A stretch of 64,000 nucleotides of DNA. Source: Veillonella denticariosi JCM 15641. GTDB taxonomy: Bacteria; Bacillota; Negativicutes; Veillonellales; Veillonellaceae. Each line of letters opens with the position of its first letter. Position 1 is the stretch's first letter. Below are positions 1-64,000 of this stretch, piece after piece. The notes beneath the pieces are model-generated. The model did no database searches and was not told where the DNA came from. It saw only the letters and a program-made list of their open reading frames with translations. The stretch is taken from contig NZ_PPDB01000003.1 in NCBI RefSeq assembly GCF_002959855.1, forward strand, positions 310,001 through 374,000. Direction: 5' to 3'. The position numbers and the translations under genes are program-made.

Positions 1-130
1 TATAAAATACTTTTCCCACATGAAAGCAGGTCATCATTATTGTTCAAACTATATGCCTTAAAGTCCGCTCGGTGTCCAATATGCTTTCATACATCATTAT
101 CTAAAAATATCCGCTAATCCTATTAATAGA

Positions 131-205
131 AAAAAGAACCGACTGATATTCAAAATACTTCGACTCCGAGAAGCACATAACTTTGAAAATCAATCGGTTC
201 TTTTT
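131..205 (-). terminator. Long-stem bidirectional terminator after azlCD
   Basis: A long imperfect hairpin has outer arms AAAAAGAACCGA (131-142) and TCGGTTCTTTTT (194-205). A second paired block follows inside (TTCAAA against TTTGAA), closing on an apical region around 155-180. Both ends are A- or T-rich, so it could stop transcripts from either side. It directly follows the stop of azlD. Bases 1-130 hold no gene that I can support. Confidence 0.75.
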
Positions 206-208
206 ACT

Positions 209-538
209 TTATTTCGGCACATTAAATACGAGTTGCACGAGCACCATATAAACAATGGTACCCGCCGCGATGGAGAGGAACATATTACGTTTCCACAGGT
301 GCAGCCCCACCGTAATCATAACAGTGATAAGTTCCGGTATGCCGTATGGATAGGAAAGTACTTTGGTTTCTTTCACGGTATAAACCACAAGCATACCCAT
401 TACGGCAGACGGCAATGCCCGTCCCAAAAACAGAACAAACGGTGGCGCCGTCTTGCCGGACGGAAATATGAGAAAAGCGCCGAAGCGGGTCAATAAGGTA
501 CCCGCCACGACGATGGCGACGGTCATAACCATTTCCAT
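209..538 (-). CDS. AzlD-type branched-chain amino acid export subunit
   Basis: This is a small hydrophobic protein of about 109 residues with four probable membrane segments and a conserved TRFGAF stretch near the N-terminus, typical of the AzlD family. AzlD works with AzlC as a two-subunit inner-membrane exporter of branched-chain amino acids and analogues. The stop of azlC is one base upstream of the ATG used here, so the two are translationally coupled. The best ribosome-binding site (GGGGAGG, inside the end of azlC) sits 8 nt before an in-frame TTG at 547. A TTG start at 547 is therefore a real alternative. No regulator such as AzlB lies in the window. Confidence 0.85.
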   Translation of the reverse strand: MEMVMTVAIVVAGTLLTRFGAFLIFPSGKTAPPFVLFLGRALPSAVMGMLVVYTVKETKVLSYPYGIPELITVMITVGLHLWKRNMFLSIAAGTIVYMVLVQLVFNVPK

Positions 539-539
539 A

Positions 540-1283
540 TCAGTCAAGGCGTACACCTCCCCACTTATACGCCACATAGCAGGCGATGAGCATCGCGGTC
601 ATCGATAACAGCATAAATGCCGATTTGCCAAAGAGGATCAGCATTACGGTAGCTACCACGGCACCACACAATCCAAAGATTTTAATGGTCCTGTTTTTAG
701 CGTTTAACAGCATTTCTAAAAAGACCACGATAAACAGTCCGGGCAGCACGAAGTCGATACCGCGCAAGTCAACGGTGGACAATAAGTTCCCAAAAAGTCC
801 ACCGACAAAGGTGCTGAACACCCAAAACACATAATTCAACCAGGACACGTGAAAGTAAAACCACTTTTTATCCACATCATCAGGTAATGTTGTGGTCGCA
901 TTGATAGCGAAGCTTTCATCACACATCCAGGCCACCGTAGGAAACCATTTCCACCCCATATCGGTATAGCGCTGTAACATCGACAGGCCGTAGAAAAAGT
1001 GACGACCATTCACAAACATGGTCAACAGAAATGCATTAAACGGATCAAAGCCGGCCATGAGCATTCCGATGGTAACAAATTCCATCGATCCTGCAAAAAT
1101 AGTTGCCGCCATAACGGGTGGAACCCACCACGGAAAACCTTGACTCGTCGCATACAGACCGAAGCCGAGCCCGATAAAGAAAAAGCTGATACCCATGGGA
1201 ATCATAATGGGCAGTGCAAAGGAAAAGGAACTGCGTTTTTTCACAGTCGCCTCATGATGTTCATCGGGCTGAGATATATTCAT
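540..1283 (-). CDS. AzlC-type branched-chain amino acid permease
   Basis: AzlC is the large subunit of the AzlCD exporter. The protein has about 247 residues, a short hydrophilic His/Glu-containing N-terminus, and about seven membrane segments. Family-typical stretches include the FAGSMEF motif in the second helix region and the NGRHFFYG motif that follows. I chose ATG 1283 because GGAG lies 8 nt upstream; an ATG at 1307 has no good ribosome-binding site. The gene is the first of the azlC-azlD pair. Substrate (leucine, isoleucine, valine or analogues) is inferred from the family only. Confidence 0.88.
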   Translation of the reverse strand: MNISQPDEHHEATVKKRSSFSFALPIMIPMGISFFFIGLGFGLYATSQGFPWWVPPVMAATIFAGSMEFVTIGMLMAGFDPFNAFLLTMFVNGRHFFYGLSMLQRYTDMGWKWFPTVAWMCDESFAINATTTLPDDVDKKWFYFHVSWLNYVFWVFSTFVGGLFGNLLSTVDLRGIDFVLPGLFIVVFLEMLLNAKNRTIKIFGLCGAVVATVMLILFGKSAFMLLSMTAMLIACYVAYKWGGVRLD

Positions 1284-1316
1284 CGTCTCGACTCCATTTT
1301 TTAACATAAAATATTA

Positions 1317-2483
1317 TTACAAAGCACGTTTCAAAATTTCCCGCGTTACATCCGACGTAATGTCACCATGTTCGCCAAGGGCTACCATTCCATGCTCTTC
1401 CAGTTGCTTAACGATGCGTTCAATGGACGTTTCGTCCAAATCGTAATCTTTCAAATGTGTAGACACACCGAGCAATTCAAAGAACTCGCGGGTCTTCGCA
1501 ATAGCCGCATCAGCCTTTTCATCCTTCGACCCCTCGTCGATATGCCATACACGCTCCGCATATTGAACCAATTTATCGAGCTTGTCCGCCTTTTTCACCG
1601 TTAACAGTGCAGGCAACACGATTGCCAGTGTTATACCGTGGTCCAAATGATATGCGGCGGTCAATTCATGTCCGATGAGATGTGTCGCCCAATCTTGCGG
1701 CACACCGGCACCGATGAGGCTGTTCAGCGCCAAGGTCGACGCCCACACATGATTCGCTCGAACATCGTAATTTTCCGGCTCTTCGACGGTTTGACGTCCG
1801 ATTTCAATCATGGTTTGCAAAATACCTTCCGCAAATCGGTCCTGAATGCGCCCGTCCACGGGATATGTCAAATATTGTTCCGTCGTATGTACAAACGTAT
1901 CAATAACACCGTTTTTCACCTGTTTCTCCGGCAATGTGAAAGTAAGTGTCGGATCAAGCATGGAGAATTTCGGAAACACCAAATCACTGAATACCGGGAA
2001 CTTACCGTCCCCATGAGTGATAACAGCACCATTATTCATTTCAGACCCCGTTGCAGGCAGTGTCATAACCGTTCCGAACGGAACCGCTTCAGGCACCATA
2101 GACGTCGGTACTGCAGGAACCCCTGCTTTCAATACATCCAGAACAGGTCCGTCATACTTGGCGCCCAACACGATGAGCTTCGTCGCATCCACAACGGATC
2201 CGCCCCCTACGGCAAGAACAAAATCGATGTTGTTTTCTTTGATGAAAGCAACCGCCCGTTCACACGTCTCAAGCGACGGATTCGGCTCAATACCGCCGAA
2301 CTGTTCCACCTTGCGATTACCAAGTGCCTTTGTGATTCGATCGATAAGACCGCTGCGCACTGCAGAACCGCCGCCGTAAGTAATTAGAACCTTGGCATCC
2401 TTCGGCACTAATATATCCAATTCATCCAATCTATCTTTACCAAAAACAATATGTGTAGGATTGTAGAAATCAAAATTAAACAT
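1317..2483 (-). CDS. yqhD: YqhD-type NADPH-dependent aldehyde reductase (iron-containing alcohol dehydrogenase family)
   Basis: This is a cytosolic group III alcohol dehydrogenase of 388 residues, nearly the same length as E. coli YqhD. I see the nucleotide-binding GGGS motifs (YGGGS near residue 40, VGGGSVVD near 95), the LPATGSE motif, and the metal-ligand region GHELTAAYHLDHG. The block GAGVPQDWATH closely resembles E. coli YqhD from memory. YqhD reduces short and lipid-derived aldehydes with NADPH and helps remove reactive aldehydes. ATG 2483 is chosen because AGGAGGG lies 3-9 nt upstream; the frame stays open to 2621 but that extension looks untranslated. It ends 33 bp from the azlC start, on the same strand, and could be read through into azlCD. 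Confidence 0.9.
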   Translation of the reverse strand: MFNFDFYNPTHIVFGKDRLDELDILVPKDAKVLITYGGGSAVRSGLIDRITKALGNRKVEQFGGIEPNPSLETCERAVAFIKENNIDFVLAVGGGSVVDATKLIVLGAKYDGPVLDVLKAGVPAVPTSMVPEAVPFGTVMTLPATGSEMNNGAVITHGDGKFPVFSDLVFPKFSMLDPTLTFTLPEKQVKNGVIDTFVHTTEQYLTYPVDGRIQDRFAEGILQTMIEIGRQTVEEPENYDVRANHVWASTLALNSLIGAGVPQDWATHLIGHELTAAYHLDHGITLAIVLPALLTVKKADKLDKLVQYAERVWHIDEGSKDEKADAAIAKTREFFELLGVSTHLKDYDLDETSIERIVKQLEEHGMVALGEHGDITSDVTREILKRAL

Positions 2484-2566
2484 AGGCCCTCCTAAACATC
2501 GTATAAAAATCGTTACATAAGTAAGATTAAATATTATTGCTCCAAGCCAATAAAAATATTTAATAC

Positions 2567-2592
2567 GCATTATATTATATAGTATATAATGC
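2567..2592. promoter_or_regulatory. Palindrome between divergent yqhD and metQ
   Basis: Perfect 9-bp arms GCATTATAT (2567-2575) and ATATAATGC (2584-2592) are separated by 8 nt. The element sits in the 266-bp divergent intergenic region, so a dimeric regulator bound here could control either gene. It is AT-rich and could arise by chance. No S-box or T-box signature was visible in this region. Confidence 0.4.
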
Positions 2593-2749
2593 TCTATAAC
2601 TTTCAGTATATCATAGTCCAATAAGACTACTATGCATCATGTCATAACTAAAATCTATAGCAAACCGGTATATTTTAGTCTATGTACAAGAACCCATTTC
2701 AATGATAGGATATAAAAAAATAATCTATTACAGAAAGGGATATGTGTAT

Positions 2750-3562
2750 ATGAAAATCAAAAAATTACTCGCTCCTGTCCTCATCGGCATTTTAGCATTC
2801 GCCATTGCGGGATGCGGCAGCAACGAACAATCAAATACTCCTAAAGAGATCAAGATCGGAGCTACAGCCGGTCCGCATGCGCAGGTAGCTGAGGCGGTAG
2901 CAAAGGAAGCAAAGAAACAGGGTATTGATCTCAAGGTAGTCGAATTCTCCGATTACGTAACACCGGATAAGGCACTTGCGGACGGAGATATTCAACTCAA
3001 TGCATACCAGCATCAACCGTATCTGGAAAACTTCAATAAGCAAAACAATACCAACCTGGTTCCTATCGGCAAAACGGTGTCACTGCCAATGGGTCTATAC
3101 AGTAATTCCGTACACGGCGTAGCGGATGTACCGGAAGGTGCCATCGTAGCGATTCCAAATGATCCGACCAACAGCGGCCGCGGTCTTGCATTACTCGCTA
3201 AAGCGGGGCTCATTACATTGAAAGACGGCGTCGGCTTTAAAGCGACCGTAGCGGACATCACCTCAAATCCTAAGAAACTTCAAATCCAGGAACTTGAAGC
3301 AGCCCAATTGCCACGCAGTCTCGATGACGTCACAATCGCCGCTATTCCGATGAACTACGTTCAAAGCGCAGGTCTCAATGTAGATAAACAGGGCTTCTTC
3401 TGGGAAGGGAAGGACGAGCTGTTAACAATTATAGTTCTCGCCGTTCGCGAACAGGACAAGGATAATGAAACTTACAAGAAAATTGCGGATATCTATAAGT
3501 CCGATGCAATTAAACAGTTCATCAAAGATACATTCAAAGGATCCATTACATCCGCCAACTAA
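2750..3562 (+). CDS. metQ: MetQ/NlpA-family substrate-binding lipoprotein (orphan)
   Basis: This encodes the substrate-binding lipoprotein of a MetNIQ-type methionine ABC importer, 270 residues. A lipoprotein signal peptide ends in the lipobox IAGC with the lipidated Cys at residue 22. The mature domain shows NlpA-family features such as KIGATAGPHAQV at its start, NAYQHQPYL, and IPNDPTNSGRGL. ATG 2750 follows AGAAAGGGA by 9 nt; the open frame to 2702 would spoil the signal peptide. No metN or metI lies beside it, so the permease must be encoded elsewhere or shared. D- or L-methionine is the likely ligand but is inferred from the family. Confidence 0.88.
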   Translation: MKIKKLLAPVLIGILAFAIAGCGSNEQSNTPKEIKIGATAGPHAQVAEAVAKEAKKQGIDLKVVEFSDYVTPDKALADGDIQLNAYQHQPYLENFNKQNNTNLVPIGKTVSLPMGLYSNSVHGVADVPEGAIVAIPNDPTNSGRGLALLAKAGLITLKDGVGFKATVADITSNPKKLQIQELEAAQLPRSLDDVTIAAIPMNYVQSAGLNVDKQGFFWEGKDELLTIIVLAVREQDKDNETYKKIADIYKSDAIKQFIKDTFKGSITSAN

Positions 3563-3592
3563 GCATACTCCAAAACACTAATACTATATACG

Positions 3593-3646
3593 AAGAGGGC
3601 TGTACGTTCAATATGTTTTCATCATATCGAGCGTGCAGCCCTCTTT
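3593..3646 (+). terminator. Intrinsic terminator of metQ
   Basis: A strong hairpin pairs AAGAGGGCTG (3593-3602) with CAGCCCTCTT (3636-3645) and the stem can extend inward to about 17 bp with G-U pairs. T-rich sequence follows. It ends the metQ transcript about 30 bp after the stop codon. Confidence 0.85.
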
Positions 3647-3714
3647 ATTATAAATTCCGGATTCATTCCGGATTATAGACAAAATCAGCACTAAACATCT
3701 ATTATCTATAATCT

Positions 3715-4530
3715 TTATTCTTCTGTATCGAATGTGACTTCTAAAGGTTGTCGTTCAACAATATTGCGATATCGCACTTTAGGATATCCCATCAAAACGG
3801 CGCCGGCAATGACCTTATCATCCGGTACACCTATCAATTCTAGCAACGGCTCGTATTCCGCTTCACCGGCGTGTTCAAAGAACCCCGCCCAGCACGTTCC
3901 GAGCCCGACAGTCGGCGCATATAATTCCGCATAAGATAAACAAGAATGCCCGCTATCATGAGTTCGGTGTACATCTTTTTTCGAGCCTATAGCCACCACC
4001 AATGCCGGAGCATCTCGCAGGATATAATCCTTACCCTTATCCACTTCGGCTTGGGCCGCTCGAGCGTACAGACGCATAATAGGCACTGTTTTTGCCGCAA
4101 AATGCATCCACTCAAGAACAAGGTCCGAAATACGATGCAACGTCTGTTTGTCGCGGATTACAATATATGAAATGCCCTGTGTATTTGTTGCCGTTGGTGC
4201 CATACGCGCCACGTTTAAAACCTGACGAATCAGCTCCACAGGCACCGGTTTATTCTGATAATTTCGGATAGATCGACGACTGCGCAAAAACAGCTCCGCC
4301 TGTTGTGGCGTCAGCTTTTGCTCTTTTGTAATGTCAACTTGTTCATTTCTCGGTGTCATATCACTGTCTAAAGCAAGTGTAGGACATACGGAAACACAAT
4401 GACCGCAAGAAATACAGCCACCCTTACCCGTTACCGGCCCATCCTCGGTCATCACTAGCAGTCCTGTAGGACAGTCAGCTACGCAGAGGCCACATCGAGT
4501 ACAGACTTCTGTATTTACTGTAAATAACAT
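3715..4530 (-). CDS. Ferredoxin-nitroreductase fusion protein
   Basis: A 271-residue cytosolic protein joins an N-terminal 2[4Fe-4S] ferredoxin domain to a nitroreductase-family FMN domain. The ferredoxin motifs are CTRCGLCVADCP (about residues 10-21) and CISCGHCVSVCP (about 39-50). The nitroreductase part starts at RSRRSIRNYQ, the typical FMN phosphate-binding start of the fold, and contains MAPTATNTQG. Such fusions are common in anaerobes; the ferredoxin part probably feeds electrons to the flavin. The substrate is unknown. ATG 4530 has CCTCC-complement (GGAGG) 9 nt upstream; the open frame to 4611 is rejected. It stands alone between convergent metQ and a repeat-containing leader. Confidence 0.85.
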   Translation of the reverse strand: MLFTVNTEVCTRCGLCVADCPTGLLVMTEDGPVTGKGGCISCGHCVSVCPTLALDSDMTPRNEQVDITKEQKLTPQQAELFLRSRRSIRNYQNKPVPVELIRQVLNVARMAPTATNTQGISYIVIRDKQTLHRISDLVLEWMHFAAKTVPIMRLYARAAQAEVDKGKDYILRDAPALVVAIGSKKDVHRTHDSGHSCLSYAELYAPTVGLGTCWAGFFEHAGEAEYEPLLELIGVPDDKVIAGAVLMGYPKVRYRNIVERQPLEVTFDTEE

Positions 4531-4590
4531 CTGATTAATCCTCCAAACACATACTATACCGCCTATTATATCACATACAATCAAATTATA

Positions 4591-4746
4591 TCTAGATTTT
4601 GATTTTTCCATAGCTATATAGCGGCCATATAACCGGCGTTATATCTGGACTTAAATTTCCCCATATCAATACAGCATCCGTACAGACGTTATCTCTAGAT
4701 TTTGACTTTTCCATAGCCATATAACAACCATACAACCAGCGTTATC
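4591..4746. repeat. Three imperfect tandem repeats of about 50-53 bp
   Basis: Three head-to-tail units start at 4591, 4644 and 4694. Units begin TCTAGATTTTGA, TCTGGACTTAAA and TCTAGATTTTGA, and each ends in GCGTTAT- or GACGTTAT-type sequence. Units 1 and 3 are most alike. They lie just upstream of the ferredoxin-nitroreductase gene, where its promoter should be, and occupy most of the gap between that gene and the terminator of the sulfite reductase gene. There are no spacers between units, so this is not a CRISPR array. Confidence 0.7.
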
Positions 4747-4780
4747 TCTATTTAACGCCATCAGCTAACTGTATCACAAA

Positions 4781-4846
4781 TAAAAATACCCCTTATACTC
4801 GCCTGCGCCATGATTCATTAAATTCAGGTACGAGTATGAGGGTATA
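4781..4846 (-). terminator. Terminator of the sulfite/nitrite reductase gene
   Basis: Arms ATACCCCTTATACTCG (4786-4801) and CGAGTATGAGGGTAT (4831-4845) form a long hairpin with one bulge. On the minus strand it is followed by ATTTTTATTT, as expected for an intrinsic terminator of the reductase gene that stops at 4944. Confidence 0.8.
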
Positions 4847-4943
4847 TTTTATTTATATAGCTTATATATTTTTATCCGTATTTTTTGTCGTATATTCCAG
4901 ATATATAGTCGTACATTTCGGTCATATAATAATCTATAAAATT

Positions 4944-6500
4944 CTATTCAAATGATTTAATAAGATTCATATACTCCGATTTATGCGTCAATCGCCAGGA
5001 ACCGAAATCAGGTTCCGGCGCTTCATTCAGAATATTTGCCAACGCTTCCATAAATTCAGGAATTTTCGTAGATACGATATTACCGGCCATCTTGCCGAAG
5101 TTTTCAGAGCCCATATGTTCCGATCCCCCGTCCACAAGGATAAACGCCGGTTGCGGTTTCTTGTCCACCAGTTTTACGGACCCGTGAAAGCCTATTTCTC
5201 CGATCTGATGTGTTCCGCAGGAGTGAGGACATCCTGAGATGTGCAGACGCGGCAACTTTTTCGTATCGATACCCTTTTCATCTAAATGGGTAAAGATAGC
5301 TTTCAAAAGGCCGTTGGAATCCTGCATACCGATTTGACACACCGTCGCCCCTACGCAGGACACGGATCTGCGGAAATCATTCACCGCACTATCATCCGTG
5401 AGAGAAGCAATTTTTCGAGCTTCGTCCGCGGTAAGATTGATGAAAAATATCGCTTCATCCGGTGCAATGCGAGCCTCTACCTGATCCAAGGTAACCGCAT
5501 AATCCAATGCCGCCAGCAGATGTTCTACATCGGCATCGCCACCGACCGGATGATATTCCACATAATACAGCCCTTCTTGTTTTTGTCGATGAATACGATG
5601 ATTCAGAACAGAATCGTCACGCTTGCCGGACTTCGTGATTTCATAAGCATATCGAGCCGGATCAACGGTCAGATTTTCTACCTCTTTCACCATGTTCAAT
5701 GTTTCTTCATAGACCTTGATGAAAGGCTCCGCACCGCCCATGTCAGCCGGCATATATCGCGTACGAGCCTTGCCGCGATTCTTGAAGTTCCCGTGATTTG
5801 CAAAGACCATGAGCATAGCTTTCACATGATACAAAACATCCTCAGGCGCCACATCGCGAGCCACAGGAATACCGATGCGAGGATTGGGCCCGATGCCTCC
5901 GCAGGCATATACATCAAAGGTATTGTGTTTATTTAAATTGAAACCCAGATCCTTAAATGTCGCATGAGGCGTGCTGTCAAAACCGTTATCGATGCCCATC
6001 TTGAATTTACGGGGAATCTTGATGAAGAACATCTGCTCCAAAATATATTCCCCGATAGCCGTTGCATACGGCGTAATATCAAATGTTTCGCGAGGATCAA
6101 TGCCCCGCAAAATACTGGCCACCAAATTAGACGGATTATCTCCGCCTGCACCGCGATTGTAAATACCGTGTTCATAACATTCTTTAAAAAGGCTGAGAAT
6201 CGTCTCCCCGTCAAGGCCATGCATTTGCAGACACTGGCCCGTCGTAAAATGCACATGTTTTAAATTATATTTACGAATGGCACCCGCCAGAAACTGCATC
6301 TGGTCACGAGTTATACGGCCTCCGTTAAACCGCCAGCGACTCATACCCGTCTCGGCACCGCGCTCCGCATAACTGCCGAATGCACCGGACTGTCCTTTAT
6401 AATCAACAATGGACATTTCCTTTTTATAAAACTTGCGCGTCATATCCTCAAACTTAGGATAATCCGCAATCAAGCGCTCTTTCACTTCTTGTGTAATCAT
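4944..6500 (-). CDS. Siroheme/[4Fe-4S] nitrite or sulfite reductase
   Basis: This 518-residue cytosolic protein has the two-fold ferredoxin-like plus siroheme-binding domain layout of the NirA/Sir family. The cluster- and siroheme-ligating cysteines are visible as CVGATVC (C-x5-C) and, further on, CPHSC (C-x3-C). The N-terminal half contains FTTGQCLQMHGL and RGAGGDNPSN. The family reduces sulfite to sulfide or nitrite to ammonia using six electrons, usually from ferredoxin. Which substrate is used cannot be told from sequence by eye. The cystine symporter gene just upstream and the sulfur-related genes nearby favour sulfite. An AAGAGGAT-like site precedes the ATG. Confidence 0.88.
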   Translation of the reverse strand: MITQEVKERLIADYPKFEDMTRKFYKKEMSIVDYKGQSGAFGSYAERGAETGMSRWRFNGGRITRDQMQFLAGAIRKYNLKHVHFTTGQCLQMHGLDGETILSLFKECYEHGIYNRGAGGDNPSNLVASILRGIDPRETFDITPYATAIGEYILEQMFFIKIPRKFKMGIDNGFDSTPHATFKDLGFNLNKHNTFDVYACGGIGPNPRIGIPVARDVAPEDVLYHVKAMLMVFANHGNFKNRGKARTRYMPADMGGAEPFIKVYEETLNMVKEVENLTVDPARYAYEITKSGKRDDSVLNHRIHRQKQEGLYYVEYHPVGGDADVEHLLAALDYAVTLDQVEARIAPDEAIFFINLTADEARKIASLTDDSAVNDFRRSVSCVGATVCQIGMQDSNGLLKAIFTHLDEKGIDTKKLPRLHISGCPHSCGTHQIGEIGFHGSVKLVDKKPQPAFILVDGGSEHMGSENFGKMAGNIVSTKIPEFMEALANILNEAPEPDFGSWRLTHKSEYMNLIKSFE

Positions 6501-6662
6501 AATACTTATCCTCTTGGCTTATATCTATTAAGCATAATAAACAACTTTGTATCGATTTTTATATCATATACTCATACCTATTATAGTATTATCGATGACA
6601 CTTTTCTCATATCGATTAGAAATATATCGATTTACAATTTGTAATAATTATTACTTATTTTT

Positions 6663-6700
6663 GTGAAAGAAAAAAGAACAGCCCGAAAGCTGTTCTTTCC
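6663..6700 (-). terminator. Terminator of tcyP
   Basis: Arms AAAGAACAGC (6673-6682) and GCTGTTCTTT (6689-6698) form a compact hairpin just after the tcyP stop. On the minus strand the hairpin is followed by TTTTTCTTTCAC. Its 3' flank contains one copy of the window-wide GTGAAAG motif (6663-6669). Confidence 0.85.
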
Positions 6701-6702
6701 CT

Positions 6703-8094
6703 TTATACATTTTCTTGATTTAGATTATTATACGCCTCCTTATCGATGGTGCCCATGATTTTATCCACTACCAATGCATTCGTCAAAGAGCCGGATACAT
6801 TAAGGCATGTACGCCCCATATCGATCAACGGATCGATAGCGAGAATCGGACTGATGGATGTGAAGTATGCACCAAGTCCTGTACCGCTAAGAGATACAGA
6901 GGCCGCCATCGTTGCCGTTCCCGGTACGCCGGCGATGCCGACGGAACCGATAGCGATAACGATAACACTCATGATGTACATAGTCAAATCAAAAGGAATA
7001 TTTGCCACGTTGGAGATATATACAACCACTAATGCAGGGAATACGCCCGCACAACCCTGCATGCCCGCCGTTGTACCGAAAGATGCCACTGTATTCGCCG
7101 TCGTAGGATTAACGCCGAGACGTTTCGTCAAGGTTTCCACCGTAAGCGGCAATACGCCCATGGAAGAACGGGATGTAAACGCCAACAATAACGGTGCTTT
7201 AGCCTTCTTGAAATATGTAATCGGATTATACCCGAAGCTTGTAATCAAAATGGCCTGGATAACGAACATGATCAAAAGACCTGCATAGAGAAGAACTACA
7301 AAAAGTCCCATGTCCAGAATCGCCTGTAAACCGCGCGTAGCCAATGTGGATGCCAAGAGCGCCACCACACCGTACGGCATCAAGCCGATGATAAAATCAG
7401 CTACCCACGAAATCAATTGATGTAATTCATCAAACAATTTCGTGAATATTTCCATGGAATTTGTACCCGTCTGCTTCAAAAGACGGGCAACGCTGCCGAG
7501 GATGATGGCAAACACAACGATGCCGATGACATTCGTCTCTGCCGCCGCCTGAATCGGATTGCTTGGGATCAAGGCGCGGAATGTATCCACCATCGGTTTG
7601 ATATCACGAATCTTTTTACCTTGTTCCACGATATCAAAACCTTGACCCAATCCGAACGCATTGCCGAGGACGAGACCTACTATAGCAGCCACCGCCACCA
7701 TGCCGAGATTTGTACTCACCATAGCCACTACCAGTTTTTTAAGATTAGCACCGGCCTCCATGTGCAGAATTACATGAACAATAGAGATAAATACGATAGG
7801 AATAACAAGCATACGGATCAAATCAATAAATCCGCCCCCCACAAGAGAGAACCATTTTGTACTTTCTTTAATATATACGACCTGTGAAGGATCATCCGGG
7901 AATCCCGCAATAATTTGAATGGCCACACCGATAATAGCACCGGCGATAGTACCGATAATAACTAGATTACCAAAAGACGTGCCCTTGCGCTGCAATCTGT
8001 ATATGCCGAATAATACCAATATAAATACGGCAATGATTCCCAGACTCAACGGATTACTGAGCATCAGGTAATCTTGAAAAAATGGAATATTCAT
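6703..8094 (-). CDS. tcyP: TcyP-type L-cystine symporter
   Basis: This is a 463-residue inner-membrane symporter of the dicarboxylate/amino acid:cation (DAACS) family. Its length equals that of E. coli TcyP/YdjN, and the block AFTSRSSMGVLPL, the GCAGVFPA stretch and the PLIDMGRTCLNVSGS region match that clade as I remember it. Glutamate and dicarboxylate carriers differ at these places. It would import cystine, a sulfur source, which fits its position upstream of a probable sulfite reductase on the same strand. About eight membrane segments and two re-entrant loops are expected. The start at 8094 has an AAAGGAG site upstream. Confidence 0.88.
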   Translation of the reverse strand: MNIPFFQDYLMLSNPLSLGIIAVFILVLFGIYRLQRKGTSFGNLVIIGTIAGAIIGVAIQIIAGFPDDPSQVVYIKESTKWFSLVGGGFIDLIRMLVIPIVFISIVHVILHMEAGANLKKLVVAMVSTNLGMVAVAAIVGLVLGNAFGLGQGFDIVEQGKKIRDIKPMVDTFRALIPSNPIQAAAETNVIGIVVFAIILGSVARLLKQTGTNSMEIFTKLFDELHQLISWVADFIIGLMPYGVVALLASTLATRGLQAILDMGLFVVLLYAGLLIMFVIQAILITSFGYNPITYFKKAKAPLLLAFTSRSSMGVLPLTVETLTKRLGVNPTTANTVASFGTTAGMQGCAGVFPALVVVYISNVANIPFDLTMYIMSVIVIAIGSVGIAGVPGTATMAASVSLSGTGLGAYFTSISPILAIDPLIDMGRTCLNVSGSLTNALVVDKIMGTIDKEAYNNLNQENV

Positions 8095-8170
8095 AATCGC
8101 TCTCCTTTAATTCATATCTTAATAATAGGTTATAAGAAAAGTATAGCATATATCGAAAAAATTGCAACAA

Positions 8171-8210
8171 AAAAATCCTCCTGAGAAGAAATTCTTTCAC
8201 AGGAGGATTT
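8171..8210 (-). terminator. Terminator of the lut operon
   Basis: Arms AAATCCTCCTG (8173-8183) and CAGGAGGATTT (8200-8210) flank a loop that carries a GTGAAAG copy on the minus strand (8194-8200). On the minus strand the stem is followed by TTTTTTGTTG, a good U-tract. It lies 40 bp after the lutC stop. Confidence 0.88.
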
Positions 8211-8250
8211 ACTATCCGAACAGACCAGTTCAAATAGGTTTTATAGGAAA

Positions 8251-8976
8251 TTAATCCACTAAGATATATGTTACTTGAATAGGACCATGCGCACCATCTA
8301 CAGTAACCAGCTCAATGTCAGCTGTACGGGACGGGCCGGAGATCAAGCAGATATTTGTAGGGAAATTAGCAGGATCATTGTTATAACGTTCCGTCAAATG
8401 TTCCATAGTCTGCGTCATACGAGGGTTGATACTGTTAGTGTATAAAACGGCAATATGCGTTGTCGGCAACAAGCTGATGGCACGTCCGGATTCAACGCCG
8501 GAAGCCTGTACTACAGTAGCGGTTTCAGCGATACCGCAATACGGGAATGTAATACCGATATCAGCATTAGCGGTATTAGAAATATTTTCTTCACGGCCTT
8601 TAGATGCATCCCATTGGAAATACGTACGTTTACCGCCGTTAGAAGCCTCATCCTGTTCAAACAATTCTTTTAGTTTATATTGTTCAACCTCAGGAGAGCT
8701 TGGGAATACAACCTTACCGTTACCCCAATCCTCAATAGCCGCCAATATAGTTTCGCCCAATTTATCAGGCGTAGTATTTACGTATTTTGTACCTACACGG
8801 TCACATTGTTCCTTGAACATAGTGATAACTTGTTCACGAGATAAATCCTTGAACATAGTTTCTTGAGGACCATGGCTGTAATCAAAATCTTCCACAAAAG
8901 CTGGGCACATTTCCTGATCACGGCCTAATGCACGAGATAAACGTGCAATAAATTGTTTACGTTTAGCTTCATCCAT
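8251..8976 (-). CDS. lutC: LutC-type lactate utilization protein
   Basis: LutC is the LUD-domain subunit of the iron-sulfur LutABC complex that oxidises L-lactate to pyruvate in the cytosol or at the membrane. The 241-residue protein shows the LUD-domain stretch DIGITFPYCGIAETATVV and the C-terminal LISGPSRTADIELV, both characteristic of the family. It is the last gene of lutA-lutB-lutC; its ATG overlaps the lutB stop by one base, so translation is coupled. Lactate is the main energy source of Veillonella, so this operon would be central to growth. The operon terminator follows 40 bp downstream. Confidence 0.92.
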   Translation of the reverse strand: MDEAKRKQFIARLSRALGRDQEMCPAFVEDFDYSHGPQETMFKDLSREQVITMFKEQCDRVGTKYVNTTPDKLGETILAAIEDWGNGKVVFPSSPEVEQYKLKELFEQDEASNGGKRTYFQWDASKGREENISNTANADIGITFPYCGIAETATVVQASGVESGRAISLLPTTHIAVLYTNSINPRMTQTMEHLTERYNNDPANFPTNICLISGPSRTADIELVTVDGAHGPIQVTYILVD

Positions 8977-10421
8977 TATTTATTCTCCTTCTTTTTATTC
9001 TTTTCATGTTCAGCATATAAATCACGGAATTTCTTGAACTTCAAGGAGCCCAATTCTTTAGACTTGGTCCAGCCGTTCATTACAGGCACAGCTTGTGTCC
9101 ATTTAGGCATGTTACCTTCGCTGTTGCTGATTAAGTTCATACCGATAGCGCCTGCTTTTGTACCGAGGTCGAATAATGTAGCATTACCGAACATTTTCGC
9201 GGCAGCAGTAAAGATAGCTTCTTCCGCTTTCGGACGAGTCTTTTCAATATCAGCCATAATATGACGATGTTCCATCAATAATTCATGCAACGGAATCGCT
9301 ACCGGACAGTTTTCCGTACATGCGCCGCACAATGTGGATGCATATGGAAGATCGCCCGCTACATCATATCCTTTAAACAATGGAGTCAATACGGCACCCA
9401 TCGGACCCGGATATACGGAACCGTAACCGTGACCGGACACATGGCGATATACAGGACAGATGTTCATACATGCACCGCAGCGGATACAACGAAGCATATC
9501 CTGGAATGTACCGCCCAAGATGCCGGAACGACCGTTATCAATGATGATGATATGTGTTTCTTCAGGACCATCCGCTTCACCTTCACGAGCAGGACCGGTC
9601 ATCATGGAGAAGTAGTTGGAAATCTTGGAACCTACTGCGGAGCGGTTCAACATTTCCATCATAATGTCAAGTGCTTTGAAATCAGGAACGATACGTTCAG
9701 TCCCCAAGAAAATCAATTGAGTCTTAGGAATGGAACTGGCCATACGACCGTTACCTTCGTTGGAAACGATAGTACATGTACCGGAGGAAGCAACGGCAAA
9801 GTTACAGCCGTTAACCCCTACATCGGCTTTGAGGAAGCGTTCACGCACATAACCACGTACGAAATGCGTCATTTCTGTAGGATTTTCCGTGCCTGTATAG
9901 CCTAATTTTTCAGCGAAAATTTCACGAATTTTATTACGTTCAAAGTGAAGGCCGGGAACAACGATATGAGATGGAGGACTTACAGCAGTTTGCAAGATAA
10001 ATTCAGCCAAGTCAGTTTCGTTAACTTCGATACCAGCTTCTTCCAACACTTCGTTCAAACCAATTTCTTCCGTCAGGATTGTTTTGGATTTTACGATCAT
10101 CTTCGCTTCGCGTTGACGAAGAATATCCAATGCAATTTGAGTCGCTTCTTTGTCATCAAAAGCAAAGTGAACTTTGGAGCCCGCTTTTTCGGCATTTTCA
10201 GCAAACTGGTTTGTATAATAGTCAAGATTGTTCAATACATGGTCGCGTATACGCGCTGCTTCAGCGCGAAAATCCAACCATTCAGGAACATCCGCAACTA
10301 CGGTATTACGTTTATCATAAAACACGTCTTGTGCTTTTTTGATGGCTGCAACTTTGAAGTCATCAGCCAAACATTCTTTTATGCGTGTTTTATAGGGGCG
10401 ATTGTCATATATAAGTGCCAT
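8976..10421 (-). CDS. lutB: LutB-type iron-sulfur lactate utilization protein
   Basis: LutB is the 481-residue core subunit of LutABC. The N-terminal half is a LUD-type domain (SSGTCTIVSNEGNGR is a recognisable piece). The C-terminal half holds two [4Fe-4S] motifs, CIRCGACMNICPVY and CGACTENCPVAIP, spaced by about 45 residues, as in a ferredoxin-type electron relay. LutB passes electrons from lactate oxidation through the clusters. A short charged tail ends the protein. It lies 12 bp after lutA and overlaps lutC, forming one operon. Confidence 0.93.
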   Translation of the reverse strand: MALIYDNRPYKTRIKECLADDFKVAAIKKAQDVFYDKRNTVVADVPEWLDFRAEAARIRDHVLNNLDYYTNQFAENAEKAGSKVHFAFDDKEATQIALDILRQREAKMIVKSKTILTEEIGLNEVLEEAGIEVNETDLAEFILQTAVSPPSHIVVPGLHFERNKIREIFAEKLGYTGTENPTEMTHFVRGYVRERFLKADVGVNGCNFAVASSGTCTIVSNEGNGRMASSIPKTQLIFLGTERIVPDFKALDIMMEMLNRSAVGSKISNYFSMMTGPAREGEADGPEETHIIIIDNGRSGILGGTFQDMLRCIRCGACMNICPVYRHVSGHGYGSVYPGPMGAVLTPLFKGYDVAGDLPYASTLCGACTENCPVAIPLHELLMEHRHIMADIEKTRPKAEEAIFTAAAKMFGNATLFDLGTKAGAIGMNLISNSEGNMPKWTQAVPVMNGWTKSKELGSLKFKKFRDLYAEHEKNKKKENK

Positions 10422-10433
10422 GTCGTCTCCTCC

Positions 10434-11171
10434 TTAACGGCAGTTCAAGATTTCAGCAATATGCATTACCTTAATACGGCGGTCGATTTCCCCTTCTTTA
10501 TGAAGGCGATCAAGCATACCGGCGATGTTCATCAGACACGCCTGGTCGGAACCGGAAATAACGTTGGCACCGGTACCGGCGATTTCCAATGCTTTTTCAC
10601 GTGTCATCACTTCGCTGATTTCAGGATTTTTAACCGAGAAAGTACCGCCGAAGCCACAGCAACGGTCCGCACGAGGTAATTCGATCAATGTCATATCTTT
10701 TACATTGCGAAGGAGTTTGAAAGGAGGCTCTTTAACGCCCATCAAACGGGTAACATGGCAAGATGTATGATATGTAACGGTTTCGTTAAAACGAGCCCCT
10801 ACATCCTCTACACCTAGTACATCCGTAATGAATTCCGTAAATTCATAGATTTTAGAGCTTAATTTTTCAGCTCGCGCTTGCCATTCAGGCTGACCTTCCA
10901 AGAAATGCTGGTATTCATCGCGAATTGCAAATGCGCAAGAGCCGGACATGCTGACTACATATTCAGCGTTTTCAAAGCATTCGATCGTGTTCTTGATGGC
11001 ATCCATAGCCGCATCATTATAACCGGAATTTGTAAACATTTGTCCACAACATACTTGCTTCTTAGGAACCACGAGTTCGCAGCCCAATCTTTCAAGTACT
11101 TCTACCCCGGCCATCCCCACATGAGGGTAGAACATGTCAATCAAACACTGTTGGAAAAGATGAATTTTCAT
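10434..11171 (-). CDS. lutA: LutA-type (Fe-S)-binding lactate utilization protein
   Basis: LutA is the 245-residue CCG-domain subunit of LutABC, related to GlcF and heterodisulfide reductase subunit B. Two cysteine-rich CCG domains are visible: the first runs from CLIDMFYP to VCCGQ, and the second from CHVTRLMGV to RCCGFGG. ATG 11171 opens the typical MKIHLFQQC start; the frame remains open to 11261 but without a better start. It is the first gene of the operon. A 6-bp-armed palindrome (11235-11248) about 65 bp upstream could be an operator. No lut regulator is adjacent. Confidence 0.92.
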   Translation of the reverse strand: MKIHLFQQCLIDMFYPHVGMAGVEVLERLGCELVVPKKQVCCGQMFTNSGYNDAAMDAIKNTIECFENAEYVVSMSGSCAFAIRDEYQHFLEGQPEWQARAEKLSSKIYEFTEFITDVLGVEDVGARFNETVTYHTSCHVTRLMGVKEPPFKLLRNVKDMTLIELPRADRCCGFGGTFSVKNPEISEVMTREKALEIAGTGANVISGSDQACLMNIAGMLDRLHKEGEIDRRIKVMHIAEILNCR

Positions 11172-11234
11172 ATTATCGTCCTCGTCTTTTCTAGTACTTA
11201 ACCTAATAAAAAATTTTGATATGTATGTATGATG

Positions 11235-11248
11235 ACAAGATCTCTTGT
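11235..11248. promoter_or_regulatory. Palindrome in the lut promoter region
   Basis: ACAAGA-TC-TCTTGT is a dyad with 6-bp perfect arms and a 2-nt centre, 64 bp upstream of the lutA ATG. Lactate operons are often controlled by GntR/FCD-type or LutR-like repressors. The binding protein here is unknown. Confidence 0.35.
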
Positions 11249-11872
11249 AAAAGCAACCCACAAAAAACCTGCCCTGAACATTACTTATGCTTTCAAATAT
11301 CTATTCGAAAGCTTTATCGTTATAATTATAAATTAATAATGCATGAAATGTCCAAAGGATTGCTATATTAGTATGAACCCATTTATTTAAACTATCGTTA
11401 TGCGTTTTTCTCATAGGAAACATTGAATTTTATCACATATATTGTAAATGCCATTAATTTTTTCTGTAAAAGCCTTGTAAAACCTGTATTTTGCAAATAT
11501 TTATCATTTGGCATACCAGCAACGGTCTACACCTTTTTTAACATCCATCCTTTTACTTTTAAACATCCATTCTTTTGTTTTTTTGCATTTTATTTTCGGA
11601 CATTAATATTTGCAGATAGATGCAGATAGATCTAAATATTTAGTCCCGGTTCTAAACATTTATGTTTTAATATTCACCATTCATTTTTATTAAATAGAAT
11701 TCATTTAATTAATAGATTTCAAAGTTCGTCATATAATTCCATTTAAAGTTCATGCTGCATTATTTCCGAACTTTCATCATATATTTATATAACTCCGACG
11801 ACATGCTTAAATTCATGTAATTTTTATGCTCATATATTACATTTTCTTATAGTAGTCCATCAATTTAAAAAG
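11249..11872. other. Long AT-rich intergenic region
   Basis: About 620 bp without a supportable gene separates divergently transcribed lutABC and the SLH genes. It is very AT-rich and includes a small hairpin (GCTTTC around 11290 against GAAAGC around 11310). An open frame at 11423-11629 on the plus strand is dominated by Phe and Ile codons, has no ribosome-binding site and is probably not a gene. I see no known riboswitch here. A long untranslated leader or a small RNA is possible but unsupported. Confidence 0.5.
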
Positions 11873-11881
11873 TGCTATAAT
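11873..11881 (+). promoter_or_regulatory. Extended -10 promoter of the SLH gene
   Basis: TGCTATAAT is a perfect extended -10 element (TGnTATAAT), 38 bp before the ATG at 11919. No convincing -35 hexamer lies 17 bp upstream, which extended -10 promoters can tolerate. The ribosome-binding site is AAAGGAG. Confidence 0.55.
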
Positions 11882-11918
11882 TTTACTTATATAAGTATAG
11901 TTTGAAAGGAGCCTTTTC

Positions 11919-13580
11919 ATGAAACTAAATAAATTATCCTTATCCTTGGCAATTACATTGGCCTTGGGATCCACATTCGGCATGGCTCACGCTGAAACAA
12001 CCGCAACGCAAAACAAAACGACAACAGTGACAAACACAACGGTTAAACCACTCCCTGTAAAAGCAACAACTGCAAAAACCGCTCCAAAAGCGACCGCGCA
12101 GAAGGCTGCCTCTACAGACAAAATGACCGCTGAAAAAAATGCGGATACTGAAACCAAAGCAGCTGCCGCGACAAAATCAGCGGCAGGTACTAAGGCGGCA
12201 ACTCACACCGCGGCTGCAACCAAGGCCGAGGCTAAACCTGTAACCGGTGCAAAAACGACGGAAACCGCAACGGCACATAAAGCGGTAAAAGAAAATTTAC
12301 CGGTCGGCGTATATTCCGATACGAAAGACAGCTGGGCACGTGATGCAATTCAAGCGATGACACAGGCCGGATATTTATCGGGTTACTCGGATAACACATT
12401 TAAACCGAGTCAACAAATCACACGTGAACAAGCGGCCGCAATTTACGGCAAAGTGTTACAGAGCAATTTAAATGCTCAAGATTTGACCGCTCTTACAGCA
12501 AAGGAAGAAGCGACTACGTACTCCGATGTAGCCGCTGACCGTTGGTCTAACTCCGCTATCAAATTGGTAAGTGCCGCAGGTGTTATGGAAGGTACGTCTA
12601 AAACGGCATTCAATCCTACAAAGGCAATGAATCGAGAAGAATTCGTCGCATCTGCTGCCAGCTTAGCGAAAAAACTCAACATCTCCCCTGCTGTAAAAAC
12701 CGAGAAAGTGGCTTTCAAAGATGAAGCAAGCATCTCTAAAGAATATTTAGCCGATGTACAATACATGGCGCAACGCGGCATCGTATCCTCCGGTGCGACA
12801 GAAAGTTTTAACCCGAAACAACCTGTAACACGTGCACAGGCGGCAACGATTTTACATCGTCTACTTAACGGCGCCGGTCTGGCAACAGCTAAACAAGGTA
12901 CAACAGAAGCAGCCGGAATGGATGCCGATACTGTAGCGGGAGACATGTCCAAATCCGATAAAACAGTAGATGCATCAAAAAAACATAAAGACATGAAATC
13001 GGATGTAGAAAAATCTGAAAAGGCCGCTAAAGAAGATGCTAAAAAAGCAAAGAAAGAAATGAAGGACGTTAAGGCTGCAAAAGAGGTTAAGGAAACTAAA
13101 ACCGAACCGGTTTACAACGTACGCCCCGTTCGTCGCAGCACATTAAAAGCATTGGATCAGAAGCAACAAGCCGCTTTGGAGAACAAAGTATTCACGGAAT
13201 TGAATAAAACATACAAAACCGATGATGCTTTCCAAGATTATGGTGTTATGTATTGGCGCGACAACCAATTACATGTGGCATTAAAAACGGACAGCGACAT
13301 TCCTACTGTAAAAGCGAACCTTGCAGCCCGTGGTGATTCCACTATAAACAACTACGTTGTGGTGGAACCGTCTCAATACAGCCAGGCCGAATACGATGCA
13401 ATCGATGCGAACTTTCGCAACTACTACAGCAAAAACGAAAAAGCCGGCAATATTCTGGCGACCTTCCCTGATGTGGAAAACAATCAACTCTATGCAGTAG
13501 TATCTACCGCATCGAAAGAAACGCAACAAGGCATCGCCAAATTGTTCGGTTCCAAAGTAAAAATGACAGTTAAACGCTAA
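11919..13580 (+). CDS. Secreted SLH-domain protein with novel C-terminal domain (paralogue 1)
   Basis: A 553-residue exported protein. A Sec signal peptide (residues 1 to about 25, ending AHA) precedes a low-complexity Thr/Ala/Lys-rich segment to about residue 125. Three SLH repeats then span about residues 130-320; typical pieces are GYLSGYSDNTFKPSQQITREQAAA, split here only by wording, and FNPKQPVTRAQAA. A Lys/Glu/Asp-rich, probably helical linker follows (about 335-395). The last 145 residues form a domain I do not recognise, shared with the next gene. SLH domains in Negativicutes bind polyamine-modified peptidoglycan, so the protein should sit in the periplasm or bridge to the outer membrane. 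The SLH block is in the middle, unlike OmpM porins. Confidence 0.85.
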   Translation: MKLNKLSLSLAITLALGSTFGMAHAETTATQNKTTTVTNTTVKPLPVKATTAKTAPKATAQKAASTDKMTAEKNADTETKAAAATKSAAGTKAATHTAAATKAEAKPVTGAKTTETATAHKAVKENLPVGVYSDTKDSWARDAIQAMTQAGYLSGYSDNTFKPSQQITREQAAAIYGKVLQSNLNAQDLTALTAKEEATTYSDVAADRWSNSAIKLVSAAGVMEGTSKTAFNPTKAMNREEFVASAASLAKKLNISPAVKTEKVAFKDEASISKEYLADVQYMAQRGIVSSGATESFNPKQPVTRAQAATILHRLLNGAGLATAKQGTTEAAGMDADTVAGDMSKSDKTVDASKKHKDMKSDVEKSEKAAKEDAKKAKKEMKDVKAAKEVKETKTEPVYNVRPVRRSTLKALDQKQQAALENKVFTELNKTYKTDDAFQDYGVMYWRDNQLHVALKTDSDIPTVKANLAARGDSTINNYVVVEPSQYSQAEYDAIDANFRNYYSKNEKAGNILATFPDVENNQLYAVVSTASKETQQGIAKLFGSKVKMTVKR

Positions 13581-13602
13581 TCACATCTATACTCAATCAC
13601 CT

Positions 13603-13638
13603 AAAGCAGCGTATACCATGTAAGTATTACGCTGCTTT
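13603..13638 (+). terminator. Hairpin between the two SLH genes
   Basis: Perfect arms AAAGCAGCGTA (13603-13613) and TACGCTGCTTT (13628-13638) lie 23 bp after the first SLH gene stop. The downstream T-tract is poor, so it may be a partial terminator or a 3'-end stabiliser that lets some transcription reach the second gene. Confidence 0.6.
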
Positions 13639-13675
13639 GGTATATCCTAGTATCCAAAGATCAGGAAGGATTTTT

Positions 13676-15121
13676 ATGAACAAGAATACTAAGTATACAT
13701 TGCACGCTCTCGTTTTAGGGGCCTTGGTAGCGACTACCGGCCTGACGGCAGCTAATACAACATCCACTGCGGCAACTGCCAATACGGTTCCATCAACAGC
13801 TCGTGCGGCTACACAGTCGGCACACGCGGATGCGACAACTGATAAATCAGCTATAACAAATGCTAAATCCCCTTTGCCATCAGTTGCAACCAATTCACAA
13901 ACAGCTTTAGAAACAAGGGAATCAAGAACGGAAAGTAATCCACAGAGACCGACCAATAACGATTTATCCACGGGAACACAAACCACAGTTGTAAATAAGC
14001 AGTTACCTGTCGGCGGTCCTGCTAATATCCAGAATGTACGCCCTTATATTTTCTCCGACGTGCCGAGCGATTTCTGGGCCGCTAACTCCATCAGCACCGT
14101 TACAAGAGCGAATCTCATGAAAGGCTATTCGGACGGTACTTTCAGACCGAATCAACCGATGACACGCGAAGAAGTGGCGAGTCTTTTCAATAACATTACA
14201 AATGACGGACAAGCCGCCTTTTTATCGAGCAAATTCAAGGATATCACGTCTGACCGCTGGTCCGCCCTCGCAATCGAATCGGTGGCACGAAAAAATATCA
14301 TCAGCGGCTACGGCGATGACACTTACAAGCCGGAAAAATACATGTCCCGCCAGGAATTTGCCGTAGTAGCGGATAATTATATACATTATCTAGGTTATAC
14401 CACTGAGGACCCTACCGTTCTCGATACGGTCGCATACGGTGACCAGAAATTCGTCGCTCCTTGGGCGCAAGACGCCGTACGCGAGTTAGCATACTTAGGC
14501 TTTACAAACTATGCACCGGGCACCTTATTTAATCCGGAAAAATACATCACCCGTGCAGAAGCGGCGGAAATCACCTATCGCATGACACAGACGGAGCAAG
14601 CCTTAGCGTTCCACAATACATTATTCAGACAACAGGTGGAAAACAAAACGGTCCGTATCATCGACAATGCATTAAATTACGGCAATGACTTTACGAAATT
14701 CCGCAATGACGGGGCCCTCTTCTGGGAAGCAGGTCAACTATATGCCTCCTTGACGGATCAAAAGAAAGTAGACCTCGTTGCCAAGGCGATTGCCGATGCT
14801 CACGATTTACAATTAGATAAAACCGTAGTCGTATCGAAAGGTAAATTGACACAGGCGCAACTGGAAGATTATCAGTCCGATGCCATCGCCCTCTATCAGG
14901 AGAAAGAACCGAAAGGAAAGATCATCTCCATCTATCCGAACACGGACACGAGTGCACTCATCATTACCGTTGATTCCATCCAAAAATCGACGATGAAAGC
15001 ATTTAAAAAGAAATTCCATGATAATGTCTTCTTGCAGTTGCCGCCTGAACCTCTTACAGGCGGCTCGGACGAGAACATTCACTTCCCATTGCCGCAGCGC
15101 AACACAAAAAATAAGTCTTAA
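13676..15121 (+). CDS. Secreted SLH-domain protein with novel C-terminal domain (paralogue 2)
   Basis: This 481-residue protein has the same layout as the gene before it: signal peptide (about residues 1-27), Thr/Ala/Ser-rich spacer, three SLH repeats (about 120-320) and the same unrecognised C-terminal domain (about 325-465), but without the Lys-rich linker. Clear SLH pieces are LMKGYSDGTFRPNQPMTREE and ISGYGDDTYKPEKYMSRQEF. ATG 13676 follows AGGAAGGA by 5 nt; the frame is open to 13637 but lacks a signal there. The final 15 residues are polar. It probably arose by tandem duplication, with spacer and linker diverging fastest. Function beyond wall anchoring is unknown. Confidence 0.84.
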   Translation: MNKNTKYTLHALVLGALVATTGLTAANTTSTAATANTVPSTARAATQSAHADATTDKSAITNAKSPLPSVATNSQTALETRESRTESNPQRPTNNDLSTGTQTTVVNKQLPVGGPANIQNVRPYIFSDVPSDFWAANSISTVTRANLMKGYSDGTFRPNQPMTREEVASLFNNITNDGQAAFLSSKFKDITSDRWSALAIESVARKNIISGYGDDTYKPEKYMSRQEFAVVADNYIHYLGYTTEDPTVLDTVAYGDQKFVAPWAQDAVRELAYLGFTNYAPGTLFNPEKYITRAEAAEITYRMTQTEQALAFHNTLFRQQVENKTVRIIDNALNYGNDFTKFRNDGALFWEAGQLYASLTDQKKVDLVAKAIADAHDLQLDKTVVVSKGKLTQAQLEDYQSDAIALYQEKEPKGKIISIYPNTDTSALIITVDSIQKSTMKAFKKKFHDNVFLQLPPEPLTGGSDENIHFPLPQRNTKNKS

Positions 15122-15128
15122 AACAGCG

Positions 15129-15158
15129 ATGGAGCTAGTATTACTAGCTCCATTTTCT
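15129..15158 (+). terminator. Terminator after the SLH pair
   Basis: ATGGAGCTAG (15129-15138) and CTAGCTCCAT (15144-15153) form a perfect 10-bp hairpin with a 5-nt loop, followed by TTTTC. It lies 8 bp after the stop of the second SLH gene. Confidence 0.85.
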
Positions 15159-15235
15159 ATCCCCCATATGATTTTCATACAACACAGATACCCTATAACC
15201 TAACATTTATATAACGGACACATAAAAGCCACATA

Positions 15236-15269
15236 AAAGCGGTCGCACTCCATCGGGTACGACCGCTTT
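15236..15269 (-). terminator. Hairpin downstream of the DUF4163/3298-like gene
   Basis: AAAGCGGTCG (15236-15245) pairs perfectly with CGACCGCTTT (15260-15269). It lies 71 bp beyond the stop of the minus-strand gene ending at 15341 and may end the OPT operon transcript. The minus-strand tail is only moderately T-rich. Confidence 0.65.
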
Positions 15270-15340
15270 CATAATAAACTTTCACAATAAAACAGTACTG
15301 TCTATACACGCAATGAATCTAACCGACACACAAGGTTAGA

Positions 15341-16195
15341 TCATTTTTTTGTTACATCATTTTCATGATCCCGCAAATTGCCGACCGGAACATATACGGT
15401 ACCGGCACTATGAGCGGAGTCCACATCTTGTTGCAGAATCATCACAACGGAATAATCGTCGGTTGTATAGAATTCGCTAGGCAATTTGTCAATTTTAAAG
15501 TCATTGCCGAGCTTGTTCTTCACATCCTGATTATTGTTAATGGCATTTACCAACTCTTTCTTGTTGATACCGCCAAGGTCATATAAGGAAATCTGGCGAC
15601 CTGTCGTGGTGTTGAAAGTAAAGCCTTTTACAAAGTTCACACCGTTTGCATCATTGTCACGCATCGTATAGGTGTGAATCAACACGCTGAGGATGCCGTT
15701 CTTATCCGTTTTTACATCGTAGTACATTACTACATTTGTCTTATCGGATTCCTTAGCATTTAATTTTTCCACATCATTTTGTACCTTGGAAACGTACTTC
15801 TTGATGGTCGTATTAATCGCTTTTTCCACGACAGGGCTGACGGATTTTACCTCAGGGAATACGAGATCCAAGTGATCCGTTGTGGATTCAATCGGAGATA
15901 CGCCGACTTCCTTGCGGTCCATATAGCGGTCCGCATTAGGAGCTACCACTTCTACAGTTCCGCGGTCAACTTTACCGGCTACGGTACGTAATGCACGATT
16001 TTGTTCCGGTGTAGCGGTACTGGAAATGCGATACGTCAAATCATTACGATTCACCTTGCGAGCGGATGTGTCGACTTGTTGTTCGGCTTGCACCGTTCCG
16101 TTATCCTTCGTAACAGGAATAACATCGCCTGCCGCCAAGGATGTGAGCGGCAACGCCGCCGTCATCATGATGAGTACAGTCTGTTTTAGTTTCAT
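15341..16195 (-). CDS. Secreted DUF4163/DUF3298-like protein
   Basis: A 284-residue exported protein with a Sec signal peptide (about residues 1-22, ending SLAAG). From about residue 105 the sequence resembles the DUF4163-DUF3298 arrangement seen in RsiV and PdaC relatives: a paired beta-sheet domain, then FVKGFTFNTTTGRQISLYDL, which is the usual start of DUF3298, and a C-terminal YSVVMILQQ strand. Such domains sit outside the cytoplasm; in RsiV they bind lysozyme, but I cannot claim that here. It follows the OPT transporter gene by 12 bp on the same strand and is probably cotranscribed with it. AGAGG lies 8 nt upstream of the ATG. Confidence 0.72.
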   Translation of the reverse strand: MKLKQTVLIMMTAALPLTSLAAGDVIPVTKDNGTVQAEQQVDTSARKVNRNDLTYRISSTATPEQNRALRTVAGKVDRGTVEVVAPNADRYMDRKEVGVSPIESTTDHLDLVFPEVKSVSPVVEKAINTTIKKYVSKVQNDVEKLNAKESDKTNVVMYYDVKTDKNGILSVLIHTYTMRDNDANGVNFVKGFTFNTTTGRQISLYDLGGINKKELVNAINNNQDVKNKLGNDFKIDKLPSEFYTTDDYSVVMILQQDVDSAHSAGTVYVPVGNLRDHENDVTKK

Positions 16196-16207
16196 TGCAA
16201 TAACCTC

Positions 16208-18292
16208 TTATTTTTCTAGTTCCTGTTCAGCTTTCATAGCGAGAGCTTCTTCTTTATTGAATTTGTGTGTTACAACACGACGAACCAGATATAGACCTGC
16301 AAAGATGAAAGCAAGCAACCCTAACCAACCTGCATTACTTTCAAATTCAGGACCGACTAATTGAAGTGGAGATTCTCCACCACCGGTTGTAACTGACAAT
16401 ACAATAATAACAGCTATGAGGACGCCAATCAAGCTTTCACCGACAATCAGGCCGGATGCGAAGAGAACACCACGGCGGTTCGATTGCTCCACATCGTACT
16501 CGGCAAGCTCGCCGGCACGCATTTTAGCACGAGCCACAAGATAACGGCCTACGAAATAGCTGATGAAAGAACCAATAATAAGCGGTACTTCTAAAGTAGG
16601 CGGTAAATAAATACCCATACCGACAGCCAATGGAGACAATGTTAAAGTAGCGGTTGTGCTCTTTAGGATCAAGTTAACGATAATCGCCACAACACCGACG
16701 CCAACGCCGATCAGGATGTAATCCCAGTCCATGCTGGAGTTGAAGATACCTTGCGCAATGGTAGTCATCAATGTCGCCTGCGGAGCGGATAATGCAGCGC
16801 TCGGATCCATTTCGGCACGTGGCAACGCACCTGTGAAGCCGTATGCCTGGTAAAGCAAATTAAGTACCGGAGCAATCGTAACGGCGCCGGCTACGGAACC
16901 GAGCAACAAAGCAATCTGTTGACGCCAAGGTGTTGCACCGACGAGCTGACCTGTTTTCAAATCCTGCAAGTTATCATTGGAGATAGATGCAATCGCGATA
17001 ACTACGGACGTCATGAAGATGGCCATAGCGGTAGCAAATTGAACACCTGCTTCGGTAGCGAACAAATTATTCTCCGATGCGATGAAGTATACAACAAGGG
17101 AGGAAATAATCGTCGCCAAAATACCGATACCGGAGATCGGAGATGCAGATGTACCGATAAGACCGGCCATGTAACCACATGCAGCAGCTACGAAGAAACC
17201 GATAAGCAATGCTACAATAATCCCTACGACAACAAGTGTCCACATCAAGCTTGTGCTGATAGGTACAGCGGATACGAAGTCCCAGAATGTGAACACTAAA
17301 CCGACAAGGATGATTGCGAACACGATCAGAACAGATTTAGTATTCATATCCGTATCCATGCGATGTGTTTCGCGTTCTTCAGCACTGCTGTTCATGGATT
17401 TTACGGAGATTTTCATACCTTCGATGATAGGCTTAATTAATGTGATCAAAGTCCAAATCGCCGCGATACCGATGGCACCGGCACCGATAAAGCGAACCTT
17501 TTCTTTCCAGATGCCCATAGCGAATTTAGCAGTTGCACCGCCATCCGGAGCATACAGATTCGTTAAATACGGTACGAAACCGGCCCATGCGACGAGAACA
17601 CCGACCAGGATAGCGATACCGGATGCGATACCGATAAGATAACCGGCACCCAGTAATGCTGTAGAGAAACCCAATGGAATTTGAGTAATACCTTTACTAC
17701 CAGCAGGAATCCAGAAGCTCATGCTGTCGCCAAGTACTTTGAAACCGTTCGCACAAAGGCTGATAAGTCCGGCTACAAAACCGCCGGATACGATATCCTT
17801 CATACCGGAATTAGATTGTGGACCTTCATCTCCGTTATGAGAGCCGACCTTCAAGATTTCCGCCGCCGCACGGCCTTCCGGATACGGCAGATCACTGTTC
17901 ACCACCATGGCACGACGCAACGGAATGGTGAATAACACACCTAGAGAACCGCCGCAGGCGCAGAGCAGGAATGTCTGCCAGAACGGAAAACCGTTCCAAT
18001 ACCCAAGCATAAGCAGACCGGGTAAAATAAAGATAATAGCGGACAAGGTCCCAGCTGCAGAAGCCTGAGTTTGTACCATATTATTTTCAAGAACGTTTGA
18101 GTCCTTGAAAAAACGCAAAATCGCCATAGAAATAATGGCAGCCGGAATGGATGACGAGAATGTCAAACCTACCTTCAAACCGAGATATACGTTAGATGCT
18201 GTAAAAATAACAGTAATCAATGCACCAAGTAGCATCCCACGCAATGTCAGTTCCGGCAGATGAAGGTCATGGCTCATAAAGTCATGTTTCAT
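16208..18292 (-). CDS. OPT-family oligopeptide transporter
   Basis: A 694-residue inner-membrane protein with about 15-16 hydrophobic segments, matching the prokaryotic OPT family in length and composition. The N-terminal ELTLRGMLLGALITVIF-like start and the VYLGLKVGLTFSSSIPAAI segment are typical. OPT carriers import small peptides or metal-chelate compounds by proton symport. The true substrate is unknown. GGAGG lies 9 nt before ATG 18292. The transporter gene leads an operon with the secreted DUF4163/3298-like protein, and its upstream region contains the large nested palindrome described below. Confidence 0.88.
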   Translation of the reverse strand: MKHDFMSHDLHLPELTLRGMLLGALITVIFTASNVYLGLKVGLTFSSSIPAAIISMAILRFFKDSNVLENNMVQTQASAAGTLSAIIFILPGLLMLGYWNGFPFWQTFLLCACGGSLGVLFTIPLRRAMVVNSDLPYPEGRAAAEILKVGSHNGDEGPQSNSGMKDIVSGGFVAGLISLCANGFKVLGDSMSFWIPAGSKGITQIPLGFSTALLGAGYLIGIASGIAILVGVLVAWAGFVPYLTNLYAPDGGATAKFAMGIWKEKVRFIGAGAIGIAAIWTLITLIKPIIEGMKISVKSMNSSAEERETHRMDTDMNTKSVLIVFAIILVGLVFTFWDFVSAVPISTSLMWTLVVVGIIVALLIGFFVAAACGYMAGLIGTSASPISGIGILATIISSLVVYFIASENNLFATEAGVQFATAMAIFMTSVVIAIASISNDNLQDLKTGQLVGATPWRQQIALLLGSVAGAVTIAPVLNLLYQAYGFTGALPRAEMDPSAALSAPQATLMTTIAQGIFNSSMDWDYILIGVGVGVVAIIVNLILKSTTATLTLSPLAVGMGIYLPPTLEVPLIIGSFISYFVGRYLVARAKMRAGELAEYDVEQSNRRGVLFASGLIVGESLIGVLIAVIIVLSVTTGGGESPLQLVGPEFESNAGWLGLLAFIFAGLYLVRRVVTHKFNKEEALAMKAEQELEK

Positions 18293-18444
18293 AAGTACTT
18301 ACCTCCTCTGTGAAACCATAAACTTAAAACAATATACTAAGCTACTTCCATTTTATCGTGTTAAAGCGATGATTTCAATATATATGCGGTATTTATAATG
18401 TATACATATGAAAATTATAAATTTAAGTTTTCCCACAAATATCT

Positions 18445-18603
18445 TGAAAGGTCTATTCTGTATCCAAAACACTTTATTAAGCGTGGTAGCCCTCCAAAAG
18501 CCTCCAAAGCCACCCACCCTGCTTCGCAGGGTCGCTAAGTCAGTTTTGGAGGACCACCACGCTAATATATACCTAATCGTTTACACTAAGAATAGACCTT
18601 TCA
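18445..18603. repeat. 159-bp nested palindromic element
   Basis: The outermost arms TGAAAGGTCTATTCT (18445-18459) and AGAATAGACCTTTCA (18589-18603) are a perfect 15-bp inverted repeat. Inside lie AGCGTGGT (18480-18487) with ACCACGCT (18556-18563), then CCTCCAAAA (18491-18499) with TTTTGGAGG (18544-18552), and at the centre ACCCTGC-TTC-GCAGGGT (18516-18532). A second CCTCCAAA copy at 18501 could compete for pairing. The element fits either a structured RNA or a miniature inverted-repeat element. No clear target-site duplication flanks it. It occupies the divergent region between the OPT gene and fumC. An open frame across it (18408-18677) is not a convincing gene. Confidence 0.85.
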
Positions 18604-18694
18604 TTATTCACCAAATGAAATATTTAATTTATAATTTTTCTACATATAACGCATTATCAATCTTACATATAGATTGAAATCATAAAGGTATGGG

Positions 18695-18731
18695 GAGAAG
18701 GAAAGCGCAATATACTTTCCCTTTCTTATAT
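18695..18731 (+). terminator. Weak hairpin with T-rich 3' side
   Basis: GGAAAG (about 18699-18704) pairs with CTTTCC (about 18714-18719), with loose extension and a TTTCTT tail. It could terminate a transcript from the nested palindrome before the fumC promoter, but the stem is short. Confidence 0.4.
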
Positions 18732-18789
18732 GCACATTATGCATATACACCTATCAATTATATGAAAACAGAAATCATTCTCTTTTATT

Positions 18790-18841
18790 CTGTACAAATA
18801 TACAGGATTTTATATAATTAAAGTACCGACAGTAGGGTCGG
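18790..18841 (+). promoter_or_regulatory. fumC promoter with overlapping dyad
   Basis: TATAAT at 18813-18818 is a consensus -10. The -35 position (18790-18795) is occupied by the left half of the dyad CTGTA-N6-TACAG (18790-18805), so a regulator binding there would contact the promoter. A short hairpin CCGAC-N6-GTCGG (18826-18841) follows near the start of the transcript. Confidence 0.5.
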
Positions 18842-18869
18842 CATGTCTTTTAAGGAGGTTGTAAACATT

Positions 18870-20225
18870 ATGGAAACAAGAATTGAATACGATTCAATGG
18901 GACCAGTCGAAGTCGACGCTAGACGAATTTACGGACCTCAAACGCAACGCTCGTTCAATAACTTTAAGATCGGTGACCACCGCATCCCTATTGAACAGAT
19001 CAAAGCGCTTGCGCTTGTCAAAAAAGCATGTGCTTTAACTAATGCGAAATGTGGCGCCGTAACGGAAGAAAAAGCGAAACTCATCGCTCAGGTAGTTGAT
19101 GAAATCGTGGACGGCAAATGGGATGAAGAATTCCCGCTAACCGTATTCCAGACCGGTTCCGGCACGCAGACTAATATGAACGTGAACGAGGTTATCGCTC
19201 ACCGGGCTAAACAATTGGATGAAAGCAACCCGCTCCATCCGAATGACGATGTAAACCGCGGTCAAAGTACAAACGATACCTTCCCTACGGCAATGCATAT
19301 CTGTGCGTATTTTGAAATCACTAAACGCGTTATCCCTGCATTGGACGGCCTGATCAAATCATTTGAGAAACTACAGAAAAAAGGTAAAGGTCTCCAAAAG
19401 GTAGGTCGTACACATCTGCAAGATGCGACTTTCATCATGGTGGATCAGGAAATCAGCGCCTTTGTGGACGGTCTCAAAACGGCCAAAACTATGCTCGTTC
19501 AAAATGCCGATTACCTGCTCGATGTGGCCCTCGGCGGCACCGCGGTCGGTACGGGTGTAAACACGCCGAAAGGCTATTTGGACGTTATGGAAACCGTGTT
19601 ACCTGAGGTAACAGGCGCTCCATTCCGCGTGAAAAACAACAAATTCCAAGGATTGTCCCTGAAGGATGCTTTCATGATGGCCCACGGCGCACTCAATACG
19701 TTGGCGACAACCTTATTTAAAATCGCCAACGATGTGCGGTTCCTAGGCTCCGGACCTCGCTGCGGTTACGGCGAATGGCATCTACCTGAAAACGAACCGG
19801 GCTCCTCCATCATGCCAGGCAAGGTTAATCCGACACAATGCGAAGCCCTCGCCATGGTATGCGCTCAAGTATTCGGCCATAACACGACGATGACGCTCTG
19901 TGCAGGCAGCGGTGCCTTCCAGTTGAACGTATACATGCCTATCATGATCTATGACTTTGTTGAAAGCTGTCGTCTACTGGCGGATGCAATGAATTCTTTC
20001 ACAACCCACTGTATCGACGGCGTTGAGTTCGTACCGGAAAAACTCAAATTCTTCGTTGAACAGTCCCTCATGATTGCTACATCCTTAACGCCGTACATCG
20101 GCTACGATAAGAGCGCCAAGGTCGTAAAAGAAGCATACAAACGCGGCTGCTCTATTAAAGAAATCATCTTGGAAGAAAAACTCATGACCGAAGACGAATT
20201 TGCCGAAGCAGTTCGCATGAAATAA
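18870..20225 (+). CDS. fumC: Class II fumarate hydratase
   Basis: This 451-residue cytosolic enzyme interconverts fumarate and malate without an iron-sulfur cluster. The family signature GSSIMPGKVNP is present (about residue 310), as are the substrate-loop sequences TGSGTQTNMNVNE (about 95-107) and RGQSTNDTFPTA, and GRTHLQDAT. ATG 18870 is preceded by AAGGAGG with 11 nt spacing; an upstream in-frame ATG at 18843 would place the ribosome-binding site inside the gene. In Veillonella, lactate carbon passes through oxaloacetate, malate and fumarate to succinate and propionate, so fumarase should run toward fumarate. It has its own promoter and a strong terminator. Confidence 0.96.
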   Translation: METRIEYDSMGPVEVDARRIYGPQTQRSFNNFKIGDHRIPIEQIKALALVKKACALTNAKCGAVTEEKAKLIAQVVDEIVDGKWDEEFPLTVFQTGSGTQTNMNVNEVIAHRAKQLDESNPLHPNDDVNRGQSTNDTFPTAMHICAYFEITKRVIPALDGLIKSFEKLQKKGKGLQKVGRTHLQDATFIMVDQEISAFVDGLKTAKTMLVQNADYLLDVALGGTAVGTGVNTPKGYLDVMETVLPEVTGAPFRVKNNKFQGLSLKDAFMMAHGALNTLATTLFKIANDVRFLGSGPRCGYGEWHLPENEPGSSIMPGKVNPTQCEALAMVCAQVFGHNTTMTLCAGSGAFQLNVYMPIMIYDFVESCRLLADAMNSFTTHCIDGVEFVPEKLKFFVEQSLMIATSLTPYIGYDKSAKVVKEAYKRGCSIKEIILEEKLMTEDEFAEAVRMK

Positions 20226-20282
20226 CCTCCTCTCTACTTTGACATAACTATAAGATCCTCTCATACCTCAAATGAACGTATA

Positions 20283-20324
20283 AGAACCCCGCTACGGCAA
20301 ATCCGTATCGGGGTTCTATTATTT
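20283..20324. terminator. Bidirectional terminator between fumC and the phosphoesterase gene
   Basis: AGAACCCCG-c-TACGG (20283-20297) pairs with CCGTA-t-CGGGGTTCT (20303-20317), followed by ATTATTT on the plus strand. It serves the convergent genes fumC and the minus-strand phosphoesterase gene ending at 20325. Confidence 0.88.
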
Positions 20325-21506
20325 CTACGCTAGCCCGTCAAAGAATGTAATGACCGTAATTTCTCGCGGGCAGTTTATACGAATCGGGAACCAATGGCCG
20401 GATCCATTGTTTACATAGCACACGCTATTTTTTTCCACATAGCGGCCCTTGACGTACGGTGTTCCGATCGGCACCATAGGCATACCGAAGAGAACAATCT
20501 GTCCGCCGTGCGTATGCCCCGACAACGTAAGCGGTATATTACGTTCAATGGCTTCTTCAAAGAACTCAGGATGGTGCGCCAACAGGATGACAAAGGCGTA
20601 GTCGGGAATACCGGACAAGGCCTTTTCCATGAACCGCTCCCGTTCCTCCTTTTCGCGTTTATTATCGTACGCAACACCCGCGATATAGACCGGCTGTCTG
20701 CCGCCCATGATTTGAATATTGCTGTTCACGAGAACATTCATAGGCGTGTTCATCTTCAACTCGTCCAGCACCTTATTCACGTCGTGATGATATTCATGAT
20801 TGCCCAGAATATAATCGACACCGTCAGGGATTTGTTTTGTGAAAGTCGTCAGTCTTTCACAAACCTGAGGCAACCAATCCAATCTGTCGATCAGATCACC
20901 GGTGATTACGACGCGATTCGGTTTTTCTATGAGCGCCATTTTCAGTATTTCATCGAAATCATCGAGGTCGATGCATGGACCGATATGAATATCGCTGAGC
21001 TGTACAATTTTATAGTTCTTAAGTCCCTCAGGTAAATTCGTATAACCGAAAGACTCATGGGTAACAACTACCTCATGCTGCCCAGCAAAGGCCGCATAAC
21101 TCGAGCCGCCCACCGTCGCCAACGGCACCAATGTCGCCGCCGTTCTGAAAAAGGCTCGGCGCCCCGTTCGATTCTCTTCAGGTGTTTTGTCAAATATCTT
21201 ATTAACAATCCAATACAATATGCCTAAGAGTATAAATACGGGAATAGCCAGGAATAAGCCCATCAAAAAACCGTAGCTTTCAGTTCTAAACAGATTCATT
21301 AACGGATAGTACTGCGTGCCGAACAGGTCCGCCTGATACATCATATAGTATACAACCGCCGCAAGCCATCCACCGATTATGAGAATATAGCCTATCCATG
21401 CAGGCCACTTCTTTTTAGGTTTCCACAAATTGAGAAATAGAATCCAAAAGCCCACCAATCCTACAGAAAGGATGGTGAAAACGATTATATTAAATAGTAG
21501 TCTCAT
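20325..21506 (-). CDS. Membrane-anchored calcineurin-like metallophosphoesterase
   Basis: A 393-residue protein with three N-terminal membrane segments (about residues 5-27, 38-58, 75-102), a short basic stretch RRAFFR, another hydrophobic segment (about 125-145), then a calcineurin-like phosphoesterase domain. Metal-binding motifs are all visible: DIHIG (D-x-H), GDLID, GNHEYHHD, and SGHTHGGQ, plus HHPEFF. This matches YkuE-like membrane phosphoesterases, of which some cleave UDP-diacylglucosamine or cyclic nucleotides; the substrate here is unknown. The catalytic domain probably faces outward. It carries an inverted pair of GTGAAAG motifs (20836-20863) inside the coding region. Confidence 0.82.
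   Translation of the reverse strand: MRLLFNIIVFTILSVGLVGFWILFLNLWKPKKKWPAWIGYILIIGGWLAAVVYYMMYQADLFGTQYYPLMNLFRTESYGFLMGLFLAIPVFILLGILYWIVNKIFDKTPEENRTGRRAFFRTAATLVPLATVGGSSYAAFAGQHEVVVTHESFGYTNLPEGLKNYKIVQLSDIHIGPCIDLDDFDEILKMALIEKPNRVVITGDLIDRLDWLPQVCERLTTFTKQIPDGVDYILGNHEYHHDVNKVLDELKMNTPMNVLVNSNIQIMGGRQPVYIAGVAYDNKREKEERERFMEKALSGIPDYAFVILLAHHPEFFEEAIERNIPLTLSGHTHGGQIVLFGMPMVPIGTPYVKGRYVEKNSVCYVNNGSGHWFPIRINCPREITVITFFDGLA
20836..20863. repeat. Inverted pair of GTGAAAG motifs inside a CDS
   Basis: TTTGTGAAAG (20836-20845) and CTTTCACAAA (20854-20863) are perfect 10-bp arms around an 8-nt centre TCGTCAGT. They lie within the metallophosphoesterase coding sequence, so coding needs had to be met alongside the dyad. 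See the finding on the window-wide motif. Confidence 0.8.
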
Positions 21507-21677
21507 ACGTTCTCCAACTATGCCGATTCAAAACCGGCCAATCCAGCGCCGTATATTCCATATACAGCCATACATACCGATAAAATACCATCGATTTCAT
21601 CTAATTATATCGCAATTTATCAATGCAATCTAATATCTATGATGCAAGAATATATTCATGCCCAACTGCAAGGCAGT

Positions 21678-22745
21678 TTATCTTGCAAGCTCCGTCAGTT
21701 TACCGTGCGGGCCCGCCCATGCGTAATCGGAAAACTCTTCGCGTTTGATGAGCATCCAGTCCTTCGGCAAATCGCTGTCTATAGATTTCGTCAAAGTTCC
21801 GCGAAAGGCTTTCATAAACCATTTTCTATGAGAAAATACATGGGTCAGTTCCTTTACGAGAACGGGCTGCAGGGACAATTCAAAGCCTAAGTCCGCTACC
21901 AGTTCCGATAGAGCCTGTTTACCGTCATCAAAAGCGGATACACCCTCAACGGACGGGAATTCCCACATGGACCGCAACAGTCCACGGTTCGGACGCTTGT
22001 GCAGTAAATAGTAATCCTCATATTGCAAAATGCCTACGAACACGGGAACATCGACGACCTTAGTTTTCTTGATGCGCACCGGCAGTTTGTCCGTATCCCC
22101 CTGCTGATAAGCATCGCAAAGATTTGCAATTGGACATTCACCGCAGCGTGGCGTCTTGGGAATGCATACGGCGGATCCAAAATCCATCAAGGCCTGATTA
22201 AAGTCGCCCGGCCTGTCGTGAGGCAAGGTTTCCTCCACGATGGCGGTGATCGTCTTCCGACCCTTCGTGCTCAGGATATCCTCAAATATACGATACAACC
22301 GTGCGTAAATGCGCAATACGTTGCCGTCGACGGCCGCCTCCGGCTCATTATAAGCCATGGACAGGATAGCCCCCGCCGTGTAAGAGCCTACGCCCTTTAA
22401 GGATTCCATCGTCTTTCTGTCATGAGGCACGACGCCGCCGTAATTTTCAACGACGTCCTGCACGCCGAACCGCAGGTTGCGAGCCCGACTGTAATACCCG
22501 AGCCCCTGCCAGGCATGAACGACTTCATCCTCGGATGCATTTGCCAGGTCCTGCAAGGTCGGAAACAGACGCATCCAGTTGTCATAATATGGCTTCATCG
22601 CTTCGATGCGCGTCTGCTGGCTCATCACTTCGGACACCCAGATTTTATACGGATCTCCGCAATCGCGCCACGGCAATTCACGCTTATGCACGTCATACCA
22701 CGCCAATAACTGTGGTACCCACTTGGGGTTCTTCACCTCTGTCAT
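21678..22745 (-). CDS. mutY: A/G-specific adenine DNA glycosylase MutY
   Basis: MutY removes adenine mispaired with 8-oxoguanine. The protein has about 355 residues. The catalytic Glu lies in SEVMSQQTR, the helix-hairpin-helix with its Gly-rich turn is LKGVGSYTAGA, the catalytic Asp is in AVDGNVLRI, and the [4Fe-4S] motif is C-x6-C-x2-C-x5-C in the CIPKTPRCGECP region. A C-terminal MutT-like domain (about residues 230-350) recognises 8-oxoG. Three in-frame ATGs exist (22775, 22760, 22745); the last has AGAGG 4 nt upstream. The gene follows the NUDIX gene by 7 bp or overlaps it, so the two are an operon against oxidised guanine. Confidence 0.93.
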   Translation of the reverse strand: MTEVKNPKWVPQLLAWYDVHKRELPWRDCGDPYKIWVSEVMSQQTRIEAMKPYYDNWMRLFPTLQDLANASEDEVVHAWQGLGYYSRARNLRFGVQDVVENYGGVVPHDRKTMESLKGVGSYTAGAILSMAYNEPEAAVDGNVLRIYARLYRIFEDILSTKGRKTITAIVEETLPHDRPGDFNQALMDFGSAVCIPKTPRCGECPIANLCDAYQQGDTDKLPVRIKKTKVVDVPVFVGILQYEDYYLLHKRPNRGLLRSMWEFPSVEGVSAFDDGKQALSELVADLGFELSLQPVLVKELTHVFSHRKWFMKAFRGTLTKSIDSDLPKDWMLIKREEFSDYAWAGPHGKLTELAR

Positions 22746-22752
22746 ACTACCT

Positions 22753-23274
22753 CTACTCATTAATGTATAAATCAATTCTGGCCGGATGTTCGCTTTCCAT
22801 AACGGATTCCACCGCGGTCAAATCCATCTTGTCCACCGTACTGTTATCACGGCCGAACACTATAGGCCCTTTCAACTTTTTATTCTCCAGCAGCAGCGGC
22901 AACCAACGCCGATCGCCGTCCCACATATGCGCATACGGCACATCCTCCGGCTTGAACCAGTGCGGCTCCATCTCATCCGTTTCCTCTACAATGCCTGTGA
23001 AAGTACGCAGAAAATAAACATAACTCACATGGGTTAAACTTTCATCAAAGGGAAACTGAAAGTCGAAAAGAGCCACGCATTCAAAATCCTCCTCACGGGC
23101 TGAAAGGCCGGATTCCTCAAACAATTCACGAACGGCACAGGCGCGGAAGCTTTCACCGGAATTGAGCTTGCCACCGAAACCGTTATATTTATCGGCACCG
23201 AAGCCGCGTTTTTTACGTCCCAACAATATGCGATTGTCCTCATCGATGGGAAACACCAATGTTGTAGGTCTCAT
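22753..23274 (-). CDS. NUDIX hydrolase, MutT/MTH1-like (8-oxo-dGTP diphosphatase)
   Basis: A 173-residue cytosolic NUDIX protein. The full Nudix box G-x5-E-x7-REL-x-EE-x-GL is present (GKLNSGESFRACAVRELFEE followed by SGL, about residues 37-59). The flanking FGADKYNGFGGK and the tryptophan in HWFKPEDVPY are like the MTH1 subfamily that clears oxidised purine nucleotides. ATG 23274 has GGGGAGG 4 nt upstream; the open frame to 23301 is rejected. It is immediately upstream of mutY, and that pairing supports a role in sanitising 8-oxo-dGTP. Confidence 0.86.
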   Translation of the reverse strand: MRPTTLVFPIDEDNRILLGRKKRGFGADKYNGFGGKLNSGESFRACAVRELFEESGLSAREEDFECVALFDFQFPFDESLTHVSYVYFLRTFTGIVEETDEMEPHWFKPEDVPYAHMWDGDRRWLPLLLENKKLKGPIVFGRDNSTVDKMDLTAVESVMESEHPARIDLYINE

Positions 23275-23480
23275 ATATCCTCCCCGGCAATGAACTGACA
23301 CGCTGATTTCTAATAAATTAAATATTGCATCAACTAAATGACTTGCCGTACAACTATTTCAAACGATCGTCGTACGGCCATTTGATGACATTACATTATT
23401 ATATCATTATTTTATGTACGAATGGACTAGTTGTGGTATGATTAAAAGTATAGATTTTGTGATAAGAAAGGAGGCGCACC

Positions 23481-24257
23481 ATGAACAGACCGCTCATTTT
23501 TGACATCGCATTGGGTCGCACAAAGCCCGTCAATATGCGCAACGAACAAGTTCGGTGTCCCTTCTGCGACAGATCGCAATTAACGGATATCCTAGATACA
23601 TCCGGCCATATCATCTGGCTCATGAATAAATATCCCGTGTTGCACGATACATGGCCTACGGTCATCATCGAAACGGAAACGGACGACGGCGAATTTTCCA
23701 CGTTACCCCTCGACGAAGCGACCCGCATCATGCAGTTCGGCCTCGATAAATGGCGTGAAACGATACACACAAACGAATTCGCGTCCGTTTTATTTTTCAA
23801 GAATCACGGTCCCATGTCGGGCGGATCCATCCGACATCCGCACAGTCAGATAATCGGGCTCAAAAACTACGATTACTGCGAAGATATCCCCGTAGAGAGC
23901 ATGAACGGCTGGTTACTGCATGAAGATCAGGATATGCGCATCACCCTGTCGACACAGCCGATCATCGGGTTCTTCGAATATAATATACGCTTTAAACCGG
24001 ATGCTCCGGCACGCTCCGTGGCGCTTCGATTACAACAGGTTTTACGCTATCTGTTACATACCATTGCCAACTTTACGCAGTCCTATAATTATTTCTTTTA
24101 CGACTTAAAGGACGGCTACAATTACATAAAGGTTGTAGCAAGATATGTAACGACACCGCTGTACATCGGCTATAAAATCCCCCAAACCTGCGACGATGAC
24201 AGAGCGGCCAAGATCATACAGGACATCGCGCCTTATCTGCAAGGGAACAAAAAATAA
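23481..24257 (+). CDS. DUF4931 protein, GalT/HIT-like
   Basis: A 258-residue cytosolic protein resembling galactose-1-phosphate uridylyltransferase-fold proteins annotated as DUF4931. A zinc-type pair CPFCD lies near residue 27, and the HIT-superfamily catalytic motif H-x-H-x-Q is seen as HPHSQ, preceded by FFKNHGPMSGGSIR. GalT uses the same HxHxQ histidine as nucleotidyl acceptor, so a nucleotidyl-transfer or -hydrolysis reaction is likely, but the substrate is unknown. AGAAAGGAGG precedes the ATG. The gene is followed at 162 bp by a metallophosphoesterase gene on the same strand. Confidence 0.75.
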   Translation: MNRPLIFDIALGRTKPVNMRNEQVRCPFCDRSQLTDILDTSGHIIWLMNKYPVLHDTWPTVIIETETDDGEFSTLPLDEATRIMQFGLDKWRETIHTNEFASVLFFKNHGPMSGGSIRHPHSQIIGLKNYDYCEDIPVESMNGWLLHEDQDMRITLSTQPIIGFFEYNIRFKPDAPARSVALRLQQVLRYLLHTIANFTQSYNYFFYDLKDGYNYIKVVARYVTTPLYIGYKIPQTCDDDRAAKIIQDIAPYLQGNKK

Positions 24258-24419
24258 TTTCATTTTTGAACATCAGATCATCACAAAAATATTATTTCGG
24301 TAACAGTTAAATCAAAATAATGCTTAATGACAGTCGCCCAATAATTGAAACAGGGCTTACAGCTATACCGAATTCAGTAAATATAATTAATCAGAAATAT
24401 ATAATTTGAAAGGAACTAT

Positions 24420-25157
24420 ATGAAAGTATTTGCCATCGGCGACCTCCATCTATCGGGCACACCTCCTGCAAAGCCGATGGATATTTTTGGGCCTCACTGG
24501 GCAAACCATTGGAATCGCATAAAAGAGGATTGGAATGCCAACGTCAGCGATGAGGACATCGTCTTTCTCGTAGGCGACATGAGCTGGGCCTTAAGGCTTG
24601 ACGAAGCGGCTCATGATTTACGGGAAATCGCCTCCATGCGGGGGAGAAAATATATGATTCGCGGCAATCACGATTACTGGTGGGCCTCTGCCAACAAAAT
24701 GAAACAGCTTATGAGTGACGCCATTACCTTTATTCAGGGGCACGGCACAGCGGAAATCATCGACACCGCCGAAGGCCCTCAAATCATAGCCTTCGGCGGC
24801 ACGCGCGGCTATCTCTGCCCGGGGGATTCCCACTTCGTACCCGATACGGACCAATCCATTTATAGTCGTGAACTGATGCGAACCGAATCGGCTTTACAGG
24901 AAATGGATGCCGCCATACAACAGCTACCCGATTTGCCGATAACCAAAATATTACTGATCCATTACCCGCCGTTTAACGACAGCAATGAACCGTCCGGCTT
25001 TACGGAGTTGATGGCTCGATATGACGTCGATATATGCATATTCGGTCATTTACACGACCAGATTTCATTTAAACGGATTCCAAAGGAGTTCGGCACTACA
25101 AAACTGGAACTCGTATCGGCAGACTACATGGGATTTACATTACAATGCATTCTATAA
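24420..25157 (+). CDS. Cytosolic calcineurin-like metallophosphoesterase
   Basis: A 245-residue soluble protein with the complete metallophosphoesterase motif set: GDLHLSG (D-x-H) at the N-terminus, VGDMSW, RGNHDYWW, a middle His in LLIHYPPF, and FGHLHDQ. It resembles the predicted phosphohydrolases annotated YkuE- or Icc-like in Firmicutes, without membrane segments. Substrate is unknown. The start at 24420 follows GAAAGGAAC by a few nt. It may be cotranscribed with the DUF4931 gene upstream and the 76-residue orphan downstream. Confidence 0.85.
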   Translation: MKVFAIGDLHLSGTPPAKPMDIFGPHWANHWNRIKEDWNANVSDEDIVFLVGDMSWALRLDEAAHDLREIASMRGRKYMIRGNHDYWWASANKMKQLMSDAITFIQGHGTAEIIDTAEGPQIIAFGGTRGYLCPGDSHFVPDTDQSIYSRELMRTESALQEMDAAIQQLPDLPITKILLIHYPPFNDSNEPSGFTELMARYDVDICIFGHLHDQISFKRIPKEFGTTKLELVSADYMGFTLQCIL

Positions 25158-25169
25158 AATACTGAAAGA

Positions 25170-25261
25170 CACACTATAAAATGTGCGCTATAAATTTCTC
25201 GATATAGATACACACTATAAAACGCACTGTATAAAATATGCCCTATAAATTTCTCGATATA
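25170..25261. repeat. Short imperfect direct repeats
   Basis: CTATAAATTTCTCGATATA occurs exactly at 25188-25206 and 25243-25261, and CACACTATAAAA occurs at 25170-25181 and 25211-25222. The two overlapping periodicities (55 and 41 bp) suggest a decayed tandem duplication between the metallophosphoesterase and the small orphan gene. Confidence 0.7.
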
Positions 25262-25324
25262 AAGTGTTCAATAACATAAATATCAAACAAGTATTAATAA
25301 CCTATTAATCATCAAGGAGACACG

Positions 25325-25555
25325 ATGAGTCGCATTCACAAGGAGCATTTACAAGCCGGCTATATCTTCGGCGATACCGTCAATGGAGAATACATCTACT
25401 TGCCGTCCGGAGAAGTCGGCACGGACCATCCTCTGGCAGTCCTGGAAACGCCTACAAAGCGCGAGGACCTCACACTGGATGAGGCGGTGCACATGATTGA
25501 TACGCTTTCACTAAAGCGCTGCACGCACCCTAAATTGGGTAAGAAATCATTTTAA
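25325..25555 (+). CDS. Small protein of unknown function
   Basis: A 76-residue, mildly acidic protein that I do not recognise. CAAGGAGA lies 6-8 nt before the ATG and codon use looks normal, so I consider it a real gene. It has no membrane segment or signal peptide. A short segment EYIYLPSGEVGTDHPLAVLETP suggests a beta-rich start, with a helical stretch LTLDEAVHMIDTLSL after it. It contains one Cys. It follows the soluble metallophosphoesterase gene and ends just before a very long palindrome. Confidence 0.65.
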   Translation: MSRIHKEHLQAGYIFGDTVNGEYIYLPSGEVGTDHPLAVLETPTKREDLTLDEAVHMIDTLSLKRCTHPKLGKKSF

Positions 25556-25583
25556 TTACATAATTGATTGACCCCCAAATAAT

Positions 25584-25679
25584 AAAATAGCGGATAGTTG
25601 ATTATAATCCGCACTTCAGAAATTGGATATAATTTCTGAACGTGCAGATTAGTATATTAAATCAGCTATCCGCTATTTT
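25584..25679. terminator. Long interrupted palindrome between convergent genes
   Basis: The outer arms AAAATAGCGGATAG (25584-25597) and CTATCCGCTATTTT (25666-25679) pair fully, with inner blocks GATTATAATC/CGCAC against GTGCAGATT and a central hairpin TTCAGAAATT (about 25615-25624) with AATTTCTGAA (25631-25640). A 96-bp near-continuous palindrome is longer than needed for a terminator, although it lies between convergent genes and could act as one. It might also be a miniature inverted-repeat element. Confidence 0.7.
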
Positions 25680-25787
25680 GATACAAAGAGGCTGTTTATC
25701 ACCGCCCCTTTATTTTCCCATTATTTTATAAAAGAACTATTTTATTATCATCTTTTAATCTAAAAAGTTATTTCATAACAAGTATTC

Positions 25788-28112
25788 CTACTTTGCATTT
25801 CGCTCAATATGACTGCCGTAAACGTCTCTGTAATCATTATTTTGCTTATTGTCCTTATTATTGACACGAAGTCGTTCTACCTTATGACGGTCATTGTCTT
25901 TACCCGAGATTCGATCTACACGAGTACGATCCAAGTCACGAATACGGGATAATTCAGGATTAAATTCGTTAATAGCACGTCCCATTCTGCCGTCAATAGG
26001 TGCCCCCAATTGTAAAGCGCGGTAAATAATCGCAGCATATTCATAACGAGTCAACGCACGATCACCTTTAAATTCGCCATCAGGATAACCTTCAACAAGA
26101 CCTCTGTCCGCCAAAGATTTTACATATTCATAAGCCCAATGATTAGCCGGTACATCAGGGAAGTTCACATCCTTCATTTCATGCTGAGGTGCCATTCCCA
26201 TGGCTCCCTTCATTTGCTGAATTTCAGCGTTTTGAGCTTTTACAATAGCTTTTAAGTCCTGAACCTCTTTAGCCAAAGCTACTCGAGATGTGGACACTCC
26301 ATTTTTCTGACCTAATTTCACTGTTACACCGGCATTAACCATATTTTCACCGTTACCCATGGAACCTGCTACACTGAACATGGTATCTTCATTTGGTCTG
26401 TAGAAAGCACCTAATGCCATAGCATTTTCGCCGGCATAGTTACCGTAACCTGCTGCAAAGTTCCATTTATCATCAGGATCAAAATCCAACGGATGAATTG
26501 CCGCCAGCGCAGCTGCACCGGCACCGACTTTTCCGATTTTATGATTCAACCGATCCATATTACTGCTGATACCGTTAGTCGCCTGATACAGCTGACTGCC
26601 GTTAATCGCATCCGTTGACGTAGGAGATATGTCACCGGCGCCGACATTCGTGATTTTCTGATTATTCGCATTCAAACCGTCACCGGTAACATAAGTATTG
26701 CCACCTACGGTAACACCGCCATTATTAATAACGGTACCTCCTGTCGTCACACTGTCCACCGATAAATTTTTGGAAACATCCACGACATATTCCGTGCCGC
26801 CTGTAGCATTACGATTCGAATTCGTTACCGTAATGTTGGAGCTGCCCGCCTTTACAGAAGCTTCTTTATCATAAGCGGATTTTATAGCATCATGCACGGT
26901 GGATGCCCCTGTTTCGCCAATATTGGACATAGTAATCGTCCCATCGCTGCCGACTGTGGCGTTACCGCCTAAAATATTCTTTACGGAGCCCGCTATATGT
27001 CCCACTGTATCAGCCACTGCATATAATTGACTGCCATTTACGGCATCTGTACTATCCGAAGACACCTTTCCTGCCGCCACATTAATCAACTGACGTTCTT
27101 TACCTGCCGCACCTGCACTGACAACGCCATTCGCAGCCGATCCTTGCCCGGCAAATCCGGAATAAGTGATACCGTTTACTATAGCCGATGTTTCCGTCGT
27201 CGCCGCTCTATCGGCAGAAGCATTGCCCAGCACGACACTGTTTTCCTGTGTAGTCGTCACATTACCGCCCAATACATATGTATTAGCCTGCGCTATGGTA
27301 TTTCTTACACCGAAAGCGCCCGAATCCTTGCCGGAAACAGTATTGCCGCTACCGATTCCGATCGCCCCCTGTGCGGAAATTTTGCTGCCTGTACCTACAG
27401 TCACGGCATTTACCGCACCCGCATCAGCATTATTGCCAATAGCGACAGCGCCCGCCTGAGCTTTTGTGCTGTAACCGACAGCAACAGAACGCTCTCCCGA
27501 TGCAACAGACAACTGCCCCAATGCGGTTGAATAGGAACCGGATACCTTATTATTAAATCCTGCCGCCAATCCGTGATCGGCGGTAATGGTATTACCCGTA
27601 CCGAAAGCACTGGAATAATCCGCTGATTTTACAGGCAGTTTATCCTCCACATCATACTTTCCATGTTTAGGATGCTGCTTAAATTCACCCACTATATTAT
27701 TACTGCCATATCCGCTTACCTGCGCACCATACACGGCGTTGTTGTCGCCGAATGCCATAGCCTGTCCGTCACCGTTCTTCGTAACAGCCGGATTATCACC
27801 CGTTTCATCAACAGATGTCAATGTCCCGTATACATCATTACCTTCCCCGAATGCATCGGAATCCTTGCCGTTCACATAGTTCTGATTGCCGAAAGCACCA
27901 GAACTTCCGTATTGACTCGTGACAATATTCTGCTGCCCTACGGCCACATTGCCGGGTCCGTCCACCTTTGTCACCGACACCTTATTATCATATGTTGCAT
28001 CCGTAGATGCATTAAGAGATGCACCGGACATCTCCTTTTCCGCACCAAATACGGTTCCCGTTCCTAATGCTAGCACAATTGCCAATGATAACGCCATCTG
28101 TTTTCTTTTCAT
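25788..28112 (-). CDS. Trimeric autotransporter adhesin with periplasmic coiled coil and SLH domain
   Basis: A 774-residue type Vc secretion protein. A signal peptide (about 1-23) is followed by YadA/Hia-like head repeats (about 45-320) with the recurrent pattern AxAxGxxxxAxGxxSxAxG, then stalk/neck motifs DAVNGSQLYAV (about 365) and DAINGSQLYQA (about 510). The YadA anchor region (about 525-630) starts IGKVGAGAAALAAIHPL and contains WNFAAGYGNY and beta strands MFSVAGSMG and VNAGVTVKLG. Normally the barrel ends the protein. Here a coiled coil (about 640-668), one SLH domain (FPDVPANHWAYEYVKSLA through ALTRYEYAA, about 680-735) and a charged 40-residue tail follow, which would be periplasmic and could hold the barrel to peptidoglycan. 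GGGAGG lies 11 nt upstream of the ATG. Confidence 0.9.
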   Translation of the reverse strand: MKRKQMALSLAIVLALGTGTVFGAEKEMSGASLNASTDATYDNKVSVTKVDGPGNVAVGQQNIVTSQYGSSGAFGNQNYVNGKDSDAFGEGNDVYGTLTSVDETGDNPAVTKNGDGQAMAFGDNNAVYGAQVSGYGSNNIVGEFKQHPKHGKYDVEDKLPVKSADYSSAFGTGNTITADHGLAAGFNNKVSGSYSTALGQLSVASGERSVAVGYSTKAQAGAVAIGNNADAGAVNAVTVGTGSKISAQGAIGIGSGNTVSGKDSGAFGVRNTIAQANTYVLGGNVTTTQENSVVLGNASADRAATTETSAIVNGITYSGFAGQGSAANGVVSAGAAGKERQLINVAAGKVSSDSTDAVNGSQLYAVADTVGHIAGSVKNILGGNATVGSDGTITMSNIGETGASTVHDAIKSAYDKEASVKAGSSNITVTNSNRNATGGTEYVVDVSKNLSVDSVTTGGTVINNGGVTVGGNTYVTGDGLNANNQKITNVGAGDISPTSTDAINGSQLYQATNGISSNMDRLNHKIGKVGAGAAALAAIHPLDFDPDDKWNFAAGYGNYAGENAMALGAFYRPNEDTMFSVAGSMGNGENMVNAGVTVKLGQKNGVSTSRVALAKEVQDLKAIVKAQNAEIQQMKGAMGMAPQHEMKDVNFPDVPANHWAYEYVKSLADRGLVEGYPDGEFKGDRALTRYEYAAIIYRALQLGAPIDGRMGRAINEFNPELSRIRDLDRTRVDRISGKDNDRHKVERLRVNNKDNKQNNDYRDVYGSHIERNAK

Positions 28113-28217
28113 ATATTCTAAATTCCTCCCTACATCATATCTAAAATTATAAATATTTTATGCAACTATTATCATTTGTAGTATATATAGGATAAAAAAT
28201 CCTCATAAAATATACTT

Positions 28218-28251
28218 AATCGCAGGCAATCTATTATCATTACCTGCGATT
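28218..28251 (-). terminator. Hairpin upstream of the autotransporter, after the molybdopterin-binding gene
   Basis: AATCGCAGG (28218-28226) and CCTGCGATT (28243-28251) form a perfect stem. Genes on both sides are minus-strand, so it would end the transcript of the gene stopping at 28405, over 150 bp away, just before the autotransporter promoter. The minus-strand tail is moderately T-rich. The rest of the 291-bp gap shows nothing else I can name. Confidence 0.55.
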
Positions 28252-28404
28252 ATTGTACTTTAAAATTTAGATGAAGTAAAGAGTTTTTTAAAAACCAGAT
28301 GAAGATATCTATTTTTATGGATTAACAATTTTTACAGAACTTATCTCAGATATATAGATTAATAAGTCTTATGAATATAAAATATAGCTTACGTCCCCGT
28401 CGGG

Positions 28405-29385
28405 CTATCCCAAAAATCCGCCGTGTCCCATACGGATACAGTCTTCCTTGGTAATTTCATCGTCCGCAACGAGGCGCGGCACGATTTCGTCAAATGCCGT
28501 AGGTCTGCTGAACAGTACGCCTCCCGGTACGCCGAGAATCGGTGTGCCGTCCGCACAGTACGCGATGCATACCATGGAACCCGGCAACACGGGCAGACCA
28601 TAGGTAACAACGCGGTCCGCATAGCGTTTAATCGCCCCCGGTGTAAGATCATCAGGGTCGACGCTCATTCCGCCGGTACAGAAAATAATATCGGCGCCGG
28701 CCGCTTTCACCTTATCGATAGCCGCCACGATATCATCGGTATTATCCGGCACAATCTCATGGACAATTTTGGTAACACTGTATTCACCACAACGTTCCTC
28801 AATAATCGGAGTGAAAGCGTCCTTAATACGTCCCTCAAACACTTCGGATCCGGTCGTAACGATGCCCATCGTCTTACGTACAAACGGTTTTACATGTAAA
28901 AGCGGTTCGTCCTTTGCGATATCTCGCGCCGCCTCAACCTGTTTTTCGTCCAGAAGCAACGGAATACAGCGCATCCCCGCCAGTTTATCGCCTACTTTCA
29001 CCGGAGTATTATTAAATTTCGTAACAATCGTCAGCTCTCCGACGCTATTAATGGCATGCAAACGTCCCACATCCACCTTGAAGAGACCGTCCGCGTCCGC
29101 AATCGCCTCGATTTTCCCCTGTGCCATAGGACCCGCATGCATATAATTCCCGCCGGCCATATCATAAAGAGCACGAGCCACATCCTCTTCATGCAGGAAG
29201 CCCTCATCCTCCGACTCCATCACAAATACATGTTCCTTGCCGAGATCCAGGAGTTTAGGAATATCCTCCTCCGTAATCACGTGCCCACGACGGAACGGCG
29301 TGTCTTTCACCTCACCGATGACAATTCTCACAAGATCGTGTAATAATGCATGCCCTACGGCATCCTGCGTTCTAATGGACTTCAT
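28405..29385 (-). CDS. Molybdopterin-binding protein (MoaB/MogA-domain)
   Basis: A 326-residue cytosolic protein. The C-terminal half is a MoaB/MogA-like molybdopterin-binding domain: MGIVTTGSEVFEGRIKDAF, then DIIFCTGGMSVDPDDLTPGAI and GVPGGVLF. The N-terminal half (RTQDAVGHALLHDLVRI, FRRGHVITEEDI) is similar to the MoeA-like linking region in proteins annotated simply as molybdopterin-binding in clostridia. It could take part in molybdenum cofactor insertion or modification, but no moa or moe genes are near and the precise step is unknown. GAGGAGAA precedes the ATG. Three GTGAAAG motifs on the minus strand and one on the plus lie within it. Confidence 0.82.
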   Translation of the reverse strand: MKSIRTQDAVGHALLHDLVRIVIGEVKDTPFRRGHVITEEDIPKLLDLGKEHVFVMESEDEGFLHEEDVARALYDMAGGNYMHAGPMAQGKIEAIADADGLFKVDVGRLHAINSVGELTIVTKFNNTPVKVGDKLAGMRCIPLLLDEKQVEAARDIAKDEPLLHVKPFVRKTMGIVTTGSEVFEGRIKDAFTPIIEERCGEYSVTKIVHEIVPDNTDDIVAAIDKVKAAGADIIFCTGGMSVDPDDLTPGAIKRYADRVVTYGLPVLPGSMVCIAYCADGTPILGVPGGVLFSRPTAFDEIVPRLVADDEITKEDCIRMGHGGFLG

Positions 29386-29450
29386 ATGTTCTCCTCAATT
29401 CAAGTTATTATCAATTTAAAATAAGCAATACAAATTATAGTATATACAAC

Positions 29451-29822
29451 TTAAAATATGCGAGCCACTACGAGACCTGCCCAGCACAGGATAAGGCCGC
29501 CTATAACCTGCAATCCACCATACCAAAGCGCCTGTACATAGGATTCCGCCATCACAAGCTGCAGCATCTCAAAGGCAAATGTAGAAAATGTGGTGAAAGC
29601 CCCGAGGCCGCCCACAACGAGAAAAAACCGCAACCATTGCGGAATGTCGGGTTTCTGCATATACAGCCCCAAAATGAGCCCTATAATCAAACAGCCGACG
29701 AGGTTCACCACAATGGTACCGTACGGAAATGACTCGACCTTCCCCATCACCCATTCACCTACAGCCAGGCGAAATAGCGCCCCTAAGGCTCCGCCGAGAG
29801 CCACCGCTATATATTTTTCCAT
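29451..29822 (-). CDS. crcB: Fluoride ion channel CrcB/Fluc
   Basis: A 123-residue inner-membrane protein with four transmembrane helices. The signature GGLGAFTTFSTFAFE is present in the third helix; it includes the polar track and the Phe residues of the Fluc pore, and the first helix has GGALGALFR. Fluc channels are dual-topology dimers that let fluoride leave the cell. ATG 29822 has GGAGG 4 nt upstream; the ATG at 29837 is rejected. Only one crcB copy is visible, consistent with a homodimer. No fluoride riboswitch could be seen upstream. A 10-bp-armed dyad (29856-29881) occupies the promoter region instead. Confidence 0.93.
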   Translation of the reverse strand: MEKYIAVALGGALGALFRLAVGEWVMGKVESFPYGTIVVNLVGCLIIGLILGLYMQKPDIPQWLRFFLVVGGLGAFTTFSTFAFEMLQLVMAESYVQALWYGGLQVIGGLILCWAGLVVARIF

Positions 29823-29855
29823 AATGCCTCCATCCATTTGCTTTCACAATTCGTG

Positions 29856-29881
29856 TAATTATCGGTAATACCCGATAATTA
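29856..29881. promoter_or_regulatory. Operator-like dyad between crcB and the XRE regulator gene
   Basis: TAATTATCGG (29856-29865) and CCGATAATTA (29872-29881) are perfect 10-bp arms with a 6-nt centre. The site lies in the divergent region between crcB and an XRE-family regulator gene. It is the natural candidate for autoregulation by that protein. Confidence 0.6.
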
Positions 29882-29895
29882 TCAAGTTTCCCGTA

Positions 29896-29925
29896 TTAGC
29901 AAAAGCCTGATAATCTCAGTATACT
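29896..29925 (+). promoter_or_regulatory. Promoter of the XRE regulator gene
   Basis: TTAGCA (29896-29901) and TATACT (29920-29925) are spaced by 18 bp. The promoter starts 15 bp from the dyad described at 29856-29881. The gene's ATG lies 35 bp downstream, with AAAGGAG before it. Confidence 0.5.
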
Positions 29926-29960
29926 ATATTTAGAGAGCATGGAAAAGAAAAGGAGTCGTC

Positions 29961-30317
29961 ATGAAAGCCAGCCCCGTTAAACTGACCGACCTGAAAATCA
30001 ACAATTACGAAGACCCGTTTTTACAGCATCAATATGTGTGTTTGGGTCATAAAATCGCCATCATCCGCCTGTCCATGAACATGTCTCAGAAAGAGCTGGC
30101 TCATCTTGTAGGAATCAGCCGCAGTTATCTGAGCAAGCTCGAATGCGGCATCGGCATATCAGGCGTCTCCGTGGAAATTTTATTTAAAATCGCTCAATCG
30201 CTGCAAATCAACATCGGAAAACTGATGCATCTGCGCATAAAAGACTACAAAACATGCAATGCACACCTGACAGCGCATTATAAGAGGATGGAGTTTCTTA
30301 ATCGGCATAAAGAGTAG
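29961..30317 (+). CDS. XRE-family helix-turn-helix transcriptional regulator
   Basis: A 118-residue protein with a single Cro/CI-type helix-turn-helix domain (about residues 30-90): IAIIRLSMNMSQKELAHLVG, then ISRSYLSKLECGIGISGVS as recognition region. The N-terminal 25 residues and the C-terminal 25 basic residues lack a known sensor domain. It is transcribed away from crcB, with a perfect dyad in between, and is therefore a candidate regulator of itself and perhaps crcB. No fluoride-sensing role is known for this family, so the link is inference from position. Confidence 0.85.
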   Translation: MKASPVKLTDLKINNYEDPFLQHQYVCLGHKIAIIRLSMNMSQKELAHLVGISRSYLSKLECGIGISGVSVEILFKIAQSLQINIGKLMHLRIKDYKTCNAHLTAHYKRMEFLNRHKE

Positions 30318-30365
30318 GACCTCAAATATGCATTGCCATTCTACAACGGAAAAGAAAAATCTTAT

Positions 30366-30402
30366 AAAAAGCCCCGCAGTTCATCAGCTGCGGGGCTCTT
30401 TC
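30366..30402. terminator. Bidirectional terminator between convergent regulator genes
   Basis: AGCCCCGCAG (30370-30379) pairs with CTGCGGGGCT (30388-30397). It is preceded by AAAA and followed by CTTTCT, so both strands have a U-rich tail. It overlaps the stop of the GntR gene. Confidence 0.88.
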
Positions 30403-31109
30403 TATACTTCATTGATTTTTTTATCTTGTACTTCCGCATTCGCTTTTTTGAAGATGAATGCATTTGTTATATGTTTACGCATGGCTTCTTCCGCGGCCAG
30501 TTCATCATGGCGTTCGATGGCATCTACGATCTGATCGTGTTCATCATCACAGTCATGGGTTCTCACGGCATTAAAAGAACTCAGATACATATCGCGGTTG
30601 ACCCGCTCCCGAAAGCTTTCCAAATATTCCACAACGCGCTCGTTGCCGGAACATTGAGCGATCATGGAGTGGAAGCGGCTGTTCACATCAACGCGTTCGG
30701 TCGCATCTTCAATGGCATGCATTTCTTTGCATAAAGCCTTTAGTTCTTTAATTTGTGCCTTTGTCGCGTTACGTGCACAAAGGCGTGCCCCAAGGCCTTC
30801 CATAACCTCCCGGCATTGGTAGAGCGCTATGATTTCCTCCGGCGTATCGGATTTTACCGTAACACCTTTCCACGGAACGATAACGACGAGATTATCCTTT
30901 GCCAATTTACGGAACGCCTCGCGTACCGGCGTCGCGCTGACCCGCAGCTGCGCCGCAATTCTCACTTCATTCAGCTTTTCCTCAGGCATCAGTTCTCCTG
31001 TTAAAATAGCCGTTTTCAGTGTTAAATATACCTGCTCGCTCAGCGGCAATCGCTCGATGGCGTCCACGGACGATAATTTATATTTCCCTTTTGATTCACT
31101 CTTGCCCAT
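30402..31109 (-). CDS. GntR-family regulator, FadR/FCD subfamily
   Basis: A 235-residue DNA-binding regulator. The N-terminal winged helix-turn-helix (about residues 15-80) has the usual LSEQVYLTLKTAILTGEL start and the VSATPVREAFRKL recognition helix. The C-terminal all-helical FCD domain (about 90-220) has a likely metal/ligand set (Asp/His: the VNSRFHSMIA helix, then DEHDQIVDAIERHD). FCD regulators usually sense carboxylic acids such as lactate, gluconate or fatty-acyl compounds. The target is not adjacent in an obvious way. ATG 31109 follows GAGGGG by 6 nt; an ATG two codons earlier touches that site. Confidence 0.88.
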   Translation of the reverse strand: MGKSESKGKYKLSSVDAIERLPLSEQVYLTLKTAILTGELMPEEKLNEVRIAAQLRVSATPVREAFRKLAKDNLVVIVPWKGVTVKSDTPEEIIALYQCREVMEGLGARLCARNATKAQIKELKALCKEMHAIEDATERVDVNSRFHSMIAQCSGNERVVEYLESFRERVNRDMYLSSFNAVRTHDCDDEHDQIVDAIERHDELAAEEAMRKHITNAFIFKKANAEVQDKKINEV

Positions 31110-31314
31110 AGTCATCCCCTCACGCGTTCCTCAGCTTTCACACTTTCAAAGAACGCATAAAATGAGTATAATAAAGTATAAGACAAATTACTCTATAAAA
31201 TAATTTGTATATATAATCGTTGTATACACTATAATTATAAAACTCGCTTATAAGCCTGTCAATTTAGCAATAGCCAAGAGATTTATCATTTTTTGAAAGT
31301 AAGGAAGTTACACC

Positions 31315-32253
31315 ATGAGCCGTTGTCTGGTTATCATCAACCCCGTATCCGGGGGCGGTGCGGCACGCCGTTACGCCCTCGATTTACAATGGAAATTGAG
31401 TACCTTATTCGATACGATCGAAGTCAAATTCACCACCGGTGAAGGCGATGCCACCAGATTCGCAAAGAACGCCTGCGATCGCGGCTTCGACGCCGTATTC
31501 TGCATGGGTGGGGACGGAACGGTAAACGAAACCGTAAACGGCATAGCCCAAGGGGGCTTCACCTGTACGTTCGGATTCATCCCCGTAGGAACGGTCAACG
31601 ACATGTCCCGCGCATTGGGCATGCCGCAAAATCCGATGCTGGCTATACGCCGTCTCGACATCAACCAGACGCGCAGCATCGATATCGGTCGTTGTAATGA
31701 TAAATATTTTTGCAATAACATCGCCGCCGGTGTCATTCCGAAGGTTATCGAAGAGGTAACGCCGAAGGAAAAGCGCATTTTAGGTCCTCTCGCCTACTTC
31801 TTGCGAGCCGGTCAGGCGCTCTTCACTACGAAAGACTACACATACCGCATCCAGACGGAAGATGACGACTTTATCTGTAAGTCGCCGCTCGTTCTGGCGT
31901 TGCTTACAAATGTAGTATCCAGCTTTGAACGGTTCATGCCGGAAGCATCCGTCGATGACGGCTATATGCGCATTATCATATTCAAGGAATATTTCATCCT
32001 GGACATTCTAAGCGTATTACCGCTCATCCTGAGCGGTGCCATATATAATTCACGGTATACGACGACATTGACCGTAAAAAAAGCGCACATCGAACTCTTA
32101 TCGCAAGTCGATAACTTACCGACAAATATGGACGGCGATCAAGGTCCATACATGCCGGTAGACATCGAGGTATTACCGCAGGTGCTCAAGGTATTCGCAC
32201 CGATCAAGCACAAAAAGAAAAAACCGTTATTGGCGAATATTCCCCGTATTTAA
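31315..32253 (+). CDS. DagK/YegS-type diacylglycerol or lipid kinase
   Basis: A 312-residue cytosolic or membrane-associated kinase of the DAGK catalytic family. The phosphate-loop-like NPVSGGGAARR (about residues 8-18), the catalytic-site motif CMGGDGTVNETVNG (about 62-75) and PVGTVNDMSRALG are typical. The C-terminal half forms the beta-rich lobe with the NMDGDQGP motif. It phosphorylates diacylglycerol or a related lipid with ATP. A good GGAAG ribosome-binding site precedes the ATG. The gene is convergent with addA, with only 20 bp between stops. Confidence 0.88.
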   Translation: MSRCLVIINPVSGGGAARRYALDLQWKLSTLFDTIEVKFTTGEGDATRFAKNACDRGFDAVFCMGGDGTVNETVNGIAQGGFTCTFGFIPVGTVNDMSRALGMPQNPMLAIRRLDINQTRSIDIGRCNDKYFCNNIAAGVIPKVIEEVTPKEKRILGPLAYFLRAGQALFTTKDYTYRIQTEDDDFICKSPLVLALLTNVVSSFERFMPEASVDDGYMRIIIFKEYFILDILSVLPLILSGAIYNSRYTTTLTVKKAHIELLSQVDNLPTNMDGDQGPYMPVDIEVLPQVLKVFAPIKHKKKKPLLANIPRI

Positions 32254-32273
32254 GATAACGTAAGGATTTTCGC

Positions 32274-35200
32274 TTATACTATAATTGCATCATGCAATCT
32301 GAAACTGTAAATATAACATGCTTTCACCGGCATATCGGTGAGCCGACAGAGGGCCTCTTTATAGAGGTCCATTTGTATTTTATAGCGCCTGATGAGTTCA
32401 TCGCCGGATTGAACGCGGTCGGTCTTGTAATCCACGAGAACCCATGCGCCGTCCTCTTCAAAGGCGGTGTCGATAATCCCTTGAAGGAACAGATTCTCGC
32501 CCTCTTCAAGAGTATCGTACACGCGTTTTCCTTCAAAGAGCATACTGAACGGCAACTCCCGTTCCACGCGCTTTGATGCGATTAAACGCTTACCCAGATC
32601 CGATGTGAAGAATCGATACAGGCCCGAATCGTTCAGTAAATTCCGTTCTTCCGCCGTGAAAGTCCCCTTCAATACCAGTTCATCCAACCGTTTTGACAGG
32701 GAGTCCTGCGTATAGGCATCAATCGGCAGCCACTGCATGGCCTCGTGCATGAGGGTCCCCCATTGAGCTCCGGTCAACACGTCCTCTTCGGACTGTAACA
32801 CCCGCGGTTTTCTGCCGAACACGGAATTTGCTAATGCATCGTCATCTACTACAACAGAAGGCTGTAAGGCCATAATGGTATCGGTCTTAGATACCGCCTC
32901 AACACTAGAATCTATATCACCACTGTCAGCGACCTCACTATTAGGCTCTGACTGAACGTTACATGGCGCTCCAATCCTCTCAGACGTTCTTTCGACAGGT
33001 TCTGACCGCGGCAGAGAATCGATATCGCCCGCTTCTTCCTCCCGTTCCTGAAAGCGTCGCTTCAACTCGCTGACGGATATTTTAGCGGTTCTGCGACAGG
33101 CATCTTCGTAGGGATAGGTATAGTTGAACCGATCGACGATAACTTGCGGCAATGCTACCTCATTGACCGCCGCCAATTCGCGCACCTTGCCGATTGTCGT
33201 TTCGTCTATATCGGCTTTGTAATCCAAATCGCCATACGCCGCACCGTCATGTATTTCAACCTTGATACGACATTGTTTATCCTTTAAATCAAAGCATGTA
33301 GAGCCTTCATATTCAATGCCTGCCCGCAACGGATTCCCTCCGTCCAGATGTCGCGCTGTCCCCATGAGGACCCAATCCAAGTAGGAGTTCGCCTGTGTAA
33401 TGAGGTCCTTCGGCAATGTCTGCGTATCTACCGAGGCACCGGCTTTCACCAGTTTTCCCGCAGCGGTCAGGCCCTTTTCACTCGACAGACCTTTAATAAA
33501 GCCCGTCATGAAGAGTTTATCCCGAGCCCGCGTCAACGCAACATAGAGAATACGCTGTTCCTCAGCCTTGAGGGCCGCTTCTTTGACGTCTTTCACATAA
33601 AACCACGGCATGGTCGGATATGTGACGCGTATATCCGGATAATAGCCCTTAAGCCCGATGCCGGCGTTCTTATCGATGAGCAGCGGCGACGTCAAATCGC
33701 GTTTATTGAACCGCTTCTGCATGCCCGACAAGAACACCACAGGAAATTCGAGGCCCTTACTCTTGTGAATCGTCATGAGTCGCACCACATCGTCCGCTTC
33801 GGTAACCACGTTCGCCACCGCCATATCCTGATTGCTGTCACGCAAGCTTTCAACAAAGCGCAAAAATCTGAACAGGCCTCGGAATCCGGACGATTCAAAG
33901 CCCTTCGCCCTCTCGTACAACGCCAGCACATTGGCGCGACGCACTAGGCCGTTCGGCATGGCGCCCACATAGTTTACATAATCCTGAGATTCGTAAATAT
34001 CCCACAACAGATCGGCCACCCCGTGACGGCGAGACAATGTACGCCACCGCTCCATATGAGCGATAAACGACAGCAGCCGTTCATCCTGCGTCCGCTCCGT
34101 ATAAACCGGCATGAGGGTCCACAAAGTCCCCTCTCCGGAAAGGCGAAGCGCACCCAGTTCATTGGCATCGAGGCCGACCAGCCCCGAATGAAGAACGGCC
34201 GCCATCGGCAAGTCCTGCTCCGGATTGTCGATAACGGATAGCAGTGCTAAAAGCAGCTGAATCTCCTGGGCCTCGAAGTATCCGTCCCGCTCGTTCACGA
34301 CCGCAGGGATCCCAGCCTGTCGCATAGCCTCCACGGCACGAGTGCCCCAACCGGCAAGGGAACGGCGCAACACGGCAAAATCCCGCCACTCGATCTGACG
34401 AAATGTGCCGTCCGGATTCTGAACGCACTTTTTGGAGGCGTGAATCTCCTTGATTTTTTGAATTATAAAATCAAGTTCCCGCTCGTTATTCTCCGGCTCA
34501 TCCCTGTCCTCTTCTGCGTCTTTCACATAAGCGCCGAGCGTATCAGGGCCCACATCGAGCAGTTGCAGTTCCACGTCGCCGCCGACCCAGTTATCCGGTG
34601 CATCCTCCACGATACGCCCCGGAATGAGGGATTCCCGCTCCGTGTAATTCAGTTCGGCCGCTTCGGCGGTCATAATCTGATAGAACAGAAAATTCGTCAC
34701 CGCCAGAATATTTTCATAGGACCGGAAATTCTTCGCCAAATCGATACGGCGCTCCACCGCATCAGATCCGCCGTACGTATTATACTTATCCATAAACAGA
34801 GAGCTGTCCGCCATGCGGAAACTGTAAATCGCCTGCTTAACGTCACCCACATAAAATCGATTATCCTCTTTGGAAATCAAGTTGATAATCGTCTCCTGCA
34901 CCCCGTTCGTATCCTGGTATTCGTCGACCATGATTTCCTTGAAAGTATCCTGCAGTTCCTTCGCCACATCGGACGGTTGAGGGTCATCTTCCGTTCCTGG
35001 CTCCACGAGGAGCGCCAGGCACAGATGCTCAAGGTCGTTAAAGTCCATGACGCCCTGTTCCTTCTTCGCCTCCATATAGGCTTGGTGAAAGGCGATGGTA
35101 AGCTCCACAAGGTTCTCAATGACAGGATACTGAGACCTGAACTGCTCCTGCAATGTCGATTCCGACACGGTGAATATACCGGATTGCATGCTTTTCAAAT

Positions 35201-36164
35201 CATCTTTATTCTGATTGGCCAATATTTTGAATTCTTCAACCAAAGCAGGATCCAGGGATGCGGCCTCTTTCGAGCCCAATCGCAACTGATCCGTTAAAAA
35301 CGTATCCAGATGTGCACAGGCGGAGCCCATTGCATCCCAAGAATCGGCCGAAACGAGGGTCATAAGGCCGGCCAGCTGATTATCATAATTTTTCTGCCAC
35401 TTTTGAGGGCCTGCCGGTTCTAAGAGAATCTGCTCCATCCGCCGCAACCGTTCCTTGATGCGTTCAATGGCCTCCATCTGCTTGTCCCACATGGATTGGC
35501 CCCACAAGGTGTCCACAGGCGATACATCCATCGCTTCCCTGTACGGCTCCAAAGCGCGGCGCAGCCATCCGTCGGGATTACTGAGGGACATGGCGTAATT
35601 ATATAGCGCCATCACCTTCTCTGATAAGCCCATATCGGATTTATCATCGCTGAAGAAGTCCGCCAGTTCATAAATATTATAACTGCCGTTCTCATAGGCC
35701 ACTTTCAGCAGATCCTCCAGCACCTCCTGTTGCAGAAGCGCCATTTCCGCCTCGTTTCCGATGCGTGCGGTCGGATTGATGTCGAGTTTGTAAAAGTACG
35801 AACGGATCACCCACTGACAGAAGGAGTGAAGCGTTGAAATATGAGCGGACGGCAACAGATTGAGCTGCCGTTCCAATCGCGCCTGCAGCTTCGGATCATC
35901 TGTGGATTCCATGGCCTTTGCCAATGCCAGCCCGATACGGGAGCTCATCTCCTGCGCCGCCGCCTTCGTGAAGGTTACAACCATCAGTTCCTGTACGGAT
36001 AACGGATTGTCCATATCCTTGAGACGCGTAATGATACGTTCCACGAGGACCGCCGTCTTACCGGATCCCGCTGCGGCCGCCACCAGCAAGGTCTGAGCCG
36101 ACAGAGCCGAATCCTTCGGTGCGATAATCGCCGATTCCTGTTCAGGCGTCCACTTAACAGCCAT
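32274..36164 (-). CDS. addA: AddA helicase-nuclease subunit
   Basis: AddA is the UvrD-like helicase and 3'-strand nuclease subunit of AddAB, which processes double-strand breaks for RecA loading. The 1296-residue protein shows Walker A AAAGSGKTAVL near residue 33, the Walker B region VDEYQDTNGVQ, VTFTKAAAQEM, and the helicase motif IHKSKGLEFPVVF. The C-terminal RecB-like nuclease motif is LVDYKTDRV, with upstream Asp in GIIDTAF. An acidic, low-complexity linker of about 100 residues (about 1030-1130) separates helicase and nuclease. ATG 36164 lies within the end of addB, with AAGGAG 9 nt upstream. Chi in related bacteria is a 5-7-mer; the overrepresented GTGAAAG motif makes this operon relevant. 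Confidence 0.95.
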   Translation of the reverse strand: MAVKWTPEQESAIIAPKDSALSAQTLLVAAAAGSGKTAVLVERIITRLKDMDNPLSVQELMVVTFTKAAAQEMSSRIGLALAKAMESTDDPKLQARLERQLNLLPSAHISTLHSFCQWVIRSYFYKLDINPTARIGNEAEMALLQQEVLEDLLKVAYENGSYNIYELADFFSDDKSDMGLSEKVMALYNYAMSLSNPDGWLRRALEPYREAMDVSPVDTLWGQSMWDKQMEAIERIKERLRRMEQILLEPAGPQKWQKNYDNQLAGLMTLVSADSWDAMGSACAHLDTFLTDQLRLGSKEAASLDPALVEEFKILANQNKDDLKSMQSGIFTVSESTLQEQFRSQYPVIENLVELTIAFHQAYMEAKKEQGVMDFNDLEHLCLALLVEPGTEDDPQPSDVAKELQDTFKEIMVDEYQDTNGVQETIINLISKEDNRFYVGDVKQAIYSFRMADSSLFMDKYNTYGGSDAVERRIDLAKNFRSYENILAVTNFLFYQIMTAEAAELNYTERESLIPGRIVEDAPDNWVGGDVELQLLDVGPDTLGAYVKDAEEDRDEPENNERELDFIIQKIKEIHASKKCVQNPDGTFRQIEWRDFAVLRRSLAGWGTRAVEAMRQAGIPAVVNERDGYFEAQEIQLLLALLSVIDNPEQDLPMAAVLHSGLVGLDANELGALRLSGEGTLWTLMPVYTERTQDERLLSFIAHMERWRTLSRRHGVADLLWDIYESQDYVNYVGAMPNGLVRRANVLALYERAKGFESSGFRGLFRFLRFVESLRDSNQDMAVANVVTEADDVVRLMTIHKSKGLEFPVVFLSGMQKRFNKRDLTSPLLIDKNAGIGLKGYYPDIRVTYPTMPWFYVKDVKEAALKAEEQRILYVALTRARDKLFMTGFIKGLSSEKGLTAAGKLVKAGASVDTQTLPKDLITQANSYLDWVLMGTARHLDGGNPLRAGIEYEGSTCFDLKDKQCRIKVEIHDGAAYGDLDYKADIDETTIGKVRELAAVNEVALPQVIVDRFNYTYPYEDACRRTAKISVSELKRRFQEREEEAGDIDSLPRSEPVERTSERIGAPCNVQSEPNSEVADSGDIDSSVEAVSKTDTIMALQPSVVVDDDALANSVFGRKPRVLQSEEDVLTGAQWGTLMHEAMQWLPIDAYTQDSLSKRLDELVLKGTFTAEERNLLNDSGLYRFFTSDLGKRLIASKRVERELPFSMLFEGKRVYDTLEEGENLFLQGIIDTAFEEDGAWVLVDYKTDRVQSGDELIRRYKIQMDLYKEALCRLTDMPVKACYIYSFRLHDAIIV

Positions 36165-39100
36165 AGTCTTCATCTCCTTCATTCAATGCTTCTTTCATAG
36201 AGTTCAGCGCATCCTCTTCCGCCAGTCTGGATAAATAATTGTATTGATTGCGACTCGAATCAAAGCGGCACACGTTCTGATATTCGCAATAGGTACACGG
36301 CCGTACGCCGTTCAGCTGATACGGCTTGATAGGAAACAATCCATCCCCTATCTGCTGTCCCGCCCGAGCCATCACGCGACGAGTATACCGGCACATAACG
36401 TCAAAGTCGCCGGAGCTCTTCACCTTAGGCTTGTCGCCTTTATAAATCTGCTGATTCTTACCGATGCGAAGCGGCACGTAAGGCCCTTTACCGGAGCCAT
36501 AATTAAGCACCTGATTGTCAATGTGCGTCAACAGCTCCACATCATCCGCAAAATAACCGCTGTTCTGCAAGGTGCTGTTCTTCTTAGCCAGCTCCGACGC
36601 ATCATCATAGGATATAGGCGCATCCGACGATGTCTGCGGATTCTTAACATACGTATATACGACCGCAGCCGGAGACATCGAATCGCCATGCATTCTGCCG
36701 TATGCGGATTCCAATGCCAGTAAATATGTCATCAGCTGCAACTTGAGTCCGTAATACACATCCTGAGCGCTCACCTTGGCACCGCCCGACTTGTAGTCGA
36801 TAACCATGCCGTACGTTTGACCGTCCGCGGTATATTCATCGATTCTGTCGATCTGTCCCACAAGGCGGAGATAGCGATCAGCGCCGAGAGGCACATTAAT
36901 CGAATCCCAGCCGCCTCCGAGGCCGAAATTCTGCTCCAGATACTTCGTATTGAAATCGCTGCGCTTCGACCATTCCACGAGACGTCCTACGGTCGATTCC
37001 AAGGTGCGCTGCACACGATGCTCGATAGCCTCCTGATAGGCGGAACTTTCATCCTCGCTGAACTGGTTGTCCTTCACGATTTCATCGGCAACGGCGCTGC
37101 ACATTTCACGCTGTGTCCTTTCATCCAGATCGCGCCACTGCTGATTATGTTCCAGCAGATAATTGCCGAGGCGCTCCAAATTGGCGTGCAGAAAGGTACC
37201 GATTTCAGGCGCGCCGAAGGAACGCACCTTGCGCGGTTCCAGTCGCAATCCGTACTGTGCATAGAAGCGGAACGGACATTGCTGATATTTTTCAAGGCGC
37301 GTCACGGAGCCGGACATGTAACCCTTTGATAAGAACAGACCGTTTACCAAATCCTGCGTAATGACCGGCACATCATTATTATCTCGAATACCGCGCGACA
37401 CCTCAGCCAATCTCGGCCGATATTCCGCACTTTCACGAGCCCAGTTATAAAGGCCCCACCACACGGGACTCACAGGTTCGCCGCTAAGAAGCGCCCCCCA
37501 TCGTTCCGACAGGAGGGACAGGCTCTGATTCGGACGCCATAAGTAGCGTTCTTCCGTATCGGGCATGATGATAAGCGGCACATCAACGGCCTCATCCACA
37601 TAACCGAGCGATTCCAGACGCTTAATCACAAGGGCCGGTTCAAGCCCCGTACCGTCCTCGCCGGATCCGGCATAGGACAATGTCAACGAATCTCCTCCTC
37701 TTGTCATCGCCAGGTAGAGCAGGAAATTTTCGTTGAACGCCTTCGGCAGTGCCCCTTCCGCAAGGGTAATGCCGGCCTCGGCCAATTCCTGACGCTCCCG
37801 GTCCTTGATGAGTCCTTCATCGCCCATGCTTTGCGGGAATACGCCCTGATTGAGGCCCATCACGAAAACCTTCGGCCACCACTGACTATATCCGCGCTCG
37901 ATGGTGGTGATTACCACATGATCTAGAGACGGCGGAATCATGGAGTAATTGATATCACGCAAGCCTTCTTCGAGGAGCAGCATCATCTCATCTAACGTGA
38001 GAATTTCATCCTTCATCACCGACGATACTTCGTCAATGAACGAAATGACCGCATTATACATCTGCTCATGACTCGCCTTGGACTCCTGATCTCCGCTCGC
38101 CTCGGCATCCTGAGTCCATTCATAGAGGCGGTGCGGCACCTGCAGTACCTCTAAAATGCGATACAGCTCGGCGCCCCATTCGCCGCCCGTATGGCCCTCC
38201 GCATTCGATGCGAAATCAAACCACGGCGACAAAATATCCATGATAATCTGACGGGACACATTTACACGCGCTCTGCGGGGCGCATCAAAATGGGTTTCCT
38301 CATCGTCCCTCCCCCTTTGAAAGCCCTGTAAATACGACCAGCTTTCAGATTCCCATTTATAATGATCGATACCGAATTCGAGAACGTAATTTTCCAATTC
38401 ATCGACGGCCTCGCGCGTAAGAGGCATTAAATCCGTTTTCAATAAACGGAACATGCTGTCACGACTGTAGCTATGACGGACGACACCGAATAAATCCGTC
38501 AACAGTTCTCCTAACGGATGATTTTTCATCGGTCGCTGACGGTCGATAAAATGTGGAATACCGTAACGGGTAAAAACCTTTTCCAATGTGTCCCCATAGG
38601 TTTCCGATTCGCGCAGCATAACGCACACATCGCGATACCGCGCACCTTCAGAGGATTCCACATAATCCAATATACGCCGCGCCACCGCATCGCCTTCGCG
38701 CTCCCGATTATGCCCTCTGATGAGGGGAATCTGCTCATCCGTAGAGTTCGCCCTTGCAGGACTCGTAAAGAAATCGGACTCTAACGCCTGTACCACCCGG
38801 GGCCCCCGCTTGCCGTCAAAGCCTACCCATTCGATTCGGCTACCATATCGGGCAACCAACGTGTCGTAGATTTCAAGAGGACGGCTGAACAGATGCTCTC
38901 CGCGGCGTGCAACATTAAGCGCTTCGGGATCCATCGGCAAATCGACGGTGATAACCGCTTCCTTCGCCAGATCAAACAGAGTATAAATCAGTTCATAATG
39001 AGTCGGCGTAAACCAATGGAAACCGTCGATAAAGACATGGCAATTCTCCATCAACGGGGAGTGCGGCAACGCCTCCACGATTTCCATGATCGGGTCTATA

Positions 39101-39633
39101 TCGCGCTCGCCGTGACGGCTGATCTCTTCTTCGTATGCCGCCATGCATAGAGCGAGTTCACGCAACTTCTTCTGCAACACACCGTTCTTTACGGATTCAG
39201 CGCCGCGTTCCAGATCATCCGGCCCGATGCGAAATGCACGAAACTCGGAGAATAATTGTTGCAGCACCGATGAGAACTCAGGACGTTTCGTCGCCTGTTC
39301 CAGGAGCCCTAATTCCTGCTGTTTGCGCTTCATCACAAGGCGCAGCAACATGGCGCGACCGAACGCTGTCAATCCCGATTGGTGATCCCCTTTGGAACCG
39401 ATAGACTGGTACACTTGGTATCCGAGGCGTCCAAAGCCTACAACCCGCACCGTCGTAAAACCTTTTTGAGGCATAAACTCCGCCAGTTCCCGTTCCACCC
39501 GATAGGTGGCCGGTTCGGGCACGAGCAGAATAATCGGGTCCCCCGGGCATTCTTTCATCACTTGTGCAATACGCGCATAAACGGCCTGCGTCTTGCCGGA
39601 TCCGGCGCGTCCGTAATATATACTGATACTCAT
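36154..39633 (-). CDS. addB: AddB helicase-nuclease subunit
   Basis: AddB is the second subunit of AddAB; in studied systems it reads Chi and cuts the 5' strand. The 1159-residue protein starts with a Walker A YGRAGSGKTQAV and ends with a RecB-family nuclease domain: GQIDRIDEY and MVIDYKSGGAKV. The four [4Fe-4S] cysteines are recognisable: one in YQQCPFRFY (about residue 800) and three in CTYCEYQNVC near the C-terminus. The start at 39633 has GGGAGG 4 nt upstream. addB overlaps addA by 11 bp, so they are one operon. A perfect 18-bp palindrome made of two GTGAAAG motifs lies immediately upstream. Confidence 0.95.
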   Translation of the reverse strand: MSISIYYGRAGSGKTQAVYARIAQVMKECPGDPIILLVPEPATYRVERELAEFMPQKGFTTVRVVGFGRLGYQVYQSIGSKGDHQSGLTAFGRAMLLRLVMKRKQQELGLLEQATKRPEFSSVLQQLFSEFRAFRIGPDDLERGAESVKNGVLQKKLRELALCMAAYEEEISRHGERDIDPIMEIVEALPHSPLMENCHVFIDGFHWFTPTHYELIYTLFDLAKEAVITVDLPMDPEALNVARRGEHLFSRPLEIYDTLVARYGSRIEWVGFDGKRGPRVVQALESDFFTSPARANSTDEQIPLIRGHNREREGDAVARRILDYVESSEGARYRDVCVMLRESETYGDTLEKVFTRYGIPHFIDRQRPMKNHPLGELLTDLFGVVRHSYSRDSMFRLLKTDLMPLTREAVDELENYVLEFGIDHYKWESESWSYLQGFQRGRDDEETHFDAPRRARVNVSRQIIMDILSPWFDFASNAEGHTGGEWGAELYRILEVLQVPHRLYEWTQDAEASGDQESKASHEQMYNAVISFIDEVSSVMKDEILTLDEMMLLLEEGLRDINYSMIPPSLDHVVITTIERGYSQWWPKVFVMGLNQGVFPQSMGDEGLIKDRERQELAEAGITLAEGALPKAFNENFLLYLAMTRGGDSLTLSYAGSGEDGTGLEPALVIKRLESLGYVDEAVDVPLIIMPDTEERYLWRPNQSLSLLSERWGALLSGEPVSPVWWGLYNWARESAEYRPRLAEVSRGIRDNNDVPVITQDLVNGLFLSKGYMSGSVTRLEKYQQCPFRFYAQYGLRLEPRKVRSFGAPEIGTFLHANLERLGNYLLEHNQQWRDLDERTQREMCSAVADEIVKDNQFSEDESSAYQEAIEHRVQRTLESTVGRLVEWSKRSDFNTKYLEQNFGLGGGWDSINVPLGADRYLRLVGQIDRIDEYTADGQTYGMVIDYKSGGAKVSAQDVYYGLKLQLMTYLLALESAYGRMHGDSMSPAAVVYTYVKNPQTSSDAPISYDDASELAKKNSTLQNSGYFADDVELLTHIDNQVLNYGSGKGPYVPLRIGKNQQIYKGDKPKVKSSGDFDVMCRYTRRVMARAGQQIGDGLFPIKPYQLNGVRPCTYCEYQNVCRFDSSRNQYNYLSRLAEEDALNSMKEALNEGDEDYGC

Positions 39634-39643
39634 GAGACCTCCC

Positions 39644-39661
39644 TGGTGAAAGCTTTCACCA
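39644..39661. promoter_or_regulatory. 18-bp perfect palindrome of two GTGAAAG motifs upstream of addB
   Basis: TGGTGAAAGCTTTCACCA (39644-39661) is a perfect palindrome that begins 11 bp before the addB start codon, just upstream of its GGGAGG ribosome-binding site. It contains the window-wide motif GTGAAAG on both strands, abutting. It could be an operator, a translation-control hairpin, or simply a double signal site. Confidence 0.75.
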
Positions 39662-39846
39662 TCTCAATAGTAAATCGTCAAATCATAAGAGAAGATACAA
39701 ATATCTCCACTATCTTTATATTATACTATTATATACTATCGGGCCGATTTATCGTATATTACGCAGTATTTATATCCGTTATCATACAGTCTTCATATCC
39801 GTCAAGTCGTTCTCAGTTTATAGTTGGTAATTTATTTTATGTTTTA

Positions 39847-39889
39847 TTTACAATTTGTATTTTTTTCGATATAATATACTTTAAAGTAT
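39847..39889 (+). promoter_or_regulatory. Strong promoter with initiation-site palindrome
   Basis: TTTACA (39847-39852), 17 bp spacer, TATAAT (39870-39875) is a near-consensus promoter for the secreted protein gene at 39933. The perfect palindrome ATACTTTAAAGTAT (39876-39889) covers the expected transcription start, so a repressor could bind there. The rest of the 270-bp gap after addB shows nothing I can name. Confidence 0.7.
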
Positions 39890-39932
39890 TTATTTTGTGG
39901 TATTTGTAAATTAAAACTAGGAGTGACTTTAC

Positions 39933-40931
39933 ATGAACAAGAAACATTTAGCTGCAGCATTCGCAGTATTTGCAGCAACATCTATATCTTTTTCCGCATT
40001 TGCCGCATCTGTAGATGCAAACGCACGCGCTTATGAACGCGCTGCTCAACAGCAAGCTCAATCCGGCTATTCCGATACGGAAGCCCGTAGACCTATGGTA
40101 CAAACAGGTTACACTGCAACTCCTCCACAAGTTGCTAAGAAAAATGTGGCTGCCGATCCATATGCAGCAGGCGACATGACACAACAAAGACCTGTGTCCA
40201 AAGATTTAGGAGATCCTATCTTCGTTGCACCTCAGACAACAGCTATCGGTCTACAAATCATGGATCCGATCCCTACTACGCAACAACCTGTATACCAGGA
40301 AACAGTAGCGTCCTTGAACTATAACAATAACGGCAACTCTTATGTGAACCGTTACAAAGCGAACCAGTTGAACGCATTCGACGTTCTATTGAACGGTAAA
40401 TCCTATACATACAACTTGCCTGCTTATACAAACGGCTATCAGGTAAAAACAGCAAGCTCTTATAATCACACAGGCAACGGCGTTGCTAACGTGTTCTCCA
40501 CAAACGTGATTACAGAGGCTGTTGTGAACAATCAATCCTTGCGCATCACTGTTAACATGACGCAACCTACAGCAGTTGCAGCAGGTAAATTGATGTCCAT
40601 GCAAAAATCCGGTAATCTTTCCGCTGCTGAAATAGCAACGTTATTCGCTTATAATGAAAGCTATGATGGTGTAAAACAAGCGGCTTATTACGATGTATTC
40701 AACAATGCGGGCCGATTCATCGTTGTGAAGTCCGGTGCTGTTACAGTTCCAAACGGCGCTCAACATCCGTATGCAACGGCTATGTTCGCATTGACTGACG
40801 ATACCGTAGCAGCTGTTACCGTATCCGGCAATACATCCGATGCTTATGAACTAGTAAAAGGCACTGCATACGCGATCGCACAATCCGCAAAGGTTGCAAA
40901 CAATAACGCCGCATCCAAGGCAAAGCGCTAA
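39933..40931 (+). CDS. Secreted protein of unknown function
   Basis: A 332-residue exported protein I do not recognise. A Sec signal peptide (about 1-24, ending AFA-AS) precedes a polar, Gln/Tyr/Thr-rich segment (about 25-125) and a C-terminal globular part (about 130-320) rich in Asn, Tyr and Val. The C-terminal part has beta-strand-like pieces such as LRITVNMTQP and GRFIVVKSGAVTVP and ends in an Ala-rich tail. No Cys is present except possibly none in the mature part, and no SLH repeat or membrane anchor is visible. A near-consensus promoter and good ribosome-binding site (AGGAG) suggest high expression. It contains no GTGAAAG motif. A periplasmic or released protein is likely. Confidence 0.8.
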   Translation: MNKKHLAAAFAVFAATSISFSAFAASVDANARAYERAAQQQAQSGYSDTEARRPMVQTGYTATPPQVAKKNVAADPYAAGDMTQQRPVSKDLGDPIFVAPQTTAIGLQIMDPIPTTQQPVYQETVASLNYNNNGNSYVNRYKANQLNAFDVLLNGKSYTYNLPAYTNGYQVKTASSYNHTGNGVANVFSTNVITEAVVNNQSLRITVNMTQPTAVAAGKLMSMQKSGNLSAAEIATLFAYNESYDGVKQAAYYDVFNNAGRFIVVKSGAVTVPNGAQHPYATAMFALTDDTVAAVTVSGNTSDAYELVKGTAYAIAQSAKVANNNAASKAKR

Positions 40932-40971
40932 TCAGGTGTTCGCACAAAAATAAAAGCTAATACATAACAAA

Positions 40972-41027
40972 AAAGGGCTGTACCCAAATGTAAAATTAAT
41001 TACATTTTGAGTGCAGTCCTTCTTTTT
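40972..41027 (+). terminator. Terminator of the secreted protein gene
   Basis: AAAGGGCTGTAC followed by CAAATGTAA pairs with TTACATTTTG and GTGCAGTCCTT in an extended hairpin, followed by CTTTTTAT. It lies about 40 bp after the stop codon. Confidence 0.8.
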
Positions 41028-41099
41028 ATATCGTAACAGTTATCCAAAAAACGAAATATGTTCTCTATACCCGCCTTTAAAAATATGTATCTTAATGTA

Positions 41100-41708
41100 C
41101 TACATGAGATGGCCCTGCATACAGCCCAAAGTACCATCTTCATTCCCCCACTCCATCTTACCGAGCTGCAGAAACACCTTCAAAGCCGTTTGTGACATCA
41201 AGCGATACCCCAACTCATTGGGATGTACTTCGCCCGCAAATACAATCTGCCCATTACGGTCCGCTTCATTCAGAGTGCTGTAAAAATCGATGGTCTTATG
41301 ATGGTGTTTTGCCGCATAGTCTTTTAACCGATCGTTAACGGCTACGACTTCACGGTTGATGCCGTCCATATCACTGTCTATCTGTGTTTCCAGGCCGATG
41401 ATAACTCGTCCTTTTTCAGCGGCCTGTTCGATAGCTTTCACAAGAATACGAAATACATAGTCCGCATCACGTCCCTGCAGAATATCGTTGGTACCGCACA
41501 TGAGGAAAATATAGCGATTTCGATCGTAAGAAGCTGTACTCGACCAGGCCTCCACACGATTGAACAGTCCCTGTACGGACAGTCCGTCTATGCCGTAATT
41601 GGTAAATTGCGTATGCGACATTGCCTCTGCGCACAATTCGACCCAACCGAGCCCGTACGGTACATCATAACCGCGCGTAATGCTGTCACCAAAGCAGACT
41701 ATATGCAT
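41100..41708 (-). CDS. SGNH/GDSL-family hydrolase
   Basis: A 202-residue cytosolic esterase or lipase-like protein. Block I is CFGDSITRG with the nucleophile Ser at residue 9, block III is MCGTNDIL, and block V is VHPNELGY with the catalytic His. These residues are all present, so the enzyme should be active on an acyl or acetyl ester. There is no signal peptide. The physiological substrate is unknown. GGAGG precedes the ATG. The gene stands alone, about 150 bp downstream of the MFS transporter gene on the same strand. Confidence 0.9.
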   Translation of the reverse strand: MHIVCFGDSITRGYDVPYGLGWVELCAEAMSHTQFTNYGIDGLSVQGLFNRVEAWSSTASYDRNRYIFLMCGTNDILQGRDADYVFRILVKAIEQAAEKGRVIIGLETQIDSDMDGINREVVAVNDRLKDYAAKHHHKTIDFYSTLNEADRNGQIVFAGEVHPNELGYRLMSQTALKVFLQLGKMEWGNEDGTLGCMQGHLM

Positions 41709-41865
41709 AACGAACCTCCTTCGCTACAGATGGTTTCTATTATTTCTATCACTTCGATACCAATAGTTTATACGATTTCGACACAAACAATTTCCGTTAC
41801 TTTAATACAAATACTTTCCATCAAATCGGTTCTGTCAATTGCTCATCGTATAAACACCTGAACTT

Positions 41866-43095
41866 TCACCGATTAAGCCGTACAAAGAACAAGGCACATG
41901 CTCCGATAACAGGAGCGATGGCGATGGACATCAAGGACAATTGATAACTGCCCGTCATGACGAGGACATTGCCTAAGAGAAGTGGCGCCAGGAGCGCACC
42001 GATTTGGTTAAACAGATTCACGAAGCCCGCCGTAGTGCCGCGCAAATGCGGCGCCGCCGACTGTACCACGAGAGCATTCGTCAAAGCGCTGTGCATAAAA
42101 GCACCGATTCCCAAGATCGGCCCCGTTACAAAGAGCATATCCGGATTATTCGTGCTGGCAAATAAAATCAGCGCAGGTGCAAACAGGAACATCACAAAAG
42201 CCGCCAGGTGATTCTTCTTAATCGGCAAAATATCCGATAAAATACCGATAGTCGGCTTTGCAATAAGAGCCGCCGTACCGAAAGCACTCATAACCTGCCC
42301 TGCATAGATAGCCGTTACGCCCAGCTGCTTAACCATGTACAAGTTCGCCCACTGAGTTACGCCCCAGGTCGTTCCCGTCGCGAAAAAGCCGGCGATAGCA
42401 AGGCATCGAATATTTCGATTGGAAATAATATGCTTCAAATTTTCCTTTAAGGATGTTTGACCCATACCGAGTTTAGCTGCTGCTGCAGATGCTTCTGATT
42501 CGCGCTGAACCATGATCTCCGCACTCGGTTTACGGACCGTGAAATAACACAAAAGCCATACCGCTAACGGCAATGCGGCTGTCACGAGAAACGCGGTCTG
42601 CCAGCCGTAATGAGTCGCCACATACGGCGCATATAGATTAACGGTAGTAATACCGAAAGAGGTACAGCTCATAAAGAATCCTACCGCCACGCCTCGTTGA
42701 TTCGGGCCGAAGTGATCGCCGATAGCACTCAGACAGGATGCCTGTACGGGACCGGACATAACGCCTAATAAGAACCGCAATACCCATGCATAAGTATAAT
42801 CCGTAATGGTGCTCATCAAGGCTGTTACCGCAGCCATACCGATTAAGCTGCATAAAATAGTTCGGCGATAGCCGATCTTATCCGCCAGAATACCGCCGGG
42901 CAATACCGTGAGCGCATAACCGAAGTAAAATGCCGCAATATGCTGAGATCCCATCTTTGCCGTAAAATTGAGCGCATCATTGACGATGGGCATAACCGAT
43001 GCCCAGGATAAACGCATGACAAAACTCAATAAAAACGTGAGCCATACGCTGACTAAAATTAAAATCTGTGACCGTGAAAACCTGATTCCCCCCAT
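41866..43095 (-). CDS. MFS permease, ACS-like
   Basis: A 409-residue inner-membrane transporter with 12 predicted helices and a central cytosolic loop. The loop between helices 2 and 3 reads GGILADKIGYRRT, the classical MFS D-x-x-G-x-R/K-type motif. Overall sequence resembles the anion:cation symporter (ACS) group that carries organic acids, sugar acids and phosphate esters; the substrate cannot be assigned. ATG 43095 follows GGAGG by 4 nt, and the open frame to 43113 is rejected. The single gene is followed by an SGNH hydrolase gene. Confidence 0.85.
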   Translation of the reverse strand: MGGIRFSRSQILILVSVWLTFLLSFVMRLSWASVMPIVNDALNFTAKMGSQHIAAFYFGYALTVLPGGILADKIGYRRTILCSLIGMAAVTALMSTITDYTYAWVLRFLLGVMSGPVQASCLSAIGDHFGPNQRGVAVGFFMSCTSFGITTVNLYAPYVATHYGWQTAFLVTAALPLAVWLLCYFTVRKPSAEIMVQRESEASAAAAKLGMGQTSLKENLKHIISNRNIRCLAIAGFFATGTTWGVTQWANLYMVKQLGVTAIYAGQVMSAFGTAALIAKPTIGILSDILPIKKNHLAAFVMFLFAPALILFASTNNPDMLFVTGPILGIGAFMHSALTNALVVQSAAPHLRGTTAGFVNLFNQIGALLAPLLLGNVLVMTGSYQLSLMSIAIAPVIGACALFFVRLNR

Positions 43096-43304
43096 GGGAC
43101 CTCCTCTATACAATAATCAAATTAATACATCGATAGCATACCATAGAGGATAAAGATTTTCTATAAAAACTATTCCCTCCGGCGCTAATTCTCATTTACT
43201 TTCACCTATGCTATACTGAAAGCAATATATTGATCAACATAATTTCATAATCATCTTATGCAAATCATTGCAGTTATGAACACCTTCAAAACCGGTCGGC
43301 TCTT

Positions 43305-43613
43305 ATGAGTAATCTTAAAAAATATTCAGTAGATATAATCAGATCTGACAAAACACTTCAATCTAAAGTATTAAAAATGCGTAAGCAATATAACGATACT
43401 GTCGCGGTAATTAACTATCTTGCTAACTTAAAATCTGAGAATATGGCTGATATTGGACAAATTACAACTATTAGCAAACAACGTATTAAAGGACCTGTTC
43501 ACACAACAGATATATTAGCAAATGTTATTATCCCTGATGATTTACTAAAAAGGGCCTATTTTTTCTTAATAATTCCAACGTTCTCTACTCTAATAGAATT
43601 ATCGGCGGCTTAG
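43305..43613 (+). CDS. Small protein of unknown function, possibly frameshifted
   Basis: A 102-residue frame that I do not recognise. The first 85 residues look protein-like (Lys-rich, with TLQSKVLKMRKQYNDTVAVI and DILANVIIPDDLLK), but the end is strongly hydrophobic. If one A were added in the A5 run near 43548, the frame would continue as GLFFLNNSNVLYSNRIIG and stop at about 43621, which looks more natural. The gene is AT-rich compared with neighbours and lies beside a tRNA gene. No clear ribosome-binding site precedes the ATG. It could be a remnant of an acquired gene. Confidence 0.45.
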   Translation: MSNLKKYSVDIIRSDKTLQSKVLKMRKQYNDTVAVINYLANLKSENMADIGQITTISKQRIKGPVHTTDILANVIIPDDLLKRAYFFLIIPTFSTLIELSAA

Positions 43614-43631
43614 GCTTATAAGATAAAAAAT

Positions 43632-43666
43632 AAAACCCTCCAGGCCACAACCTACAGGGTTTTAGA
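43632..43666 (+). terminator. Terminator after the small orphan
   Basis: AAAACCCT (43632-43639) pairs with AGGGTTTT (43656-43663); an inner AGG/CCT pairing adds to it. It lies 19 bp after the small orphan stop and before the end of the convergent tRNA gene. Confidence 0.7.
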
Positions 43667-43723
43667 AATAATTATATAATTTTGAAAACATTATACTCTA
43701 CTGTTTTCCGCTTTAAAATTAAA

Positions 43724-43812
43724 TGGCGGAGAGGGTGGGATTCGAACCCACGGCCCCTTGCGGAGTCACTGGTTTTCAAGACCAGCTCCTTAAACCACTC
43801 GGACACCTCTCC
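43724..43812 (-). tRNA. tRNA-Ser (anticodon UGA)
   Basis: On the minus strand the 89-nt sequence starts GGAGAGG and ends CCTCTCC-G-CCA, giving a perfect acceptor stem with encoded CCA. The anticodon arm CTGGT-CTTGAAA-ACCAG has anticodon TGA. A long variable arm (about GTGACTCCGCAAGGGGCC) is typical of a class II serine tRNA, and the T arm GTGGGTTCGAATCCCAC is intact. Confidence 0.97.
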
Positions 43813-43855
43813 ATAATTTAGTATTATATCAGATAAACCATTGTTATCGCAACAT

Positions 43856-43888
43856 AAGGACCTCTCGAATTACGGGAGGTCCTTTTTC
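43856..43888. terminator. Hairpin between tRNA-Ser and corA
   Basis: AAGGACCTC (43856-43864) pairs with GAGGTCCTT (43876-43884), followed by TTTC on the plus strand. It lies between the corA stop and the tRNA start on the minus strand and probably ends the corA transcript. Confidence 0.75.
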
Positions 43889-43921
43889 ACTGCTGTTAAC
43901 GACGATATCTCCATAATGAAA

Positions 43922-44875
43922 TTAAAATAGATCTTTTTTCCACATGCCGATGATGGCAATGATGGAACACACCACGGAAATGCCTACCACTTCATAGAAT
44001 CCGTTCGGATCGTCCTGGAACGGCAATGCCACATTCGTCCCCCACAGGCTGAATATAATCGTCGGCACCGCCAAGGTAATCGTAAGGGCCGCCAACATTT
44101 TCATCACCATATTGAGGTTATTTGAAATGATGGATGTGAAAGCGTTCATCATATTCATCAGAATGTTAGAGTACATCTCAACCATCTCGATGGCCTGTTT
44201 ATTCTCGATAATAACGTCTTCCAGGAGGTCTTCGTCCTCTTCGTACATCTTGAGCAGATGTTTATAAGTCGTATGACCGCGCAAACGCAACAGCCTCTCC
44301 ATAACGGTACCGTTCGTACGCAAGGCGGACGTAAAGTATGTCATGGATTTCTGTAATTCCAACAACTGGAAAAAGTCCTTATTCTTCGTCGTATGACGCA
44401 ACTGAACTTCGATATCGTCGGTACGGCGGTTGATCTGTTGCAAGTAACGCAGGAACAGCGTTGCCGTGCGGTACAGAATCTGGAACAGGAACCGCGTCTT
44501 TTTATACGTATAGAACGTAGACAGTTGATTCGAAATGAACGGATATAACACCTCGGACTCTTCAAGGCATACGGTAATGAAGAAGTCAGGCGTCAAAAAG
44601 ATGCCGAGCGGCACTGTATCGTACATATCGTTACCACGAATCGCCGGAATGTTGATAACGACGAAAATATAATTATCCTCCAACTCCACGTGAGAACGTT
44701 CTTCCATATCGAGAGCGGTCTTTAATACATCCGTCGGAATTTCCGTCAAAATATTGATGAGGGATAACTCATCGGGGTCAGGGTTCACCAAATTTACCCA
44801 AGAACCTTTTGTGGCATCTGACACAGTGTAGTCGGCAACTAATTCTTCTTCAATATGTTTGTACACCGTAATCAT
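43922..44875 (-). CDS. corA: CorA-family divalent cation transporter with GTN in place of GMN
   Basis: A 317-residue inner-membrane protein of the CorA superfamily: an N-terminal soluble funnel domain, a long helix with an acidic cluster (MYEEDEDLLEDVIIENKQ, about 205-222), and two C-terminal membrane helices, ending in a basic WKKDLF. The usual pore-mouth motif YGMNF is replaced by WGTNV (about residue 280). The branch with GxN variants transports magnesium or other divalent ions, and selectivity is not certain. GGAGGG lies 5 nt before the ATG. The gene is single, followed by tRNA-Ser. Confidence 0.85.
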   Translation of the reverse strand: MITVYKHIEEELVADYTVSDATKGSWVNLVNPDPDELSLINILTEIPTDVLKTALDMEERSHVELEDNYIFVVINIPAIRGNDMYDTVPLGIFLTPDFFITVCLEESEVLYPFISNQLSTFYTYKKTRFLFQILYRTATLFLRYLQQINRRTDDIEVQLRHTTKNKDFFQLLELQKSMTYFTSALRTNGTVMERLLRLRGHTTYKHLLKMYEEDEDLLEDVIIENKQAIEMVEMYSNILMNMMNAFTSIISNNLNMVMKMLAALTITLAVPTIIFSLWGTNVALPFQDDPNGFYEVVGISVVCSIIAIIGMWKKDLF

Positions 44876-44971
44876 GCTATCCCTCCTTCCAACGAACGTA
44901 CAATAATAATCATCTCTAAAATTATATACTATTTAAGGATGCTATTCAATTCAAGATGCTTAATTTTCTCT

Positions 44972-45012
44972 GTGAAAGTAAAAGAGACCGTCCAACGGAC
45001 ATCCTCTTTCAC
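44972..45012. terminator. Intergenic hairpin closed by GTGAAAG/CTTTCAC
   Basis: GTGAAAG (44972-44978) and CTTTCAC (45006-45012) face each other. An alternative stem AAAGAG/CTCTTT with inner GTCC/GGAC fits the same region. It lies between the Zn/Cd ATPase stop (45155) and the corA start (44875), both on the minus strand. A second perfect hairpin, GCCGATAC-CAT-GTATCGGC, occurs at 45055-45073. Confidence 0.6.
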
Positions 45013-45154
45013 CGGATTTATATGTCTATGAGAATACCATATATCTAGGAGAATGCCGATACCATGTATCGGCCGGTCTATGTTGCCCCTGATGTTCTGA
45101 TAATTACAACAACCCCAGAAGCAAATTGACCGCTTTCACAAAGGAAAGTCTATC

Positions 45155-47290
45155 TTAACCTTTTCGGTTTAAGATTCGGATGGAGTTTAAGATACAGAGG
45201 ATGGATACCCCTGTGTCGCCGAATACGGCCCACCACATGGACGCATAGCCCATGAGGCCCATCGCCATGATGATGATCTTGACGGCAATGGCGAATACTA
45301 CATTTTGCCATGCCACACTCAATGTCGCCTTGGAAAGGTCGATAACATGAGCGATAGCTTTCAAAGAAGGACGCATGAATACGACATCGGCCGCTTCAAT
45401 GGCCGCATCGGCACCACTGCCCATCGCACCGCCCACATCGGCACCGGCCAATACAGGGGCATCATTGATACCGTCCCCGACGAACATGGTCGGGCCATAT
45501 TCGGAACGAACACCCTGCACGGCGGATAATTTATCTTGCGGCAACAATTGAGCACGCACGGCGCTCACGCCGGTCTGTTTCGCAATATAATCGGCACTGG
45601 CTTGCGCATCGCCGGTCAACATGATGGTCTTGATATTCTGACGGTTAAGATCTTTAATCGCCTCCGCAGAATCAGGTCGAGGTTCATCGGCAATGATGAT
45701 ACGACCGATATACACATTACCTTCCGCAACAAGCACCTCTGTACCGTATTCCGCAGCATCGGTAGGATAGCCCTGCACCTCATAGCGTTCCATGAGTCGA
45801 CGGTTGCCGACAAGAACCTGTTGAACGTTGGTCATGCCTACCATGCCTTCTCCGGCCAATTCCTGAACAAAGTCGGAAGCCTCGACCGTAACCCCCCGGT
45901 TCTTCGCTTCAGCGACGATACTCGTTGCAATCGGATGGGTGGATACGGCTTCAATAGCGGCAGCCATAGATAACAAATGAACCTCGCTCACATGTGAACC
46001 GACGGTTTCCACCGTATTAACCTTGAACTCACCGGATGTAATCGTGCCAGTTTTATCGAGTGCCACAGCTTTCACATTCGCAAGGGCCTCGATAACACGA
46101 CCGCCCTTAAGCAAGATGCCGTGTTTCGACGCATTGCCGATCCCCGAGAAGAACGCCAACGGAACGCTGAGCACCAATGCGCATGGGCAGGAAATTACGA
46201 GGAATGTAAGGGCCGTATAAATCCATTTATTCCAGTCCCCCGTGATAAGAGACGGAATGATGGCGACGGCGATGGCCAACGCTACAACAATCGGTGTGTA
46301 TACGCGGGCAAAGCGCGTGATGAAACGGTCAATTTTCGGTTTTGAGGACGCTGCATTTTCGACGGCATCCAAAATCTTAGTCACCATCGATTCTTCAAGA
46401 ACCTTATCGACACGCATCGTAATGCGGCCGGATTCATTGATACAACCGGACATGAGTTGTGTACCCGCTACGGCACGTACGGGAACGGGTTCACCTGTTA
46501 CAGGCGCCGTATTGACACGGGTCTCGCCTTCAAGGACGGTGCCGTCCAACGGAATTAAATCGCCGGGACGTACTTCGACGGTCCAGCCCACCTCAACTTT
46601 TTCAGGGGCCATCACGACGATTTCGCCACCGCAGCATGTATCGACAACGCGTACCTCCTGAGGACGCATATCGACAGCATTCATAATCTCCGTACGGCTG
46701 CGGTCCGTCGCTTTATGTTCAAAGAACTCGCCGATACGGTAGAACAGAATAACGCCTACCGCTTCAGGCAATGCATCGATGGCGATGGCACCCAATGTCG
46801 CGATGGACATGAGGAAGTTTTCGTCGAATACTTCACCCTTCAGGATGTTACGGCCTGCGATACGCAGCACAGGGAACGCAAGAATCACATACGCGATGTA
46901 ATAAATAGGCTTTTCGATACTTTCAGGCATACCGATAGCAGGATAAAACGCGGTCAACGCTTCATAGGCCATGAATAATAAGCCCGCCACGATAACGGCA
47001 ATCGTAACGGCATCGCTACCGTGATCATGACTATGCCCGTGATCGTCCATAACCGCCTTGGATTTACGTTCGTAATCAGCCACGGTCACACCCTCTTCAA
47101 TGGCATCGCAAATGTCCTGAATATCCTGTTTTAAAGCCTCCCGATCGGACCAAGAGCCGGTCAATTTCAATTGATGCGTAGCAATGGCGAAATTTGCCGT
47201 CTCGATACCGTCCATCTTGCGGATACGGTCCTCAATCTTCGCTGCGCAATTAGCACAATTCAGATCCTGCAACAATAATGTTTCTTCCAT
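45155..47290 (-). CDS. Zn/Cd/Pb-type P1B ATPase
   Basis: A 711-residue inner-membrane heavy-metal exporter of the ZntA/CadA group. An N-terminal heavy-metal-associated domain carries the metal-binding CANC motif (about residues 14-17), followed by a His-rich linker HGHSHDHG (about 88-95). The transmembrane CPC motif is SCPCALVL, the phosphorylation site is DKTGTITSG, and the HP-motif is STHPIA; a hinge GDGINDAPVL is present. The CPC plus His-rich linker and lack of Cu-type features favour zinc, cadmium and lead. An ArsR/SmtB-like operator lies 63 bp upstream, but no ArsR gene is in the window. Confidence 0.93.
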   Translation of the reverse strand: MEETLLLQDLNCANCAAKIEDRIRKMDGIETANFAIATHQLKLTGSWSDREALKQDIQDICDAIEEGVTVADYERKSKAVMDDHGHSHDHGSDAVTIAVIVAGLLFMAYEALTAFYPAIGMPESIEKPIYYIAYVILAFPVLRIAGRNILKGEVFDENFLMSIATLGAIAIDALPEAVGVILFYRIGEFFEHKATDRSRTEIMNAVDMRPQEVRVVDTCCGGEIVVMAPEKVEVGWTVEVRPGDLIPLDGTVLEGETRVNTAPVTGEPVPVRAVAGTQLMSGCINESGRITMRVDKVLEESMVTKILDAVENAASSKPKIDRFITRFARVYTPIVVALAIAVAIIPSLITGDWNKWIYTALTFLVISCPCALVLSVPLAFFSGIGNASKHGILLKGGRVIEALANVKAVALDKTGTITSGEFKVNTVETVGSHVSEVHLLSMAAAIEAVSTHPIATSIVAEAKNRGVTVEASDFVQELAGEGMVGMTNVQQVLVGNRRLMERYEVQGYPTDAAEYGTEVLVAEGNVYIGRIIIADEPRPDSAEAIKDLNRQNIKTIMLTGDAQASADYIAKQTGVSAVRAQLLPQDKLSAVQGVRSEYGPTMFVGDGINDAPVLAGADVGGAMGSGADAAIEAADVVFMRPSLKAIAHVIDLSKATLSVAWQNVVFAIAVKIIIMAMGLMGYASMWWAVFGDTGVSILCILNSIRILNRKG

Positions 47291-47352
47291 GATGTCTCCT
47301 TATCGATATGTGAAAGCATATCTATCTTTACTTCGCCACAATATAACGAAAA

Positions 47353-47386
47353 AATAAACATATGAATGTTTGTTCATATGTTTATT
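47353..47386. promoter_or_regulatory. ArsR/SmtB-type metal-response operator
   Basis: AATAAACATATGAA (47353-47366) and TTCATATGTTTATT (47373-47386) are perfect 14-bp arms around a 6-nt centre. The core ATATGAA-N6-TTCATAT matches the inverted repeat bound by SmtB, CzrA and CadC-type zinc/cadmium repressors. It lies 63 bp upstream of the P-type ATPase start, where its promoter should be. Confidence 0.8.
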
Positions 47387-47465
47387 CTAATAAAATATAT
47401 TGTATCTGTCAAGAAGAATTATCAATAATAATATACACCAAAATTTCTGAAATCAACAGGCCCTA

Positions 47466-47789
47466 TTACTCATATAAATTAAGTTCTTTAATATCCTTAA
47501 AAGAAATGATCGCGCCTTCAACAGATAATCTATGAGACGACCGTTCTACAGCCTCGACAGTACCTACTGACTCCGTATAACGGTGACCGGTATAGTACAG
47601 AACCCGCACAAAATCCCCTTCTGCAAGCGACTGAATCGTGCGATTCAACTCCTCCAATTGATCTTCCGACAACTCTACACGAGCCTCTTTAGGCCGCGAT
47701 GCGGCGCCCAGCAATGCTTCAAAGCCCTTGAGCGCCGCAAAGGGCATAAACTGCTTAGCCCGTTGTAAACGGGACATACGTTGCTTCAT
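47466..47789 (-). CDS. YolD-like protein
   Basis: A 107-residue cytosolic protein of the YolD-like family: the N-terminal RAKQFMPFAALKGFEALLG is characteristic, and the C-terminal part contains a GDFVRVLYYTGHRYTESVG beta segment. YolD-like proteins are encoded beside Y-family DNA polymerases in Bacillus and phages and probably help or regulate them. The gene starts 23 bp after the polymerase gene and is likely in the same operon. GGGGAGAGG precedes the ATG. Confidence 0.86.
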   Translation of the reverse strand: MKQRMSRLQRAKQFMPFAALKGFEALLGAASRPKEARVELSEDQLEELNRTIQSLAEGDFVRVLYYTGHRYTESVGTVEAVERSSHRLSVEGAIISFKDIKELNLYE

Positions 47790-47812
47790 GAATCTATACC
47801 TCTCCCCCTGTT

Positions 47813-49096
47813 CTACTCTCCGTTATGGCCACCTATCAATGTATTCCTGAAGCGCATGGTACCTTCGCTCTGCAGGCTCGATGCACGCAGAATAGCATTT
47901 TTACCGAACTGCTCCTTAATAGATAACATCGCCTCCTGCACCTGTCGTTCCTTATTCTCCGTATCGATTGTGAAAGCACTGAACAGGTCCTCCTCCTGCG
48001 GTATAGCGGAGCGATTGACCAAATTCTCGAAACTCACCCCTATACGACGGATAAGCTCATCTTTATGACAGTGCTGCTCATATAATTTAACGACCGCCGC
48101 CGTCAAAACCTGAAGTGAATCCGTATACTGCTTTAATTTCTTAGAACCCCCGGTGGAACGAACCGCATCATCGGCATAACCGATATGAACGTGAATATGG
48201 TCGGTCACACCTTTGATTTGTAACAGATCTAACACCAAAGACTCCACCATTTCACGCATAGGCACATGAGCTTCTTCATAGGTATAATTCCGCAGTAGGA
48301 TTTGGCTACGCGACACTGAGTGCTTTGCGGGGCGATATGCATGAATATCGGCAATCGTACACGGTTCACGCCCCCACGCATGGTCGATAATCAACTCCGC
48401 ATTAACGCCGAACTCTTTATACAACTTTGCCTCCGGAATCAAGGTGACCCCATGCAAATCAAAGGCCCCATACCTGTGTAATCGGTTTGCTATACCCCTT
48501 CCGATCTGCCATATATCGGTAAGAGGCTGATGATACCAAATCTGTTCTTTAAAAAGACTTTCATCAAGATACCCGATAAAATCAGGTGCATGTTTCGCGA
48601 GGATATCGAGGGCAATCTTGGCGAGGAACAGATTCGTACCGATACCGACGGTAGCGTAAATACGAGTCACCTCCAACACCGCATCGAGGAACATCTGCGC
48701 CAGCTGACGCGGCGTCTTCTTATATAGCGGTAAATACGACGTTATATCGATAAAGTACTCGTCGATTGAATACACATGCACATCCTCAGGCGCCACATAC
48801 CGTAATAATGTACCGTAAATCTCGGCGGACACCTCCATATAGCGTTTCATATGCGGTTTGACCGTCAAATACTCAATATGAGGAGGAATCTGAAAGAGCC
48901 GACTGCGATTCTTGACGCCCATCTGTTTTAAAGCCGGCGAAATCGCCAGCGTAATGGCGCCCTTTCCACGCGAACCATCGGCTACCACAAGAGGCGTTGT
49001 AAACGGATTGAGCCCTAAATCGGCGCACTCAACAGACGCATAAAAACATTTCAGATCGATACACATATATACCCGATCCGTATCGGCCGAACCCAT
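47813..49096 (-). CDS. Y-family DNA polymerase (UmuC/DinB-like)
   Basis: A 427-residue translesion DNA polymerase. The metal-site motifs CIDLKCFYASVE (residues 11-22) and VYSIDEYFIDIT (about 110-121, with the D-E pair) are intact, and a helix-hairpin-helix DIWQIGRGIANRL lies at about 210. The little-finger region follows. The N-terminal length and the companion YolD gene resemble Bacillus YqjW/UvrX. It would copy past lesions at low fidelity, possibly as part of the SOS response, since a LexA-like box overlaps the predicted promoter. GGGAGG precedes ATG 49096. Confidence 0.9.
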   Translation of the reverse strand: MGSADTDRVYMCIDLKCFYASVECADLGLNPFTTPLVVADGSRGKGAITLAISPALKQMGVKNRSRLFQIPPHIEYLTVKPHMKRYMEVSAEIYGTLLRYVAPEDVHVYSIDEYFIDITSYLPLYKKTPRQLAQMFLDAVLEVTRIYATVGIGTNLFLAKIALDILAKHAPDFIGYLDESLFKEQIWYHQPLTDIWQIGRGIANRLHRYGAFDLHGVTLIPEAKLYKEFGVNAELIIDHAWGREPCTIADIHAYRPAKHSVSRSQILLRNYTYEEAHVPMREMVESLVLDLLQIKGVTDHIHVHIGYADDAVRSTGGSKKLKQYTDSLQVLTAAVVKLYEQHCHKDELIRRIGVSFENLVNRSAIPQEEDLFSAFTIDTENKERQVQEAMLSIKEQFGKNAILRASSLQSEGTMRFRNTLIGGHNGE

Positions 49097-49164
49097 ACAA
49101 ACACCTCCCTACCGCTAACCCTATACCTTTTACAAATCTTACCGTCGCAGTGATTACTATGATT

Positions 49165-49204
49165 AGTATAACAAAAACATACAATTATTTCAAACGTATG
49201 TTTG
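49165..49204 (-). promoter_or_regulatory. Promoter of the Y-family polymerase gene with LexA-like box
   Basis: On the minus strand TTGAAA (49188-49193) and TATACT (49165-49170) are spaced by exactly 17 bp. The dyad CAAAC-N4-GTTTG (49191-49204) overlaps the -35 element. This differs by one base per arm from the Gram-positive LexA box CGAAC-N4-GTTCG. A repressor there would block the promoter. Confidence 0.6.
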
Positions 49205-49261
49205 TTATTATAGGAGCATTATTGGTATCAGAATATTTTTTAGTATCAACAGCGCAACAAT

Positions 49262-49312
49262 ATAAAAAGAGCCCCTAACACCGGATATATCATCCAGTAC
49301 TAGAGACTCTTA
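49262..49312 (-). terminator. Terminator of the osmoprotectant transporter gene
   Basis: On the minus strand an interrupted stem (AGAG, CTAG, GGAT with ATCC, TAG, CTCT) is followed by TTTTTATA. It lies about 95 bp after the stop at 49406. The remainder of the 49097-49405 gap holds the polymerase gene promoter described separately. Confidence 0.65.
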
Positions 49313-49405
49313 TATGTTCAAATTCTATGAAATTTTGAGACTTTCACATGATGCATATCAGAATAATTCCGATAGCAACCCTAAAGAAAACAGAATCAAT
49401 ACATT

Positions 49406-50962
49406 TTATAGCAACTTATGCTCAACTAAAAACTCATGGGCCACATCGGTCGGCAATCGATGTTCTGTTTCAACGGCATAGTTCATTTTAGCCATATCCT
49501 GATCGGTGATGGTCCCGGTCAACGATTCCAAAATCGCTCTTAATTCAGGATGCGCCGCCAAGGCTTCCGTGCGCACCACATTACCGCACATGTACGAAGG
49601 ATAGAGATGCTTATCATCCTGTAAGACGGTAATAGGGGCTCTGCTCAATTGCCCGTCCGTCGTAAATATAGGCATGGCATCGACTTCACCGCGTTCAATC
49701 GCCTCGTATTTGAGGCCGATATCTATGTCTTTAGTGTTTTTGAACTGCATGCCATATACGCGTTGCAAGCCTTCATAGCCGTCGGCGCGACCGAAGAAAT
49801 CATATTCGCCGCCCAGCGTAAGTCGTGGCGCTATGCGCGCTAAGTCGGAATATGTTTTCAGATTGTATATGCTTGCGAGTTCATTTCGCACCGCCAATCC
49901 ATAGGTGTTGTTGAATCCATACATGCCTACCCATTCGAAATCATATTTATCCTTATAGGCCTGTGAAAGCTCGTTAAATCGGCTTTCATCATAGGCGTCA
50001 GTATTTTTCAACACCGCATTCCAAGCGGTCCCCGTATATTCCGGATAGATATCAAACTGCCCCGATACCATGGCCGGGTGAATATTGGAGGTACCTCCGC
50101 CAACGCCCTCTGTAAGCTCCACGGTCAAATCGGTTCGAGTCTCAATCAATTCTTTCAGAATATTTCCCAAGATCAGCTGCTCCGTCATCGGCTTCGTCGC
50201 TACGCGAACGACCTTAGCCTTCGTCTGCGTCGCATAAATATGATTCTCGTAAATAGACCAGCCACCTATACCGATGCCGACGGTCAGCAAAATGATACCG
50301 AGGGTATACACATAGCGACTATCAGCACCCCTGACGCGAATCAATCTTTCATAAACGGAAAACAGGCAATCTACACCGATAGCCAGCAAAGCGATGAGAA
50401 TACTGCCCGCGACGGTCAACGCACCCTGGTTTGTAGTGATGCCTCTATAAATGGCCACGCCCAAACCGCCGGCGCCGATGAACGATGCGATACCGGTCAA
50501 GGCAATCGTCATGATGGACATCGTTCGTATGCCCGCTATAATGCTGGGCATCGCCAGAGGGATTTCTATGTTCCATAAACGCTGACATCGTGAAAGCCCC
50601 AATGCAATGCCGGCTTCGTGCATGCTTTTATCAATTTGTGAAAGTCCCACAAAGGTGCCGCGCACCATAGGCAGCAATGCATAAATGACCAGTGCGATAA
50701 CAGCCGTCACATCGCCTACGCCGGACACATATAACAGGAGGCCGAGCATCGATATGGAGGGAATGGTATACAGGAAGTTAACAACCATCATAACCGGTCC
50801 CGAAAAGCGACGGTATTCGTAAATGAATACGCCCAGCAATCCGCCCAGTATGATAGCGATGATAGATGCTATGAACGCAATTTCTACATGTTCCCACAAC
50901 AGGTTCAGAAAAAAGTCGTGGCGACTGATTAATAGTGATATTACTTCATGCATAACATTCAC
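49406..50962 (-). CDS. Osmoprotectant ABC permease fused to its substrate-binding domain
   Basis: A 518-residue inner-membrane protein of the OpuC/ProW-ProX type. The N-terminal half (residues 1-210) is an ABC permease with five or six helices and the EAA loop EAGIALGLSRCQRLWNIEIPLA. After a further helix (about 220-240) comes a glycine betaine/choline-type binding domain (about 250-515) with GGGTSNIHPAMVSGQFDIYPEYTG as a recognisable part. Fused permease-receptor proteins of this sort import betaine, carnitine or choline. The ATP-binding subunit that must drive it is not adjacent. ATG 50962 follows AAAGG. A small gap of 40 bp separates it from dnaB upstream on the same strand. Confidence 0.87.
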   Translation of the reverse strand: MNVMHEVISLLISRHDFFLNLLWEHVEIAFIASIIAIILGGLLGVFIYEYRRFSGPVMMVVNFLYTIPSISMLGLLLYVSGVGDVTAVIALVIYALLPMVRGTFVGLSQIDKSMHEAGIALGLSRCQRLWNIEIPLAMPSIIAGIRTMSIMTIALTGIASFIGAGGLGVAIYRGITTNQGALTVAGSILIALLAIGVDCLFSVYERLIRVRGADSRYVYTLGIILLTVGIGIGGWSIYENHIYATQTKAKVVRVATKPMTEQLILGNILKELIETRTDLTVELTEGVGGGTSNIHPAMVSGQFDIYPEYTGTAWNAVLKNTDAYDESRFNELSQAYKDKYDFEWVGMYGFNNTYGLAVRNELASIYNLKTYSDLARIAPRLTLGGEYDFFGRADGYEGLQRVYGMQFKNTKDIDIGLKYEAIERGEVDAMPIFTTDGQLSRAPITVLQDDKHLYPSYMCGNVVRTEALAAHPELRAILESLTGTITDQDMAKMNYAVETEHRLPTDVAHEFLVEHKLL

Positions 50963-51002
50963 CGCCTTTCTATCATAACCACTTTACAGGATTGTCGATA
51001 TA

Positions 51003-52361
51003 TTATTGTTCAGGCCCCATGTCTTTATAGGCCACATCGCGGAAGCGCGTCAATTCACCGATGAATTGAAGTTCCACGGTGCCGACGGAGCCGTTACGAT
51101 GTTTACGGATGAGGACCTCTGCATTATCACCCTTCTCAGAGTTTTCATCGTAATATTTATCACGATACAGGAAGATAACGATATCCGCATCCTGCTCAAG
51201 AGAACCGGATTCGCGAAGGTCTGAAAGCACGGGCCGTTTATCGGGACGGCTTTCAACGCTACGAGACAGCTGAGACAATGCGATGACAGGAACGTTGAAC
51301 TCACGCGCGATGAGCTTGAGGTTACGGGAAATTTCCGATACCTCCTGCTGACGGTTTTCACTGCCTTTACCCGCATTGCGGCCCTGCATAAGCTGAATAT
51401 AGTCGACGATGACGAGGTCGAGGCCATGCTCAACCTTGAGTCTGCGCAATTTAGAGCGCATATCCTGCACGGTAAGCCCCGGTGTATCATCGATGTACAG
51501 TTTCGATTTACTCATCACATCGGCTGCAGAGATAACCCTGCCCCAATCGTCCTGCGTCATATCGGCGCGGCGCAATTTTTCAGAACTCACCTCCGCCACG
51601 GAGGAAAGAATACGCCCTACCAGCTGTTCCTTGCCCATTTCGAGAGAGAAAAACGCTACGGTCTTGCCGGAAATCATGGACACATTCTGCGCAATATTCA
51701 AGGTAAACGCCGTCTTCCCCATGGCAGGACGCGCCGCTACGAGGATGAGATCCGACTTCTGCAATCCGTTAAATATATGATCCAAGTCCTTAAAGCCCGT
51801 CGGTATCCCCGTAAGAGCGCCTTCATGCTGTTGCAGCGCATTAAGCCTGTCCAGATTGGACAGTACGATGTCACCGATGGCGGAAAAGGATGATTCCGCC
51901 TGCGTTTGACCGCTCACATCGAGGACCATCTGCTCCGCCTTATTCAAAATGGCTGTCGGCTCCTCTTCACCGGCATAAGTCATGCCGACGATTTTATTAC
52001 CCGCATCTATGAGACGGCGCAACTGCGCCTTTTCGCTGATAATACGCGCATGTTGCTCCACATTATACGACACGGACTCATTCGCCAAGGAGGTAATATA
52101 CGCGAGCCCCCCTACGGCATCAAGTCGTTTACGGCGATCCAGTTCTTCCCCGACGGTGATAAAATCCGCCGTCTTATTTCCGTGGATAATCTCCAAAATC
52201 GCATCATAAATAATGCGATGAGCATCCCGGTAAAAGTCCTCTGCTTTCAGAATACTCGTCACCGTATCCACGACGGCGCTCGCATTGGAGCCGTTCGTCA
52301 GCAATGCCCCGAGGACGGCCTTCTCAGCATCTAAATTATGCGGTGGAATGCGTACATCCAT
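51003..52361 (-). CDS. dnaB: Replicative DNA helicase DnaB
   Basis: A 452-residue hexameric helicase that unwinds DNA ahead of the replication fork. The N-terminal helical domain starts PPHNLDAEKAVLGALL, and the C-terminal RecA-like domain has Walker A RPAMGKTAF, the LVIVDYIQLMQG Walker B segment, and the DLRESGSLEQDADIV block. GGGAG lies 6 nt upstream of the ATG. The order yybS-gdpP-rplI-dnaB is conserved in Firmicutes, where dnaB follows rplI. No intein is present. Confidence 0.97.
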   Translation of the reverse strand: MDVRIPPHNLDAEKAVLGALLTNGSNASAVVDTVTSILKAEDFYRDAHRIIYDAILEIIHGNKTADFITVGEELDRRKRLDAVGGLAYITSLANESVSYNVEQHARIISEKAQLRRLIDAGNKIVGMTYAGEEEPTAILNKAEQMVLDVSGQTQAESSFSAIGDIVLSNLDRLNALQQHEGALTGIPTGFKDLDHIFNGLQKSDLILVAARPAMGKTAFTLNIAQNVSMISGKTVAFFSLEMGKEQLVGRILSSVAEVSSEKLRRADMTQDDWGRVISAADVMSKSKLYIDDTPGLTVQDMRSKLRRLKVEHGLDLVIVDYIQLMQGRNAGKGSENRQQEVSEISRNLKLIAREFNVPVIALSQLSRSVESRPDKRPVLSDLRESGSLEQDADIVIFLYRDKYYDENSEKGDNAEVLIRKHRNGSVGTVELQFIGELTRFRDVAYKDMGPEQ

Positions 52362-52430
52362 GATAATCTCCCTTACTAACCTCTATAGATAAAAGAATTC
52401 ACCATACTCTATGAGCATGGTGAAGCCCTA

Positions 52431-52877
52431 TTATTCAGCCACTACATTAACCTTGATGGTCGTTGTAATTTCCGGATGTACGCGCACCAATACGTCATGC
52501 ACACCTAATGTTTTCAACGGTTCTTTGATTTCGATTTTCTTTTTGTCGATGTCGACCTTGTATTGCGCCTTCGCCGCATCGGAAATATCCTTTGCCGTAA
52601 CGGAGCCGAATACGCGACCTTCTTCACCCATGCGAACCTTAACAGTCACTTCCACCTTCGCCAGTTGAGCCGCTAAGATCTTTGCTTCATCATTGGCTAC
52701 CGCTTTATTATGTTCGATAGACGCCTGTTTTTGTTTCGCATTGTTTACATTAGTCGTCGTGCCTTCGAGGCCAAGGCCTTTTTTGATGAGCACATTGCGG
52801 CCGTATGCATCACTGACCTCAACGATTTCACCTTTTTTACCGACTTTTTTTACATCTTCAAGCAATACTACTTTCAT
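52431..52877 (-). CDS. rplI: 50S ribosomal protein L9
   Basis: A 148-residue ribosomal protein with the N-terminal signature MKVVLLEDVKKVGKKGEIVEV, the GYGRNxLI-like stretch DAYGRNVLIKKGL, a connecting helix and a C-terminal domain ending ITTTIKVNVV. L9 binds 23S rRNA and supports reading-frame maintenance. The ATG overlaps the gdpP stop by 4 bp (ATGA), so translation is coupled to gdpP. dnaB follows 69 bp downstream. Confidence 0.97.
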   Translation of the reverse strand: MKVVLLEDVKKVGKKGEIVEVSDAYGRNVLIKKGLGLEGTTTNVNNAKQKQASIEHNKAVANDEAKILAAQLAKVEVTVKVRMGEEGRVFGSVTAKDISDAAKAQYKVDIDKKKIEIKEPLKTLGVHDVLVRVHPEITTTIKVNVVAE

Positions 52878-54901
52878 TCTTCTTCCTCCTCTGCTTCCGC
52901 GGAATGAAGAGCTTCAAGGGCTTTATCCAAGATAGTCTTCTTCGTTTCCTCTATGGTCATGCCCTGTAACTGCGCACCGGCCACCGTTCTGTGACCGCCG
53001 CCGCCCAAGGCTTCCATGACAACCTGTACGTTCACCTTGCCCTTGGAACGAGCGCTGACGCCGATACCGCCGTCATTTAGTGAATAGAGTACAAAGGCTG
53101 CTTCAATATCTTCATTGCTGATGAGCATGTCCGCACTTTGTGCAGCCAATGCCATCATGTCCATCATACCTTCCGGAGCGACGGAAATCGCAATACCTTC
53201 GGTACAACTGGCTTCCAACACTATTTTAGCACGCAACTGAATGGAATCGAAGGTTTCAATAAATAATTGTTTTACCATTTCGATGTCCGCACCGGCCCTG
53301 CGTAAGAACGCCGCCGCTTCAAACGTACGAGCCCCCGTCTGTTGGTAGAAATTCTTCGTATCCAATACGATACCCGCGTAAATGCCCGTAGCCTCCGCTT
53401 TTGAAAGTTTCACGAAGGTCCCCACATATTGCACGAGTTCCGTTACGAGCTCACTCGTGGATGACGCGGCCGGCTCCAAATAGGTCAACAACGGATTTTC
53501 TATGAAATCCGCCGCCCGACGATGATGGTCGATAACGATGCGGCGTTCGGAGATGTCCAATGCCTCAGGAACCGCCACCATTTCCGTACGATGTGTATCG
53601 CAGACGATGACAAGCGTATTCGGTTCCACCCAGTTTCTTGCAGCTTCAGCGGTGATAATATGCTCTTCCCAGAATTCATCTTCATCGAGGACATGCACCA
53701 TTTTTTCAATGGCACTGAGTTCATCTGAAAGCGCCAGGCGCACCTCTTTACCGAGGGCTCTTGCGATAGCGACGATACCGATGGCACCGCCCAACGCATC
53801 ATAGTCCTCGCGTTGATGGCCCATGACAAGAATCTTTTCGGAATCATTCATCAGTTCATGGATTGCCTGACCCACGACGCGGGCACGAACGCGCGTATTC
53901 TTCTCTACGCCCGCCGTATTACCGCCGAAGAAACGGGTACTTTCACCATCCATAATACAAACCTGGTCACCGCCGCGTCCCAAAGCGATATCGAGAGCCG
54001 CCCGGGCGCGCTCGGATACCTCTTTAGCGGTACCCACATTTTCACTGATACCGATGGAAATCGTCGCCGGAATCTGACGAGGAGACGGTAATTTGCGGAT
54101 CTTTTCAAGAATCTTAAAGCCGTCTGACTCCATTTTCACGAGAGCGCCCCGGGAAATGGCAAAGGTATACATATCATCCTGGAAATTACGGATAAATCCG
54201 TCAAATCCGTCGATTTCAGCCACCACGATATTATTGATGTCCGCCCAGAGATTGGTATAATCCCGATCGCTGAGCCCTTTCGTAAGTTCCTCGATGTTAT
54301 CGATTTGAATCATGCCCCATACGGGTTGCGCCTCTTCCGCCTTGATACGGGCCTGCTCAAGGGTCGTAATATCCTTGAAATACAAGGCCATCACCGCATG
54401 ATCAGCCAATTCATCATTACTATCCGTATCGGCTTTAGCGTCACGAGGGTCGATAAACTTATAAATAATTTGGAAATACTTATCCTCGTATTGTTCCGTA
54501 ATAAATCCGGATTTACCCCATATTTTATCGATGCGAAAACCCGGTATAAGCGTAGACATTTTCTGAAGTTTATTCCAATCCACCTCAACCCAGTCCGCAA
54601 AGACACTATTATTCCATACCAATGTGCCCTGTTTATTCACGAGGGCAATCCCCATCGGTAGATTTTGCAAGGCAAAGTTCGATGCTTGCGTAACATTTTT
54701 CATCATCGCACTGAACTGTTCCCGAGCCAGACGCCGTCTATTATGAATGGTGTTATAGTTCACCAAATACGCCGCCACCACGATAATACCTGCCAAAATC
54801 GCTACGGCCCAGTTAAAATAAGCCAATAACGCTAATAACAACGCGAGGACAGCGATAACGGTAAGTTCCATAACTTCCCATCTCCGTTGAAAGGATTTCA
54901 T
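52874..54901 (-). CDS. gdpP: GdpP/YybT-type cyclic-di-AMP phosphodiesterase
   Basis: A 675-residue membrane phosphodiesterase that cleaves c-di-AMP. Two N-terminal transmembrane helices (about residues 12-52) are followed by a degenerate PAS-like region (about 75-150), a degenerate GGDEF domain (about 190-315), then DHH (about 350-500) and DHHA1 (about 560-650) domains. Catalytic residues are present: GHQREDYDALGG (H-x3-D-x-D), CDTHR, DHHRR, and GGGGHRTVAGAQL. The gene has GGAGG 5 nt upstream of the ATG, and ends in an acidic run of Glu. It lies between yybS and rplI, as in other Firmicutes. By controlling c-di-AMP it would affect osmotic and wall homeostasis. Confidence 0.94.
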   Translation of the reverse strand: MKSFQRRWEVMELTVIAVLALLLALLAYFNWAVAILAGIIVVAAYLVNYNTIHNRRRLAREQFSAMMKNVTQASNFALQNLPMGIALVNKQGTLVWNNSVFADWVEVDWNKLQKMSTLIPGFRIDKIWGKSGFITEQYEDKYFQIIYKFIDPRDAKADTDSNDELADHAVMALYFKDITTLEQARIKAEEAQPVWGMIQIDNIEELTKGLSDRDYTNLWADINNIVVAEIDGFDGFIRNFQDDMYTFAISRGALVKMESDGFKILEKIRKLPSPRQIPATISIGISENVGTAKEVSERARAALDIALGRGGDQVCIMDGESTRFFGGNTAGVEKNTRVRARVVGQAIHELMNDSEKILVMGHQREDYDALGGAIGIVAIARALGKEVRLALSDELSAIEKMVHVLDEDEFWEEHIITAEAARNWVEPNTLVIVCDTHRTEMVAVPEALDISERRIVIDHHRRAADFIENPLLTYLEPAASSTSELVTELVQYVGTFVKLSKAEATGIYAGIVLDTKNFYQQTGARTFEAAAFLRRAGADIEMVKQLFIETFDSIQLRAKIVLEASCTEGIAISVAPEGMMDMMALAAQSADMLISNEDIEAAFVLYSLNDGGIGVSARSKGKVNVQVVMEALGGGGHRTVAGAQLQGMTIEETKKTILDKALEALHSAEAEEEEE

Positions 54902-54917
54902 AACGGCCTCCTTTCTA

Positions 54918-55877
54918 TTATGGTAGGCGCTTGTTAAAGCGCGAACGCATATCTAAAAACATATCAAAAATACCATATATTACGAGTGAATAAGGACTCA
55001 TCACATATAAAAAAAATATTATAATGAACTGGAGAAAATTTCCTAATCCATAAGCTTTCATAATCGCTATTAAACAGGTAACCCCATTGACTAAACAAAT
55101 AGCCGCACCGAGTAGCCCCAAATTCATTCCAACATCGTTAAGCACAGTCTGTTCATAGCCTATATATGACAACCCATAAACGAGGATAATACCGATAGCT
55201 AAAATACCGGCACCCCATATCGGCATACGCCATGTATCCATGGTCGGCAGCACACGATGAAGTGTATCGGTACGTCGAGCGATGTAAGAGACAAGCCTTG
55301 CCAAAATATATATCATCGATACACAAACACAGAATAGAATGGCCAGCATAATTCGATCAGCCATTGCAAAGGTTCTATTGATTTGAGCAACCATCGTATC
55401 GATTTGTTCCTGTGGGACCGCCTGTTGACGTACAGCTTCAAGCATAGAGTTCTTTAGCTCAACGTTCATATTCTGACCTAAATTAACAAGATCAAAGGAC
55501 CCAAATCCCTGAACCATCAACAGCTGTACAAACAACATAAGAAAAAGGGCTAGCGCAGGTACGATAATCAACTTTCTAAAAGACCAGTTCGACCTAAATG
55601 CTTCCCCTAGGAATATACTCGGCAACGAATATATTAAAATCGTATTAGCTGCTATCGGCACTCCTAGAAAAAGGGATACCATCATAAATGCCAGTACAGA
55701 AGCAATACAGCTGTAACGACTGCCCCAGCGGATCCCCGTAACCGAAATGCCAGCAGGTGCCACAATAGTGGCCAAGAATAACATAAAAGGAACAACTGCG
55801 CCGATTACCGTCAACATAACGACGATGATCGATACGAATGCGGTTTCCACCATCGCTCTTGTATTTCTTTGATTCAT
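54918..55877 (-). CDS. YybS-family (DUF2232) membrane protein
   Basis: A 319-residue integral membrane protein with about eight helices and a DUF2232/YybS-like composition. A soluble loop (about residues 125-175) contains GQNMNVELKNSMLEAVRQQ. The function is unknown, but the gene accompanies gdpP, rplI and dnaB in many Firmicutes, as here (16 bp before gdpP). The ribosome-binding site GGTGA is weak. It starts the cluster after a terminator that separates it from the PIN/ImmA pair. Confidence 0.82.
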   Translation of the reverse strand: MNQRNTRAMVETAFVSIIVVMLTVIGAVVPFMLFLATIVAPAGISVTGIRWGSRYSCIASVLAFMMVSLFLGVPIAANTILIYSLPSIFLGEAFRSNWSFRKLIIVPALALFLMLFVQLLMVQGFGSFDLVNLGQNMNVELKNSMLEAVRQQAVPQEQIDTMVAQINRTFAMADRIMLAILFCVCVSMIYILARLVSYIARRTDTLHRVLPTMDTWRMPIWGAGILAIGIILVYGLSYIGYEQTVLNDVGMNLGLLGAAICLVNGVTCLIAIMKAYGLGNFLQFIIIFFLYVMSPYSLVIYGIFDMFLDMRSRFNKRLP

Positions 55878-56026
55878 AAATCACCATTCTTACATAAGAA
55901 GATATATTAACTGGTATCTTTTAATTATAACAGTTTGAAAGGGCAACTTCAAATACCCCATATGGTAGATAATTGCGATAGTAGTGCTATTTATAGTACT
56001 GGCAACACACGTAGATAACGTAAAAT

Positions 56027-56052
56027 AGGGAGCTACCCAAAGTAGCTCCTCA
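56027..56052 (-). terminator. Terminator of the PIN/ImmA module
   Basis: AGGGAGCTAC (56027-56036) pairs with GTAGCTCCT (56042-56050) with one bulge, followed on the minus strand by ATTTTAC. It lies right after the PIN gene stop and isolates the module from the yybS operon. Confidence 0.8.
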
Positions 56053-56054
56053 TC

Positions 56055-56534
56055 TCATATTACCATATGTAGTTGACGCATCATTTCAAATACATTCACA
56101 TATGAAACATCAAAGTGCTCGCATATATCCGGTATTTTGACCTTTGTGGTCCTTGGTCCCGCTAGAATTTCGTGAGTTACGACCACGCCTCTGCGGACAC
56201 TCGCATAAGCTATAAGCCAAGGATCCGCTTTAGCCAAGAAGCGATGTTTTTCAGCATCCTTATATTGTTGATTTAACATCACATATTCAGCTATATCTGC
56301 ATATGTATTTTGTATCTCAACATCATTTGTCGCTTCGGTAAATGTTAAATAATGAGTGTCAAACCAAGTAGATAACTCATCATTACCGCTCATAATTTCA
56401 TTTTTAATGTGATCAATAGTTAAAATATTACCTCTACTATGAGATATCAGCTCATTCCAGAACGATGGAACAATATCAAACCCATAATAGCGGTTCTTTG
56501 CATCTATAAAGGTATTACTATCAAGAATATACAT
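56055..56534 (-). CDS. PIN-domain protein of the DUF4411 type (putative toxin)
   Basis: A 159-residue protein of the PIN-nuclease fold, DUF4411-like. Acidic catalytic positions are visible: D-x-x-T-F-I-D near residues 5-11 (ILDSNTFID), EIMSG near 46, and KADPWLIAYA near residue 124. PIN nucleases cut RNA, and DUF4411 proteins are often found next to an ImmA/IrrE-type HTH protein, as here (12 bp apart, same strand). The pair probably forms a toxin-antitoxin-like or stress-response system; that assignment is inference. GGAGAG precedes the ATG. Confidence 0.8.
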   Translation of the reverse strand: MYILDSNTFIDAKNRYYGFDIVPSFWNELISHSRGNILTIDHIKNEIMSGNDELSTWFDTHYLTFTEATNDVEIQNTYADIAEYVMLNQQYKDAEKHRFLAKADPWLIAYASVRRGVVVTHEILAGPRTTKVKIPDICEHFDVSYVNVFEMMRQLHMVI

Positions 56535-56545
56535 AGTTTTCTCTC

Positions 56546-57661
56546 CTAAAAACTATATTCATTCACATATTTTGTAAAAGTACTACCACGTAAGCCTAAC
56601 AACTCATACGCATCTCGATACGCCAATTCGCCTGCTCGAGCGGCTTTGACAACAGTACGACTAAAACTTTCACCCAACCGAGCATGAGCAGTAACATAAA
56701 AATCCCCGCCACCTCTTGTCTCTCGCTCAGGTAAGCTTTGTAATCGCTGATTAAAACATTCCACTAGATTATGATATTGAATTCGAGTAATATATCCATG
56801 CTCTAATGCTATCCGATAGATAACATACTCACTCACCTTAAAGCGCTTAGCTATGGTTTCATAATCCTCCGAATATTCATTCCACATCGGAATAAATCGG
56901 GATTCCGGCACAAGAAATTCACCTGCAAAGCTGTTACAATATGGCTCAGAAGTGCTATCAGTGACGCCTTCTTCACCTAACAATATATGACAAAGCTCAT
57001 GAATAAGCGTAAACAGCCTCCCATGATTCGAGTCAGTTCCATTGATAAAAATAATAGGTGCATAAGAATCAATTAATGTAAAACCTCTAAATTCATCAAC
57101 GGATAATTTACGTCTAGTATTAGAGCCCACAATGCCGTTAACAAATACAGTAACACCGATAGCCTCAATGCGTTCGCGTATATATGTAAACGGATCCGCT
57201 ACACCTATTTGCCAACCAGCTTCTACATCCAATAACGAATAAGCTTGATGCACAAGCTCTCTGCTATCCATGCGTTTAGAAAAGCCCCCTACATAAGATA
57301 ATGCATCTATTCCTAAATTAAGCTTTCGATATTGACTCAACCAATCTTGGCGAATCTGCATATCATAAATAGTATCTCTTAACTCAGGACTATATGGCCT
57401 GTCAGCAATTTCACCATTCAGTCTTCTAAAATCAGTAATCCCTTTATCCGATAACTGTGGAGGATTCTTTAAATAAATATATCCTAACGGTACATTGGAA
57501 AAAGTAGCTAATGCCTGTATTTGACAAATTGTGGGATATACACGGCCTGCAATCCACTCTCCATACTTTGGGAATCGCTTATAAAAAGCTTCATAACCTT
57601 TACCACTATATTTAGGTAACCAGTTTAAAATGGCTCCGCTCACCGGGAACCGTCCGGACAT
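56546..57661 (-). CDS. ImmA/IrrE-type metallopeptidase domain protein with N-terminal XRE-like region
   Basis: A 371-residue protein. The N-terminal part (residues 1-70) is XRE-like, including PTICQIQALATFSNVPLGYI. The middle has an ImmA/IrrE zinc-metallopeptidase domain with the HELCH active-site motif (LIHELCHILLGEEG, about residue 220), followed by the FAGEFLVPESRF segment. A C-terminal 100 residues contain YVTAHARLGESFSRTV and a helical ending. Members of this family act as antitoxins or cleave repressors. It is cotranscribed with the DUF4411 PIN gene. The two genes are visibly more AT-rich than their neighbours, suggesting horizontal acquisition. GGAGG lies 8 nt upstream of the ATG. Confidence 0.84.
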   Translation of the reverse strand: MSGRFPVSGAILNWLPKYSGKGYEAFYKRFPKYGEWIAGRVYPTICQIQALATFSNVPLGYIYLKNPPQLSDKGITDFRRLNGEIADRPYSPELRDTIYDMQIRQDWLSQYRKLNLGIDALSYVGGFSKRMDSRELVHQAYSLLDVEAGWQIGVADPFTYIRERIEAIGVTVFVNGIVGSNTRRKLSVDEFRGFTLIDSYAPIIFINGTDSNHGRLFTLIHELCHILLGEEGVTDSTSEPYCNSFAGEFLVPESRFIPMWNEYSEDYETIAKRFKVSEYVIYRIALEHGYITRIQYHNLVECFNQRLQSLPERETRGGGDFYVTAHARLGESFSRTVVKAARAGELAYRDAYELLGLRGSTFTKYVNEYSF

Positions 57662-57820
57662 ACCATCACCTCCCTTTTCCCTTATTACTCTTCTACTGAA
57701 TAATATTCGCTACCTATTGCAAAACTCCTACTTTAATTACATTAATTTTACAATCATATACCAATGAAAAACAAGCAGTTGTTAAATAAATGTTTTAACA
57801 ACTGCTTGTCTTAATTATAT

Positions 57821-59968
57821 CTATACGTCTTGAATAATCGGCAAGATCATAGGACGACGACGGGTCTTATCATAGAAGAATTTACCCAATGCATCGCGCA
57901 CGTTTTGTTTAATGGTTGTCCAGTCTTTGATACGCTGTAATTCACAGTCTTCAAGGACCTGATCGACGCGACGTTCCGCCGCAAGCATGAGTTCCTCCGC
58001 ATCACGTACGTATACGAAGCCGCGAGACACGAGGTCCGGACCGGCTACGATGGTACCAGATGCTTTATCCATAGCCATAACTACGATAACCATGCCTTCC
58101 TGTGCCAACTGCTGACGGTCGCGGATAACGATATTACCCACATCACCAACGCCAAGACCATCGACGAAGATAGCACCGGCCTGTACACGGCCACCCTTAC
58201 GGCCACCATTTTTATCAAATTCAAAAATCTGACCGTTGTCACCGATGAGAACCTTTTTAGGGTCTACGCCCATAGCCACACCGAGTTCACCATGACGGCG
58301 CAACATGCGGTATTCGCCATGAACCGGAATAAAGTATTCCGGACGCACCAGATTGAGCATCGTTTTGAGTTCTTCCTGGCTCGCATGACCGGATACGTGA
58401 ATGCCGCGGTCTTTACCGTATACCACATTACAGCCCAAACGGAGCAAGTTATCTATCGTTCTACCTACAGCACCTTCATTACCGGGAATCGGCGTAGCGG
58501 AGATGATAACGGTATCATTCGGCGCCAATTCTACGGTGCGGTGATTGCTTGTCGCCATACGGGACAAGCCGGCCATCGGTTCGCCTTGAGAACCGGTAGT
58601 CAAAATCATGATTTGATCATCCGTGTAATTATGCATTACATCTACATCGATAATCGTATTTGGCGGTACATTCAGATAACCGCGTTCTTGTGCGATTTCC
58701 GTTACGTTCACCATGCTGCGACCCATAATTACAACCTTGCGTTTGTAGAAAACGGCTGCATCGATAGCTTGTTGAATACGGGATACGTTGGATGCGAAAG
58801 TCGCCAATACGACACGGCCCTTCGCTTCACCGACAGCCTGTTTAATCGCAGGTCCTACGGAGCTTTCAGAACCGGTAGTACCCGGTTTTTCTACGTTCGT
58901 AGAATCCGATAACAAAGCCAGTACGCCTTTATTGCCGAGTTCAGCGAACTTGTGCATATCCATCAACCGTCCGTCAACCGGAGTCTGGTCGATTTTAAAG
59001 TCCCCTGTATGAAGAACCGTTCCGATCGGCGTATCAAAATATACAGCGCAGGAATCAGGGATGGAGTGATTGGTTTGGATGAAACCGACTTTCACCTGAC
59101 CGATCTGAACCTCATCGCCGGCCGCAATCGTGCGAAGACATTTCGGAGATACCTTATGCTCTTTAAACTTGCCTTCGATTAAGCCGCAAACGAGATTTGT
59201 CGCATATACGGGGCAGCTGATTTCCTTCATGAGGTATGCCAAAGAGCCGATATGGTCCTCATGACCATGCGTAATAACGACGGCTTTCACGCGATCCTTG
59301 TTCTCGATGATATAGCTCATATCAGGAATAACAATATCCACGCCAAGCATGTCTTCGCTAGGGAACGCAAGACCGGAGTCAAGAACGATGATTTCGTCCT
59401 CATATTGGAACACGGTCATATTTTTACCGATTTCACCAAGGCCCCCGAGCGGGATAATCTGGAATTTTCCCTTGTTCGCGCCATTTGGTGTACGTCCGAT
59501 TAATTCAATCTGTTCACCTTGATCATGGTGATTGTTGCGATTTGCAGAGCGATTCGTCCGCTCGGAACGGTTCTGATTTTGACCGTTTCGCGTGCGATTA
59601 GTGCGCGTATTGCGCGTATTTTCTCCATGTTCACCGCGCGGAGCACGAGTTTGACGCGGTTTACGTTCCGTACCTTCACCGGATTCAGCATTGCGACGCG
59701 TATTTGTACGACGAGTCGCAGTACTGCCGCCATTGGTATTCGTACGATTATTTGCATTACGGCGAGGACGGTTTGTACTCTCACCGTCGTGATTCGTGCG
59801 ACCTTCGCCGGCCGGACGACGCGTAGTAGTGCGGCGACGCGGTTGTTTTTGTTCACCCGTAGACGATGCCGTATGCTCAACTGGTTCTGCAGTCACTTGT
59901 GCAGCAACCTGATTTTCTGTTGTATTCACAGTTCCTCCTAAAATTTTGTTCATTAGTTTGTTTAACAT
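57821..59968 (-). CDS. rnj: Ribonuclease J with long disordered N-terminal extension
   Basis: A 715-residue RNase J, a bifunctional endonuclease and 5'-exonuclease of the metallo-beta-lactamase/beta-CASP family. The metal-binding HGHEDH motif is intact, with LHTGDFKID and HVSGHASQEE also present. The first about 165 residues before KFQIIPLGGLGE form a low-complexity Arg/Asn/Thr/Gly/Glu extension that usual RNase J proteins lack; it is positively charged and probably binds RNA. ATG 59968 has an AGGTGA site 8 nt upstream; a GTG at 59980 lacks one. A long leader (about 270 nt) precedes the gene. Confidence 0.93.
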   Translation of the reverse strand: MLNKLMNKILGGTVNTTENQVAAQVTAEPVEHTASSTGEQKQPRRRTTTRRPAGEGRTNHDGESTNRPRRNANNRTNTNGGSTATRRTNTRRNAESGEGTERKPRQTRAPRGEHGENTRNTRTNRTRNGQNQNRSERTNRSANRNNHHDQGEQIELIGRTPNGANKGKFQIIPLGGLGEIGKNMTVFQYEDEIIVLDSGLAFPSEDMLGVDIVIPDMSYIIENKDRVKAVVITHGHEDHIGSLAYLMKEISCPVYATNLVCGLIEGKFKEHKVSPKCLRTIAAGDEVQIGQVKVGFIQTNHSIPDSCAVYFDTPIGTVLHTGDFKIDQTPVDGRLMDMHKFAELGNKGVLALLSDSTNVEKPGTTGSESSVGPAIKQAVGEAKGRVVLATFASNVSRIQQAIDAAVFYKRKVVIMGRSMVNVTEIAQERGYLNVPPNTIIDVDVMHNYTDDQIMILTTGSQGEPMAGLSRMATSNHRTVELAPNDTVIISATPIPGNEGAVGRTIDNLLRLGCNVVYGKDRGIHVSGHASQEELKTMLNLVRPEYFIPVHGEYRMLRRHGELGVAMGVDPKKVLIGDNGQIFEFDKNGGRKGGRVQAGAIFVDGLGVGDVGNIVIRDRQQLAQEGMVIVVMAMDKASGTIVAGPDLVSRGFVYVRDAEELMLAAERRVDQVLEDCELQRIKDWTTIKQNVRDALGKFFYDKTRRRPMILPIIQDV

Positions 59969-60240
59969 AGTTCTTCTCACCTATCACTTGAATTGATCTA
60001 TGCCACGAGGAAATGCCACACAAATAAAAAGGCGCTATTATACTAGCGTCTCGTCAAATGTGCGCAAAAATTGCGCTATCCAATTTTGCCGTTCCTAGTT
60101 TGTGTGCCATTTGCCGCAGCAAATGAGTATAGTGCACTGTCAGATACGTTATGCCGCAAAGGGCTCATGATTTCGTTCCTATCCGATATTCAGTACAATA
60201 TAGTCCGATCGTTTTGATGAAAGCCTCGCTTTCACACGTT
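59969..60240 (-). promoter_or_regulatory. Structured 5' leader of the RNase J gene
   Basis: From a predicted start near 60240 the leader has about 270 nt with no gene. Hairpins on it are TGAAAGC-CTC-GCTTTCA (60218-60234, near the 5' end), ATTTGC-N4-GCAAAT (about 60110-60125), GCGCAA-AAA-TTGCGC (60062-60076) and CGCTA/TAGCG (about 60033-60047). The last is followed on the minus strand by TTTTTATTT, like an attenuator. Autoregulation by RNase cleavage of its own leader is known for RNase E, and is only inferred here. Confidence 0.55.
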
Positions 60241-60246
60241 GTGCTC

Positions 60247-60270
60247 ATTATAACATAAAAACAATATAAA
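60247..60270 (-). promoter_or_regulatory. Promoter of the RNase J gene
   Basis: On the minus strand TATAAT (60247-60252) is a consensus -10. TTTTGT lies at a 17-bp spacing upstream as a weak -35. The transcript would begin near 60240, giving a leader of about 270 nt. Confidence 0.6.
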
Positions 60271-60318
60271 CAAAAGAGTTCTCCCCTCATTTCACCAAAA
60301 GTTAAACAAATATTAAAA

Positions 60319-60345
60319 AGGGCGGTTCAGATCACGAACCGCCCT
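60319..60345 (-). terminator. Terminator of the UDG-DUF805 operon
   Basis: AGGGCGGTTC (60319-60328) and GAACCGCCCT (60336-60345) form a perfect 10-bp stem with a 7-nt loop. On the minus strand TTTTAATATTTG follows. It lies right after the stop at 60356. Confidence 0.88.
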
Positions 60346-60355
60346 AACTATTTTA

Positions 60356-61432
60356 TCATTCTTCATCCGGCATGTTTTTATAAAACCCTTCAATATGCCA
60401 TTCACCATTTTCTTCGATGAGGGATATGTAGCGTGTCATGTGAGTAGCCTCAACCGCACCATCTCCGGGTTTAGTGACTTGCAGATCCGCTTCGTAAATG
60501 ATGCGTTTCATGCTGTTTATACGGCTGATACGACTCGTACCTAAGGACCCGACAACCACCTTCGGCGCCGACTTCATAGACTCCATCCATTTCTGTTTTT
60601 CTACGGGATTCGCCTTAGCCTGATCGGTAACATAGGTGAAAGCCTTATCATAGTTCTTCTCATTGACGGCGTCAAAATAATCGTGTACCACGTCCCGTGC
60701 AGCTTCATCACTACCTTGACCGACAATGATATTCGTAAACCATCCGTCCGGATCCAGTTCATTTTCCGGTCCCATATAACGAGCCGAAATATTGCATACA
60801 CAGACAGCACTCATCAGCAATGCAACGAGAATTCGAGTGGTGAAAGCGCTGCTCGTAGGTGATACTTTCATAATAGATGCCAACCGTTTGTCAATAGCGA
60901 TATTTCTCAACGCCTCACCATATTGATTGGTCTTCGGTTCACCTTTCTTACACAGCAGAACAAATAGAATAATCGGCCCGATGAAAGGTATTAAGATTAA
61001 AAATAGATGGTCACCGCTTTTACCGGTATCATGAAGGCGACGGATGCATAGAGATCCCAACGGAATCAGCGAGACAAGGCCGATGATTGTCAGTAACATC
61101 CATGCCAGCAGGATTAAATAAATACCCGTATGAAGCACCACCGTAAGCCCATAAGAAAGGGCCAGAATTCCAGCGATAACTAAAAGCCACATCAAAAAGA
61201 ACCGTAAAAATTCCCCTCTGGATGCACGGCCATCTGAATTCATACATTTGCGGCCCACCACATGTAGAAATGTGTCCTTGTAACTCAACTGATAATGTGC
61301 CAACAGATAAATAACATCACCTTCCGGTGCGATCCGCTCAACCTCCACCGCGGTCGTATACTGCCCGCAATGAGGGCAGAACATAGCCGCCTCGTCACAA
61401 TACTGACGGCAGGATTCACAATAACGTTTCAT
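60356..61432 (-). CDS. DUF805-like membrane protein with zinc ribbon and C-terminal NTF2-like domain
   Basis: A 358-residue membrane protein. An N-terminal zinc ribbon (CESCRQYC, then CPHCGQ, residues 5-23) precedes a DUF805-like region: RASRGEFLRFFLMWLL, helices to about 165 and the typical CIRRLHDTGKSG motif. A further membrane helix (about 200-215) leads to a C-terminal extracytoplasmic domain (about 240-355) that looks NTF2/DUF4878-like, including AARDVVHDYFDAVNEKNYDKAFTYV. Function is unknown. It lies 12 bp after the UDG-family gene. Confidence 0.75.
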   Translation of the reverse strand: MKRYCESCRQYCDEAAMFCPHCGQYTTAVEVERIAPEGDVIYLLAHYQLSYKDTFLHVVGRKCMNSDGRASRGEFLRFFLMWLLVIAGILALSYGLTVVLHTGIYLILLAWMLLTIIGLVSLIPLGSLCIRRLHDTGKSGDHLFLILIPFIGPIILFVLLCKKGEPKTNQYGEALRNIAIDKRLASIMKVSPTSSAFTTRILVALLMSAVCVCNISARYMGPENELDPDGWFTNIIVGQGSDEAARDVVHDYFDAVNEKNYDKAFTYVTDQAKANPVEKQKWMESMKSAPKVVVGSLGTSRISRINSMKRIIYEADLQVTKPGDGAVEATHMTRYISLIEENGEWHIEGFYKNMPDEE

Positions 61433-61444
61433 ATGTAGTACCTT

Positions 61445-62242
61445 CTATCTCAAAATTCTCTCTACAGCTTCAGCAAAGCCTTCACGGTATAAATTAGCCC
61501 CACCGTTAGCCGGATGTCTAAGACCGACTGCAAAAAGGCCGAATCGCCCCATCGTGTCCGCCGATTTTTGACCGACAGCGAGCACGAGAGGCTCCGGTCC
61601 GCCTAATTCGGCATGCAATGCCAACAACCGTTTCGTATATGCCCAACCCAGCTGCTGCTCCGACTCGGTCGGCGTCCGATTAGTAAGCGGTTCACCCGCC
61701 CTATGAGGGTGAAAGGGGAATATATTCCACAGCAACGCATCGTACGGATTAATACCCTGTTCGATGATGGCACTCCATACCACCGTATCCGTAGGCTCGT
61801 TAAAGCCTTGTTCCTGTTGGGTCCGTTTCAGCATAGAACTGGTAGATGAACTGGTCCGTTGTAACGTAACAGGTGTTATCTGATGCGCCCGAATCGCTTT
61901 ATGTTTGTCCAGCAACATACGCTCACAGGTAATGGCAATGCCCGAAAAGCGTCCACCTTGATACCCGACAGCCTCCGCCACCACAAAAATTTTGGAGCGT
62001 CCCAGCCGCGGCAGCAAATACGCCATCAAATTGTTACGGCGCACCTGCGCCGCATCAAAATCGGGCCGAACAATTTCGAGGTCAGGATTCACCTCACCCC
62101 ACGGATTGTGAACAAGCTCTCCCCTATATTGACCGAGCCAATCTACAAACTGCTGTACTTTTGCTACCCGATCCACATCAAACGAGGCCATATATTCATC
62201 AAAAGACAGCGTTTTCTCTTTCTCTGGCGCAAATAAGGACAT
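61445..62242 (-). CDS. Uracil-DNA glycosylase superfamily protein
   Basis: A 265-residue cytosolic protein with UDG-superfamily motifs: EAVGYQGGRFSGIAITCER (motif A-like, about residues 90-108), LLWNIFPFHPH (about 170-180) with the conserved Asn, and a C-terminal RHPANGGA that supplies the catalytic His region. A basic, Ser/Thr-rich insert lies at about 120-150. It resembles a clade annotated as uracil-DNA glycosylase, without a [4Fe-4S] Cys set. The base it removes is not known. It is cotranscribed with the DUF805-like gene downstream (12 bp). GGGGG precedes the ATG. Confidence 0.75.
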   Translation of the reverse strand: MSLFAPEKEKTLSFDEYMASFDVDRVAKVQQFVDWLGQYRGELVHNPWGEVNPDLEIVRPDFDAAQVRRNNLMAYLLPRLGRSKIFVVAEAVGYQGGRFSGIAITCERMLLDKHKAIRAHQITPVTLQRTSSSTSSMLKRTQQEQGFNEPTDTVVWSAIIEQGINPYDALLWNIFPFHPHRAGEPLTNRTPTESEQQLGWAYTKRLLALHAELGGPEPLVLAVGQKSADTMGRFGLFAVGLRHPANGGANLYREGFAEAVERILR

Positions 62243-62506
62243 AGGATTTCCCCCAATTTATACTACCGAACCATATAATTAATAATGCTATAATCACATT
62301 AGCAGGTCTTTATATACTGTATTTATACATTAAAACCTATAATAATACAATCCATATATTACGGTACCCAATCATGATATGTGATAATATATCCGATAAT
62401 CACGCACTACATAAAATCTATGCTGTTACTGTATTCATAGTAGTACCGGTTTCTGAAAGTTTGATGTAAAATTAATACTCAAATATTTCTGCATACAACA
62501 TCACAT

Positions 62507-63280
62507 TTATATATAAAACTCGATTTTGTCTTCTTTGGCAAGCTGGAATTGTTCAAATATATGGTTTCGAATATTTACGAAGGACGCCGAGGTCCGGTCC
62601 GTCCTATCGATGAGATTGACAGGGATAATGGTTTGCACCCGTCCCGGATTGGCGGCGAGCACTACGACGCGATCTGCAAGGACCACCGCCTCTTCAATAT
62701 CATGCGTAACGAATACAACCGTTTTGCCCTCTTCACGGCAGATGCGGGAAATTTCATCCTGTAAATTGATGCGTGTCAACGCGTCGAGGGCCCCCAGCGG
62801 TTCATCCATGAAAATAATATCCGGATCGACCGCCAGCGCTCGCGCAATGGATACACGCTGCTGCATCCCGCCGGATAACTCCGCCGGATAGCGGTTTCGC
62901 GCATGGTCGAGCCCCACCATTTTCACGTATTTGTCGATGATAGCAGGTCGCTCTTCCTTAGGCACGTTCTTGCTTTCAAGGCCCAGTTCAATATTGCTTT
63001 CCACCGTTCGCCACGGTAGCAGTCCGTAATTCTGAAAGACCGTTACATACCGCAGTTGAGGTGCTTTCACCTCTGCTCCGTCAATGGTAACGGAACCCGA
63101 GGTGACGAGCTCAAAGCCTGCCATAGCATTTAAAAGCGTACTTTTACCGGACCCGGAAGGACCTAAAAGGCAAATAAATTCGCCTCGTTCAATGTCCAGA
63201 TTAATATTTTCAAGGATGGGGAGCGGTTCTCCATCTTTCATAAATTCCTTATGTGCATTGCGCACCGAAATGTAACCCAT
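62507..63280 (-). CDS. ssuB: SsuB/TauB-like ABC transporter ATP-binding protein
   Basis: A 257-residue cytosolic ATPase subunit of the nitrate/sulfonate/taurine/bicarbonate ABC family. Walker A GPSGSGKST (about residue 40), the Q-loop FQNYGLLPW, signature LSGGMQQR, and Walker B IIFMDEPLGALD are intact, with THDIEEA following the D-loop. The permease gene lies 12 bp upstream on the same strand, and the binding-protein gene would be outside the window. Sulfonate transport is an inference from the family and the sulfur-rich neighbourhood; nitrate, thiamine precursors or other solutes remain possible. AGGAGG lies 7 nt before the ATG. Confidence 0.85.
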   Translation of the reverse strand: MGYISVRNAHKEFMKDGEPLPILENINLDIERGEFICLLGPSGSGKSTLLNAMAGFELVTSGSVTIDGAEVKAPQLRYVTVFQNYGLLPWRTVESNIELGLESKNVPKEERPAIIDKYVKMVGLDHARNRYPAELSGGMQQRVSIARALAVDPDIIFMDEPLGALDALTRINLQDEISRICREEGKTVVFVTHDIEEAVVLADRVVVLAANPGRVQTIIPVNLIDRTDRTSASFVNIRNHIFEQFQLAKEDKIEFYI

Positions 63281-63291
63281 GCGTCCACCTC

Positions 63292-64000
63292 CTATTTTTC
63301 AATGCCCCAACGTCTATAAATCCATTTTTCGATGAGGGACACGCCCCAATCGAGCAAAAGTCCCACAAAGCCGATCGTCAAAATCGCCACCATCAAGAGG
63401 TCGTTACGCAAATTATTCCGCATGTCGATGATGAGAAATCCAAGCCCCGTCTGGGAGCCTACCATTTCCCCCGTCACCAGGAAAATCCACGCCGTGCCGA
63501 GCGCGATATGAAGGCCCGATGCGATACCGGGAAACACCGCGGGCAATACGATCTTAAACAACAGTTCCGGCTGCTTGATGCCAAAATTTCGAGCCACCTT
63601 GATGTATACGGGGTCGATATTCTGAATCGCCGACACCGTGGATAACAGAACCGGAAAAAATGCCGCGATAAAGATGATGACGATCGCCGGCGCCTGTCCG
63701 ATACCGAAAAAGAGGACGATAAAAGGCAACCATGCCACCGGTGAAATGGGACGAATCACCTGAACGATGGGATTGATATAGTTCCAAATGCCCTTATACC
63801 ATCCTAAAATGAGTCCCAAGAACACGCCGGCTACGACGGAAATGATATAGCCGATAAAAAAGCGCACCAAACTGTCAGCAATATCCTTGAACAACATGCC
63901 ATCCCCGATGAGTTCTCCGAACCCGAGCAGCACCTTGTACGGCGTCGGCAACAAGGCTTCGTTAAATCCGCCGAGGCGGACAACCAGCTCCCAAATCAGC
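63292..64000 (-). CDS. ssuC: SsuC/TauC-like ABC transporter permease (5' end beyond the window)
   Basis: The C-terminal 236 residues of an inner-membrane ABC permease. The frame continues to the last base; the codons before 63954 read LIWELVVRLGGFNEA, typical of the N-terminus of this family, so the start is outside. Five or six helices are visible, with the EAA-like loop KVARNFGIKQPELLFKIVLPAVFPGI. A TTG at 63954 is not the start. It pairs with the ATPase gene downstream. Confidence 0.86.
   Translation of the reverse strand, partial: LIWELVVRLGGFNEALLPTPYKVLLGFGELIGDGMLFKDIADSLVRFFIGYIISVVAGVFLGLILGWYKGIWNYINPIVQVIRPISPVAWLPFIVLFFGIGQAPAIVIIFIAAFFPVLLSTVSAIQNIDPVYIKVARNFGIKQPELLFKIVLPAVFPGIASGLHIALGTAWIFLVTGEMVGSQTGLGFLIIDMRNNLRNDLLMVAILTIGFVGLLLDWGVSLIEKWIYRRWGIEK

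Follow-up and report, generated by a model that had tools for sequence, protein, structure and literature searches.

The leader of addB in Veillonella denticariosi JCM 15641 is a real, modestly interesting conserved element. The perfect palindrome at its center may form part of a stem-loop in the 5′ UTR by which translation of addB is limited or tuned, a reading that is suggested by predicted folding and to which we give a probability of about 0.45. The leader lies in the window, the whole stretch of 64,000 nucleotides of DNA analyzed here. The same palindrome contains two copies of GTGAAAG, a word that is abundant throughout the genome, and the role of the leader and that of the word are best treated as separate matters.

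The Palindrome and the addBA Operon

The first-pass annotation, made from sequence alone, had assigned the DNA to Veillonella and the gene to addB, and both assignments are correct: the product carries ADDB_N, UvrD_C, and PDDEXK_1 domains, and addA overlaps its end downstream, so that addB and addA form an operon. The best NCBIfam match to the addB product is TIGR02773, which spans the full length with an E-value of 1e-228, yet scores under the curated cut-off. The annotation had also described a perfect 18-bp palindrome made of two abutting GTGAAAG copies ahead of addB. The sequence bears this out, with TGGTGAAAGCTTTCACCA at 39644–39661 on the plus strand, 10 bases from the addB ATG. The 18-mer occurs once in the window genome. 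The features of the locus are as follows.

32274..36182, minus strand: addA, 1302 aa, overlapping the end of addB; TIGR02785 above cut-off
36154..39633, minus strand: addB, 1159 aa; TIGR02773 below curated cut-off
39634..39637, minus strand: UCUC, adjoining the ATG and forming the 3′ side of the outer stem in the prediction; invariant in nine genomes (from folding)
39638..39644, minus strand: Shine-Dalgarno AGGGAGG, most of it inside the 6-nt bulge that separates the predicted stems (from sequence and fold)
39644..39661, minus strand: 18-bp perfect palindrome; as RNA, a predicted 7-bp stem UGGUGAA/UUCACCA with loop AGCU
39646..39652, plus strand: GTGAAAG copy 1, opposite to the direction of addB; missing from the leaders of seven parvula-group relatives
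39653..39659, minus strand: GTGAAAG copy 2, in the direction of addB; retained in eight of nine leaders, GTGAACG in V. infantium
39662..39665, minus strand: GAGA, forming the 5′ side of the outer stem in the prediction; invariant in nine genomes (from folding)
39682..39709, minus strand: candidate addB promoter TGGAGA-16-TATGAT, a weak match that does not rise above shuffles

An intrinsic terminator was considered and rejected, as the intergenic region holds none: a T-run is lacking and the position is wrong.

Conservation of the addB Leader

The addB leaders of 15 Veillonella genomes, including V. agrestimuris, were compared. A near-invariant leader, TGAGATGGTGAA-N3/4-TTCAC(T/C)AGGGAGGTCTC followed directly by ATG, is common to nine genomes, which represent essentially two lineages. 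The perfect GTGAAAG doublet is found in the window genome and its sister G009 (97% AddB identity). A single GTGAAAG copy, within GTGAAAGTTTCAC, is present in six genomes, among them V. parvula and V. rogosae, and the V. infantium leader, with GTGAACGTTTCAC, has none. Conservation of the palindrome in close relatives had been proposed as the check on its importance, and the outcome is split, since the doublet is confined to 2 of the 15 genomes and the inverted repeat is kept in 9. What persists is a variably spaced inverted repeat together with GAGA and TCTC arms able to enclose the Shine-Dalgarno sequence. Both the TCTC spacer, which runs from the Shine-Dalgarno sequence to the ATG, and its partner GAGA are invariant in the nine genomes. 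The element is absent from the six divergent species among the 15 (AddB identity 70% or less), which indicates that it is not essential for addB within the genus.

The conserved block is more than 30 nt long and extends up to the start codon, and the DNA immediately upstream is scrambled between species. Measured against V. parvula, conservation of the addB leader exceeds that of 95% of 41 ORF-free leaders matched for protein identity, and about 10% of all 57 identity-matched leaders are conserved at least as well. The latter figure is compatible with ordinary conservation, that is, an extended Shine-Dalgarno region with a chance inverted repeat and no regulatory role. GTGAAAG is also common in leaders: a set of 131 sixty-bp leaders from the window genome contains 13 copies, so that its presence in any one of them is not rare. 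Set against this are the length of the invariant block, the retention of both arms, and the divergence of the adjacent upstream DNA, and we regard ordinary conservation as a rather unlikely explanation.

Relative to the 13-nt inverted repeat of the relatives, the perfect palindrome of this lineage differs by one additional C and a U-to-C exchange, and the second GTGAAAG, which comes with it, probably arose by chance. Across 294 kb of the contig that holds the window, GTGAAAG occurs 253 times, from which roughly 0.1 abutting convergent pairs would be expected there, and a few tenths per genome; at such a density the doublet is not very improbable. V. parvula also has one abutting convergent GTGAAAG pair, which lies within an ORF. 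Furthermore, 19 of 32 close GTGAAAG pairs are convergent (p = 4e-5), a general tendency that would favor a convergent doublet. Hairpins with arms of up to 18 bp are formed by convergent GTGAAAG pairs at 20839–20860 of the window and at about 10 sites in the 294 kb, several of them intergenic.

Predicted Fold of the Leader

In the predicted fold, an upper stem UGGUGAA/UUCACCA closes a 3–4 nt loop, an outer stem GAGA/UCUC adjoins the AUG, and the Shine-Dalgarno sequence sits in the six-base bulge between them. The segment from −38 to +10, which includes ten coding bases, folds at −15.3 kcal/mol (z = −2.0), an energy below that of about 98% of 131 Veillonella leaders. The 38-nt leader alone gives z = −0.85, with 20–33% of shuffles folding as well. 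A pairing check indicates that all nine leaders are able to form the stem-loop, and the predicted minimum-energy fold of the V. infantium leader is a different one. Within the stem-loop, 100% of cells in the nine-leader comparison are paired, vs. 36–55% in slid controls. The leaders differ at loop positions (A to C, and one additional C) or by the exchange of a G-U pair for G-C, which keeps the pair. That exchange is the single one-sided change in the nine leaders; two-sided compensatory changes number zero, and 10 of the 11 pairs never vary. This makes the pairing plausible rather than proved, and the lack of covariation speaks for ordinary conservation.

From the sequence, the identity of the gene, the predicted fold, and the conservation of the leader across nine genomes, we infer that the leader may fold in the cell, influence translation, and serve regulation. 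The palindrome would be the upper stem of a short 5′-UTR stem-loop on the addBA mRNA, in which GGUGAA pairs with UUCACC (or UUCACU) over the loop of 3–4 nt. Pairing of GAGA with UCUC by the start codon would leave the Shine-Dalgarno sequence bulged and place the AUG against the stem. Such a structure would hinder 30S loading, and AddAB, a powerful nuclease, would be held at a low or tunable output. The leader resembles known translation-limiting stem-loops near the ribosome binding site in that its Shine-Dalgarno sequence is bulged between two predicted stems and its start codon abuts a stem. It differs from them in having no Rfam match above the gathering score, being recognized here from its sequence and predicted fold. 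The Rfam search of the window returned sub-threshold matches located elsewhere in the stretch, and assignment of the leader to a known RNA family was accordingly rejected.

A DNA Operator as an Alternative

The inverted repeat can also be read at the DNA level, with GTGAA-N3/4-TTCAC as an operator, at or just downstream of the transcription start, through which a dimeric regulator would repress the addBA promoter. The repeat is symmetric, more so in this lineage, and conserved, and it is sited where repressor operators often are. In addition, of 14 Veillonella genomes, 13 hold 1–5 copies of the 13-mer GTGAAANTTTCAC, vs. 0–1 for the reversed control; in V. parvula, two copies are found in gene leaders, one that of glmM and the other that of a helix-turn-helix-like gene. 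However, the overall abundance of GTGAAAG partly accounts for the other copies, and a number of the inspected palindromes are located in ORFs. GTGAAANTTTCAC may define a single regulon, but the sites are few and their context is mixed. The conserved block at addB also spans the Shine-Dalgarno sequence and the spacer, more than an operator would require, and the half-site spacing shifts by 1 bp between lineages. This change from 3 to 4 nt mildly favors an RNA loop over a rigid protein operator.

Taken together, the conservation of the leader, its fold, the kept pairing, and the change in spacing favor the translation-limiting stem-loop, with the operator second and, in our estimation, unlikely. 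The first-pass annotation had named an operator or translation hairpin as its fallback to Chi. That branch is the better supported one, and within it the hairpin is preferred to the operator.

Among known operators, that of Rex (TTGTGAANNNNTTCACAA; TTGTGAA-N4-TTCACAA) has a fixed spacing. The GTGAANNNNTTCAC core is matched in the window lineage, but the addB palindrome is flanked by GG and CC rather than TT and AA. These flanks, together with the 3-nt spacing in seven relatives, do not fit a Rex operator, which was rejected. Separately, GTGAAACTTTCAC palindromes lie in leaders just 5′ of the Shine-Dalgarno sequence at V. parvula 377565–377577 (glmM) and 430873–430885 (the helix-turn-helix-like gene), and may represent a shared element.

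GTGAAAG as a Genome-Wide Word

Word statistics were drawn from the V. parvula SKV38 genome and from the 294 kb of contig. The over-representation of GTGAAAG reported by the first-pass annotation is confirmed, with 56 copies in the window vs. 6.35 ± 2.34 in dinucleotide shuffles, and 1,141 (583 + 558) in the window genome vs. 181 (94 + 87) for the reversed control word. It is the top over-represented 7-mer in V. parvula, where 949 copies compare with 273 expected under a second-order Markov model, and genes hold 764 vs. 293 in codon shuffles that preserve all protein sequences. Enrichment is seen in every permitted reading frame, on both gene strands, and in intergenic DNA, which indicates that GTGAAAG is a DNA-level word. 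Its core is 7 bp, with flanks contributing at most 0.33 bit per position. In V. parvula its density drops about twofold from origin to terminus, exceeding the codon-shuffle expectation. The excess is clear in all Veillonella genomes examined but one, weaker in a sister genus, and little or none in two further genera and in other families. The sole Veillonella genome with hardly any excess (G004; AddB 52% identity) is also low in excess of TGATGCGG, a word discussed below.

Chi in Veillonella

Chi acts on AddAB travelling along DNA from a break. It is active in a single orientation and, as a rule, is found mostly on the leading strand; we know of no local role of Chi at AddAB's own promoter. 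Direction dependence of AddAB at Chi has been demonstrated in Caulobacter (PMC5443536), and the known sites include AGCGG in B. subtilis, GAAGCGG in S. aureus, and GCGCGTG in lactococci and streptococci (PMC5959072). A literature search found no paper on Chi in Veillonella. GTGAAAG resembles the AddAB/RexAB Chi sites in being short, over-represented, and non-palindromic in a host with AddAB, and its length is within the known range. It differs from them in being A-rich and nearly unpolarized, and its presence at the addB site is not conserved.

The first-pass annotation had suggested that, were GTGAAAG Chi, the operon for the Chi-reading enzyme would carry a double Chi at its head. The rank of the word among V. 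parvula 7-mers speaks for this, but the proposal founders on the small number of genomes that hold the doublet, on the lack of any copy in the V. infantium leader, and on the weak polarity of the word. In V. parvula, 574 copies are on the leading strand vs. 375 on the lagging strand (60% leading), and the intergenic copies among them split 104 vs. 82. The excess over codon shuffles is 58% leading, despite 87–88% of genes being leading. Thus, the over-representation expected of Chi is found, the leading-strand polarity and the positional conservation of two copies are not, and we consider a double Chi at addB highly improbable.

A better candidate for the Chi of Veillonella, judged from word statistics, is TGATGCGG, with 204 copies on the leading strand vs. 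40 on the other in V. parvula (84% leading) and 38 vs. 6 in the window's contig. Its polarity is stronger than that of GTGAAAG, and its end, GCGG, is shared with AGCGG and GAAGCGG. In V. parvula it is 3.7-fold enriched over codon shuffles, with all one-base neighbors at about 1.7-fold or less, and the window genome holds 296 copies vs. 31 of the reversed control. It is in excess across the family. Caution is called for, since most copies occupy a single codon frame and intergenic DNA shows no enrichment. Its leading-strand copies in V. parvula thin toward the terminus, from 61 to 8 per fifth of the genome. Two further words, AGGGGCT and GAAGGGG, were rejected as Chi; they are leading-biased but largely limited to one sense codon frame, and so may reflect codon context. 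GAAGGGG (193 vs. 20 on the leading strand in V. parvula, mostly in one codon frame) is a possible polar word of the FtsK/SpoIIIE type.

GTGAAAG as a Possible Uptake Word

V. parvula is naturally competent and prefers genomic DNA (PMC5397411). A DNA uptake sequence (DUS) has been sought in this species; no clear one was found and the question was left open, with the authors arguing that the preference is unlikely to be due to DUS (PMC5397411). ComEC is present. The mostly convergent arrangement of close pairs, the low polarity of the enrichment, and natural competence suggest that GTGAAAG is possibly uptake-like. The DUS and USS of Neisseriaceae and Pasteurellaceae are likewise abundant on both strands and often occur as convergent pairs in naturally competent diderms. 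However, GTGAAAG is shorter, with weak flanks and much weaker enrichment, and lacks the long (9–12 bp), hugely over-represented core of those words. Known uptake sequences are enriched far above the 2.6–4 fold found for GTGAAAG in genes relative to codon shuffles.

That the addB palindrome is simply an inverted pair of such an uptake-signal-like word, placed before the gene by the word's own spread, is improbable, the more so because the doublet there is confined to two genomes. A broader form of this proposal, drawn from sequence statistics, would make GTGAAAG a short, unpolarized uptake or self-recognition word of the diderm Firmicute Veillonella, with TGATGCGG as the true Chi and the addB palindrome as one convergent pair among others. 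We hold it to be doubtful; if true, it would to our knowledge be the first of its kind in Veillonella.

Implications

Two questions that the palindrome had joined, the control of addB through its leader and the function of GTGAAAG across the genome, thus come apart. The addB site gives no ground for taking GTGAAAG as Chi, and with TGATGCGG as a candidate, Chi in Veillonella becomes testable. Ultimately, the addB leader stands as a conserved candidate control element of the main double-strand-break nuclease of Veillonella.
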